NCBI GenBank assembly: GCA_903813345.2
Contig: CAIIXF020000003.1
Location: 19,048,931 to 19,112,930 of the forward strand
Source: Owenia fusiformis
Taxonomy: Eukaryota; Annelida; Polychaeta; Sabellida; Oweniidae
DNA length: 64,000 nucleotides
Direction of reading: 5' to 3'
Shown: piece by piece, positions 1-64,000 of the stretch
How positions within the stretch are numbered: position 1 is the first letter of the stretch
Layout: every line of letters starts with the position of its first letter
Translations under genes and position numbers: made by a program
Notes under the pieces: generated by a model
Told to the model about the DNA's origin: nothing
The model's input: the letters and a program-made list of their open reading frames with translations, nothing else
Database searches by the model: none

Positions 1-3000
1 TCATTTTTCTGAACATCTGTAGCCCTGTGTTCAAAGGATAGTACGAGTACAATCAGCATTTTGTAACTCACCAACTGTTTTAGGAAGTCCAGAATAATGG
101 AATTTAATACTGTATATACATGGACTAAGAGTTGACCATACGTTTATGAGTTTGTAGCCAAGCCAATGCTTCATTCAAGTCAGATGCCATAATGTTGAGT
201 TGTTTCTCATAATTTGTTATTTACTCCAAATTAAAGTTATTTGCCTTTACTATGAAAGAAACTAAAGGTCTACTCACCAGGCATTTATCTGAATGAGCCA
301 AGAGTTATTTGGGAAATGAGAAATGTATCTGGAATTTGAATTTGAACAAGAAACTCATTAATTCAAATATTATATTTACAGTAGTTGATTAGAAAACATT
401 AAATATAATTTATCAATATATGATGTCTTGGTAATACCCTTTAAGCAACTCTTACTTCCATCCTCGAAAATAAGAAGATACGATTAGTTCCCAGATCTTT
501 CTATATTTGAAGAATGTTTAATTATAAAACAAATGCCAATGACAGAGAAAACTCCCACTTTATCGGCAAGGTCCCTGGATAAAGTGACAGGAATAAATAT
601 TCAAGCCCTCTTTTATTCACCATTATTACCACCTTGCCGGGCTAGTTCTAGTTTTAGTGCTAGTTTAGAAGGCATTCATTTTACTATATCGACCTGAGAA
701 ATGTGTGACGTCATAGTGGTGGTCCATATGGACCGGTCTAGAATATATTCTGGACCGGCAATTTTCCCCGGGAAATTAGATATCGTTCAATGCGTAAGAT
801 TTTCTTGCTGTTTCAGTCCTGGTTGTTAACGGTGGTAATAATACTAATAACGTCATTTCTGCGAGCAATATAGTGAAATATTGGACCTTGGGCCAGGCCC
901 TCGGTCCAATATTTCACTATATTGCCCTTAGAAATGACGTTATTGTACTATTATTATAAGTACATTTATCTCTATGATTAAAATGATGCTAACAAGATTA
1001 CTTAACGACCTTGAGCTTTTTTCATCTAATGCCTTGGCCATGTGACTCTATGATGATACAAGCCCTCTCTAACAGCATTACATATTTGATACCCTCAAAT
1101 TTGTGAATCAATATGATGCCCTAAAGCAAATCACATATTCTGCCTGGGTCAGTCTTGCTTCGAAGCCTTGTAGATCCATGGGCTCATATATTTATAGTCC
1201 TTGAAAATGATCAGATTGCACCAAATATTGTCTTCAAAAAAAATTTCCCGGACTCCCCAAGATGCGTATTTCCTGCGCCACCTATATTTTCTGGAAAACG
1301 CACCCCCCCTTTCAAATATGATCCGATGCCCCTGATACCCCCCCCCCTTCCCTCTCCATTGAGATAGACAAAAAATAAAAGAGCAAGGTCTTGTTGCAAA
1401 ACAACATTATTAAGCTTCTGGTCCTATCTCAAATCGACTTTCACATTTTCACCTAAATCTATAGTATGTAAAATACATTTAGCCAACCATTGCAAAATAT
1501 TCTGCCAAAGAATCATGCTAACCTGTGTGGCCTGTGTTAACCTGAATGCCTTTATTTGCAACTGCCAAGTGTTTTTGAATTATTTTTCTGAAATAAAAAA
1601 TAAATATTGCCAAGTAATAAAAATATGTATATAAAATTCCACCTTATGGTGACTCATTTAAACATTTTAACCTACCTTTAGTTGTTAAATTCCATTTATT
1701 AATTACCAACTTTTTAACTGAATGCTCTCTCTTTGTCATTGGTATTAAGGCTCTTTAGTACATACTTCATTAACATTAAAAACAGGTGCGCAAAATCTGA
1801 TTACCATTGGTAGTTATGAAATAACATGCCATGACACAGTAGGCATACAAGTCAGTCCAAGTAGAGTTCGATTGAGTTTAAGATTACATCCTACGCAATA
1901 CGCACAAAGAATATCTATTAAAAAGCTAGATTGTCTAATATCAAAAGAAAACGGAAGTAAATTATAGAGTATTAAACTGTTATTTAAGATAAGACAAATC
2001 ACATCGGCAGGTATTATTATAGTATTTTATATCACAATCAATTTTCTATTCCTACTTGGAGCATTGGCATTTATTTCAAAGGAAAATAAAGAAAGCAGTT
2101 TAAAAACAAACTCAGTGATTACTGATTGAAGTCAAGTCATTGATCTTTGATTATATTTGTGTAATGGATTATGTTATGTATCATTTTTCTTGATCACACC
2201 TTTGCTATGTTTACGTTTAAGCTATATTTTATACGTATATAGCTGTTATTAAATATTCTTCAGGTGTTGTTAACCTTTAGTTGATTAATTAGACTCCATA
2301 AATAGTTTAATGCATCAACAATTTGAAAACAAAATAATCATAAACTACCAATAAACACTGCCCCGCAGTGAACTATAGAGCATTGGCATTGGTTGGTCTG
2401 GTTTTTCATTTTTTGTTTCATTATCCTAGAAAAAAAATTAAATAAAATTGATAGCATGAACTTCTGCCCTTAATTCATGTTTTATTTCATAAGATCTCAG
2501 ACTCTGTTACCCAGATGTCAGTTCAGTAAAACATTTGTGGCAGAACACCTCTCTAATCTGAACACCTCTCAATATATACATCTTCTTCATTATCATCTTC
2601 TAAACCATTTTCCATTTTTACCAGTTTGATAATTATACAATTTAACTTAAACCTGCACATCGCTCCAAAACGCAATCTTGGGTTGTTTCGGGGGTGAACT
2701 TTATCATTTTGAGCTTAATGAAAGATTATAGAATGATGAACAAATGGGGCAAATCTTGTGTAGAAATACTTACGATAAATGTGTCATTTCAAAGATTATT
2801 CATTGAATTGCTTCGATCGGCGCCGACGATATGATTTTGAAAAGGTTTCTAAATGAAGAACATGACGTCACTTCCGAATCATAGCATTCAAAATAAGTAG
2901 CGTTTAATTACTTCCACCTTTCATAATAACACCGTAGTCTAGCGGTACAATTCTCGCTTAGCATGCGGGAGGGCCGGGTTTGAATCCCGCATTCCCCTTT

Positions 3001-6000
3001 TTGTTTTTTTAACGAAATGATTGTTCTTTGATATAACGCAGAAAAAACAATTTTTATTTACATAAACTTTATATTAGAGCTTAAAAATGTAAAAACAATA
3101 TATGTCAACATATTGCGTTTTGGAGAGATGTGCAGGTTTAAATTATACAATTTAACTAATAATTTATACACTTTAACCAGAATTATTAGCTGTTTTAATA
3201 GCAAATATTCCGAGTTTCATGATTTTATGAGATATTTTCAAAAAAGTTATTAACAAAACCCAATTTTAGTACATAGCTTCATATATGTATCACTTGACTG
3301 AATTTTAAAGATTTTACCATGAAATTCAAAATCAAGATTATTTCTAATGACATCTCGTCAATTCAATGTTAATGACATACACCATTTTAAGGACATACTT
3401 TAAAATAATTTCATAAAAAATGTACAATTAATTTTTATTCACATTTTCTGTAAAAACAGACTTTCAAAAAGTAGACTTACCTTTTGATTTCTCTAGCACT
3501 CTTAGTGTCTCAAATACTGATTTAAATAAAGGATGATGTGTTTGTACTGTATTTAACATGAGTTCACCACGCATTTATGATTCATACATATATGAACAAA
3601 TGTTTTAAATTCATCAACATATTCTGACGATCATAGATTATTAATCGTGCGACATATGGTCTCAAACAACAAGCTCAGACAGAATCAATTGAGATTTTTC
3701 CCTTTACAATGTTTTTAGATAATTTTTGAAATTTGTTTTTGTTGACTATAAATATGTTTATCCATGGTTGAGATAACAGTGATCTAGATTCGTTACAACC
3801 TCAAGATGATACTTGAACCAGTTTTTTCCAAGTTTGGAGTCTATACCCACATTAATCAATTATTATACCAAAAATGAAATATCGCATGAACAGCTGATCA
3901 ATATTAAAATCCAATAATTACAACGCTTGTCTGCACTAGTAAACGCAAATGACTCGTCATAGCGCAAGTGCATGAGTACTCAACAGTTTATGCCAACTGA
4001 GTGCATGTGTATTGAAAAAAGACAACATTGATTAATAAATACAACAGGGAAAATGAAACATGGTAAAATCTTTCCACGTGCATTTTGTATTATTTTTCAA
4101 TTGATTCAGAGATCAAGATAATAGAAATTGTATTTAACAACTGTGTGGTTCGCATGTGGAAACTTGATACGTGAGTGGAGAAATAAGTTCAGGAATGAGA
4201 AATTGGTGGTTAGCGACTAAACATCCTCCTAAGCAGGTATCCAGAATCCGTACCTCCTTCTTCCCCAAGCTATAACCAATTTGGAAGCGCCCGATTAAAC
4301 TGAATCACGTGATCTAATTATGTGCAATGACTTATACATGATTTCTGTCGCAGTGTTGCGACAGCCAATCAGATTGCGAGTTCTTAATCGGGGAAATGCT
4401 AACTGCTTATCGCAAGGGGGTAAAAAGAAAGAATATATTCTGGATTTTGAAGCCCTGTGATCGGAGGATGGCGACTAAAGAACAGATATTCTCACTGGTT
4501 TTTTTTGGTTTTTTTTGGTTTTTTATCCTAAATTTATAATTTTAGGATAAAAAACAAAAAAAATAATAATAAAATAAAAATATTCTCACTGTGAGAATGT
4601 TGTTCGGATGGAAGGAACTGACCGCATTATTCAACATCTAGGAGGCTTGAAATGGTATATTTTGAGGTTTGTTCCCTCAGTATTGAATGGCCCACATCTT
4701 AATATCTCCCCGAAGCAAGATGGTATTATTTATTAATCCATGCAGTCCATGTATCATCTTGAATAGACCTCAACAACGACCTTCATCTGCCCACGTTGAA
4801 GCTGAATACTCAAACTGGTCAGTAACCACAAACATAATCAGTGCACCCTTTGAGTTATAGCATGTATTTTATGATCTGTATCCTTGTTAAAGAACTGGAA
4901 ATAGGTTAATAAAGCAGCCCTATCATTTAAGAGAGTAGCAGGTGGGAACTGATTCTGGTAACTAAATTAGGTGAAAAGATCTGGTTTGATTTTCAAAGAA
5001 CCTCTCATAAACAAGACACCCACACTGGTGACATCACCAACCACATTGGCAAACATCTTTAATATTGGTTCTTTTGTTTCAGCCTATATACACTTTGTTC
5101 AAACCTCATGTAAGGTCTGTGGAAATTACAGAAGAGAAGAGATCTAAAGTTCCATGATGATCTAAAGTACCCTGATGATAAACAAATTGCAATGTATAAA
5201 ATAGACCTAGGACAGTTGTTTCATTTTGAATATGAGAAAATATTTATCAGGTTTATTATTTCACTTCATAGTACCATGAAGTCATTCAAATGATAACTAA
5301 AAAATCAAACAAGTCAAAAATAGAAAATGTCGTTCTTATCTCAGCAAATTAAATTATCATTTTCGTTTATAGATTAGTTAATATCTAAAAATAAAAACAT
5401 TAGACCTTTTTACAACATGGTATCCAAATGGCATTTAAATCTCATTTGAACTACCATTTTGTGACAATAAACCAAAGCATTATTTTGAACATTTAAACCA
5501 ATCGACCTACAGGAATTTAGGTGCTCATGTACTTTATGATTTATCACACGAAGAATGCCAACATTGATGATGTGAAGCTCTATTATTAGTAAACAGAATA
5601 TACACATGCTCAAATCGCATAAGTTATCAGTTCCTTTGCTCAGAGTTTTTCCTTCCTACATTTTCACCAACCTATCAACCAGTCATCTTGATTTACATGT
5701 CACATGACTGGAAGAGTATACTGATTATACAGTATGTCAGTCAGTATCGATTCAGCTTATTCATTCAGGTTGAAATAACTGTTGTGAATTCTTGAACGTC
5801 TAGTCATCAGTCCTGAACATAATTCTCTAGTCACCAGTCCTGAACATAATCTTGAGTCATCAGTCCTGAACACAATTCTTCAGCTATACCTCGTACATGT
5901 GTATATTTAACCATGTAATCTTTGAAGTTAACTTTTACATCTTTAGGGGGCTTAGGGACCAAATCAAAATTTCAATAATATCCAAAATAACAACTTAATT

Positions 6001-9000
6001 CCATTTCAGATTAACCCTTTAAATTTGAAATTGATTATTTATTGATATGATCAAATGAGAAGCATCTTCCCTTTTAAAAATCAATACTTGCTAACAAACC
6101 AATAGATGTGTTACGTAATTACTTTTGTGGATGTAAATCTTTGTAGTATTTGGACATTTTCTCTTGACCTTGAATTGAATAATTCTCCAACTCTGTCAGG
6201 GCCAAATAGATAACAAAATCAAATTAATACAATGAATACATACAACATAATCTATATGGCATTATCAAGATGCAGGATGGGATCAAGGTTTAGCTTTCCT
6301 AATCAATGTCAATAGTTATAGATACAACTTAACTTAAGGGCATGCATAATCAAAGAAAACTTCTTCCCAGAATGCCACAGTGAACAATTTGATTTTATTT
6401 AATAAACATAACACCCTCCCTCTCTTAGCCATATAGCCGCATCAGTCTACAGCCCCCCCCCCCCCCTTCTCCCACTCCGAAAATTATATTAATAATATAA
6501 CAACAAAACTTTTTCATTTTGCATCATGGGAACATCATAAGTCCTCCCTTGGCTATAATTATAAAGAATGATTAATATTTGATGGGTGCCTGGAACTTGG
6601 GAAGATTAGTTCCTTCTCCTTCCCCCTTTATTTAGAACAAGCAATGCCTGGTTTATCTTTATTTGGTTCAAATTAACTAAAATTGATTGATGACTAAGAC
6701 AGCTGAGCAGTTCATGATGAACTTCACAGTTGCTATTGTTTCAATGTCAAAGAAACTCTCGCCAAATATTTTCAAATCTGACATCAATTCTAAACTGATC
6801 AAGCATGCAGTAGCCCTGTAGATTAAACTCCACAGGAAATTTCAACGGATGTGTAATTTTACCAACTCGTGAATTTCTGAAATTTTGAACTTATCAACTC
6901 ATTTGTTACTTGGAGAATCATGAAATATAGCTATGTTAATAATTTTTACATGATTTTCTCTATGAATATGTAAACAGGGCATTAACATGCAAAATGTCAC
7001 CACCTGCCATTTGTTTCAGATGCCGAACACTGACCGTCAAACACCAACTACTGAACACCGTCCGCAAAAAAGTTGGATACTTGTGGTGGTGATATAAAAA
7101 AATGTTAGCAACCCATTGAGAAAGACTAACAAAACCATAAACTGACAACATCTGCAAGATAATTCCTACGTTACTATCTATACTCACCTTTGACATATTC
7201 TAAATGTGAATTTACGACTGTTCTGCATCCCATTGTTTCTGCATATAATAAGCTACTGGCGCCAATCATCTTTGATATGTTTCTCCCGCATGTTATAAAT
7301 CAACTGGTATCACATCTGAAATTGCAACACATTTGTATCAACATTTGCAGAATAACATTTATCTATTATAGAGGCCCCTTTCATATCAGGGGGATTTCAC
7401 ATTTAACAATGGGAGGTGTGAATCGTGTTAATGGTTATCCAAATACGAAGTATGTGTCCGATTCCAACTCTTTAAGTGTATTAATTTGTTGTTAGTTCAT
7501 GATAAACTAAATATATTGCTAGATTAAATAAATCACCAGCATGATATTTGAAACAATATTGCATGACTGTATGAATACTCTTTAGTACAGCTGTACTTTC
7601 AATATTAGGATAAAGATAGGGACCAGGCCTAAAATAACATGCTTTTCTTATTTTTCTTCTCAACATGTCAATGCATTATACAAATAACTAGCACAATTGT
7701 TACAATACAGTAAAACCTGTCTTAGTGAACACTTCTAGTAGACACGCTCTAGTAGACATCCTTTCCCTGCACATAATCCACTGTCTACTGTATAAATTAC
7801 TCTCTCTGTAATGAACACCCGACAGTGAACACATTTTTATGGATCCATATGTGTTCACTGTTTACAGGTTTTACTATATATACAAACAACACTAAATGAA
7901 ATATATTGACTCATAATTCAGTCTCAAATCTGACTTGGATAGCATGGGTGTCAGAAAGGGGGTTGAGTTGGGTGCGAAAGCATCCCTTTTGAAACTGATG
8001 ATGTCAGAGACATAAAAATACTAAAATGCTGTTTTAAATCAGAAAGGAACTATTTATAGTCTTTAAAACTGCCCAGATTGTACCAAATAATGTCTTCGAA
8101 AAAATTACCACCCACTCCTAATTGCAGTGCCACCTATAATTTCTGGAAAAATGCACACTTTTTTTTAAATATGACACCCCTGGTAAGTAATTTATTGTGT
8201 GTTTCCTAGTGCAAAAGCACTTGTATGTCAAATAGAATGTCAAATCACATCATATCTAGGATAATATCATAGTAACATGCTGGTATGTCTAACACAGGTG
8301 CTACTAATTTTCCTACCAGTTTACATAATGTGTGTAATAATACCAGTAGTAATATGTCAATGTACTGTTTACGTCATGCAATTCTATTTTTAAAAATTAA
8401 TCATTTTTTTCTCATATTAGATATGTGCTATTATATTCCTCATTTTATGATAAATAGATATCAAATATCAAAACAAAATATGAAAATGGCAATGCTAGTA
8501 CATTGTACATAAAATGAAATCATCAATAAATATGTCAATGGCTTACCTCAGGAGAAAGATCATTTCAACATAATATTAACAAAATATTTTGATTTTGAAC
8601 TACATAGGCTACCATACCATGTAAACAATACTAAACATCCACATAGAATTTTGAAAGGAACCTACTTTAACTATTGGTAACTGTACAACGTAATCATTAA
8701 AATACTCACATAGATCTACCCTAGCTAATATTTTTTTATCATTTGTTCACTTCCCTAAAAATTCTTGCCGTTAGGTCTCGTCAAAAAATAGAATTATTAG
8801 GAAGTGTCATTGGCCGAAACAGAAATCAATATCACTTAACAACAAGTTTGTAACGATCAGTTATAGGGTTTAAAGAAAATAACAATATATTATATTTACT
8901 TTCTTGTATTTTACAGTTCATTCAAACCAGAACATTGTTAAAATTATGAAAAGAATTAATTGAGCTTTTTAACCAAGGTAAATTTTTCAAACACATTTCA

Positions 9001-12000
9001 TTTTTTTCTGATAAACCAAACAAACAAACATTGTTTCGAAGTATATAACTTACGATTTTCCATTTCAAAAGTCAATGTCCTGAAAGTTTCAATATCCTGT
9101 ACCAATCCAAGAATTCAAAAGTATGTACTCTTATAATACTTGGAGAGCCTATAGCTTCGTGTATTAACCCAGTTTCTTCCAGTCTCTATCAGATTAGAAC
9201 ACTTCCAGTATCTTCTTCATTTCCTGCCTTGGAAATAAAAATCCACCTCTCGTGAGTAATCATTTTTGTTGAATGAGCCGGCCCACACTCAGCAGTGTCG
9301 CATGTACTAATATGAATATACTTCCAGTCATTTCAATTTAACACAGGACGGGTTGACATGTACCCCTTTTCAACATAGTTACTTGAACTTTTGTAAACAT
9401 GCCGTGGGTTGGTTTCAAGTTTACTTTAGATATAAACAAATCATGTATACAACAAATATGATTAAGTTGTTCAAGTATGGAATGTCAAATGTCAAATTAA
9501 ATAAATTAATGGACAGACATAACACACTATTGTAATCAGAATCCGAGTCTAAGATATAACATTATACATTGTTACACATTATTACATACATACATGTACA
9601 TTATTGCATTGTAGTTTGGAAATAAAACACATACACCTTCCAGTATATTGTTTCAAGACAGGTACACACCTCGGAAATGCAATATTTTCCAAAATCAATG
9701 GGGTCAAAATAAAGTATTCTTTGTCTGACAATGAAGAACCTTTGCATAAAGAAGGTGTTTTCAATATAACAAGTTTGAAGGCAAGGCATTAACATCAAAA
9801 TATCACCACCTGCCATTTGGTACAGATGCCCACCACCACCACCAAATGCCAACTTCTGAACACTGTTCCCTCTCCTGCCACAAGTCTGGTTATATCCATG
9901 TAATGTACAAGCTGCAAACTGAGTACATTTCGAAATACCAGCCATAAATAGTAGATATTTAGTCTGGTCTCATATTTTCAGCAGGTCTAAATTAACATTT
10001 ATGCAAGTTATAACCAACTGCCAAGTTACTACAAATACATTAACAGGTGGATGCTTTATGAGGTGAAAACTGTTATACACAAAATTACAAACATGAAAAA
10101 CATTTCAGCAACATTTGTTGTTGTGAAAAAACTGCACAAATATTGACAAGCATTTCATCAAAAATAATCTCGCTTTAGTTCACATGTACCAGCATCTGCC
10201 AAGAGGTGTTTTAACCTTGATTTGGGTTTCAGCCGTACATCATGTGTTACCTGATTTGAACCCAACAACACAAAGGTTATTCCAGCAATGTACTACCTTT
10301 CAATAGGCTTGAATTCATCTACAATACATGCATACAATACATTTACCCTAACAACGTGATTAGACACAATTCTTTGATCAATCTTATATCTAATCTGACT
10401 AAGTCAGACAATAATACATTTTCAGCCTTTAAGTCTGTTTTGGCATCTGTAAAAATTTCAAGTTGAATAGATGAGTAGTTTTCCTGGAGTTCTGATGACA
10501 AGCTACATGTGGTCCCTACCACCCAGACAGACAGACATACAGATCCAAGCAAGTACTCACGCCCCTCAGGCGTTGACAATATAGCACTTTGAAAAAGGGT
10601 GATAAAAATCATCTATAGTCAGAGAGCAGTGTGACTAACTAATAAGGAATCATAGAAACAGAATATGACCTGAGTTTGTTAAGAAAATAGCCAATGACTT
10701 AATATTATCATTCCTCAACTGTGCTGTGTTACATTAGGCATGTAATATGTTCACAGCCAAATTGTGATTAATGAGAGCACGACACAAGATAATGTTCTGA
10801 ATATCAGAATGACCCAACAATGTCTTGCTTCGAATATCTATGATAATTTTCAAGTCCTTCGCTTTTCAAGAAATGTAGTTTCATTTTGCTTCTTAAAAGA
10901 GAGCTTCGTCTACGCTTTTTAGATCAAAGATAATCTGTTGATCTAGCCATATCAAATAAAACGATGGATTATTTTTAACCTCTTCAATATTAATCCTGAG
11001 CCTTGATGTTAGTAATAATATCACATCTTTCTTAGAGTTTGTAGACTTGAATGTAAATGTAAATTGTACTGAATACCCAGAATAGAGGATATTCATGTCA
11101 AAAATAAAATCCATGTAGAACGCAGGAGTAAAATAATTGAAAAAAATCGACTGACTAAATTCTGTCTTTGTTTATTCATTAATTACAAAGTCTTATATCA
11201 CATTTTATATGGTAAAGGGTTTAAAATTAAAAATGCTTTTAGTCTATCTGGAAAACCATTTTGGAGCCTTTAATATGAAGTTTAACACATGAGATAATCA
11301 GTCACCTGGTTTATTGCCAGGATTTTATACATAATCATCAACTATTCCTTACTCAGTACTAATTCATGTGCATAAATACCAAAATTCTGTATTTCATGAC
11401 GCAAATTATGTCAAAAGCCTTTTCAGGTCATCATTTCAAAGCCAAAATCGTGATTGAGGTATTTGGCAGAATCAAACCTAAAAAGATCATACAACGCCAT
11501 ATATACTGAACAGAATTTAAAAAGCTATTCTTATTATATATTTGAAGGTCAGGAATCATACTAAGTCCAATTCATATATATTTCAATACTTATCTAAGAA
11601 TGTACATGACCTTTTATGCTACTAATCCCATATAGTTGGAGCTATAGAATATTTTCCAATATCATTTTAGGTTTTTATGATTGCTTTGCAAGTATAAAGT
11701 AGTTATGAATCTCCATATAAAGCTATAGACTCAGCATATGACGTTCTTCTTTCTCATACATTGTCTAGACAAATCCCCAATAAATACTCCACCCCCTTAT
11801 TTGAGTCAGAACTATGATATCTCTTAAGCCCATCTGCCTTGGTCTTGAGCCCTTTTGCATTTGCCTTAATGCAGCTTATATCTTCAGATTAAAGTAGAGC
11901 TGGCATCGAATGTCGGAATGGTCGATTGTCGGTCAAATGCTCTCTGCGACACCCATGTCGACACAACGCCTCTTGATCGACAGTCGGAACCACAGATATT

Positions 12001-15000
12001 GGCCAGATTAATTTGTAGTAGGATCTCATAGGCTCAAAGAATAATTCACAAGATACGACACTAAATTGGAAAATTTCAAAAAAATATGACCACCTTTTAA
12101 AAATGTTTCTTATACAAAATGGTACCTGCTTCCCCATGACAGATTTTGCACTCATTTTATAGCTGAGATCTTCATCTTTCTATTTCTACTTGTTTGGTTC
12201 GAGTAAATAACCTATGGATGCAGTTATCTGACTTTTAATACGGCGAATATTTTTCACGAGATCCGGACTCTTGTGTGTCCAAATATCATTGTACTGATGA
12301 CGTCACATTTCTGGAACCACGGGAGCACCATTCAGATTTGGACAGACAAGAGTCCGGCGATAAAATATCACTGTTTTGGCCTCTTATCAACGCAGACTTG
12401 CTTGAATAACGGTCATTGGTGATAAAAAAGTTAAAGAATAACAAGATGCTTCGAATGAGGTATGATTTGTCTCATATTTTTCAGAAATGGCTCCATAATC
12501 GTCATTTTAAAATTTGAAATTTTCTGAGGTGTCTCATCTTGAGGAATATTTATTGAGCTAAGTACTGATCTTACTACAAAAAAATCTGGCCGGGATCTAT
12601 GGTCGGAACTCACAACATAATAAGCTATTTCCCTATGAATTAAAATCTTTGTTACTACCTGCTGTATGGTGTATTTTAGTGAAGTTTTACCGCCTACATT
12701 TTCAAATTTTCTTTTTTGTTTTAATCGACTTCCTGCTCTCTAATTAGGTCTCGGGGCCACTCGAGATTTACCCTCGAGATTTATTTTCAATGGCTGCCCG
12801 GAAATAACAACGGAAATCGTAGTTTTATGTCTATTTATTGCTTTTTCGTCAAAGTCTGATACTTGAACATGGTTTACCTGTAAGGTAAATATAAAACATA
12901 CAACTGAGGATGACTATTGTGCATCGTATTGCTAATTACAAGCCTAGAAAATCTAAAATTCAGACGGATTTTCTTCAAATTTTTTTTCATTTTTCGAATA
13001 TCATTGGACCCGACTATGTCGATATCGTCGTCGATCGAGAGCTCCGACATGTCGACATTAAAATCCAATTCGATGCCAGCTCTAGATTAAAGTTAGACTA
13101 CACAAAGAGAAGAATGTGGGAGAGAAGCCGATTCCAACGAGCATTTTGTTCAAAAAATTGGAACAGATAAATTCCATAGTGACAGATTTTTGAGATTTTG
13201 TTTTTCATTAAATCTTTATCAGTTTCATGCAGTGTTCTTGCCACAGTTATGCCTTTTAGAAATGTAACACCATGGTATCAATTGTTGAAACATATGGTCA
13301 TGTCTATAACTACGAAGGCCATTTTAGGGAATTTACAAGGAGTAATGCAAACATGAGTAAAAAGTACAGTAAAATCAGAAGTCAACTTTACAAGATAATG
13401 AGTTTGTGATAAATTAGTATGCTGATTTGATGAAACAGACAAATCACAAACTTTAACTGTGTAAAAGTTGCGAATATTTTTTCACTTATAGTTAGATCAC
13501 CCCCTGTATGGTTAGGTTAACCCAAAAAATAAAACAAAGAATCATATCATACCACATGTTCTAAGTTTTTGTTTAACATTCTTGTTGTTAAATTACATTC
13601 ATGCTGATAAAAAACATGTTTTAAGTTTCAAGTAGAGTTTGACATTTAATAAGCTAAGTGTTTAGGTACATTTAGGCAGTCTGGCTTTACAGACTGTAAA
13701 GTGGACAAAGGGATTGCTTCTTTCCCATTATCATTCATGGCCCATATACTGCCCCTCCCCCTCAAATCCCATGCAAAGATTCAAAGTAATAGCACTGGTA
13801 TTTGCAGCTACTGTTATACAAGCAAAGTTTTTTAATGACCTATTATAACTTGCCACAATTTTTCATGACAGTTTGAAATTAAGGAATAAATAATGATAGG
13901 CCATTCAATATGGTGAAATTCAGCACGAGTTGGACAGAATGTCGTACAAAGCACGAACCGAAGGTGAGTGCATTTGTACTGACATTCTGTCCAACGAGTG
14001 CTGAATTTCACCATATTGAATGGCCTATCATTATTTATTCCGATTCAAACATATAAAAAATGAAAACATTGTTCAGAGAATTGGGGATTGGAGCTACATG
14101 AGATACACCAAACTCGAGCTCGCTGTTATTTTCGCCATTCCCAGGTGTGACGTCACAATGCAAATACAATACGTAGATTCCCGGATGATTGGATAGAGCA
14201 CGGTCGTGCATCTATGGAGAATTAGAGAACGTTCTATATTGGCTATGCTGCATTCTGATTGGTTGAGAAATTCAATTAGAGCACGGTCATGTTTGAATAT
14301 AAAATATATAATGCCTCGGAGTGTTTAAAAGCTCTCTCAGGCATTTACTTATTTCAAAATAAGCCCATGGGTCTTTAATATGAGAGAACCCATTTTTAAT
14401 CATATGGGCAAAGTAGGATAACATTAACACCACACCTTTGCACTCAGAGAACCCTAGTTTAAATTAAGATCCAATGTTTGTTTAGCATCAGTCTGTAAAA
14501 GAACATTACAAAGGATGTTCTAAATTTTGTCCTGAACCACAAGGTTAAAATGAAAGCAATGGTTGTGTTTGTACAGCCGGAATGTCTATTTGCCCTTCCT
14601 GCAGTCCTTGTGTGATACAGGCATGCTTAGTATTTAGCACTCATTACAAGGGTGTTCTAATAAAACCAGGCTACAAACTGGTGAAGTGAATACAGGAAGG
14701 AAATAAACAGGAAATTACCTAAATTAGAATCTTTTTTCAGTAAATGAAATTAAATGAATAAAAAGCCCAGTTGGTAGTTCCACTGAGCATGTTCATGGGT
14801 TCAAAATAATGGTCTAGCATAAACACTTTAGGTTATTCAATGATTTTAAGTTTAAGTACAAAAATTATTATGAAGGTCTGTATTTTGGTAACTTACATCT
14901 TTCAAGGATACTTTATTTCTGTATATGAACATTGCAACAGATCATTGAATATCATTTTTATTCAAGGAGATTTGTCAAAGATGGCGTTTTAAAAAGGTTT

Positions 15001-17451
15001 TCGACTGAAAATGACATCCTCCGAACGCAGCCTCCAGACATCCACTTTGTTCCTTCCTTCTTCCAACAAGGAAGAACGAAGTATAAGTTCTGGAGATCTG
15101 TGTATGGAAGATGGAAAATGATAGCTTAGTTAATATTTTGCAGGCCCGTAGCCAGGATTTGCCAAGGGGGGGTTCAGTTTTCAAAAATTTCTAGGGGGGT
15201 TCACATTTGACAATTTTGGTCAAAATATGGCTAAAATCACTTGGGAAGTGCTCAAAATGGTGAAAAACTGCATGATTTTGAGAGAATTTTTGGCCAGGGG
15301 GGGGGTTCGCCCGAACTACGGGCCTGTTTTGTGATACAGATAACATAAGAAAAGAGACAGATAGGATAATACAGAATCTGTATAACATCCAAACTATAAA
15401 ACAGACATTACATGTAATTATGAACTCATTTCAAAACATCACACTTAATTAAAAAAAATCATATAACATTCATAAATCATCATTAAACCAAAATTATCCA
15501 GAGAAAAAAAACACAGAAAAAATCAGGCAAGTACGAGTCGTAAATAAAAGAATTCTGAATGTAACAACATGTTTATATGATTTAGAAGATACCCATCAAA
15601 GTGAAAATTGGTAATATGATGTGTTGGAGAACAGACATATAGACAGGCCAGCTGCTACAACTTGTGTTTCCAATATGCAATATAAAAGTCAAGGTTAAAC
15701 AGAACATTCGTACTACCCATGATTTGAAGTTTATAATACATAAAATTTAAATTTAAAATATGTTTTGCTTTGTTGAATTTATTTCTTTTTTATGAGTATG
15801 CTAAACACTTCTTAATGGTAGGTTCACAAGCACATGTCAATAGTTGTAAACAATTTTCAATTTAATGATAAGAGTAAACACATTTTACTAACAAAAATTT
15901 AAAATTCCTAAATTGTCAAAAAGGTATAAATAAATAGCTTTTCAAGTGATGTTAAATATTCAAAATAACCACATTAGAATAAAATTGTTATGGTAAATTG
16001 ATTTCTAAAAATAAATGGAAACTTATGTTTCTCAAAAGTAGTTTTAAAGTACTTGGTATTTCAAATGTTTAAATATAACCTAAACCTGGTTGCTTCAATG
16101 TTGCCAGAGCAGCACTGTTCATAAATCAAATTAAGATGCCTAAGAGTTTTCTATATAATCATCAACCATGTGCAATCTCAATGATATGTAAGACAATTTA
16201 TTATAATGTCATTATGTTTCTCCTTAGAACTTAAACCTCAGAATTATCCAAGCAAAAATATCCAAATAGTTTCTATGGTGGCTTTAAAAAGGTACATGAA
16301 TGTTGACAAAAATCAAGGCTCATAAAAATTAAAAATTAATTACAAAAAGATTCAATATAAATAATTTCTTTGAGATGAGTCGAAGTTGTTTTTCAGCTTT
16401 TTGAAAGATGATTGTGTTTTAATTCACTTTTTAATAGTATACAAAAAATGTAAACTCAGGGTTCTAACCAGGAATTTTTAGACCCCAGAATTTTTGGCGG
16501 CATTGACTTCCTATTCCTTGTTTGTATAAAAAATCTTCGGAGTCTAAAATACTAGTGAGAACCCTGAAACTTCTAAATACTATCTTGGGCTTTCTCTTGA
16601 AGGCTCATAATTCTGTACAAATAGTGTAAACATGGGTTGTCTAGATATCTCAAAGCAGATAGATTTGAACTATGAGAAAGAGCAGATTGAAAACTATAAA
16701 TTGAACCAAGCAGAACTCATCAATAGCTGAATATGATGTTCAATGAAAGTCAAAATGACATTTGACACAAATACTATCGAAGAGTACAGATGAACATCTG
16801 AATATAGAGTGTCAAATTATAGGACTTATACCATATCTTGCAAAAAGATATCACAGCATTTTTATCACATGACATGTGTACAACTAATGGTAAGATCACA
16901 AGTAACATTACATCATAGCCTTTCAATAGATGCCCATGATGACATCAACCCCCATAAATGTGGGCCAGATTTGCGAAAAATGCAAATAAAACCCACCCAT
17001 TCAGAGGAACTTGTTTAGAAAAATCTCCAAATTTTGCTTTAGATTCTAATCGGAGTTGACCCCCTCTATGATCCCCTTCTTCGTAGCCCCATTTGTAGAT
17101 TTGCGTTTTCTCCAATTTGCGACCTTCGATAGGCAAACCTGGAATTGCCTATTGGTTTTACTGTGACATGGGGAGTAAGTCCCCTCCCTATTATATTCTG
17201 TAGCCTATATGAAGAGAATAATATAGAGAATATATTACAGAGGAGGGTGACTTACTCCCCGTGTCCAGAGTTCGATTCTCAGCTCAGTGCAAGTGACTGA
17301 GTCAGTGAATGAAAGGGCTAAAATTTTGAACCAAATTATATTCCATTTCAGACAATATAAGTGATAAAAAATTAATATTTCAAAGAATTATGACGTAAAT
17401 AGAACTTACCTTTAATTCTATAAGAAACTCACTTCTCAGAAAAGCGTTCAT
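1..17451 (-). CDS. Possible multi-exon gene, 5' part, unrecognised
   Basis: This is a tentative gene built from exon-like pieces with good splice sites on the complement strand. A start exon at 17410-17451 reads MNAFLRSEFLIELK, has an in-frame stop upstream, and ends at a GTAAGT donor. Other pieces are 14897-14918 (NKVSLKD), 9053-9095 (DIETFRTLTFEMEN), 7188-7269 (an open frame ending NSHLEYVK at a GTGAGT donor), 3481-3546 (QTHHPLFKSVFETLRVLEK), 72-109 (LNSIILDFLKQL) and perhaps 1-16. Phases agree for 14897 to 9053, for 7188 to 3481 to 72, and for 72 to 1. Phases do not join between 17410 and 14897, nor between 9053 and 7188, so exons are missing or some pieces are false. The 7188 piece could itself be a start exon: stops close all frames just upstream, and an acceptor near 7312 would fit a 5' UTR. 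I recognise no family. One gene, two genes or chance are all open. Confidence 0.3.
834..958. repeat. Long hairpin, foldback MITE-like
   Basis: Two arms of about 55 bases (834-888 and 902-958) are inverted copies with few mismatches. They are separated by about 13 bases including ggccaggccc. Each arm contains aacgtcatttct and caatatagtgaaatattgg. The shape fits a foldback or MITE insertion. No target duplication is clear. Confidence 0.7.
959..2630. other. No gene or clear repeat apart from 1143-1345
   Basis: AT-rich sequence with scattered stops on all frames. Nothing else is recognisable. It lies in what may be an intron of the candidate complement-strand gene. Confidence 0.5.
1143..1345. 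repeat. Decayed DNA-transposon copy
   Basis: Segments with cagattgcaccaaata, ccacctatattttctgg and aaacgcaccccc align with 8050-8180. The first part also aligns loosely with 51080-51200. Shared order and wording over about 150 bases suggest one dispersed family. The ends here are eroded, and the short ORFs on both strands (1155-1399) lie inside the repeat. Confidence 0.4.
2631..3157. mobile_element. 493-bp element with 29-bp inverted ends and 17-bp target duplication
   Basis: The element is 2648-3140. Its ends (2648-2676 and 3112-3140) are 29-base inverted repeats with one mismatch, reading taaacctgcacat inward from the left. It is flanked on both sides by the same 17 bases, aattatacaatttaact (2631-2647 and 3141-3157). 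The interior has no long ORF but holds a tRNA-Ala-like sequence at 2928-2997. Terminal inverted repeats point to a DNA transposon. A 17-base target duplication is longer than the usual 2-10 for such elements and resembles target-primed retroposition. The class is therefore unclear. Confidence 0.85.
2928..2997 (+). tRNA. tRNA-Ala(AGC)-like sequence, probably not a working tRNA
   Basis: A-box tagtctagcgg is at 2935-2945 and B-box ggtttgaatcc at 2977-2987. The anticodon arm ctcgc-ttagcat-gcggg (2953-2969) puts AGC at 2960-2962, the alanine anticodon. The 3' side attcccc matches an Ala acceptor strand and is followed by a T run at 2998-3002, a Pol III stop. The 5' acceptor strand does not pair with it, the D stem is poor and one T-stem pair is broken. 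It is best read as a tRNA-derived Pol III promoter inside the mobile element. Confidence 0.6.
3160..5795. other. No recognised gene except candidate exon 3481-3546
   Basis: AT-rich sequence. A perfect short palindrome (gttttttatcctaaa and its inverse) is at 4518-4555. A gcgacagccaatcag stretch near 4360 has an inverted CCAAT box but no gene start can be tied to it. Confidence 0.45.
5800..5880. repeat. Short tandem repeat, about 28 bp x 3
   Basis: Three copies of a unit containing tagtcatcagtcctgaacat occur head to tail with a few changes. Confidence 0.85.
5881..6975. other. Nothing recognised
   Basis: AT-rich sequence with a run of C at about 6455-6466. No ORF with protein-like character was seen. 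Confidence 0.5.
6979..7096 (-). repeat. Short element, gcattaac...gtcaccacctgcc family
   Basis: It starts gcattaacatgcaaaatgtc and accacctgcc, and ends near ttgtggtggtgatat, so the two sides form a short imperfect inverted repeat. The same start occurs at 9787 (same orientation), at 22439-22474 (opposite) and as the right end of the tandem-repeat element at 33660-33690. These appear to be termini of one dispersed family. Confidence 0.6.
7706..7878. mobile_element. MITE with CAGTAAAACCTGT ends, TA target
   Basis: cagtaaaacctgt at 7708-7720 is mirrored by acaggttttacta at 7864-7876, with TA on both sides (7706-7707, 7877-7878). A TA duplication is typical of Tc1/mariner-type MITEs. Related copies are at 42225 and, less complete, 40860-41130 and 46771. 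Confidence 0.75.
7943..8182. mobile_element. Small DNA-transposon remnant
   Basis: The ends catgggtgtca (7943) and tgacacccctg (8182) are near-perfect inverses. The interior matches the copy at 1143-1345, including ccacctataatttctgg. No coding capacity was seen. Confidence 0.55.
8183..11885. other. No recognised gene apart from candidate exon 9053-9095
   Basis: Mostly AT-rich unique sequence. At 9785-9900 there is another copy of the gcattaac/tcaccacctgcc family, followed by a caccaccaccacc run. The 89-codon ORF on the complement strand at 10343-10612 contains ILSTPEGREYLLGS and ends near a possible splice donor, but I cannot link it to a family. Confidence 0.45.
11886..13093. mobile_element. 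DNA transposon (MULE-like by target size), nonautonomous, with a nested MITE
   Basis: The element is 11896-13083. Its ends agagctggcatcgaat (11896-11911) and the inverse (13068-13083) match perfectly over 16 bases. A 10-base duplication agattaaagt flanks it at 11886-11895 and 13084-13093. Subterminal tcgacat/atgtcga motifs recur on both sides. Target duplications of 8-11 bases with such ends suggest the Mutator-like superfamily, but that is inference. A 611-bp MITE sits inside, so the original element was about 570 bp. No transposase is visible. Confidence 0.8.
11983..12609. mobile_element. hAT-like MITE, copy A
   Basis: The element is 11991-12601, flanked by gtcggaac on both sides (11983-11990, 12602-12609). 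Eight bases with T at position 2 and A at position 7 is the hAT target pattern. Inverted ends begin cacagatattggccagat and catagatcccggccagat, with about 50 bases of similarity. A second copy lies in opposite orientation at 19293-19899. The ORFs at 11889-12155 and 12431-12613 are within it and not genes. Confidence 0.85.
13094..13880. other. Nothing recognised
   Basis: AT-rich sequence without a supported exon. Confidence 0.5.
13883..14041. repeat. Long hairpin, 68-bp arms
   Basis: Arms 13883-13950 and 13974-14041 are almost exact inverses (ggaataaataatgatagg... and its complement) around a 23-base loop. Just outside, attcaaacat near 14043 and atgtttgaat near 14290 form a second, wider inverted pair, with agagcacggtc motifs near 14197 and 14279. 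It is a foldback element or the palindromic end of a larger one. Confidence 0.75.
14300..15135. other. No recognised gene except candidate exon 14897-14918
   Basis: AT-rich. The 65- and 69-codon ORFs at 14932-15184 lack family features. Confidence 0.4.
15136..15331. mobile_element. MITE with caggcccgta ends
   Basis: The element is 15141-15326, with perfect 10-base inverted ends caggcccgta / tacgggcctg. It is flanked by ttttg on both sides, giving a 5-bp target duplication. The interior has G runs and no ORF of note. Confidence 0.75.
15332..16451. other. Nothing recognised
   Basis: Very AT-rich, without protein-like ORFs or clear repeats. Confidence 0.5.
16452..16571. mobile_element. Short MITE, cagggttctaac ends
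   Basis: cagggttctaac (16457) and gtgagaaccctg (to 16566) are inverted ends. aaact flanks both sides (16452-16456, 16567-16571). It is about 110 bp and noncoding. Confidence 0.65.
16572..17160. other. Nothing recognised
   Basis: No supported exon. The ORFs at 16809-17136 on the two strands overlap each other and show no family features. Confidence 0.4.
17165..17265. repeat. Hairpin element
   Basis: gacatggggagtaagtcccc and the inverse ending gtgtc form arms of about 24 bases at the two ends of a 101-base segment. Confidence 0.65.
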
Positions 17452-17792
17452 TTGCAGTATTTAGGCAACGAAATGGACGAAACAAATGTCTGGAACTCTT
17501 CTCAAGCATGGATGCGCATGCGCAGGTTGAAGAATATAAGAGCTCTTCAAAATGGGGATCAAAATATTTTTTTAAAAATATTTTTAGTTTTGCAAGTTTT
17601 TGGATTATTGTCGGATCACTAGATAGAATACTGCCTTTTGCTAGGCATATATGTTATCAGGGGGTCATAATATGTAGCATATATCAAAATTGGATTGTTC
17701 TGAATAGCAGATTGCCAGATATAATTCAGGTTGGTTTTTGCTTTTTTTTGTTTTTTAATTTTTTCAAAATAATTTGTTAGGCCTAGGGCTAG

Positions 17793-17840
17793 GCCTAAGC
17801 AGAGACATATAAAACATATGTTATATGTCTCTGGCCTAAG
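17793..17840. repeat. 34-bp palindrome with 7-bp flanking duplication
   Basis: 17800-17833 is a near-perfect palindrome beginning cagagacatataaaac. gcctaag lies on both sides. A related palindrome is at 44712-44747, so this is a small mobile hairpin family. Confidence 0.65.
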
Positions 17841-17942
17841 ATAGGCCCAGAGGGGAAATAATCACAGAGTTCAAAGATGGCATGGGCTTATGATGTAAAC
17901 TTACTTCCTGCGAAAGCTATGTGGATTTTGATATAATATCTT

Positions 17943-18510
17943 TCCAACGGCGCACTTAGACTATATCCTCTAGTCTGAAATTCAGTCTATTGGATATAGA
18001 CTAACGGCGCACTTGGACAGCTGAATAATAGTGACCTTTAAAACATGAATAAAGATTTCCGCGGCTAACTTGATCTCTAAATGTGTCTTTCATCATTATC
18101 ATCAATCCGTGCAAGTATTGGAGTGCTGAAATACTTCTTTTTCGATCAAGACTTGTAAATTGTTCATCGAGTAAATGTTTTTTCGACCCATTACCAATAT
18201 GGCGGTTTACTAGGAGCGAGATACGCAACGAACGAAATGAATTTTGAGAATGAGTTAGATACGGACAACCTCCAGAGATTTACGAAAATGTCAGAGCAGA
18301 AAACGCCATATTGGAATTTGGCAGAAAAAAACATTCACTTGACTAACAATTACAAATCTTGATTGAAAAGGAAGTGCTTCCGCGCTCTAATACTTGCACG
18401 GAAGGATGATAATGATGTATGACATAGTTAGAGAACAAAAGTAAGCTGCGGATCGACTTATTCATGTTTCAAAGGTCACTATTATATCAGCTGTCCATTT
18501 CGCCGTTGGA
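17943..18510. mobile_element. Foldback element with about 210-bp arms
   Basis: tccaacggcg at the left and cgccgttgga at the right bound two long imperfect inverted arms. Both arms share ggacagctga, atagtgaccttt, aacatgaataa, cgtgcaagtatt and ccaatatggcg. The left arm carries a 45-base insertion (17958-18002). No ORF of interest. Confidence 0.75.
17946..18014. repeat. 45-bp palindrome inserted with a 12-bp duplication
   Basis: 17958-18002 (agactatatcc... ggatatagact) is almost perfectly self-complementary. aacggcgcactt stands on both sides (17946-17957 and 18003-18014). In the opposite arm of the host element the sequence is uninterrupted, so this is an insertion. Confidence 0.7.
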
Positions 18511-19284
18511 GAGCCATAAGTTTCAAAATCTAACATGGCTCTCAAAGTGAGTAAATGTAAACCTGTATTGGGGTGACATACATCTCTGATTGGTCAAAAA
18601 TCGACAAACAAATGACTTCATCAATGGCGGCTTCAACATTTTTGAAATAAGCTTCGAATAATATTATGTTCATTTCTGGCATGTTACCATAGCTTCTTAT
18701 TTCACATCAAGATAAATAAAGGTGTGTGGAATAAGCTTATATCAATATTAAAGCATGGACGTCTAATATACGTTTTTTGAACGAGATAGATATCAATTAT
18801 ATTCTAAATTTGGATATCTTCTTTCGCCAGAACATTCTCTTCAACTGTGAATTAAAGATCACATCGAAGTGTATAATTTGGAAACAAGCAGGTTAAAATT
18901 CGAACAAACGAAGGTGGTAAGCAAGACACATAATTATGTCTGTCAACTCTAGGCTAGGGCCTAGACTGTTTTTATTTGCACTCAGCTCGATTGGCTCACA
19001 GGGTTCCAACTCAATATTTTTAACCAAGCAATTTTTTTGGTGCTGATTTCTATCCTAAAGTTTGCACGACGGAACTGCAAGGAGAATGGCCATATTCTGT
19101 CGACTTTGACTGATATCAACATTGAAAATGTCATTATTGTCTGCTATTATAACTGGCTATAAATTCATTACAGCGATCCAAAAGATCTGAATTAATATCT
19201 TGATTACATGGTACTGGGAAGTTGTCCAATACTGTAGAGTTTAGATAGATCTAACAGGTGATGCAATGAAACAATAAAATCAAG
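18511..19284. other. Nothing recognised
   Basis: Unique AT-rich sequence. No gene evidence. Confidence 0.5.
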
Positions 19285-19907
19285 GTTTCCCTCATAGATT
19301 CCGGCCAGATTATTTTGTAGTAGAATCAGTAGCTCAATAAATATTCCTCAAGATGAGACACCTCAGAAAATTTCAAATTTTAAAATGACGATTCTGGAGC
19401 CATTTCTGAAAAATATGAGACAAATCATACCTCATTCGAAGGGTCTTGATATTCTTTACCTTTTTTATCACCAATGACCGTTATTCAAGCAATACTGCGT
19501 TGATAAGAGGCCAAAACAGTGATATTTTATCGCCGGACTCTTGTCTGTCCAAATCTGAATGGTGCTCCCGTGGTTCCAGAAGTGTGACGTCATCAGTATA
19601 ATGATATTTGGACACACAAGAGTCCGGATTTCGTGAAAAATATTCGCCGTATTAAAAGTCAAATAACTGCATCAAAAGGTTATTTGCTCGAACCAAACAA
19701 GTAGAAATAGAAAGATGAAGATCTCAGCTATAAAATAAGTGCAAAATCTGTCATGAGGAAGCAGGTACCATTTTGGATAAGGAACATTTTTAAAAGGTGG
19801 TCATATTTTTTTTAAATTTTCCAATTTAGTGTCGTATCTTCTGTATTATTCTTTGAGCCTATGAGATCCTACTACAAAACGATCTGGCCAATATCTGTGG
19901 TTTCCCT
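19285..19907. mobile_element. hAT-like MITE, copy B (inverted relative to copy A)
   Basis: The element is 19293-19899, flanked by gtttccct on both sides (19285-19292, 19900-19907). The whole sequence is an inverted, closely similar copy of 11991-12601, differing by scattered bases and small gaps. The ORF at 19468-19662 is part of the repeat. Confidence 0.88.
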
Positions 19908-21178
19908 GGAAAAAATACTTCCGGTAATTTAGGACTTATTTTTTACACTAATCGCAGTGTGATAATAATTAAATATTGTTTGATTCTGTAAAGAATTCAT
20001 ACATAAAGAGAACCACAATAATTATGCGTAAAACCTTTTTTTCAGTTAAGTTATCGTCGATTGTCACCAAAGATATTTTAAAACTTTAAAGATTCATCCC
20101 ACATTGGGACCACAAAACTAATTGATTCTTCCACTGGAGTGGGAAGACAAATGGAGGGCATTTCAAAACTAAGAATATAGTTTCAATTATTGTAATTACA
20201 TCAGCATCACTAGTGGTACAGGTTGTGTAGATAGTGTAGACCATTGTTGCTTGATTAATAGCAAAAATATTGACTTGTGCTGGTTGGTGGGGATGCAATA
20301 TGCCTTTTTTATATATCTCACACCTTAGAAGTGCATCAATTAAGAGAAAATCATGAAACACCTAACAGATTTCACCATACTATGCACCTATTCATTGAGT
20401 GGTTTATTCTTAAATTTTGTCATAAAAAAAAAAATCTTGGACATTTGTTGAATTTTCAACCAGAAATCGATTACTCTCCCCTCCATTCATTCTGTTCCGA
20501 TCACAGGGCGTAAAAATGGTGGCTGTTTGATTTCAAATTTTGTAATCACAACATGACTCCATATATGGCAGAATATTGAGATGGAACTCTGGGACCCAGT
20601 CCTCCTTGTACTCACCTCTGCCAGCACACATGTGGTTATTATAATCACTCTAAGTATTTTAGTTTGAAAAGCGGGTACAGTCCGGGCATTAAATAAATGA
20701 GTAGTCGATTTTCTGTCACCATTTCCAAACCATGGTGGTTTGAAAGCCCATAGTTCCCAATATTGTCTTGATCCCCTAAAATTTGTATCTTGCCTATTTT
20801 AAATTTTGTATACTCTCATCCACTGATGTATGACCTCTTGAAATCCTCACTTCAACAAATTCATAACTCATTTATTTATTGCCACTGGAGGTGTAGTTTT
20901 ATTCTGCAGTTTGTGAACGCTTCATAGTGCATACTGAGTATCACAAGTGTATAAAAACTTTGCCATTCAGATATTCCAATATTACATTGAATAAGTGAGG
21001 ATTTACATTGAAAAATTGAGGATTCACTACTTTGTATAATTATATAATAATATCATTTGTATAATTGTCTTTTACCAATTTTTAGTTATCTCAATGTTTT
21101 ACTTTGCTTTGCAGATTTTCTCATCTGAGCCAAAAGCCATGTCACCCACATAGGTAATGTCATAGATTTGATAACTGT
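19908..21178. other. Upstream region of ATMIN
   Basis: No coding signal. A good acceptor (tttgctttgcag, ending 21114) lies 65 bases before the ATMIN start codon. The 5' UTR is therefore probably spliced to an unlocated first exon farther left. Confidence 0.4.
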
Positions 21179-24100
21179 ATGATGGGGGTGGTGAAAATCT
21201 GCCCAGATGAAAACGACTTAAACCAACCTACCCGCCGAGACTTCGTTTGTGGGATTGATGGGTGTCAGCGGTTGATGTCACATGTCCCAGCTTGGCTCAT
21301 GCACAAAGTACATGTGCATAAAATGATTGAGGTAGTAGTTTGATTCTACATTGTAAAGTGTAAGCTTATTGTCATTGTCATACTGTGTAGTGTAAACAGA
21401 TTGCCAAAGTGCATGTTAATTCTCATAGACATAATCACCCTAGTAAGCCATGATCATATTGTATAGTGTTACAGACTGTAGATGTTCTGGGTTCAAATCT
21501 TTGGAGACCCTTGACTTTCTGATTTTGAGTCACCATCTGGTCATTCTACAATGCTGAAAAGTGACCCATATATTTTTCCATTCAAAAACAGGAAGAACTC
21601 ATACTTTTGTTGGCATATTAGTCTCCCAGATTTGATTAATGAAGTAGACATGAAAAGCAAAATCCTAAATTTTTTGATCAAGATTATTAATTACTGTGAA
21701 CTGGATGATATCTATTCGTTAGGTACAAATATTGTGTAAAATGTGCATCAAAATGTGTCAACAATTTTTTGAGGCAATGTAACAACAATTTAGTAATAAT
21801 CAAACAGTAGTATCCATGGTAACATGGTAAAAGGATTATGAATCATATTCATATCCATCATATCAATCGAATATCAAATATAAAATTTTCTACATGTACA
21901 TTAAGAATATGACATTTTTACCTTAGAATGATACAGAGAGAGCCTTGATGACTAAAACCCCAAAAGTGAAAGAAAAGTTAGAGCAACAATTTTACTGCCC
22001 CAAGAAAGAGTGCTACTATGGAGCAGAAGCAGGTGTTAGACATTTCCCAACATTTAATGCCCTCAGACAGGTACTGATTTTTTGAGTATTTAATTTATTT
22101 ATTATTTAATTTATTTAGCTCTTTTACACTGATTATTTGATTATTGTGTTATCTGTGTACTTTAACAATCAGTGATATTTCTGATATAATGGAGATTCAT
22201 GTAATATTTTTCAGAAAATTGTTTATCAGTCGCATATTCAGGCCCACGGAAAATATCATATTGCCCCTCAGAATAAGTTCATATTCAAGCTTTCTTAGTA
22301 AATAACGTATATTATGAAACCAAAATGCAAATATCTTTATAATTGCTTACCAAAATATTAGATATCATATAGTATCTGAATTGAAGACATATTTTTATAG
22401 TAATGTGCACATTGTTAAGCATTTGATATCTGTAACAAATGGCAGGTGGTGATATTTTGCATGTTAATGCCTTGTTAGTCCTTGACTTCTACTATCAACA
22501 ATCTCCATTTCAAAATATTGTTGGGCACCAACCTTGTGGAAAAGATCAATCAAACATCATTCTTGGGATTGAGGGGATGCCTCAGTTCAATCTTCTTTTC
22601 ATATGCATCATGTTTGTACTTCCATCAGGACCGTAACTCAAATTCTATATGCCTGATATCATGCATGTATTTCATTTGATGTTGCCTTCCATCTCCTTCC
22701 ATTCCTTCCCCCCCCCTCCCTTCCCCCTTCCTCTATGATTAGAAATATTGCACCAATGATTGTGTTATTATATTGTTTTCAAATATATTGTACAATGTGC
22801 CCCATAAGCCTAAAATAGGCTGGGTATTCTATATGAGGCACTTAAATAAATAAATATACATACATACATATTATTTGCAGCACTATAAGAGAAAACATGC
22901 TGAGAAGCAGTTCAAGTGCAACCAATGCCCAAGTGCATTTGGAAGAGAATGGGACCTGAAGCATCATATGAAAACCTGCAATCCTGGGGCTGTTTTCAAG
23001 TATGTGGTGTACCTAATGCAAAACTAATGTAAAACCTGGTTTTGATCAAGTACTTTTTGTTAATGTTTTTCTTCTTTTTTGAACTGTTAATTTAAAATTT
23101 TGCACTTTCTGTCACGGTTGGTGTGTATAACTTCGGAGTCTTATTTTTAATGCCAAACAATTAGCCATAAGTCTTGCTTGATGTTGGAGTCTGATCCGAA
23201 TACACACTACCTCTGGAGGTGTAGTAAATGGGATGGCCAATTTTAGTCCATCAACTACAGGTAGCTTATATAGAAAATCACTTCATTGAAACCTCATTCT
23301 GATACTCATAGCATCTTTCTGTTTCACCTCAGGGCTGAGAAGAAATGAGATGCCATGGTTTATCATGATGTTGAAACCTGGGCATCAATGATCTTAATTC
23401 AACTTATTTCAGGTGCACATGTCAAAAGTTTTATGGCAGTGTTAATTCACTTAAAAGGCACTGTTTGGATCAGAAACATAAGCCTGAGACACCAGATCAC
23501 TTCGAAGATCCACCTGCCTCAAGGTTTGTAAATTAAAACTTAAATTGACCTAGAAACATGTGAATTAATGTCAAATAAAGATTTTTTCAGGAAAATTATG
23601 TCTAGCAAGTGGCCCTCTGAATTCCCAAGACACTTACTAGAAAGATATTGTTGAATTTAAAATTTAGCATGTTGCTATTCAAATTTGATTACACATCATA
23701 ATGCCCCTAGACAAATTGTGAAAAACTAACTGTAAGTAGACAAATAATGAAGACATAATAAGGCTATGTAATTAATATCCTGCCTTTAATTTAATCTAGC
23801 TACAGTGTACATGATGTACTGGAATTGATGCCCATCTTTGTATAGGAACCATATCTTTTCATTACATCCTTTTAGAGCTAAGGGTAGAATACATGATCTA
23901 TATTTAAAAAAACAGTGTTTCGAGCTTATTATTAGGTTTTGGTTGATACGACAGTCTAGAAGCGAAGTTAGAATCTTGTGTCTATATTATGTCAAAATGT
24001 TCACGTTCCAACTGATGCCGTAACAAATTTATATTGCACTATTTCAGAAAGAAAAGAGCTGTGAAAGAGGAAAAGAAGCCACAAATAACTGTGATATATC

Positions 24101-26910
24101 TTAATGCTACACCAATGCCAACATCTCAAGTGCCGACCACTTCAACTGCATCATCAACACCCATGACTAACATGCCTTTGAAACAGACATGTCTACCAAT
24201 GCAAGTGTCCCTTCCAACTACTGGAATACAAGCATTTACAGCTGTATCACTACACGCATCAACAGCTGTCTTACCACAAAATTCTTCATTACTGCCTATG
24301 TCTACAGCTTTGTCGCCACAAACATCTACAGTTGTATCCCTGTCATCAGTTGTGTCACCACAAACATTTAAAGCTGTAACTCAACAAATATCTAAAAATG
24401 TGTCCCCTCAAACATTTACAGCTGTGGCTCAACAAACATGTACATCTGTGTCCCCACAAGCATCTACAGCTGTATCGCTGCAATTATCTGCAGCTACATC
24501 TGCAGCTATATCCCCAAAGGCACATGTAACTGTGTCTCCACAAACATCTACAGCTGTATCTCATCAAACATCCACAGCTGTGTCTCAGCAAACATTTACA
24601 GTTGTATCTCATCAAAGATCTACAGCTGTGTCTTCGCAAACATCTGCGACTGAACCCATTCAATTGTGTGCAACTGTCTCCCCAAAGACATCTACATCTA
24701 TGTCTTCACATACATCTTCTGTTGTATCATCACAAAGATCATCTGCTGTGTCTCCAAAAACATTTACTTGTACAGCTGTTTCTCCACAAACAGCTGCATC
24801 TGCACAAATTGCCATGTCTCCCCAAACATTTGCAGCTGTGTCTCAATTAACTCCAAACTCAACACCGCAGAAAACAACCCAATCACCAGCAGTAAAATCA
24901 CTGAAAAGTTTAAGAACTATATTGCCCAGTCCATATACGAAAGCTGTTCCTGTTAACAAGAAACCACCAAGGCTCATTTTACCATCACCTATGAGTTCAT
25001 ATGTGAAGAAAACGTTAAATACATTTATAAAAGCTTCACAAAGTAAGGCAGAGAGCAGAATGAAAAGTTCTCCAACATTGTCAGAAATACCATCAAATGT
25101 TTCTGATAGGCCCACTACAGTTGAAATGGCTCTGAAACAAAGCAGGAAAAAATTACACTCAGAAGTGGGGATTCAAGTCAACAGTAAGCCATCCCCAGTG
25201 AAGAGAAAATCAGTGTCTGATTTTGAGACTCAAACTATGGGTGACCATATACTTAAAAAAGCTATGCTCAGTGCAAATATAGAAATCCAAACTGATACAT
25301 TTTTCAAAGCACCAACCAAATCTCCTAGGCGGAGTATGCGAAAAAAGCTACAAAGCAGTCAAACGCAGACTTCTGTAAGCCCCAAGAGGCCATATAAGAA
25401 AACACGTAAATTGAAAACTGACTCGGGAACAACTATGTCAACTTCAGTTTCGCAGACCCCCAGCAGATTATATGACCCTACTCTGTCTCAGGTGACAAAC
25501 AGTACTACATCAGAGGAGAATAATTTTGAGGCCCATATAGGGATATCTCAGACTACTTCCATTGAAACCCAAACATTGACCCCAACTGTACAAGAGTTGA
25601 GCATGGGCACCCAAGGTGCAATTACCCCCACAATGCATCAGGTGACTCCCTCAATGCAAGAGGGCTCTACAATAGAGACTCAGACTATGGTCCTCTTAGA
25701 GGAACTAGATGCCTCATTGGTCGAGAGTATTTCAACTCAGACTCGTGATAGCTATCTAAAAAACACCCAAGATGGATCAGCTGTACAAAGTATGGAGACC
25801 CAAACAGGAACAATTAATTTGAAGGATTTAGAGGGAGATGATTCAAACTCATTGGGATTGTTCATGAATTTACTTCCATCTCCCCCAGCTTATAGTTCAG
25901 CTGTGACCAATAGTAGACCTTCACCCCCAAGATATTCTGCTGCTCAAAATCTTGAGACTGTGTCTGATGCACCATCTGTGAACATTGGCTTCAGAACTAT
26001 TCGCACGTTACTAAAATCGAACAGCTCAACTGTTGAAAAATCAGACACGTCAGTAGATACATCAATGAAGTCACCCATTATTACCATGACAACATCTAGT
26101 TCAACATCAACAATAAGCTCAGCTTTACCCCCTCAAAGAAATTCTCAAGATCCAGTTTTGAACTTTGACTCTTCTTTATATGGTCAGAAGACTACAGAGA
26201 CATCTATGTCAGCTTCAACACAATCTCAGTTGCAAACATTGAACTTTGACCCAACATCAAATACAAGATTGAACTTGGATAGTGTTAAAAAGGACCGTGG
26301 AGTGAAAACTCCAACTATAACAAACCTCACAGATATCAATTTTGATCTTGCAACCCAGACTCCCGATATTGATTTTGATCTGTTGACTGGTGCGTCCCAT
26401 GATTCATTATTGTCAGATCTTGCCTCCAGTGGTACTCAAACAACAGGGGATGATGGGAGTCTGACGGCTCTCTTGGAGAGAGTCCATACACACACAATGG
26501 AGACTCAAACAATGGAGGATATATCCTCCCAGTTTCTAAGTAACATGGAAACTCAAACAGCGGATGACATCCTAGCTGAACTTGGATTATCAAACAGTGA
26601 AACACAAACATTTATTGACAACTCTACGACAAACTTCATGTCAAATGGTACTACTCAAACAAGTCAAATTCAAACTGTCACCCTCCCAGAAATTCCCCAG
26701 AATTCTACTGAGACCCAAACTCGCCTCCATAGCGTGGGTGGAAACAGCACAAATGAGAACATCGAGTCAACTGACATTGAAACACAGACATTGTTTCCTG
26801 TTTTGGACTTCTCGCAGTTGTCTGACTCTCACACACAGACTATGCTGGCTGATATGAACAGTTTGTTGGACGAGCTGGAGTCGGAGGGCAATAAGTCAAA
26901 ATTGTCGTAA
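21179..26910 (+). CDS. ATMIN: ATMIN/ASCIZ zinc-finger protein with LC8-binding TQT tail
   Basis: There are five coding exons: 21179-21331, 21927-22070, 22881-22999, 23413-23523 and 24048-26910. All junctions are GT-AG and in phase, giving 1129 residues. The start is the first ATG (an ATG-ATG pair) after an in-frame TAA at 21155. Zinc fingers: C24/C29/H42/H47, C75/C80/H100/H105, C112/C115/H128/C132 and C140/C142/H155/H161. The stretches KHAEK, EWDLK and EDPP match the vertebrate protein at the same places. A basic KKR follows (177-179). Residues about 240-445 are an 8-residue S/T/P/Q-rich repeat. Residues about 569-1107 carry 15 TQT motifs, such as METQT and IETQT. In vertebrates and flies this factor activates the gene for dynein light chain LC8 (DYNLL) through the fingers, and LC8 binds the TQT sites to damp it. 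That role is inferred here. Human ATMIN is shorter, about 820 residues. Confidence 0.95.
22439..22476 (+). repeat. Terminus of a dispersed repeat in ATMIN intron 2
   Basis: ggcaggtggtgatattttgc followed by atgttaatgccttgtt matches the inverse of 6979-7010 and the right end of the element at 31855-33690. It appears to be a solitary end. Confidence 0.6.
22795..22872 (+). repeat. Possible retroposon 3' tail
   Basis: Noncoding text with gcctaaaataggctgggta is followed by taaataaataaa and a catacatacata run. This looks like the simple tail of an old LINE or SINE, inside ATMIN intron 2. Confidence 0.35.
24247..24846 (+). repeat. Coding 24-bp (8-residue) tandem repeat in ATMIN exon 5
   Basis: Units of the form QTSTAVS(P/H/Q/S) recur about 24 times with substitutions and a few longer units. 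Many units carry SP, TQ or SQ pairs. The frame is kept and bases vary mostly within the unit, so it is translated and under constraint rather than a decayed microsatellite. Confidence 0.8.
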
Positions 26911-28103
26911 AATTTTGATTTCACCATATGCAATACAGTGGAGTAAAATGTTCTGTTGGGCTTTGCATTCATTAACTCTTAGCAGTCTAAACTAAATCCC
27001 AGTATTTGCTGCGCTGGTCCGAGCAAAATGGACAATTTGACCAAATAGTAACCATTAAATTTTAGTCTACAAAACAATATATTTTTGATCTGGCCATCAA
27101 GTGTTGGGTATGTATTATCAACACAACACATATTTTTTGTTTCTAAATTAACTTTAGCATAACCCCAAGTACCTAAAGTGCGAGTTATCTCGTCGGCAGA
27201 CCCCAGGGAATGTCTGATTTTGCGAGATAAATTGTTGGCAGACTGCTAAGAGTTAAAGATGTTTATTCTCATCAGAATATAAATCGTGGTTCCAAAGCAG
27301 TCATAATAGAATCAATTACTCTCTATATTGAATGTATTTTTTTGTATTTTTAGCACACAACTGCTTTTTAATCGCACTGAGAGTTAGCTTACAAAGTATG
27401 TTTTAACTCAATAGAGAAATTTGGTTGGAAAAATCTGCATTTGAATCTAAGGTACCATTCTCTAATTCAACTGCTGGCTGACGGTTTAACCTATTTTTTA
27501 TTGCCTACTCATTTAAATATGAATGGAATAGTGGCAGTTGCTATTCATATTTAAATGAGTTAGTCATAAAACAGCGTATTAAATTGCCAGTCAACAAAAT
27601 AGCTGAGATATCTAGATAAAAATGCAACTTGTATTTGCAGTTAAGAAATCAGCTACTGAAAAATAGCAGGTATATCTGTATATAAAATTGTTTAATTGCA
27701 AAGAAAAGTGGGCCTTTTTGGTCATAAATGGGCCTTCTAAGGCCTTATTTTTTTTCTCAGACCAGAAGTTTGGGCCCCCCCCCCTTGTTGGTTCCCAGAT
27801 CCGCCCCTGAATTGCTACTATTCTTTAAGATAGATTGGATTGTAGTGTACAGTTATGGAACTGCCATCTATGAAATTCTTAATTTTGAATATACATTTTC
27901 ATTGAAAACAGGGTTTTTAGAAATCTGTTAGCCAAAATAATTACCCAGGTGCCAGTAGTTAGCTTCCAGTTTTACCACCAGGTGGAGAAGTTGTATCAAG
28001 TTGCAGTTAAATAAAAAGATTTCCCCCAACAAGAATAAAAAATTAATTCAATGGACCACTTTTCATGATTTTTAAGTATAGTATTTACAGCAAATCTATC
28101 TAG
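26911..28103. other. Region 3' of ATMIN
   Basis: An imperfect hairpin at 27510-27560 has arms actcatttaaatatgaat and its inverse. cccagatccgcccctg near 27795-27810 is a solitary end of the CAGGGGCGGATC transposon family. No gene seen. Confidence 0.5.
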
Positions 28104-29212
28104 TACTCTAAGAGCGAGGAGGAAAATTCTTAATAAATGGAGTATAGTTGGTTTGGCAGCATTTTCAGTTAGAAGGAAGTCTTGGATGAAAATTCTACCT
28201 AGGTGATAGCTTCACAGAGTGGTACATAATTCTTTTTTTTCAGGGATTAGCCCCCCACCCCCCAAAAAGACCCCACCCCGGGAAAATAATTTTTTCATTC
28301 TCAATAACTTTAGATATCTTGATGTTTGTAAGTTACATACATAGACATTATATATATGAATCATTTGCATAATAAATAATGCCAATCACTCCTACAGAAT
28401 TTGAATAATAGTACAAAGTATGTACCCCAGGGGGCAAATTCGTGACCCATTTTCTTACTTTTTAGAGCCTCACTTTTGATTCAGACACCGGAAGACATTG
28501 GAAAAATTCATGTGAAGTGCTCAGTAGCAGGGCTATAATCCCTGAAAGGTTCAAACTAATTGAATCAGTAGGAGGTGAGAAAAAAATTGTTGATTTTTTG
28601 AAAATTTTGACATTTTTGAGAGGGGTAATTTTGGGTATGACTATAGCTGATGCCTATGGTTTCTATATCTATCCCTCTTTGATTATAAATATGGTTTTGA
28701 AGTATTGAACTAAGATGTAAAAGATAATTAAAATGGGTTTTAAGGAAATTTAAAGTTTTAAACAAGTTCAAAATTCGAAAAATTGTACAATATCAGGTCT
28801 GAATTTACGAATTTTAGGTAAGACCTTGGGTGAGCCTTAGATTTTTTACATCTGTCCCACTTTGATGATATTTATAATTTTGTAGTGTGGAACTTAGATG
28901 TACAAAATAATTAAGATGGTTTTTAAGAAGGTTAAAGGGTTTTAATAAGTCCTAAATTTGAAGAATTGTATAATATCAGGTCTGAATTTGCGAATTTCAG
29001 GTAAGACCTTGGATTAGCCTTATATTTTTTACATCTGTCCCTTTTTGATGGTATGTATGGTTTTGTAGTGTGAAACTAATATGTAAAAAATAACTTAGAT
29101 GGATTTGAAGAAGGTTTAAGGATTTAAATGAGTTCAAAATTTGAAGAATCGTACAATATCAGGTCTGAATTTACGAATTTAAGGTATGACCTTGGATGAC
29201 CCTTATGTTTTT

Positions 29213-30508
29213 ATCCCATCGAACGAAGTTCGGAGGGATATAGGGAACGCCTCCGTCCGTCCGTCCGTCCGTCCGTACGTACGTCTGTCCGTCCGTACGT
29301 ACGTCCGTCCGTCCGTCCGTCCGTCCGTCCGTCCGGGCAATAACTCAAATACCGTTGGCCCGATTTTATTCATATTTTGTATACATATACCCTATGGGGG
29401 TAGAAGTTCTGCTCGAAAGTCGATTTTCAAAATGGCCGCTCATTTAAAAATGGCGGCCATTTTAGTGCCGATTTTACAGTAATTTAGGTGCAATATGTAA
29501 AACTGTAAAAGCAATATGTTTTAAATGTAAAAAAAATTATATAGGACATTAATAAATCTAGAAATGTAGATATTATAAAAGCACATGGCAGCCATCTTGA
29601 AAAATGGCGCCCTTTTCTCGTTATTTTACGATTTTGCTGTAACTCGAAAAGTAGTGGAGCGATTTTGTTCATATTTGGTATGTGAATACTATAAGCATGG
29701 CACACTGTCTAATGACACTTTTGGTAGAAGGTGGCCATTTTGAAAAATGGCGGACATTTTGAAAAATGGCCGCCATTTTAAGTTATTTTACTAAAACTCG
29801 AAAAGTAGTGGAGCGATTTTGTTCATATTTGGTATGTGAATACGTATAAGCATGGCACACTGTCTAATGACACTCTTGGTAGAGGGCGGTCATTTTTCAA
29901 AATGGCCGCCATTTTAACGTATTTTACTTTAACTCGAAAAGTAGTGGAGCGATTTTGTTCATATTCTGTATGTGAATACTGTAAGCATGGCACACTGTCT
30001 AATGACACTTTTGGTAGAAGGCGGCCATTTTGAAAAATGGTGGACATTTTGAAAAATGGCTGCCATTTTAACTTATTTTACTATAACTCGAAAAGTAGTG
30101 GAGCGATTTTGTTCATATTTGGTACGTGAATACGTATAAGCATGGCACACTGTCTAATGACACTTTTGGTAAAAGGCGGCCATTTTTCAAAATGGCCACC
30201 ATTTTAACGTATTTTACTATAACTCGAAAAGTAGCGGAGCGATTTTGTTCATATTTGGTATGTGAATACTATATGCATGGCACACTGTCTAATGAGACTT
30301 TTAGTAGAAAGCGGCCATTTTTCAAAATGGCCACCATTTTAACGTATTTTACTATAACTCGAAAAGTAGCAGAGCGATTTTGTTCATATTTGGTATGTGA
30401 ATATTATAACCATGGCACACTGTCTAATGACACTTTTGGTAGAAGGTGCCCCTTTTGAAAAATGTTCGATGGGATTCGCTACGCTTTGGCGTTGCCGTTG
30501 TTCTGGTT
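29213..30508. mobile_element. Element with tcccatcgaac ends and internal about 110-bp tandem repeats, copy 1
   Basis: The left end tcccatcgaacgaagttcgg is mirrored by gttcgatggga (30464-30474). It carries a ccgtccgt microsatellite at 29250-29333, then about seven units with aactcgaaaagtagtggagc, gattttgttcatatttgg and gcatggcacactgtctaatg. Each unit has aaaatggcggcc/ggccgccatttt blocks. It interrupts the 183-bp array. A second copy is at 55572-57055. The ORFs at 29186-30458 are repeat-born. Confidence 0.8.
29250..29333 (+). repeat. (CCGT)n/(ACGT)n microsatellite
   Basis: A run of ccgt units with a few cgta/ctgt changes lies just inside the left end of the element. Confidence 0.9.
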
Positions 30509-31854
30509 TATATCTGTCCCTCTTTGATGATATGTATGGTTTTGTAGTGTGACACTTAGATGTAAAATATAATTAAGATGAATTTTAAGAAGGTTTAAGG
30601 ATTTTAACAAGTTCAAAATTTGAAGAATTGCACAATATTAGGTCTGAATTTACGAATTTCAGGTAAGACCTTCGATGAGCCTTATATTTTTTACATCCGT
30701 CCCTCTTTGATGATATGTATTGTTTTGTAGTGTGGAACTAAGATTTAAAAAATAATTAAGATGAATTTTAAGAAGGTTTAAGGATTTTCGCAAATTCAAA
30801 ATTTGAAGAATTGTACAATATTAGGTCTGCAATTAACACATTTCAAGTATAACCTTGGTTGGTTTTACACCTATCCCTTTTCATGATATATTTGGTTTAG
30901 TAGCGTAGAAATAATATGTATAACATAATTTGGATGGGTTTTAAAAAACTTAATGTTTGAAACAAGTTCAAAATCTTGGCGAATTATACAATATCAGATC
31001 TGAAATTAACAAATTTCAGGTAAAGTTTTGAATGATCCTCATGTTCTTTACATTCTAAACGTCTTTGATGATTTACATGGTTCTGTATTATAGGACTAAA
31101 ATGTAAAACATAATTTAGGAATTTGGGGTTTTAAGGAAGTTTAACCCTAATCTCTGCAGGGGGGAGGGGTCAAATTGACCTACCACTTTACTTTTTGCAA
31201 GTTTTTTCTTGGGCCATCATTATCATTTTTCAGGTATAGCCTTGGATTAGCCTTATGTTTTTTACTTACATATATCTGTCTATGATAACATATATGGAAT
31301 TGAAGTATGGAACTAAGATGCAAAACATAATTTAGATGGGTTTTAAGGAAGTTTTGGGTTCTAAAGAGGTTCAAAACTTGACAAATTGTACAATATCAGG
31401 TCTGAAATTAACAAATTAACAAATTTCAGGTAAAGCTTTGAATGATCCTCATGTTCTTTACATTCTAATCATCTTTGATGATTTACATGGTTCTGTATTA
31501 TAGGACTAAAATGTAAAACATAATTTAGGAATTTGGGGTTTTAAGGAAGTTTAACCCTAGTCTGAAGTAGCAATAAGCAATAAGTAAAAATAAATAAAAA
31601 CCTCCTTAAAACTCCAAATTGTATTTGAGATTGTAAGGAATAGATTGGTAGATGAATTGTACATGTTGCTTGTAATTTTGTCATCCCATAGATCTGATTC
31701 TGCCTTTAAACTTCCTTAAAACCCATCTAAATTATGTTTTACATCTTAGTTCCATACTACTAAACCATATATATTATCATAGAGATATATACCTGAAATT
31801 CATTAAAGGACAACTGAAATAGCTTTCCTCAACTTGCAGCTACAAAAATGCTGT

Positions 31855-33690
31855 TTTTATGTCACCACCAAAAGTGGTGACATATTGTTATGGTCTCCGT
31901 TTTTTTTGCGACGGCGTCCGGCGGTTGGTGGTTGGCGTCCGGCGGTTGGCGTCCGGCGGTTGGCGTCCGGCGTCTGTAACAATTTCTTACAACTTCCTAT
32001 AACTTAACAAATACTGTTTAGACTGACTTCAATTTATTTCTAAATCATCTACATGTTCTCAGAAGTTCAAATCTGACTTTAGATTTGACATTTGACCTTC
32101 AATGACCTTCTCAAGGTCAAAAAGGTCTTTTTTCAACTTGCTTCACATTGACTAAATTTTTTTTCAAAATCATCTACATGTTCTCAGAAATTCAAATCTG
32201 ACTTTAGATTTGACATTTGACCTTCAAATCTGACTTTAGATTTGACATTTGACCTTCAATGACCTTCTCAAGGTCAAAAAAGGTCAAAAAGGTCTGTTTT
32301 CAACTTGCTTCAAATTGACTAAATTTTTTTTTCAAAATCATCTACGTGTTCTCAGAAATTCAAATCTGACCTAAGATTTGACTTAAGATTTGACATTTGA
32401 CCTTCTCAAGGTCAAAAAAGGTCAAAAAGGTCTGTTTTCAACTTGCTTCAAATTGACTAAAAAAAAATTTCAAAATCATCTACGTGTTCTCAGAAATTCA
32501 AATCTGACTTTAGATTTGACTTAAGATTTGACATTTGACCTTCAATGACCTTCTCAAAGTCAAAAAAGGTCAAAAAGGTCTTTTTTCAACTTGCTTCAAA
32601 TTGACTAAAAAAATTTTTTAAAATCATCTACATGTTCTCAGAAATTCAAATCTGACTTTAGATTTGACATTTGACCTTCAATGACCTTCTCAAGGTCAAA
32701 AAAGGTCTGTTTTCAACTTGCTTCAAATTGACTAAATTTTTTTTTCAAAATCATCTACGTGTTCTCAGAAATTCAAATCTGACTTAAGATTTGACATTTG
32801 ACCTTCAATGACCTTCTCAAGGTCAAAAAGGTCTGTTTTCAACTTGCTTCAAATTGACTAAAAAAAATTTTCAAAATCATCTTCGTGTTCTCAGAAATTC
32901 AAATCTGACTTTAGATTTGACTTAAGATTTGACATTTGACCTTCAATGACCTTCTCAAAGTCAAAAAAGGTCAAAAAGGTCTTTTTTCAACTTGCTTCAA
33001 ATTGACTAAAAAAAATTTTCAAAATCATCTACATGTTCTCAGAAATTCAAATCTGACTTTAGATTTGACATTTGACCTTCTCAAGGTCAAAAAAGGTCTG
33101 TTTTCAACTTGCTTCAAATTGACTAAAAAAATTTTTCAAAATCATTTACATGTTCTCAGAAATTCAAATCTGACTTTAGATTTGACATTTGACCTTCAAT
33201 GACCTTCTCAATGTCAAAAAAGGTCAAAAAGGTATTTTTTCATCTTGCTTCAAATTGACTAAATTTTTTTTCAAAATCATCTACATTCTACATGTTCTCA
33301 GAAATTCAAATATGACTTTAGATTTGACTTTAGATTTGACATTTGACCTTCTCAAGGTCAAAAAAGGTCAAAAAGGTCTTTTTTCAACTTGCTTCAAATT
33401 GACTAATTTTTTTTTTCAAAATCATCTACATGTTCTCAGAAATTCAAATCTGACTTTAGATTTGACATTTGACCTTTAATGACCTTCTCAAGGTCAAAAA
33501 AGGTCAAAAAGGTCTGTTTTCAACTTGCTTCAAATTGACCAAATTTTTTTTTCAAAATCATCTACATCTTTTCAGAAGTTCAAATTTGACTTTACAAGTT
33601 CTCAGAAATTCAAATCTGACTTATATTAAGTTTGAACTCATAATATTGTGAGCAACTAGGTGGTGACATTTTGTCATGTTAATGCCTTGT
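31855..33690 (+). mobile_element. Element with gtcacc...ggtgacat left end and 11 internal tandem repeats
   Basis: It starts atgtcaccaccaaaagtggt then gacatattgttatggtctcc, a small hairpin. A ggcgtccggcggttggc microrepeat follows. Then come 11 units of about 115-150 bases, each with caacttgcttcaaattgact, aaatcatctacatgttctc and gaccttctcaaggtc. It ends aggtggtgacattttgtcat, gttaatgccttgt. Short hairpin termini around a tandem core resemble the 'pearl'/Helitron-like nonautonomous elements of molluscs; that assignment is inference. In-frame ORFs at 32936-33651 come from the repeat and are not a gene. Confidence 0.75.
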
Positions 33691-34140
33691 CTCCATTGTA
33701 AGCCTACCGTAGAGTTCTTGCGGTAGCCATTATAAAATAAATGTGAGATAACTGCTAACGGTCAAAGATAACGAAATAAAACTAACTGATACATCAAATT
33801 GGCCCCCACGTGATTAGTAACGTCATATACAAAATATAGCTTTGGTTTATTGGTTCCATAGTAATCTCAACGTCACGGCAACCATAGGATTGTTGTGTAA
33901 ACAAATAACAAAACATTTTGGCATTATGACGTCATGATCTAATGGACCAAAACAGGCCACGTGGGGACCAGTGAGAGATCACGTGGGGGCCAATAACGTC
34001 ACAACCAATTCGAATATTGCTTATTAAGTAGCTATAACGATCGTTAGAGTGAAATAGTTTTCACACTACTGATGAGAAAACATGTCCAAATACATCTATC
34101 AAAAAATTATATTGATTCCTTTAGGTTAAAAATACCATTT
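33691..34140. repeat. Centre of the palindrome: unpaired segment with its own inverted repeat
   Basis: Within this segment attggcccccacgtgat (about 33799) and atcacgtgggggccaat (about 33978) form an inverted pair about 180 bases apart, with aacgtca motifs beside each. It has no partner in the left arm, so it may be a further insertion. Confidence 0.55.
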
Positions 34141-34149
34141 CATATCTGC

Positions 34150-36020
34150 TTTAATGTCAGATATGATATTGTACAGTTTGTCAAGTTTTGAACAGGTTTA
34201 AAACCATAAACCTCCTTAAAACCCATCTAAATTATGTTTTACCTCTTACTCTTAGTTCCACACTACTATATATTACCAGCCACATATTATATCATCATAG
34301 AGGGATAGATGTAAAAAAGGAATAAGGGCCATCCACAGTTATACCTAAAATTAATTCCAGACCTGTTATTGTACAATTCTTCAAATTTTAAACTTGTTTA
34401 AAACCTTAAACTTCTTTAAAACCTGTCTAAATTATGTTTAACATCTTAGTTCAACACTACTAAACCATGTATGTCATCAAAAAGGGATAGATGTAAAAAA
34501 CAAGGCTCGTCCAAGAAGGTAATATCCAAAATTCATTAATATCAACTCTGATATTGTACAATTCATCAAAATTTGAACTTGTTTAAAACCTTAAACTTAT
34601 CTAAAACCCATCTTAATTATGTTTTACATATTAGCTCCACACTACTATACTAAACCATATCATCAAAAAGGGATAGATGTTAAAATAAAAATATACGGGC
34701 CAAGCAAGGTTATACTTTAAATTCTTAATTTCAGATCTGATATTGTACAATATGCCAAGATTTTGAACTTGTTTAAAATGTTAAGCTTCTTTAAAACCCA
34801 TCTAAATTATGTTTATCACATTTCCACAATACTTAACCAAATATATCATGAAAAAGTGATAGGTGGAAAAAACATATGGGCCAACCAAGGTTATACTTGA
34901 AATTCATTAATTGCAGACCTGATATTGTACAATTCTTCAAATTGTTAAAATTCTTAAACCTTCTTAAAATGCATCTAAATTATTTTTTACAACTTAGTTT
35001 CACACTACAAAACAATACATATCATCAAAGAGGGACGGATGTAAAAAATATAAGGCTCATCGAAGGTCTTACCTAAAATTTGTAAATTCAGACCTGATAT
35101 TGTGCAATTCTTCAAATCTTGAACTTGTTAGAATCCTAAAACCTTCTCAAAATTCATCTAAATTATATTGAGCATCTTAGTTCCATACCATAAAACCACA
35201 AATATCATCAAAGAGGGACAGATGTAAAAAAACAAAAGGGTCGTCCAAGGTCATACCAGAAATTCGAAAATTCAAACCTGATATTATACAATTCTTCAAA
35301 TTTTGGACTCATTAAAATCCTTAAACACACTTCAAAACCATCTAAATCATTTTTACCATCTTAGTTCCACACTACAAAAAACAATACATATCATCAAAGA
35401 GTGACTTATGTAAAAGTATAAGGCTCATCCAAGGTCTTACCTGAAATTCGTAAATTCAGACCTGATATTATACAATTCTTCAAATTTTGAACTTGTTAAA
35501 ATCCTTTAACCTTCTTAAAATTCATCTAAATTATATTTTACATCTTAGTTCCACACTATAAAACCATAAATAGCATCAAAGAGGGAAAGATGTAAAAAAA
35601 ATAAGGGTCGTCCAAGGTCATACCTGAAATTCATAAATTCAGACCTGATATTGTACAATTCTTCAAATTTTGGACTCATTTAAAATCCTTTAACCTTCTT
35701 CAAATCCATCTAAATTATTTTTTACTCATTAGTTTCACACTACAAAACCATACATATCATCAAAGAGGGACATATGTAAAAAATATAAGGCTAATCCAAG
35801 GTCTTACCTGAAATTCGCAAATTCAGACCTGATATTGTACAATTTTTCAAATTTTGGACTTATTAAAATCCTTAAACCTTCTTAAAAACCATCTTAAATA
35901 TTTTGTACATCTGAGTTCCACACTACAAAATTATTAATATCATCAAAGTGGGACAGATGTAAAAAATCTAAGGCTCACCCAAGGTCTTACCTAAAATTCG
36001 TAAATTCAGACCTGATATTG
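34150..36020 (-). repeat. About 183-bp tandem array, right arm
   Basis: About eleven units marked by gacctgatattgtacaattc lie near 34166, 34366, 34550, 34735, 34917, 35092, 35278, 35463, 35648, 35832 and 36014. They are the inverse of the left-arm unit. Confidence 0.85.
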
Positions 36021-36704
36021 TACAACTCTTCGAATTTTGAACTTGTTTAAAACTTTAAACTTCCTTAAAACCCATTTTAATTATCTTTTACATCTTAGTT
36101 CAAAACTTCAAAACCATATTTATAATCAAAGAGGGATAGATATAGAAACCATAGGCATCAGCTATAGTCATACCCAAAATCACCCCTCTCAAAAATGTCA
36201 AAATTTTCAAAAAATCAACAATTTTTTTCTCGGCTCCTACTGATTCAATTAGTTTGAACCTTTCAGGGCTTATAGCCCTGCTACTGAGCACTTCACATGA
36301 ATTTTTCCAATGTCTTCCAGTGTCTGAATCAAAAGTGAGGCTCTAAAAAGTAAGAAAATGGGTCACGAATTTGCCCCCTGGGGTACATACTTTGTACTAT
36401 TATTCAAATTCTGTAAGAGTGATTGACATCATTTATTATGCAAATGATTCATATATATAATGTCTATGTATGTAACTTACAAACATCAAGATATCTAAAG
36501 TTATCGAGAATGAAAAAATTATTTTCCCGGGGTGGGGTCTTTTTGGGGGGTGGGGGGCTAATCCCTGAAAAAAAAGAATTATGTACCACTCTGTGAAGCT
36601 ATCACCTAGGTAGAATTTTCATCCAAGACTTCCTTCTAACTGAAAATGCTGCCAAACCAACTATACTCCATTTATTAAGAATTTTCCTCCTCGCTCTTAG
36701 AGTA

Positions 36705-39514
36705 TAGTCCAAAGTGGGACTGGGAAAAGTGTTCACATTGTGAAGTTTTTGAATGTGGTAATATATTGCAGATTAAAAATGGAAATGATTAGCATTAATT
36801 GAGAGGTGTTAGGATTAGGGAGATGAGATTTCTTTTTCTGTTGTCGTTTTATGCCATAGGCTCTGAGGAATTTACCCAGCCTAGAAATCACATTTTCAAA
36901 ACAGTACTTTTCAAAGTTGACAAACAATTTACAAAATCACATTTTTAGTTAAAATCTTGGATGAAGATTTCAAATATTATGAAATCACTCTACTAAATTT
37001 TGAATATTCCGTCATAAAAATCAAGATTTCTTCTGGTGTCTAGTCTATTCTAACTATTTTAATTGTTTCTAAACATAAGAATTACACGACATGATATTTT
37101 TCTACAAACATTTACTCCCTAGGGTCTTATTGTATTGTTAGTGTTATTCCAAGGTGTTATGATATTTACATTATGATTTCATAGTAACTCACAAAAGCAA
37201 GTATTTATTTCTTACGGAACTGCATACACTGTGAAGTAGAAGCAAACATGCTCGGCAAACAATAAATCAAATGATCTTAATTCAATAGGCTACAAGGGTT
37301 TCTAGGTGGAATTCTTATATCCTTATTCAAGAAAAATATTAGAGGTAAATAGAGAGATATTGATATTAATTCTACATTTATATGTAAAGCTGTAGCCAGA
37401 ATTTAAAAATAACTCAACTCAACAATAGCTACAGTTGGCCTATTGATATAAACATGGGCTTCTAGTTGAAAGTCCATGATATAAATAAACAATGTCTTTT
37501 ATTGCTAACTTACAATTTATTGAGAGTACATTTCTATGTCGACTCACAACTGAACTGAATACTGTGTTACTGAAAACGATCACCAGAAACAATATCAATT
37601 ATCATAAAAAAAAGTAATTTCAAATTCCACGCAACCAATTTGTTTCATATGGTAAACCAACATGAAGATACCATTCTTTGATTTTCTCGCCAATTTTGCA
37701 ATTTTTCTTTCTAAAACATACACATTCTGTATCTCAAAGTATATTTGTATAATATGGATACAAATTGTCAATATTTGTTGAAATTCTGTGACCTAACTAT
37801 ATCTGTCACACATGGTTTGTGTGAAAAAGCTCCCCCCCCTGGAAAAAAGCTCCCCCTCCTGGTAAAAGCTGGCTACGGGCACGAATGATGACATCCACGT
37901 TTTTTTTGACAGTAACATCTTCATGAGATCAAAGAGTCACATTCAAAACATCAATGCAAGCCAATCAGCAAAGATATTTTTCTCTTCCCAGAAATGAAGT
38001 TTAACATTGAAGATGTAGGTAATATACATGTAGCTTGATTTTCCCTACCCTAAACAAAAATTATGATTAAGACATACATGTATATGTATTTGTTTTATGT
38101 ACTGCCGCACTGGAATTTTCCACTGTGCCACTGATTAAAAAGTGTTTGGCAAATAAATAAAAAAAATAAAAAAAAATAAAAATGTACATTCATGTTTTGG
38201 AGTGATCCTTAATTTAACTCAAAACTAAAACTTTGATAATCTTTTACTGTTAAAAGTATAGTGATATATCATGTCTGTATGTACTGTTCATTTATATATT
38301 GGTATATACAATGTATGTATAAGTCACAATCATCACAACCAAGAAGTGATGGCACTTTTTGGTTGTGATTGGTTGGATTGTATTTGCCACCATTTTGTTA
38401 ATATTCTGCAGTCAGTAAGTTGTTTGCTTTTGTAAAAAATGTTACATTTGGCTTACCAGGCAGAGTTGACGTTTTGTCATGTTATTGTTAATGTCTTGTT
38501 ATTTATGCCATGAAAATGTTTGTTAATAATATATACTTATAAAAAATGGTATATCATGTTATGTTCTTGAGTAGGTATTGGTCACTTCCCAGGCAAATCA
38601 CAGAATCAGGATTTAGGTTCAAACTGCAATGTGAGTACAGCGGGCCACCAATAGCATTTTTAGCATGGTAAGCAGGGACCGATCTTAAAACTAACAAAGG
38701 GTGCCCATATTTCAAATCTGAAAAAAATGTTTTCTGGGAAAAAATTTGGCCCCCTTTAAAGAAAAAATTGGGCAGAAATTTGGCCTAAAATTAGAAAATA
38801 AGCCCCTTGAAAATTTTGGGCCAAATATTTTTTGTGCCCATCCTCAGATCCACCAGTGATAAGAAGTGTCCCTTAACCATTTAGCGATTAAAACATTAAG
38901 TTTCAAACAATTTTTACTCTCATGATACCATATCACACCTATTTTCCAAAAGGTCCAAAATTTCTGGCTTTATTTCAACTTAATTCTTTGACTTTTTCAG
39001 GTTGTCTTAATGAATTTGGACTTTTGAGCATCTTAAATCTCAATTACTTAATATTTGATCAGAAATCTCAATTCTTTATTCAAAAAATAAAATTAGCATT
39101 GTAAGGAAAACTTGAGTATGATTTTGAATAGAATCAGTGCACTCCCAAAAGTTTACACTCTTTAGTCTCTTACATGTCTTATAATGTCTTCTAATTCAGT
39201 TAAAGAATGCTGTAGAGCTTATGAAATTGTTAAGTAATCTGTCATCTGATACAAGGTTCTAAAGTAATTGATTGATACTTGAAACATTGATGTAAGTAAC
39301 ACTGAAAGTCACTTAGGTAGTGATTTCAATTGTTCTTTTTGTTGAATTATTTATGAATTGTTATCATGTTCATTAGGATAATTGAGCCTGTAACTTTTGT
39401 GTCAAACAAGTCCCCGGTGTAATTCTGACTCTTTGAGTAGAGTAAATATCACTAAATAATTCATTAATTGGATTTCATTCTCCATAATAGTCATGGTAAT
39501 CATTTTTGGTACAT
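36705..39514. other. No gene seen
   Basis: AT-rich sequence. At 37828-37880 there is a twice-repeated aaaagctcccc with gctggctacgggc, an old MITE end. An A/T-rich aaataaataaaa tail near 38150-38190 follows noncoding text and may be a retroposon 3' end. Near 38460-38512 there is a decayed gttaatgtcttgt terminus. 38690-38860 ends cagatccaccagtg, another decayed transposon edge. Confidence 0.45.
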
Positions 39515-39573
39515 TGGAGATTAATCAACGCTCTTGTTGATATGGAGATTAATCAACGCTCTTGTTGATATCG
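39515..39573 (+). repeat. 29-bp direct tandem duplication
   Basis: ggagattaatcaacgctctt gttgatat occurs twice in a row without change. Confidence 0.9.
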
Positions 39574-40375
39574 CGATTTTTAGACTTTCATCACTGATTT
39601 TAATGTTCAAATATGATTGTCCGGGCATAGTATAGGGTAGGGTTGGTATTGATGGTATTTCACATTCCTTTTATTCAGTTATCCAATAGACTAGATGCGA
39701 GTAGAAATGATCTTGATTTACGTCATTAAATATTCAAAATTCAGTCAAAGTGATGTCATATTTGAAATCTTCATGTAAAAATACATCTAAAAATAGGGTT
39801 TCGAAAATTGTTCATCAACTTTGAAAATTTAATATTTTTTGAAAATGTGACTTCTAGTTCGGGTTGATTCCCCATAGACCCCATATTACAAAATCACAAA
39901 AAGTGAAATATCTTTTCTTGTATTGGACATATAACATTTTCTTTTCCTGGACATACTTTAATTTGCATAACTATTCGACACATTAGGGCATTGTGAAAAT
40001 TGAACCACTAAAACAGATGTAATTTAAGTTAAAGGGAACTTTTTACTATACCCGCCATGCTATCTGACCCGAGCGAGCCACCTGGTGGTGAAACTGGTAA
40101 CTACCTACTCGCATTTGCGTAATTGTCATTCATTTGAATTTTAGTTTTTGGAATCCTTAATTTGGAATTCAATTTTTCATACTTCTTAAAACATTAAAAT
40201 TTAACATTGGTGCGATGTCATTATATCAGTGCATTACTACACATAATTGTATTAATTCCATATTTAGTGACTTTGACAATTCTTGGGAAAAAGGCAGTAA
40301 ACCAGCTCTTTAGTATGAAATATCAATACATCTTGGATCAATTCGTTATTCAAACATAAGCAATTGTAGATAGTT

Positions 40376-40492
40376 CTCAGTATTTTTATTTTCTTCATTG
40401 AGCAATATCTTAAAATGTACATGTTAATTTTAACTATTTTTATTTTCTTCACTGAGCAATATCTTAAAATGTACATGTTAATTTTACATGAA
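40376..40492 (+). repeat. About 60-bp tandem duplication
   Basis: The block tatttttattttcttca (t/c) tgagcaatatcttaaaatgt occurs twice with one change. Confidence 0.9.
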
Positions 40493-40857
40493 TAGCTCAT
40501 TGATAAAACATTTCAATAAAAATAATACATATCAATACATGTTAACAAAGAAACCATATATTTGGGATCATATAAAAACATGTTAAAAACATCAAGTTAC
40601 ACTCAACCATATTTTATTTGAGTTCTGGAGGTAGTGGGTATAACAGACTACCATATTCTCTAATCAGTGCCCAGGGCATTCAGAAAATTCAAAATACCTC
40701 CTTCAGACCATTCTAATAAGCCCCCATATATGAAATTTTTTTATGTTTGGCAATTTTTCTTGTAAAGAATGCCATATAGGAGGTAAATTGTTATTGGGGG
40801 TAAAAATAAAATGAAAATAACTTTGTAGTTCAGCGTATATTGATGTTTTGATATTAT

Positions 40858-41135
40858 CTTCAAAAAAGTGTTCCACTTATAAATGTTTATTTAACATCAT
40901 GTCAGCTGGTCTTGGAACTCTAAAAAGTGTTCCACTTTGGAGGTGTTCCACTTATAAATGTTTATTTAACAATAAGCCATTTGGTCTTGGAACTCTGAAA
41001 AGTGTTCCACTTTGGAGGTGTTCCACTTATAAATGTTTATTTAACAATAAGCCATTTGGTCTTGGAACTCTGAAAAGTGTTCCACTAACAGAGGTGTTCC
41101 ACTTCTAGAGATGTTCCACTTAACAGGTTTCACTT
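40858..41135 (+). repeat. About 75-bp tandem repeat with gtgttccactt units, transposon-derived
   Basis: Three copies of ccacttataaatgtttattt plus ttggtcttggaactctgaaa occur and end in aacaggtttcactttatt. The last line is the right end of the CAGTAAAACCTG MITE family (compare 42225-42398), so this is an internally amplified copy. The 86-codon ORF here is repeat-born. Confidence 0.75.
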
Positions 41136-42222
41136 TATTAAATTAACAAAGGTGGAAACAATATACTCTGGTTGTTTGCACTAAACATTATTTTTATAAA
41201 AAAAATAAATAAACATATAAGTCAACATAATAAATAGTTTGTGTACTACTATTTACTTCAGATAGATAAAAGTATATTGTTGTTATTGTTGGCATTTTCT
41301 GTACTGTCATCTGGCAAAATATGTGTATCAATATAATTTCTATTACTTTATATTGGATATACTTTACTGAAAGGGTGAGGGGGCTGTTGGGATATCATAT
41401 GAGACATCCTTACAATATTGTATCATATTAACACCCCCCCCCCCCCACAATAGCTGTCTCATCAATCACTAATCTTATACAGTTAGTGCAGGTTCTTAGC
41501 CAGCTTTTGCTAAAGTGCTCTAAATGGTGAAAAAAGACATGCCCCCCCCCCCTTGGTACAGGCCTGCATGTGTGTCACTAGCAACTGACATATTCAAGGC
41601 ATGATAATACTTATCTTGCATTGTTGTCCACTTCACAATAACAATGGTAACAACTAATGATGTTAACAGATTAAGTGACAAGAAAACAACTTAAATAAAC
41701 ATGTACATGTATAGAGTAACAAGTCAACTGCTTTAAAATGCAATTATAGTTAGAACTGTGCTTGGTCAATGCAATGGCCTATTAATGATAACAACCTTAT
41801 ATTTAGCTCATATTTTTCCTTTCACAATGGTAGGAGCAGGCCTATCATCTGTATCATTTCCCCTTTTCCCCAGAGCATAATCTTTACCAGAGTACTAGTG
41901 GTAAAGAGTACTAGTATAGTATAATTTTCTCAAATCAAAGCCAAGTTTTGTTCTTAATCAACAGTTACCTTAATAAGAGCTTTGCAGGAACTGAATGGCT
42001 CAAAATTTTGAGTATGAATCAAACAGGGCTCGAAATGTTTTGGTATAAGCCATTTTAGGTGCAGGACCTCCATGTTTCAGGCCTAAAATATTCTACTCTG
42101 AAAAGGTTTCTAAGGAACTAATGGCTGAATGGTCTGCCCCTTTAAAGCCTTCACTCCACTGATTGTATAAAAGAAAAATAATGTCAACCTGAGTGACAAT
42201 GAGCATTTGTCATATCACATGA
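41136..42222. other. No gene seen
   Basis: AT-rich, with C runs near 41436 and 41542. cagggctcgaaat near 42025 looks like a single hAT-type transposon end. Confidence 0.45.
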
Positions 42223-42398
42223 TACAGTAAAACCTGTTTAAGTGGAACACCTTTGGTAGGTACCTCTAGTGTTCCACGTGGGAGATGTTCCACATACAGA
42301 GGTTCACTTAAACATGAAGCCAGTTGGGACTCTGAAAAGTGTTCCACTAACAGAGGTGTTCCACTTCTAGGGGTATTCCACTGTACAGGTTTCACTGT
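42223..42398. mobile_element. MITE with CAGTAAAACCTG ends
   Basis: cagtaaaacctgttta at 42225 and acaggtttcactg at 42385-42397 are inverted ends; TA precedes the left end. It lies just 3' of the complement-strand gene, possibly in its 3' UTR. Confidence 0.65.
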
Positions 42399-42449
42399 GC
42401 ACAGATATTCATTTTCTCTTGACTTTAACATGAACTATACCCTGACAAT

Positions 42450-44219
42450 CTACAGTAATCTGTGATTTACCGTGGTTACCTCGAGTCTCTTTCCTGATAT
42501 TTGCGGCAGGAGAGCCTCGGATAAATTTTCTTTGGCGAGAATTGGTTCTGTAGCATTGCCCCTGCTTCCCCCAATCGGAACTGGCTGGAACTGGTTGTTG
42601 TGAATCGGCTTGGAGCCGGATGCCAGCAGCGCTGATTGTTCTATTTGTTTTGACACCCTCCTTACAGGGCTCACACATAATGCATTATTGAGTGATTCCT
42701 TTGAGGTGTGCACGTCAATGGGGTGGCCTTGTGACCCTCGCACATTCTCCATATCTATGATATTCTCTAAAACTGAAGTTGGAACATTTAACGATGCATC
42801 TTCATTTGTAAAAGTCGGTATTGTAATCATTTGGCCTGATGCTGTAGTGTATTTTATATGTGACATAGCTATGTTATTCTCCTGTAGCTGTCTCTGCTTG
42901 GGGGTTAATTTACGAAGCGGCTGCAGCACAGGGCCTGGGTTTTGCGAGGAAATTTGCTTGACTGAAAACATATCCGCCGAATTATTCTCACTGTATGATA
43001 TCCTTGGATGAATGCTTGTGTCTGATTTAGTATCCCGTCGATTAACTGATCTTTGGTCAGACCGACCTCTAGCGTAAGGGTTTGTATCATCAGAACTCTT
43101 TTTAAATAAATGTGAATCTCTTTTTATCTCATCTTCCAAAGCTGATATTTTACTTGAGAAAGTTTCAATGAGTTTTTCACTAAGTGATTTGCCATTCACC
43201 CTGGGTCCACCAACTTTAGAAATGGATTCAGATTTCAATTCTAGTCGGCCAATTAGTTCTTCTTGTTGGATCTTTTCCTTTTTTGAAGAGTTCATTGATT
43301 CCAAACCCTCACTTATGTCTCGTTTTTGTGCATCTTTCGAGAACAGAGTGTCTTCATAAAATTTTTTTGGACTGAGTTTAGTTTGGGCTAGCTCCGGTTT
43401 GGTAATTGGATGTTGAACATGATGCTCAATGTTCTGTGGTAAATCACTAGGAATTCCCCGTTCACCTTTTGCTAGCGGTGTTGTAATGTCTCGGTTCTGC
43501 CTCATAAGTGCATAGATCTGCCAGTTTTCTTTGGCAGCATGACTATCAAGTTTTATATTGGGTGGTACAGGTCCTGATGGAATACTATGTGAATGTTCTG
43601 TTGCTTTTTTCATTTCTGATTTTTTATGCTCAGGAGTATTTTCCAATTCTCTTTTCAAATCACGCTGGATTTCTTTTTGAAATTGTCTCTGATCAGGAGT
43701 CAGTTTTTCACCACGTTGTTTGGATGCCAATCTCTGAGCTTCTAAACGCTCCTTATTAGCTTTGGAAGCCCTATACGTGCCATTGTTTGTTATATATCTG
43801 TAGGTTTCTGATTCAACATTTGCTTTCCAGATCGGTAATTCATGCTGAGGCCATTCTCTCGTACCATCAACATGATATTTGTCCTTGACTTCTGACTGAC
43901 TGTTCTCATTGTAATTAACATGAAAATCATCTTGACTTTTTTGTCCTTTGCGTTTTTTAATTTGCGTGTGTGCAACAGGGGGATGGGCCTCATATTTTGG
44001 ATCAGCGATTGCATATTGCCAGCCAATTACAGCTTCTGACCACCCCTCGTAATAAACAACATTTCGAGATTCTTCCGCTTCAATAATGGCTCTATCACTA
44101 AACTCTAGTAAATTATCCATAATTGTACTGTCATTTCTCATATGAGATATCTTGTATGTCTTATCCCCAGAGCTCATTAATACATCCCCACCAGGTAATG
44201 AGCTTGTACCCTGGATCAT
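42450..44219 (-). CDS. Unrecognised 589-residue coil- and Q/K-rich protein
   Basis: A single open frame encodes 589 residues with even, protein-like composition. The start is the first ATG after an in-frame TAA, and an acceptor (tttctttcag, exon from 44417) just upstream suggests a spliced 5' UTR. The N-terminal part has two tryptophan motifs, GWSEAVIGWQYA (59-70) and EWPQHELPIWKA (122-133). A Q/K/E-rich probable coiled coil covers 160-200. KLTPDQRQFQ (172-181) and KLTPKQRQLQ (437-446) are an internal repeat. A second helical part is near 335-365, and the C-terminal third is serine- and asparagine-rich. No signal peptide or membrane segment. GAG|GTAACC near the 3' end could be a donor, so more exons to the left are possible. 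I do not recognise the family; a cytoskeletal or centrosomal scaffold would fit the composition, but that is a guess. Confidence 0.8.
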   Translation of the reverse strand: MIQGTSSLPGGDVLMSSGDKTYKISHMRNDSTIMDNLLEFSDRAIIEAEESRNVVYYEGWSEAVIGWQYAIADPKYEAHPPVAHTQIKKRKGQKSQDDFHVNYNENSQSEVKDKYHVDGTREWPQHELPIWKANVESETYRYITNNGTYRASKANKERLEAQRLASKQRGEKLTPDQRQFQKEIQRDLKRELENTPEHKKSEMKKATEHSHSIPSGPVPPNIKLDSHAAKENWQIYALMRQNRDITTPLAKGERGIPSDLPQNIEHHVQHPITKPELAQTKLSPKKFYEDTLFSKDAQKRDISEGLESMNSSKKEKIQQEELIGRLELKSESISKVGGPRVNGKSLSEKLIETFSSKISALEDEIKRDSHLFKKSSDDTNPYARGRSDQRSVNRRDTKSDTSIHPRISYSENNSADMFSVKQISSQNPGPVLQPLRKLTPKQRQLQENNIAMSHIKYTTASGQMITIPTFTNEDASLNVPTSVLENIIDMENVRGSQGHPIDVHTSKESLNNALCVSPVRRVSKQIEQSALLASGSKPIHNNQFQPVPIGGSRGNATEPILAKENLSEALLPQISGKRLEVTTVNHRLL

Positions 44220-44711
44220 ACTATTGCTTAAATCTATTTCAAATATTTTCTTTTCTTAAATCCATCACATCATTATTCTGTTTTTTATATCACAAATGTC
44301 CATAATTGTTCAGCATTTGTTGAAGACAGATAAACTTTTGATATACATATTTACTGAAGTGCAACCCATATCGACAGTTCTAAGGGATTAAAATATACTT
44401 CTTTGGATCTGTTGTTCCTGAAAGAAAAATAATATTATAGTATCTTTCTTGAAAGACTAAGTACATTTGGTTTAATTTTTTGGAAAAAACATTGTCAGAG
44501 AAACATCAGAATAAAAATACAAAACCATACATTTGTCAACAAATTCACAACCAATTCAAAATATACAAATGTTTTGCATCGAAAATATTGATGTGTTTTT
44601 CAATTGTACTCTGGGACTTTTAATATTGCTTATTACATGTACTTCGGTTTGATTGACCCATGTGTAAGCAGTAACGTGTAGCCTAGACCTAACCTTTCAG
44701 TATTTGTAGAT

Positions 44712-44747
44712 CCAGAGACATATAAAACATGCTTTATATGTCTCTGG
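44712..44747. repeat. 36-bp palindrome, same family as 17800-17833
   Basis: It is self-complementary and starts ccagagacatataaaaca. It sits at the edge of the larger inverted repeat that follows. Confidence 0.65.
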
Positions 44748-44749
44748 TA

Positions 44750-45588
44750 GCCTTAACCAAACCCGTCTGGCCCAGTAATCTACTCCCGATTCTGAATTGT
44801 CCTAGATCTAGGGCCAGACAAGGTCCAATGCAGAAAAGGGGGTATTTACTCCGGAAAAAACACACTGCTGAATCATCACTTATTATTCATTCCCTATTAG
44901 CCATCCAATCAAAACATCGGGTACCATGTAAACCCAAGTATTTATTTGAAATAAAGAGAACATAACTTACGCGTAAATGTGGTGTTTTGTTTGTTATATT
45001 GATGTTGAAATGGGCACAACATTTCGTCAATATTTCGTCAGTTCTCCGCACCGAATAAAGTCACGTGATGTGACGTAACACGAGTGTGACGCGATAATTT
45101 TTAAACTTTCATGGAACGAAAATACATTTCCCGGGAATCAATACATTCCAAATATTACGATTTGTTCAGCAGATTTGTTATCAAAACGTAGATTACTTTA
45201 TAAAACAGACGTATCTGTGTTGTATTTAAACTGGAAAGAAATATGGTGGACATTAAATACGATTTTTCAATTTGTTGAACTGACGGAATGTAGTACTGAA
45301 CGAAATAAGAAGCCGAGACTTCTCGATATTCTACGAGATCACGAACAGATTGCAGAAGAATTTTTCTTTTTGCTGCGTTTAGACAAAGTTTGATACAAGG
45401 AACAAACACGTAAGTGATTTTTATGATGTTTATTCATTTATCAGCACATTATACATTGAAAAACCAGTGTGTTTTTTCCAGAGTAAATACCCCATTTTTG
45501 CATTGGATCGAGTCTGGCCCAGATCTACGAGGTCGGGAGTAGATAACTGGGCCAGACGGGTTTGGTTATGGTAGACTAAGTTAGATCT
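44750..45588. mobile_element. Foldback DNA element with about 120-bp inverted ends
   Basis: Left 44752-44874 and right 45466-45588 are inverted copies. Shared lines include accaaacccgtctggcccag, atctactcccga, gccagac, tccaatgca, ggtatttactc and aaaaaacacactg. The interior has two overlapping ORFs of 72 and 84 codons on opposite strands with no family features. Confidence 0.75.
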
Positions 45589-46770
45589 AAGAGTTTAGCC
45601 TAATCATCAAACTTACTCGAGTCTCTAGCTTACAGCTAGACGAAACTTCATTGATTTCGTATGTACTGTGCTACACGCACCTACACGCACCTAGAACTCA
45701 TTTTTAATAAATTTTATAAATATTTTTAAGAATATTAATCATATTTAGGATGAAGCGTTGCTTGTCTGGATTTAGATATTTCAAAATTTCATTTCGGAGT
45801 TTGACACATGGTGAAATTTTCTCGCTGTAGCTAAAAATGGCTTCCGGTTCTGGACGTGAATAACATTTGAAATTATTCTCGCTTAAAGAAATCAAATATA
45901 ACAATAGATTCGGACGGGGATGTGAGCTGATGTTCTTTAAATCTATACATAAAGGTATATTTCATATTATTATGCCATATTTACTGTGCGTGTGACACAA
46001 TGATTTACAATATTTATAATACTAAGGCAGCTCAATCTTCCTCCTCAAAGCCGGAATATATAGAAGGCTTTGGACCGAAGTAACATCAAACCAGCATGTT
46101 TGTCACAAAATTACACATTTTCTTGAGAAATCTAACCAATTTTGTTCATTCCGGAACTAAAATCAATTGATCAATCAGATTACATCCAATTTATCTAAAC
46201 ATAATATTGATTACCATGATAAAGTCAAAACAGCGTTATTTTCAAGATCAAGGAATTCTTCAAAAACCCAAAGAAATTTATCAAAAATTCTGATTTTCAC
46301 TTCAACTTTACACCATAAATTGAATTCACAAACCTGCCATCTTGTTTCGTTCATAATCCTGAATAGCAATTGTACTTAGCTAATGGGCTTATAGTTCTAT
46401 TGTATTGTGCTTTGTATAGAAATCCGATAAAATCAATACAGCTAACTGAGTCAAAATTCTTGCAAATAGCTTCCTTTTACCTGGCAACTTGTTTGACCTC
46501 TCGTGACCTTAGAGAAAACTCGAGATTTGGTAACACTTGCTTAGTCCTGACATCTTTCAATAAGGTAGTGATAAATTTACTAAAACCTTTCGAATACAGA
46601 AAGATGTCACCTCAGTATAATAACACTTTTATGCCATTTTGTGTATACAGTATTGTAGATAGAAAGTTATTAACTGAAACTATATTTTATTTATCTGTTC
46701 CCATGGCTATGAGCATGAGTCATATTATAACCATCTAATCTTACATTTCTAGTGACAAGAATTGCAAATT
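45589..46770. other. No gene recognised
   Basis: The 122-codon ORF at 46370-46738 (+) has no recognised motif. A short duplication ctacacgcac occurs near 45673. Otherwise unique AT-rich sequence. Confidence 0.4.
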
Positions 46771-47225
46771 ACAGTAGAACCTGCTAAGTGGAACACCTCT
46801 GTAAGTGGAACACCTTGCAAGTGGAACGCTTTTTCAAAGTCCCGTTTTAAAAACCCATTGACTCAATGTTAATTGAACCTCTGTAAGTGGAACACCTCCA
46901 AACTTGAACAGTGAACACCCCATATTGAAAAATTAACCTGCTAAGTGAAACAGTCAATTTTCCATAAATTTCAATATTGATACTTATGTAAACAGAATTA
47001 ACCTCCTACGGTGATTAATGGGTATGAAAACAGGTAATAATGTGATAATTGGCAAATTAGGTTTTTTAATGGATTACCATTCAGCAAATTGGATTAATCT
47101 CCTGTAGAGGTCAACACATGATGCAACCACTAATTAATTTGATAATCAGCAAATTAGGATTTCATAAGATTATCATTCAGAAAATTGGATTAACCTCCCG
47201 TAGAGATGGACATGTGATGCTAACA
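46771..47225 (+). repeat. Decayed CAGTAAAACCTG-family copy and a tandem duplication
   Basis: acagtagaacctgctaagtg with repeated gtggaacacct units (46771-46960) is another copy of the MITE family at 42225. Then 46990-47215 holds two copies, about 110 bases each, of a block with gcaaattagg, tttcat/ttaatg, attcag(c/a)aaattggatta and cctc(c/t)(c/t)gtaga. Confidence 0.6.
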
Positions 47226-47649
47226 CTATTTATACCCCTTGCTGTTTGTTTCAAACTTGATAAGTAAGATTAAGAATGTCAGTTGAAAAACAATTGAATT
47301 ATTAGCAGTAGGAACAAGTCTTTAAAACTTAATTGCCAAACCGTTGTACCTGAGACTGGCAGAATGAGGAGGATTAAGAATGTCAGAAAACATTTTTGGC
47401 AGAATGAGGAGGATTAAGAATGCACGGAAAAAACTTTTTGGCTCCTAAAAGCAAAACGTGAGCACAAAGTTTAAAAATTTAAAGCGTGAGGTTGCGTGAC
47501 AACCGAATATATGCAAAACCCTAACCATATCAATGAATAGTATTGAATTTTTGCATGACTGAATATGAAAATGAAGTTCCAGATTTTTGTATCAATTTTC
47601 CGGCTTTACAATTTAACCAGGACTTTTAGAAAACTTACAATCTGAATAT
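47226..47649. other. Nothing recognised
   Basis: A gaatgaggaggattaagaatg phrase occurs twice near 47360 and 47400. No coding signal. Confidence 0.45.
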
Positions 47650-47807
47650 TTTAGCACCAGCGGATCTAGACGGGGGTGTGGGGGGTGTACGCCCTCGCCC
47701 CTTAAAGTCGGAAAATTCGTGTTTTGCCTCATAGACTCTTCGCTCACAGTTATTGCCACACGCCCCCCCCCCCCCTAACACAAAATCCTAGATCTGCCCC
47801 TGTTTAG
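47650..47807. mobile_element. MITE with CACCAGCGGATC / GATCTGCCCCTG ends
   Basis: The element is 47655-47802, with imperfect inverted ends and C/G runs inside. tttag flanks both sides, a 5-bp target duplication as for 50293-51242. Confidence 0.7.
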
Positions 47808-48710
47808 CATATACGTTATACCATAGTACGTCAAACTTTCCATGAACAAAGTTGTATATTAAATAATAGATACATTTATTACTATATCACACAGCAGGAT
47901 AGTAGCAAAACATACAAATTACAGTATAGTGTAGTAGGTACAGTCAAGAATGCCATTGCTTATACACATAAGATTGGCAAATCAGGAATGAAGTTATCTC
48001 AATACTTTCTGGAGAAAAATGACAGCTTTTTAGTTTGTGGGCACATACAAATAAGATGAAAATTTTACAAATGAACAAAAATTAATTTGAATAATAAATT
48101 AATCAAATTAAATCAAATACTGCATGAGATTGTAAAGCTTAAATCACAAGTCCTATTTTTCTCAATAAAAGGTCAAAATTCTACCAAGTTATTTCAAATT
48201 GTCTAAAAATCATGTAATCAATTTTTAAAGACGACTACAATTTATCTTTAGAAATTAGAATAGACTTGTGTTTTAGTTTTCTACAGCCCCATCCCTGCAA
48301 ATTTACTCTTAAAAGTCTGAAAACTGATTTGTTTAGCCAGTTTGAATTCAACAAATAGGTTGAAAGGTTAAGAATACTAGAAGTTCATTAATAGAAGTAA
48401 TTTTTTAGTAAATCCAGATTTAAAACAGCATTGGTAGTCTTAATGTCCACATCTGTAGGCTAGGGGACTAGGTAGTCTTGAGTTAATATAACATTTTCCT
48501 CTCTCACCATTAACTTTTCTATAATTAAATTGTATCCAATAATCAGCATCATAATCACATCCCAATCTGATATTGCATTTGTGTGCATCTTTGACATCAC
48601 TGTGATTTTTTTAATAAAAGTGGCTCAAAATATTCCAAAATATCCTACATTCGTTCCATAATGGTGCAGTCTATATACACAAGTTCCTAGCAGTCTCATC
48701 ATACACTGTA
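47808..48710. other. Region 3' of NEDD8
   Basis: Probably 3' UTR and flank of NEDD8. tttatt near 47874 would be an AATAAA poly(A) signal on the complement strand, but it is far from the stop codon. Confidence 0.35.
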
Positions 48711-52967
<4,257 letters not shown>

Positions 52968-53588
52968 GATTTCCTTTTTCTTCTGCTTGTCAAGTCTCTT
53001 ACCGGCTTTGTCAACTCAAATCTGATTGGTTGTTGATCAACAGGTGCTCTTTGTACTAATATTTAATTTTATTGATTTACTAGATCAATAGACAAAATGT
53101 AGATATATGAACTCACTCATCATTAATTGTTACATGGACATATTTCATTTTTAGTCAGCAAAAATGTTAAAATTGGCCCTAAAAATGACTAATATGAAAC
53201 TAGGTCAAATATAATAGACCAATCAAATCTTCTGTTGTATGCCCGAAAACCCGAACATCAGTTGAATTCTGGGTATTTCGGCCATGTTTACCTATAGCGG
53301 GTAAGTTAAAATCTTGCTTATTTCAAATTCATTTTTCGGTGCTTTTCAGAGGGTCTTCAATTGAATAATGCTGTTGTAACATAAGTACATACATTCTGGT
53401 CTATAAAAACGTTGATTTTATAACGATCGCGCCAAAAATACCTAAGATATTGATAATAGTATGAACATATCTCACCTGTAAAATGCAAAAATACAGGTGC
53501 GTTTTTGGCCTATCACAATCAAGTATTCAGGTGACCTCATAACTCTGAATCGTTATCAGGTATATGCAATGGCGGCTATGCAGTAAAA
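52968..53588 (+). promoter_or_regulatory. Head-to-head region between NEDD8 and the CD109-like gene
   Basis: NEDD8 starts leftward at 52967. A GTAAGT donor at 53589 after ggcggctatgcagtaaaa is a good candidate for the end of the untranslated first exon of the CD109-like gene. That exon holds a short upstream ORF (ATGGCGGCTATGCAGTAA). The CD109 coding exon begins at an acceptor (55240) with 23 untranslated bases, so a first exon upstream is required. Both promoters would then lie within about 600 bases. No TATA box is obvious. Confidence 0.4.
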
Positions 53589-54384
53589 GTAAGTTACTTA
53601 AAACTTTAAAAAGAGTTCCTATGATGGTTCATTTCAGTTTTTGAATGTACAAATTGACAAATATTCATACCAGTTATTTATTGTTCAATTTGAACTCCTT
53701 GGTGTTTTTATATGATCATATAACATGCGTATTTATGAATGAGTCATTTCAAGTTCCTCCATTTTATCTTATCCTTATATATATAAATGTCCAGTAAATA
53801 TTTGACCAAATTGCTTTGTATAGATCGCCATAAATTTATGAATTGGAAGAACAATATTGTCACGTAACCCACTGGTACGAAAAATCTCCTTGATTGAAGT
53901 TATAGACCACACAGGGCAAAGAAACCTTTCGTGAAAAAACTAGGAAGTAACTTTTGTTTACTTGTTTACAAATTCAGTATCGGTCAAACCTGCCCAAATA
54001 GCCATCACAAATTTTCAATAACTGAACAAATTGATATGATTTGCCAATAGTTCAATTAATTTGATAAATTGAAACATTTACTGTCCCACTTTGTTGTCAA
54101 AGTCATCATTTAAATTCTCTATAATATATGTCCTTGAACTTTCAAAATCATAATTGAAGTAAGCCGAAGCAGCAAGTTACAAAGAGTAAAACAAATTATT
54201 TTCTACAGCATGTTGTACTATCCAGATAAAAGGATAAAAGATAGAAAAGTTTTTGGAAATAAAGTTGCGAAACAGCCTAGCAAAGATATTTCATTTCCCT
54301 TTTAGATTTTATGTTACTATGAGTAAAGAGAACCAAAATAGTGATTTAACTTGGGGCTTCTCAATGAAAGCAGTCCTTCATGAT

Positions 54385-54425
54385 AAGTGTTTAATGTCAC
54401 CACCAGAAGTGGTGACATATTACCA
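54385..54425 (+). repeat. Solitary gtcacc...ggtgacat hairpin end
   Basis: aagtgtttaatgtcaccacc then agaagtggtgacatatta is the hairpin start of the family at 31855. A second such end is at 55104-55145, followed by attgttatagtctcc as in the full element. Confidence 0.65.
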
Positions 54426-54499
54426 AAATGCTAGGAATTGAAAATCTGGTTAAAAATGTGCCGGAATCTGGATATCTTCCATCAAAAAGAGCATGGAGA

Positions 54500-55080
54500 C
54501 CGCAAATTATGAATGCTGTAAGATCCGTCAACAGACAATTTTTCTTACAATGCTCATGTTAAAGCAAATTTTTATACCTACGTGACTATGTCACAGATAA
54601 AACCTTGCATATGGTGGTTGATATGTCAGAAATATCCCAAATATCAAAGCTAGTGTAAACCTATGATGCATTTGCTATGTACCTCCCATGCATTAAGCAC
54701 GAACATCTTCAATGGTTCAAAAAGATGCATATTGTGTAACCTTTGTGAAACTGAAACAATTGAACACTTTATATTAAGATGCCCTATGTATGAGCCATAT
54801 CTTAAAGCCCTTGACTGTATGAATGCTAGCAGCCTATCACAAAGAAATTTTTATGTCTTTCAGACATTTCATGTGACACATTAATTGTGTCATCATTTAT
54901 ACACAAAATGTTCAAGCACAGGGCCGAACTGTTGACTCTGCTTGACACATAATTTCTTTATCACTTTATGTATTTGTAAAACAACAACTTTATATCACAT
55001 AATTTAATCTTATCCTTGTATATTATATTTTATATGTAAACTATATTATACTAAAATGTATTCTTTCATATAAATGAGGA
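54500..55080 (+). mobile_element. LINE 3' fragment (end of reverse-transcriptase ORF)
   Basis: 54663-54884 encodes RCILCNLCETETIEHFILRC followed by PMYEPYL, the cysteine/histidine motif (C-x2-C ... E-H-F-x2-R-C-P) that closes the ORF2 protein of many non-LTR retrotransposons. The frame continues upstream through at least one stop (KPCIWWLICQ near 54600). Downstream text reads MFKHRAELLTLLD in another frame, so there is a frameshift. It lies in intron 1 of the CD109-like gene and is a dead copy truncated at its 5' side. The clade is not clear. Confidence 0.65.
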
Positions 55081-55263
55081 AATAGTTATACAATACGATA
55101 CAATAAGTGTTTAATGTCACCAGTAGAAGTGGTAACATATTGTTATAGTCTCCAACCTTTTGTTAATGACATTCTACGTCTGTAACAAAAGTTACAAATA
55201 CTAAAGCCTTATTGATATTTCGTCATTTTTGTTATTTCAGATAGTAAATAAATCAAGTTAAAA

Positions 55264-58200
55264 ATGAAGCCGCACATATTTTTCCCTGCACTTGCCCTTA
55301 TAGCTGCATTATTTATAACACTATGGACAACTACAGACAGTCAAGGCGTTGTTATTGGTCCAGAATTAGGCACATCAGGGTATAAACTTCAACCTGAACC
55401 GTAAGTTAATATTCAAGGGGCCGTGAACGAAAACTTCATAAAATTAACAATTCTTCAAGTCAATTTTCCTCTTGCCATGATGTCATTTATCAATGGAAAC
55501 AGTTTATTTTAGAATTTTTAACAAAGTTTCTGTAAATGGCCCATTTGAAATATCTGTAGTATCATTTTATTATCCCACCGAACGAAGTTCGAGGGGGATA
55601 TAGAAAAGCCGTCCATCCGTTCGTGTGTCCGGGCAATAACTCAAATACCGGTTGACGGATTTCATTCAAATTTTATAGGCTTATTGGTGTAGAACCTCTG
55701 CTCGAGAAGGAATTTTCAATATGGCTGCTAAATTAAAAATGGCGGCCATTTTTCAAATACTCAAATACTAGTGGATGGATTTGGTTCAAATTTTATATGC
55801 TGTTGCCCGGGTCCAAAGGAGCCTTGCTGAAGAAGACATTTTCAAGATGGCCACCATATTTCAAAATGGCGGCCATTTTTCGTAAAAAAACGTTATCCTT
55901 GATAACTCAAATACCATTGAATGGATTTGGATCAAATTTTATATGCTGTTGCCTGGATGGACGAGAGTAAATCCCATATGGCATATGGTATATTATTGAT
56001 GTTTGACCAATCACAAAATACTTCTCTGACAAGGGCTGAACTAAATGCTGAAATCTGATTGGCCAAACATCAATAATATACCATATCCCGCATGGGATTT
56101 ACTCTTGTCCTTACCTGGATACAAAGAAGCCTTGCTCATGAAGACATTTTCAAGATGGCCACCATATTTCAAAATGGCGGACATTTTTCATAAAAAAACA
56201 TTATCTTTGATAACTCAAATACCATTGAATGGATTGAATAATGTAACCTTTGATAACCCTAATACCAGTTGATGGATTTGGTTCAAATTTTATATGCTGA
56301 TGCATAGAGACAAAGAAGTTCTGCTCAAGGAGACATTTTCAAGATGGCCACTGAATTTCAAAATCGCCGCCATTTTTCGTAAAAAAAACATAATCATTGA
56401 TAAGTCAAATACCAGTGGATGGATTTGGTTCCAATTTTATATCCTAATGTTTAGGGAAATAGGAGATCTGCTTCAGAAGAAATTTCAAAGGCATTCTGAA
56501 TTTCAAAATGGCTGCCATTTTTCATAAAAAAGGTAATCTTTGATAACTCAAATATCATTGGACGGATTTACTTCAAATTTATATACTGATGCCTAGAGAT
56601 AAAGGAGCTCTGCTTGAGAAGAAATTTTCAAGGTGGCTGCTATTTATCGAAATCCCCACAATTTTTCATTAAACATGTAATCCTTAATAACTCAAGTACC
56701 AGTTGACAGATTTGGATTAAATTGTATATTTTTATTTTATTTATTTTTTTATTCTCAAATATAATACATAAATACATATACAATAACAATACAATAAATT
56801 GTGTATAAGCAGGATTCACAAAAATTGTTTTACATTAAATTGTATATGCTGATGCCTCGGGACATAGGAGCTCTGCTAAAGAAGAAATCTAAAGATGAAT
56901 TTCAAAATGGCAACCATGTATCATAAAAACACAATCTTTGATAATTCAAATTCCAGTGGATGGATTTGGCTCAAATTTTATATGGCCGCTATTTACCAAA
57001 ACATGTTTTGTTCGGTGGGATTTGCTACTCCGTGGAGTTGCTGTTTTTCTAGTTTGAATATTTCTACCATAGAAATAGTTTAGCTCTTCTTTTATGTAGG
57101 TGGTAAAAATATTTCGGTTGTAAAAGTGATCTTAAACTTCTTTCAACTTCTGTCTGTATGTGAAGAAATTACCTAGTTAATAAAATTTTATAGGTCATAT
57201 ATGATAATAGCCCCACGAAGGATCTACCCATATGAAGTTGTCCAAGTCTCTGTGTCCATCTTAGATCTGAGGTACAAACAGATCTATGTACGATGTTCCA
57301 TACGTAAAGATCGGGTGGAGTATGCAGGAATCACACAGAGATTTGATAGAGTCTCAACACAAATGATCCAGATGCTGGTAAGTGTTACAGTTAGGATTGG
57401 AATTTAAAACTTATTTATTTTGTAATATTTATCATGTGAATTTGTCTTGCCAAAATTGTGTTGATTGTCAACAGGTGAGGTGTCTTAATAATAAGCTTAC
57501 CTGTGCTGAATTGGGTTAAAGTGTCTTCACAATTAAATTGATCGATGAAAAGTGAACTTGATATAACATAGACTGTTCTTATACTTCAACCTCAAGTTGA
57601 CACAGCGTTATAAATCAAATATCCTCGCAAATTTTTCTTTGTCCCAGAAGATTTGGCATGTGAGGATATCAATTTTTTGATTCAATGAAATTAATAAATT
57701 CCAAATTCAAGACTAAAAAATTTTAAGTCTCATATATATTATTATTCATTATTTTTAGATGCCCGAGAATGCTAGGCCTGGCAACTACACTCTGAGGATA
57801 GAGGGCACTCAGTACGGCAACGAGGGGGGTATGCTCTTCGTGAATGAAACCGCAGTGTTATTTGATGTAAAGCAAGCATCTGTGTTCATCCAAACTAACA
57901 AGCCTGTTTACAGACAGGGCCAAGATGGTAAGTAACCACAGAGGTTAATCAGGGATATCGGGAATAAGGCATACTCTGAGCACAGGGCTACAGAACTTGT
58001 TCCTCCTCCAGAAAAAGGTGATATTCAGGATCTTGGAACAGAGTGGTGGAGGATGATAAAGGGAGGAGGCCTTAAATTAGCTTTTGTTATTAGCTACTGT
58101 TATAGTCTCAAACTTTTTTTGTGGATGGTGTTCACCAGTTGGTATCTGACAATTGGTATCTGTCACAATTTGAAATGCAAAGTGGTAGTTCGATGTTTGT

Positions 58201-61200
58201 AGTCCATAAGTCATGATTGGCTAAGAATTGTCAAGAACATGCGGAAATCCTACTTTTACGTTAATGATTTTCTTAAATCTGTGCAAATGTTTTTCAATGA
58301 GATGCAGTGTGTTCTCAATTCGATACAGTTGGGCCATGTGATATAAAACTATTGTTCTGACAATGTTTCAGTGCTGTTCCGTGTTGTACCTGTTACGCCT
58401 AACCTGATGGCTCGTTCAGGCAGTCTTGATGTGTATGCTGTGGATCCTACTGGAACAGAAGTTAGGAGGTGGCTTGCCATGCAAACGAATGCTGGAGGTA
58501 GGTTTACATTACCATTTACCTCCCTCCCCCTGCCATTATCACCTTAGAAATGTCACAAATATGGACTAGATTGGCAATGTCCTAAGATAAGATCTACCAC
58601 ATAATAGTTCAATGGCTTGAATAATTATATGGTACAGTGCGGTGCTCATCTAAACAACTGAATAGTCTATGTTACCATTTACCCCCTTCCCCCGCCAATA
58701 TCATCTAAGAAATGTCACAAATATGGATAAGAGTGTCCTAAAATAAGAATTGTTCACTGGTAGCTGTAATAGCTACATGGTACGGTGTGGTGCTCATCTA
58801 AACAATATAATGGACCAGCGTGAGAATATTTCGTGACGAGCATGGGTCAAGGTCCAGTTTTATTTTATTTTATATTATTTAGGTGTCCTTGAGATGGTTC
58901 TAAATCTGGCAGATCAACCCCCATATGGACACTGGAGTATCCGGGTAGATGCATTTGGTAGCTCTTACAAAAGGTCTTTCCTGGTAGAGGAATTCTGTAA
59001 GTAGAATCAGCAGTATTTAAATTGAAAATCGGAATGATTCTCAAGTGATATGTCCATATCCAATATGAAATTTGAAAAAAATAAGTTGTTTTAATAAAAA
59101 ATATAAACAATTCAATACAGTACAAAACAAGAAAAAATGTGGAAATATCTTATGTGGCTCTGAACAGAAGTTAGTTGTATCACAGGTGTTTTTGACATGG
59201 AAATTTACATTATCACATGAAGATTGTTATATACAGTTTACCCTGTTGCTAGAAATTAACTTTCAAAATATTTCATTTCCAGATCTTCCCCGGTTCTATG
59301 TGAATGTTAGTATGCCTCCACATATCATGGAAGACAGCTTTGGCATAGGAGGTGTCATAACAGCCAAGTAAGTAGAAATATAGAGATTATCCTATATGAC
59401 GCGTTCGGGATATGGGGATTATCCGCAGGTCAATATATATTAATAAAAAAAACTGTTTTATGTACCTCAAACACTTAAAACATCAAAGTATAGAATAGAA
59501 ATGATATCTGCTTAAAACTCTCAGTTTGATGCACATATAAGGTGAACATTCTGCCAAATTCTCAACCACGCAAAAGTCACACAAAATCTCAAAAATAAAC
59601 GTGATGAATTTGTTAAAGTTTACTATAATCCGAATCTAAGAATGTTTTGTTTCTAGTCACACAAGTGGCAGTGTGAAATTCTATTTTACTCTTTTCAATA
59701 ATTTCCATATTTCTTATGGGTACACTCATACATACAGATCCTTTCCTTAGTTTACTGTAATCTGGATCTAATTTTTTGGTTTCTAGTCGCACAAGTGGCA
59801 GTTCAGTGCAGGGGAGATGTCACATCAAGGTTCAAGTCAGGGACCCCAACCTTAACTATGACCCCAGATATCCTCCAGTGTGGCCAACTACCTATTACTC
59901 CATACCTTACGTGAGTGTTTGAATAAAAGTAAAAAGTGGTCAGTTTCATAATTGAAAAGTTGGGAAGGTGGTGCAACAAGAATCAATCAGTTAGATCAAT
60001 CAATGGATGTTATCAAAAATTGAAAATCGATCCCCGAATGAAGTTGCGCTTTATAACCTCTCAGAACCATCCGAATACTTATTTTTTACATTACACAAGG
60101 GATGGCTTCAGTGGTGGCTACAGAGCAATTTTAAGCATGTTGACTAATGTACAGTTTTATTCATTGAAGAAAATTATTTTCTCAGTTATAAAAAATACAA
60201 TGTTGGCATTGAACTGGTTAATCTGAAAAACATAGGATCAAATCCTACGTTTAGGCTGATGTGAAAAAGTCACTCCACCTCAATGGGAATTGAACCCACA
60301 ACCTCCTCATTACATGTTAGATGTTCTTCATTCAAGAAAATTATTTCCTCATTTAAATTAAAAATACATTGATAACATTTAACTGATAATACCTGAATGA
60401 AGTTCTAAACATTTTTTTACCAAATGTTATTTTTCTTGTAGTTTGAGGCTCGCAGTGATATCTTTTTCTCGATGGAGCAACTAAGACGGTTAGTGCCTGG
60501 TGGCAATATGGTGGCCAAGGAAGTCCATGTCAATGTGTCAATATACGACTTTGCAGTACAAGAAAATAAGACTGGTTGGGCTTCAACACTGATCTACGGC
60601 ACAGGTTTAAAACTTAACTGGTTAGGGGACCATGTTAGAACATTTAAACCTGAAATGTTGTTCACTGTACATGTAAGTTGTTAATACATTGTTTATTTTT
60701 TGTAATATGCAAAAACTTATACTCGTACATGTAATATAAGCAGATAGTAATTTGTTTACTCACTAAAACCATATACTTTTGCAGGTAAAAGTTTCATTAT
60801 CCTAAAATGTAATTTTGATTAGAAATTGTTCTTTCTTAGATTTTGATTAGTAACTGTTAGAGGAAATGGTTTTAGAATTGATATAAACTTTAGAAGGTTT
60901 GGAAATCATTCTTAAATTCAAATATTTTTAATTACAGATCGTAGCCAAAAAACATGACGGGTCCCCTGTGACGTTGGATAGATATCGCCTGATCACAATC
61001 TCACGACGTTTGAAGACACGGGGTGGAGGAGGCCGCACATTCCCAGAAATCAAACTCCCACTTCCTGACAGCAGTGTGCTAACATATGAATTCTTGCCTG
61101 AAAAAGAGGCTGAATCGTACACAATCAAGGTCAGTGTTTGTGAATTTTTATTTACGTTATTGTTGTAGTCATCTTAGCTGGCACCAGGAGGTGGCGGCAT

Positions 61201-64000
61201 CTTTTCTTGTCTATGCATTTCCATACAAACTGCAAAAAAATGATTAATTTGAAATTTTCAGTAATATTTCAAATTTTCTGGGTTGGACGGGTTTCTTTTC
61301 TTGTCTATGCTTTTCCAGACAAAATTGCAAAAATTAGTTGATTTTAAATTTTTCATTATGTTTCTTGGTATGAAGATCAATCTATGAGATAAGTTTTTTG
61401 TGTTGTAAGATATATACATTTGGATGTGTTGTGTTGTAGGCCTGGTGGGAGAATGATCGCAGTACAGAGATTGAATTAACAGCTCATCGTCATTATTCAC
61501 CAACAGATAACTACATCTCTATCATATCATCTACCTTGAAGCCCCAAGTTGATCGCTACATGATCTTCACTGTATTCACGACAACATATGTAGAGAAAGT
61601 CTATTACCTGGTAAGTTTGAGTAGAGCATGAGAAATAATGAAGCCAGATTTTTTAAAGGGGTTATTGTAGCATAAATAAAACTGAATACCTTAGACTAAA
61701 TGAAATGTGTTTAAAAAATCTGTTAACTAAGAATGAAATGAACAGAAAACATGACCAGTTTTATGAAGAAATACTGCCCTAAGTACAATATCAAACCATT
61801 GAAATAACCCCAAAATATTCATTTCCAGTTAGCTAATGCTTCTTCACATCTAAATACTTCTGGCACACAAAGAAACATTGTTATAAGTTACAAATTTTAC
61901 ATTTTAGATATCATCAAAGGGTAACATTGTCCATGGTGATGTGCTTCATATGTCATCACGTCAGAAAACTTTCTCAGTGGCGCTCTCCAGGGACATGTCT
62001 CCACAGGCTCGCATCGTGGCTTATTACATCAAGTTTGGGGAAGTTGTTACTGACGGAATGAACTTCTTTGTTGATGGATCAAATCTGAACCCCGTAAGTT
62101 GGAGAAAAATGACCCATACCATTTTGATGAGAATTTATTTTTTAAATTACTGAAATTGACCCAAAACACAGATACAAAAATTATTACTAAGTTATTGCTT
62201 ATGTATTTTTACGTGTGAATATTTGATAATCATGCAATATGCAATATTTGTGACTTGATAACTAAGTGTAGTCAATATGATGCAAATATTGATATATTAT
62301 AAATTAAAGGTGTATTTCTAATGTCATGTTTGTTAGCTTAGCTAAATCCGAACCAGAATAATGTTATGATACATACAACTACCTTTTATGCATTACCTAG
62401 GTAACCGTGACATTCAACAAAGGGAAAGATTTCACATATGATACCATTGAGATCATTGGCAAGACTGACCCAGGATCTTACATTGGATTCTCTGGCTTGG
62501 ATTATGATCTCTACAAACGTGGAGCTAGGACCTTCATCACTGAGAACGATGTAAGGAATATAACAGCCTTACACTTGTTTTGAGACTGTATCAAATAGAA
62601 TATCAGTAGAATATAGGGATCTTTCTTTCTACAAGTATTTGTAATAAAGTTTGGACAAAATTTATGCTGGGAAAAAACAGAATTTAGGCTTCAGTATGGA
62701 ATAGTTTGAACCCGAACAAAATTCATTTCAGTTGATAAAAAGTTCTGTAGATATGTTATCTTTTGGGCCATTATGGCTCACCACATGATGCTGTACAAGA
62801 CTTCCATTGCACAAGACTTCCAATGCACAAGACTTCCAATGCACAAGACTTCCAATGCACACGACTTCCAATGCACACGGCTTCCAATGCAATTTGCTAC
62901 ACTTAAATGTTCAGTTTTCAGAAATCTTGTAAGTTATGGTATAATGCGGCCAATTGATATATTGTCAATATATTTGTAGATTATGGAAGAGCTGAGTACA
63001 TATGATGACCATGTTAACTCAAGCTATAAGCACACTTGGAAGGGATGGGAGGATGAGGACAGACATGAGTTCTACCCTGCAGGAACATATGGCATTGATG
63101 CAAACACAACATTCTATGTAAGTCTTTTTCATGTGTTCAAAACATATGGCATTGATGCAAACACAACATTCTATGTAAGTCTTCTTCATGTGTATAACAT
63201 ATGGCATTGATGCTAACACAACATTCTATGTAAGTCTTCTTCATGTGTTCAAAACATATGGCATTGATGCTAACACAACATTCTATGTAAGTCTTCTTCA
63301 TGTGTATAACATATGGCATTGATGCTAACACAACATTCTATGTAAGTCTTCTTCATGTGTATAACATATGGCATTGATGCTAACACAACATTCTATGTAA
63401 GTCTTCTTCATGTGTATAACATATGGCATTGATGCAAACACAACATTCTATGTAAGTCTTCTTCATGTGTATAACATATGGCATTGATGCAAACACAACA
63501 TTCTATGTAAGTCTTTTTCATGTGTTCAAAACATATGGCATTGATGCAAACACAACATTCTATGTAAGTCTTCTTCATGTGTATAACATATGGCATTGAT
63601 GCTAACACAACATTCTATGTAAGTCTTCTTCATGTGTTCAAAACATATGGCATTGATGCTAACACAACATTCTATGTAAGTCTTCTTCATGTGTATAACA
63701 TATGGCATTGATGCTAACACAACATTCTATGTAAGTCTTCTTCATGTGTATAACATATGGCATTGATGCTAACACAACATTCTATGTAAGTCTTCTTCAT
63801 GTGTATAACATATGGCATTGATGCAAACACAACATTCTATGTAAGTCTTCTTCATGTGTATAACATATGGCATTGATGCAAACACAACATTCTATGTAAG
63901 TCTATTTCATGTGTATAACATATGGCATTGATGCAAACACAACATTCTATGTAAGTCTATTTCATGTGTATAACATATGGCATTGATGCAAACACAACAT
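55264..64000 (+). CDS. CD109/CPAMD8-like thioester protein (alpha-2-macroglobulin family), 5' part
   Basis: There are thirteen coding exons: 55264-55400, 57194-57377, 57759-57927, 58372-58497, 58883-58996, 59283-59367, 59787-59910, 60442-60672, 60938-61129, 61440-61610, 61908-62093, 62401-62550 and 62980-63117. All are in phase, giving 669 residues. A signal peptide covers about 1-27 (hydrophobic FFPALALIAALFITL). The first macroglobulin domain follows. The family line SVFIQTNKPVYRQGQ is near 148-162, then YGHWSIRVDAFG and Y-LPRFYVNV, as at the MG2-MG3 border of CD109. SSKGNIVHGD and YYIKFGEVVTDG match MG6-like parts. Several N-glycosylation sites (NYT, NET, NRT, NKT, NTT). The thioester GCGEQ and receptor-binding parts would lie to the right of the window. 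Family members are secreted or GPI-anchored protease traps or opsonins in innate immunity. Whether it is closer to CD109 or CPAMD8 is unsettled. The last visible exon end and donor are tandemly copied. Confidence 0.92.
55949..56120. mobile_element. 152-bp MITE nested in copy 2
   Basis: The element is 55959-56110, with about 55-base inverted ends (ggacgagagtaaatccca and the inverse ending cttgtcc). It is flanked by ttgcctggat and ttacctggat, a 10-bp duplication with one change. The host repeat is uninterrupted in neighbouring units. Confidence 0.75.
56716..56847 (-). mobile_element. 104-bp retroposon fragment with 14-bp target duplication
   Basis: attaaattgtatat flanks both sides (56716-56729, 56834-56847). 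The insert begins with a T-rich run (tttttattttatttat), which is an A-rich tail on the complement strand. Long duplication plus tail indicate LINE-driven insertion of a short 3' fragment. Confidence 0.7.
58497..58815 (+). repeat. About 165-bp diverged tandem duplication across the exon 4 donor and intron
   Basis: Two copies share ttaccatttacc(t/c)cc, tagaaatgtcacaaatatgg or its near match, and ggtgctcatctaaacaa. They start just after the donor at 58498. Confidence 0.7.
59619..59802 (+). repeat. 130-bp duplication that copies an acceptor site and exon start
   Basis: gtttact(a/g)taatc(c/t) followed by ttctagtc(a/g)cacaagtggcagt occurs at 59619-59672 and again 130 bases on at 59749-59802. The second is the start of coding exon 7 (59787). 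The first is a decoy: from it the frame runs about 30 codons to a stop. Confidence 0.75.
60245..60325 (-). repeat. tRNA-derived SINE-like fragment
   Basis: On the complement strand, gaggttgtgggttcaattcc followed by cattgaggtgg holds a Pol III B-box (ggttcaattcc). An anticodon-arm-like stretch (acatgtaatgagg) lies before it. No full A-box is seen, so it is a fragment. Confidence 0.4.
62796..62892 (+). repeat. 16-bp tandem repeat x 6 in intron 12
   Basis: Units of acttccaatgcacaag (a few with cacg) occur head to tail 90 bases before the acceptor of coding exon 13. Confidence 0.9.
63085..64000 (+). repeat. 55/57-bp tandem array copying an exon 3' end and its splice donor
   Basis: Seventeen copies start at 63091, 63148, 63203, 63260, 63315, 63370, 63425, 63480, 63537, 63592, 63649, 63704, 63759, 63814, 63869, 63924 and 63979 (position of ggcattgatg), and the array runs off the window. 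Each copy holds the last 11 codons of coding exon 13 (TYGIDANTTFY) plus the GTAAGT donor and about 20 intron bases. Variants (55 or 57 bp, gcaaac or gctaac) repeat in the same order every seven units, 389 bp. Confidence 0.97.

What the first reader, a model, noticed from the sequence alone, without database searches (positions are those of the whole stretch)
63085..64000. Splice donor and exon tail amplified 17-fold, with a 7-unit higher-order repeat
Seen directly: each 55/57-bp unit contains the final codons of CD109-like exon 13 and a full GTAAGT donor. Copies 1-7 show spacing 57,55,57,55,55,55,55 and the a/a/t/t/t/t/a variant pattern, and copies 8-14 repeat both exactly (389-bp period). So growth was first unit by unit, then by a seven-unit block. 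The first 57-bp unit keeps the frame: using donor 2 adds 19 residues (VSLFHVFK then the exon tail). Reading into the third copy meets a TGA. A choice of donors could make two isoforms, just before the region where this family has its protease-bait or variable segment. The array is also likely to vary in length between individuals.
Basis: partly seen in the sequence, partly recalled or inferred. Interest (0 to 1): 0.75.

Follow-up and report, generated by a model that had tools for sequence, protein, structure and literature searches.

The report
Repeated splice donor array ("mirage")
A short piece of DNA covering the end of one exon and its splice signal is repeated 19 times in an immune-type gene of what looks like a marine worm; it is most likely a harmless, length-variable repeat of a kind known from lancelets, and similar repeats sit on other genes of the same genome.

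Summary
The array is real. Beyond the window it ends at 64136 with 19 copies, each with donor TATGTAAGT; copies 1-7 and 8-14 are identical over 389 bp. By my hand-made model the gene is a 29-exon thioester protein with an LDLa-like domain. Donor 1 lies where 7 of 7 paralogues have their donor. Only donors 1 and 2 keep the frame. As assembled, exon 21 has a frameshift.

The closest known thing is the amphioxus "mirage" (PMC3087553, passages). Such arrays recur here: in 3 of 8 related genes (parts read), and 11 of 14 listed AGGTAAGT arrays start at an exon-like end, among them UGDH, NCS-1 and CTDNEP1. In 7 of 8 tested, only the first donor keeps the frame. I infer use of donor 1 and a neutral, length-variable array. 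Donor-bearing arrays were enriched for one of two patterns only. Two isoforms remain possible, unsupported. The host looks annelid. No RNA was available.

The parts
62980..63117 (+). Exon 13 of the LDLa-bearing TEP gene (138 nt, phase 0 at both ends), ending at donor 1
   Evidence: AG acceptor, GT donor, homologous exon in 7 paralogues ending at the same place
63084..64000 (+). Donor-spanning tandem array, 55/57-bp units; continues to 64136 outside the window (19 copies in all)
63085..63473 (+). Seven-unit block, first copy (389 bp)
   Evidence: identical to 63474-63862, 0 mismatches
63474..63862 (+). Seven-unit block, second copy (389 bp)
63118..63123 (+). Donor 1 (GTAAGT), at the ancestral position; inferred to be the one used
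   Evidence: homologous to the exon 13 donor in 7 of 7 paralogues; exon 138 nt, intron 1224 nt
63175..63180 (+). Donor 2, the only other donor that keeps the frame (+19 residues)
63208..63210 (+). TGA met by every transcript that uses donor 3 or later
   Evidence: 17 of 19 donor choices contain it
62795..62891 (+). Separate 16-bp minisatellite (6.1 copies) in the intron just upstream
   Evidence: TRF
55264..63117 (+). Exons 1-13 of the modelled 29-exon gene; exon 14 begins at 64342 and the stop lies at 74580-74582 on the same contig
   Evidence: hand model; all 28 introns could be placed at GT-AG; MG2, A2M_BRD, A2M, TED_complement, A2M_recep by Pfam

Best explanation
The array is a 'mirage': a minisatellite seeded by a tandem duplication that happened to span the 3' end of exon 13 and its 5' splice site. 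Because the duplicated copies lie downstream of the original, the leftmost copy always keeps the intact exon joined to its own donor. The spliceosome, defining the 138-nt exon, pairs the acceptor at 62980 with donor 1, and the other 18 donors leave with the intron. The array is therefore close to invisible to selection and has grown by unit slippage and one 7-unit block duplication. Shown: the array, its repeat order, the homology of donor 1, the frame consequences, and the recurrence of such arrays. Inferred: use of donor 1, near-neutrality, the order of growth, and length polymorphism.
For: Donor 1 is at the position of the exon 13 donor in 7 of 7 paralogues, none of which repeats it. 17 of 18 alternative donors give an exon with a stop. 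Exon 13 would grow from 138 nt (donor 1) to 1140 nt (donor 19), while the other 28 exons of the model are 85-255 nt. In five human minigenes with two identical donors and 365-nt flanking introns only the upstream donor was used (PMC9225289, Results part 1); here the flanking introns are 429 and 1224 nt and the gene's median intron is 365.5 nt. Same geometry elsewhere in this genome: 11 of 14 listed AGGTAAGT arrays begin at an exon-like open frame, 6 of the 14 with a Pfam or PDB match: UGDH 2.2e-18, Pfam Muted (BLOC1S5, name recalled) 5.9e-15, CTDNEP1 7.6e-12, NCS-1 2e-10, Ig I-set 1.7e-6, ABCC5 0.01 and so weak. Of 8 arrays tested, 7 keep the frame only at the first donor. Amphioxus mirages are reported not to interfere with regular splicing and to vary in length between haplotypes (PMC3087553, passages).
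Against: No RNA was seen. The proximity rule is from human cells. The last donor leaves a 222-nt intron, within the range of this gene's introns (201-3000 nt), so intron definition favouring the last donor is not excluded. The frameshift in exon 21 means that the assembled allele may not make a full protein at all. One of the 8 frame-tested arrays (L056) and the C4 TEP paralogue keep the frame with several donors, so not every such array is silent by geometry. The frame tests cover only exact AGGTAAGT donors in the stretches fetched, not whole arrays.
Confidence: 0.8

Rival explanations
1. Two isoforms: donors 1 and 2 are both used, giving a protein with or without 19 residues (a second TYGIDANTTFY with its NTT sequon) just before the LDLa-like domain.
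For: Donor 2 has the same 9-mer, keeps the frame and gives a 195-nt exon. Alternative splicing in the variable region is documented for snail A2M, CD109 and TEP2 (PMC7016707, passages).
Against: The cases whose mechanism the passages describe (BgTEP2, CfTEP) use mutually exclusive exons, not tandem donors. Identical downstream donors were silent in exon-defined human minigenes. None of the 7 paralogues repeats the exon 13 donor.
Confidence: 0.1
2. The array damages the gene: a downstream donor is used, transcripts contain the TGA at 63208 and decay, and the exon 21 frameshift is a sign of a dying paralogue.
For: The last donor is nearest the acceptor (222 nt). In exon 21 the frame shifts and a stop follows at once, where the C10 paralogue reads on through one open exon.
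Against: Apart from that one shift the 29 modelled exons are open and all 28 introns could be placed at GT-AG, which is unlike an old pseudogene. Exons of conserved genes (UGDH, NCS-1, CTDNEP1) carry arrays of the same kind.
Confidence: 0.07
3. Assembly artefact: copy number or the block duplication was created or collapsed by the assembler.
For: Exact 389-bp duplication; the draft assembly of one amphioxus mirage was aberrant (PMC3087553, passages).
Against: The array, 1.05 kb, is shorter than a long read, and contig C3 is 34.9 Mb, which suggests long reads (inference); units 15-19 differ from units 1-14.
Confidence: 0.03

Closest known systems
Amphioxus 'mirages' (Adh3, globin BflGb6 and BflGb9, TnC, PGBD5)
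   Same: Minisatellite-size tandem units spanning an exon-intron boundary, many units with a splice signal; reported or argued not to disturb splicing (PMC3087553 and PMC3902484, passages).
   Different: Those are cephalochordate genes; this genome looks annelid. Copy numbers given in the passages: BflGb6 6 or 3, PGBD5 2 to 7 by assembly; here 19 with a 7-unit higher-order block.
Internal tandem repeats at exon-intron boundaries in human segmental duplications
   Same: Repeats at boundaries can alter splicing patterns (PMC2812944, passages).
   Different: There they are said to form novel introns; here the inherited exon end is kept. Mean unit there 30 bp, 4 copies.
Alternative exons in the variable region of molluscan TEPs (BgTEP2, BgCD109, CfTEP)
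   Same: Same gene superfamily and same region of the protein (PMC7016707, passages).
   Different: There alternative exons with transcripts; here no alternative exon and no transcript evidence.

Membership tests
Mirage (boundary-spanning minisatellite) | Tandem repeat units include an exon-intron boundary | tested here: met
   Unit = last 33 nt of exon 13 (11 codons) + GTAAGT + 16 or 18 nt of intron, 19 copies
Mirage (boundary-spanning minisatellite) | Splice signal kept in repeat units | tested here: met
   19 of 19
Mirage (boundary-spanning minisatellite) | Regular splicing is undisturbed | not testable with these tools
   No RNA; only indirect frame and homology arguments
Mirage (boundary-spanning minisatellite) | Length instability between haplotypes | not testable with these tools
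   One assembly, no reads
MCR (macroglobulin complement-related) subgroup of TEPs | LDLa domain in place of the bait region or anaphylatoxin | tested here: inconclusive
   Pfam Ldl_recept_a E 0.0064 on a partial protein, below the curated cut-off (17.1 vs 24.1 bits), and not listed at 0.01 for the longer piece; LRP1 LDLa chain E 0.00097. Six cysteines with an LDLa-like spacing are seen by eye, so I think the domain is there
MCR (macroglobulin complement-related) subgroup of TEPs | Mutated thioester site | tested here: not met
   GCGEQ intact in this gene and in the C10 paralogue; changed in C5a, C5c and C5d; exon 20 not in the stretches fetched for the other 3 of 8
MCR (macroglobulin complement-related) subgroup of TEPs | C-terminal cysteines and transmembrane segment | tested here: inconclusive
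   Cysteine-rich tail followed by a hydrophobic stretch, read by eye; no TM predictor run

The most novel reading that the evidence does not exclude
Donor-spanning arrays are a genome-wide class in this annelid-like animal, kept harmless by the cross-exon proximity rule, and are now and then captured: where units keep the frame (donor 2 here; four perfect 24-bp units at exon 16 of the C4 paralogue, 8 residues per step) they act as a length-polymorphic ladder of alternative donors that changes protein length between individuals.
Probability: 0.13. Interest if true: 0.75.

Novelty: new member of a known kind. Interest (0 to 1): 0.5.

Why it matters
Nineteen identical donors in front of one acceptor are a natural test of how a spliceosome chooses among equal sites. 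The recurrence of such arrays, on conserved genes too, outside lancelets would turn the amphioxus mirage from a curiosity of one lineage into a general and easily surveyed route by which introns grow and perhaps arise.

Tried and rejected
Enrichment of donor-bearing arrays: the triple pattern AGGTAAGT gave 332 hits against 326 for the pattern read backwards; counted as arrays by eye over C1 and C2 up to 29.6 Mb it is 3 against 12 for the control, so no enrichment there. The triple pattern CAGGTGAG gave 353 against 39, but only 2 of the 7 arrays listed begin at a clear exon end. The two results disagree, hits are dominated by a few long arrays, the 8-mers differ in base frequency, both listings were cut after about 100 rows, and I claim no targeting.

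Hot spot in this gene family: with arrays shifted at random, 7.9 of 114 donors and 7.2 of 96 acceptors would be covered; observed 3 and 0 (3 or fewer donors in 3.7% of shifts, 0 acceptors in 0.1%). Only donors and acceptors that could be placed from a tblastn match were counted. Arrays avoid splice sites rather than seek them; the donor-acceptor difference was not tested.

The array as a dispersed repeat: a 210-base search gave 8 matches, all at this locus; the tool skips very common words.

Amphioxus as host: contigs C1-C12 hold 477 of 498 Mb, and C13-C18 are 0.66 Mb or less (C19-C525 not looked at); lancelets have more chromosomes (recalled). Eryth_link_C, an annelid haemoglobin-linker family by recall, matches over its cut-off at 3 places close together. 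The GFP search found nothing, but its controls were silent too, so it says nothing. Owenia fusiformis has 505.8 Mb in 12 chromosome-scale scaffolds (PMC9977687, passages); the species is not proven.

Paper searches: one search gave noise; from the listing only PMC9225289 was used; the listings added nothing that I opened. For 'mirage' the listings (8 of 8 papers; 15 of 28) showed two amphioxus papers, PMC3087553 and PMC3902484, which I opened; the others listed were not opened. (minisatellite, splice donor and the like) showed no annelid case in their listings; an earthworm metallothionein paper (PMC12783039, passages) has first-intron minisatellites but no shown passage places them on a donor. 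The original Adh3 paper is not held and is cited second-hand.

Full report
What is there. The window ends inside the array. Reading on in the same contig (window = G000:C3:19048931-19112930; L001-L004) shows 19 units from 63085 and an array end at 64136. Each unit is the last 33 nt of exon 13, GTAAGT and 16 or 18 nt of intron. Units 1-7 and 8-14 are identical over 389 bp; units 15-19 form a second subtype (TCTATTTC after the donor), and unit 19 runs into unique intron. The variation is ordered from left to right, as unequal exchange or slippage would leave it (inference).

The gene. Splicing by hand from open frames, with the nearest paralogue as a guide, gives 29 exons from 55264 to 74582; all 28 introns could be placed at GT-AG. 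Pfam finds MG2, MG3 (below cut-off), A2M_BRD, A2M, TED_complement and A2M_recep. Exon 14 holds an LDLa-like domain, with weak support: below the Pfam cut-off on a partial protein, not listed at 0.01 on the longer piece, and an LRP1 LDLa chain at E 0.00097. The PDB search of exons 13-18 gives CD109 as the best match (E 1.1e-15); its alignment also pairs YAGLVVFTDANVT with a like segment of CD109, but with a negative score, so this is only a hint. An LDLa in place of the bait region is given as a mark of MCR proteins, which are said to have a mutated thioester (PMC7016707, passages). This gene and the C10 paralogue keep GCGEQ, while C5a, C5c and C5d have lost it; for the remaining three the exon was not in the stretches fetched. 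I therefore call it an MCR-like TEP, not an MCR.

Which donor is old. Seven paralogous loci carry exon 13; in all seven the exon ends at the homologous place at a GT donor (GTAAGT, GTGAGT or GTAAGA), and none has a tandem repeat across it. The further GTRAGT seen downstream in two of them lie at the donor of the next exon. Donor 1 is therefore the inherited one, and the rest are extra.

What each donor would do. Donor 1 gives a 138-nt exon and a 1224-nt intron; donor 2 a 195-nt exon in frame; donors 3 to 19 all give exons with the TGA at 63208. Carranza et al. (PMC9225289; abstract and Results part 1 seen) found that, of two equal donors, the upstream one was used exclusively in five exon-defined minigenes with 365-nt introns, and that short exons are preferred; under intron definition the downstream one is favoured. 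The flanking introns here are 429 and 1224 nt. This favours donor 1 but is human evidence, and the 222-nt intron from donor 19 leaves room for doubt.

Recurrence. In this gene and its 7 paralogues (10 to 26 kb of each), 3 of 114 placeable donors and 0 of 96 placeable acceptors lie in tandem arrays: this one; exon 14a of the C10 gene (86-bp units, 2.7 copies by TRF, the donor of one copy changed); and exon 16 of the C4 gene (24-bp units, four identical donors, all in frame without a stop). Randomly shifted arrays would cover 7.9 donors and 7.2 acceptors, so this is not a hot spot. A whole-genome pattern of three AGGTAAGT at 23-53 bp spacing listed 14 array places (the first part of 332 hits; the reversed control had 326); I read all 14. 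Eleven begin at an exon-like open frame; two of the eleven, C6:14303k and C6:14336k, are copies of one exon. The three others are C2:26605k and C6:14337k (no exon seen) and C6:5946k (unclear). Six have a Pfam or PDB match: UGDH, Muted, that is BLOC1S5 by recall, CTDNEP1, NCS-1, an Ig I-set exon and, weakly, ABCC5. The other five exon-like frames have none: C3:28011k and C6:7469k and C3:6492k gave no family, and the short exon of C6:14303k and C6:14336k was not searched. For 8 of the 11 I tested the frame over the exact AGGTAAGT donors in the fetched pieces: in 7 only the first donor keeps it, in one (L056) all four do. If UGDH, NCS-1 and CTDNEP1 work in this animal, their first donors must be the ones used. 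This is the best indirect evidence for the window's array too. The second pattern, CAGGTGAG (353 hits, control 39), listed 7 arrays, of which 2 start at a clear exon end (Rieske_4, E 3.4e-8, and a membrane-like exon without a family).

What it is called. Minisatellite-like duplications of exon-intron boundaries are known from amphioxus as mirages: Adh3, globins, TnC, PGBD5 (PMC3087553 and PMC3902484, passages). There they are reported or argued to leave splicing undisturbed, to differ in length between haplotypes (6 and 3 units), and to offer a route to new introns. The window's array meets the structural definition; splicing and instability could not be tested. The host does not look like a lancelet: 12 large contigs (lancelet numbers recalled) and annelid haemoglobin-linker matches. 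Boundary repeats are also known in human segmental duplications (PMC2812944, passages). So the kind is known; the lineage, the 19-fold size with a 7-unit block, and the number of conserved genes affected are what is added.

A caution on the gene. In exon 21 the assembled sequence changes frame at 67564-67568 and stops at once (DLYPS, then TGA at 67575), where the C10 paralogue reads on through one open exon and two others (C12, C5b) keep the corresponding residues in one frame. It may be an assembly error, a null allele in the sequenced animal, or the start of decay. If the species is Owenia, that published assembly was made from PacBio reads polished with linked reads (PMC9977687, passages), so a residual indel is possible.

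Verdict. The likely explanation is a neutral, length-variable mirage spliced from donor 1. The two-isoform reading remains possible for donor 2 only.

Noticed in passing
L001:7564-7580 (window coordinate about 67564-67580): Frameshift in exon 21 (TED domain) of the same gene, with a stop at once; paralogues read through. Modelled gene otherwise open.
   Followed up: partly
L042:9904-9997, the same stretch as L046:404-497 (C4 paralogue, exon 16): Four identical 24-bp units, each with exon tail and donor GAG|GTAAGA, all in frame without stops: a candidate ladder of 8-residue steps.
   Followed up: partly
L020:1207-1442 (C10 paralogue, exon 14a): 86-bp units spanning the exon end and donor; the second copy's donor has changed to TTAAGT.
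   Followed up: partly
L047, L048, L049, L051, L052, L071+L054: Donor-spanning arrays on an Ig-domain gene (19 AGGTAAGT at multiples of 49 bp), NCS-1 (44 bp), a Muted/BLOC1S5 gene (52 bp), CTDNEP1 (52 bp), an ABCC5-like gene (52 bp) and UGDH (about 45 bp).
   Followed up: yes
C1:6976937-6979301 (start in L072), C4:594962-595207 and on (start in L078): Arrays in which most units carry CAG|GTGAG, that is an acceptor-like and a donor-like signal back to back, as in zero-length or recursive-splice sites.
   Followed up: no
L055 and L069 (C6:14303k and C6:14336k): The same small exon (DAADVSLEVPMSQAVQ) with the same 37-bp donor-headed array occurs twice about 33 kb apart, and the array without that exon a third time at C6:14337k (L070).
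   Followed up: no
L001:6943-7131 (exon 20) and paralogues: LDLa-bearing TEPs with intact GCGEQ (this gene, C10) beside relatives that lost it (C5a GTVES, C5c ATSED, C5d GTLES).
   Followed up: partly
window 28660-36148: Several satellite-like arrays close together (units of about 135-184 bp, with 290- to 401-bp higher-order periods); tandem repeats cover 13.1% of the window.
   Followed up: no
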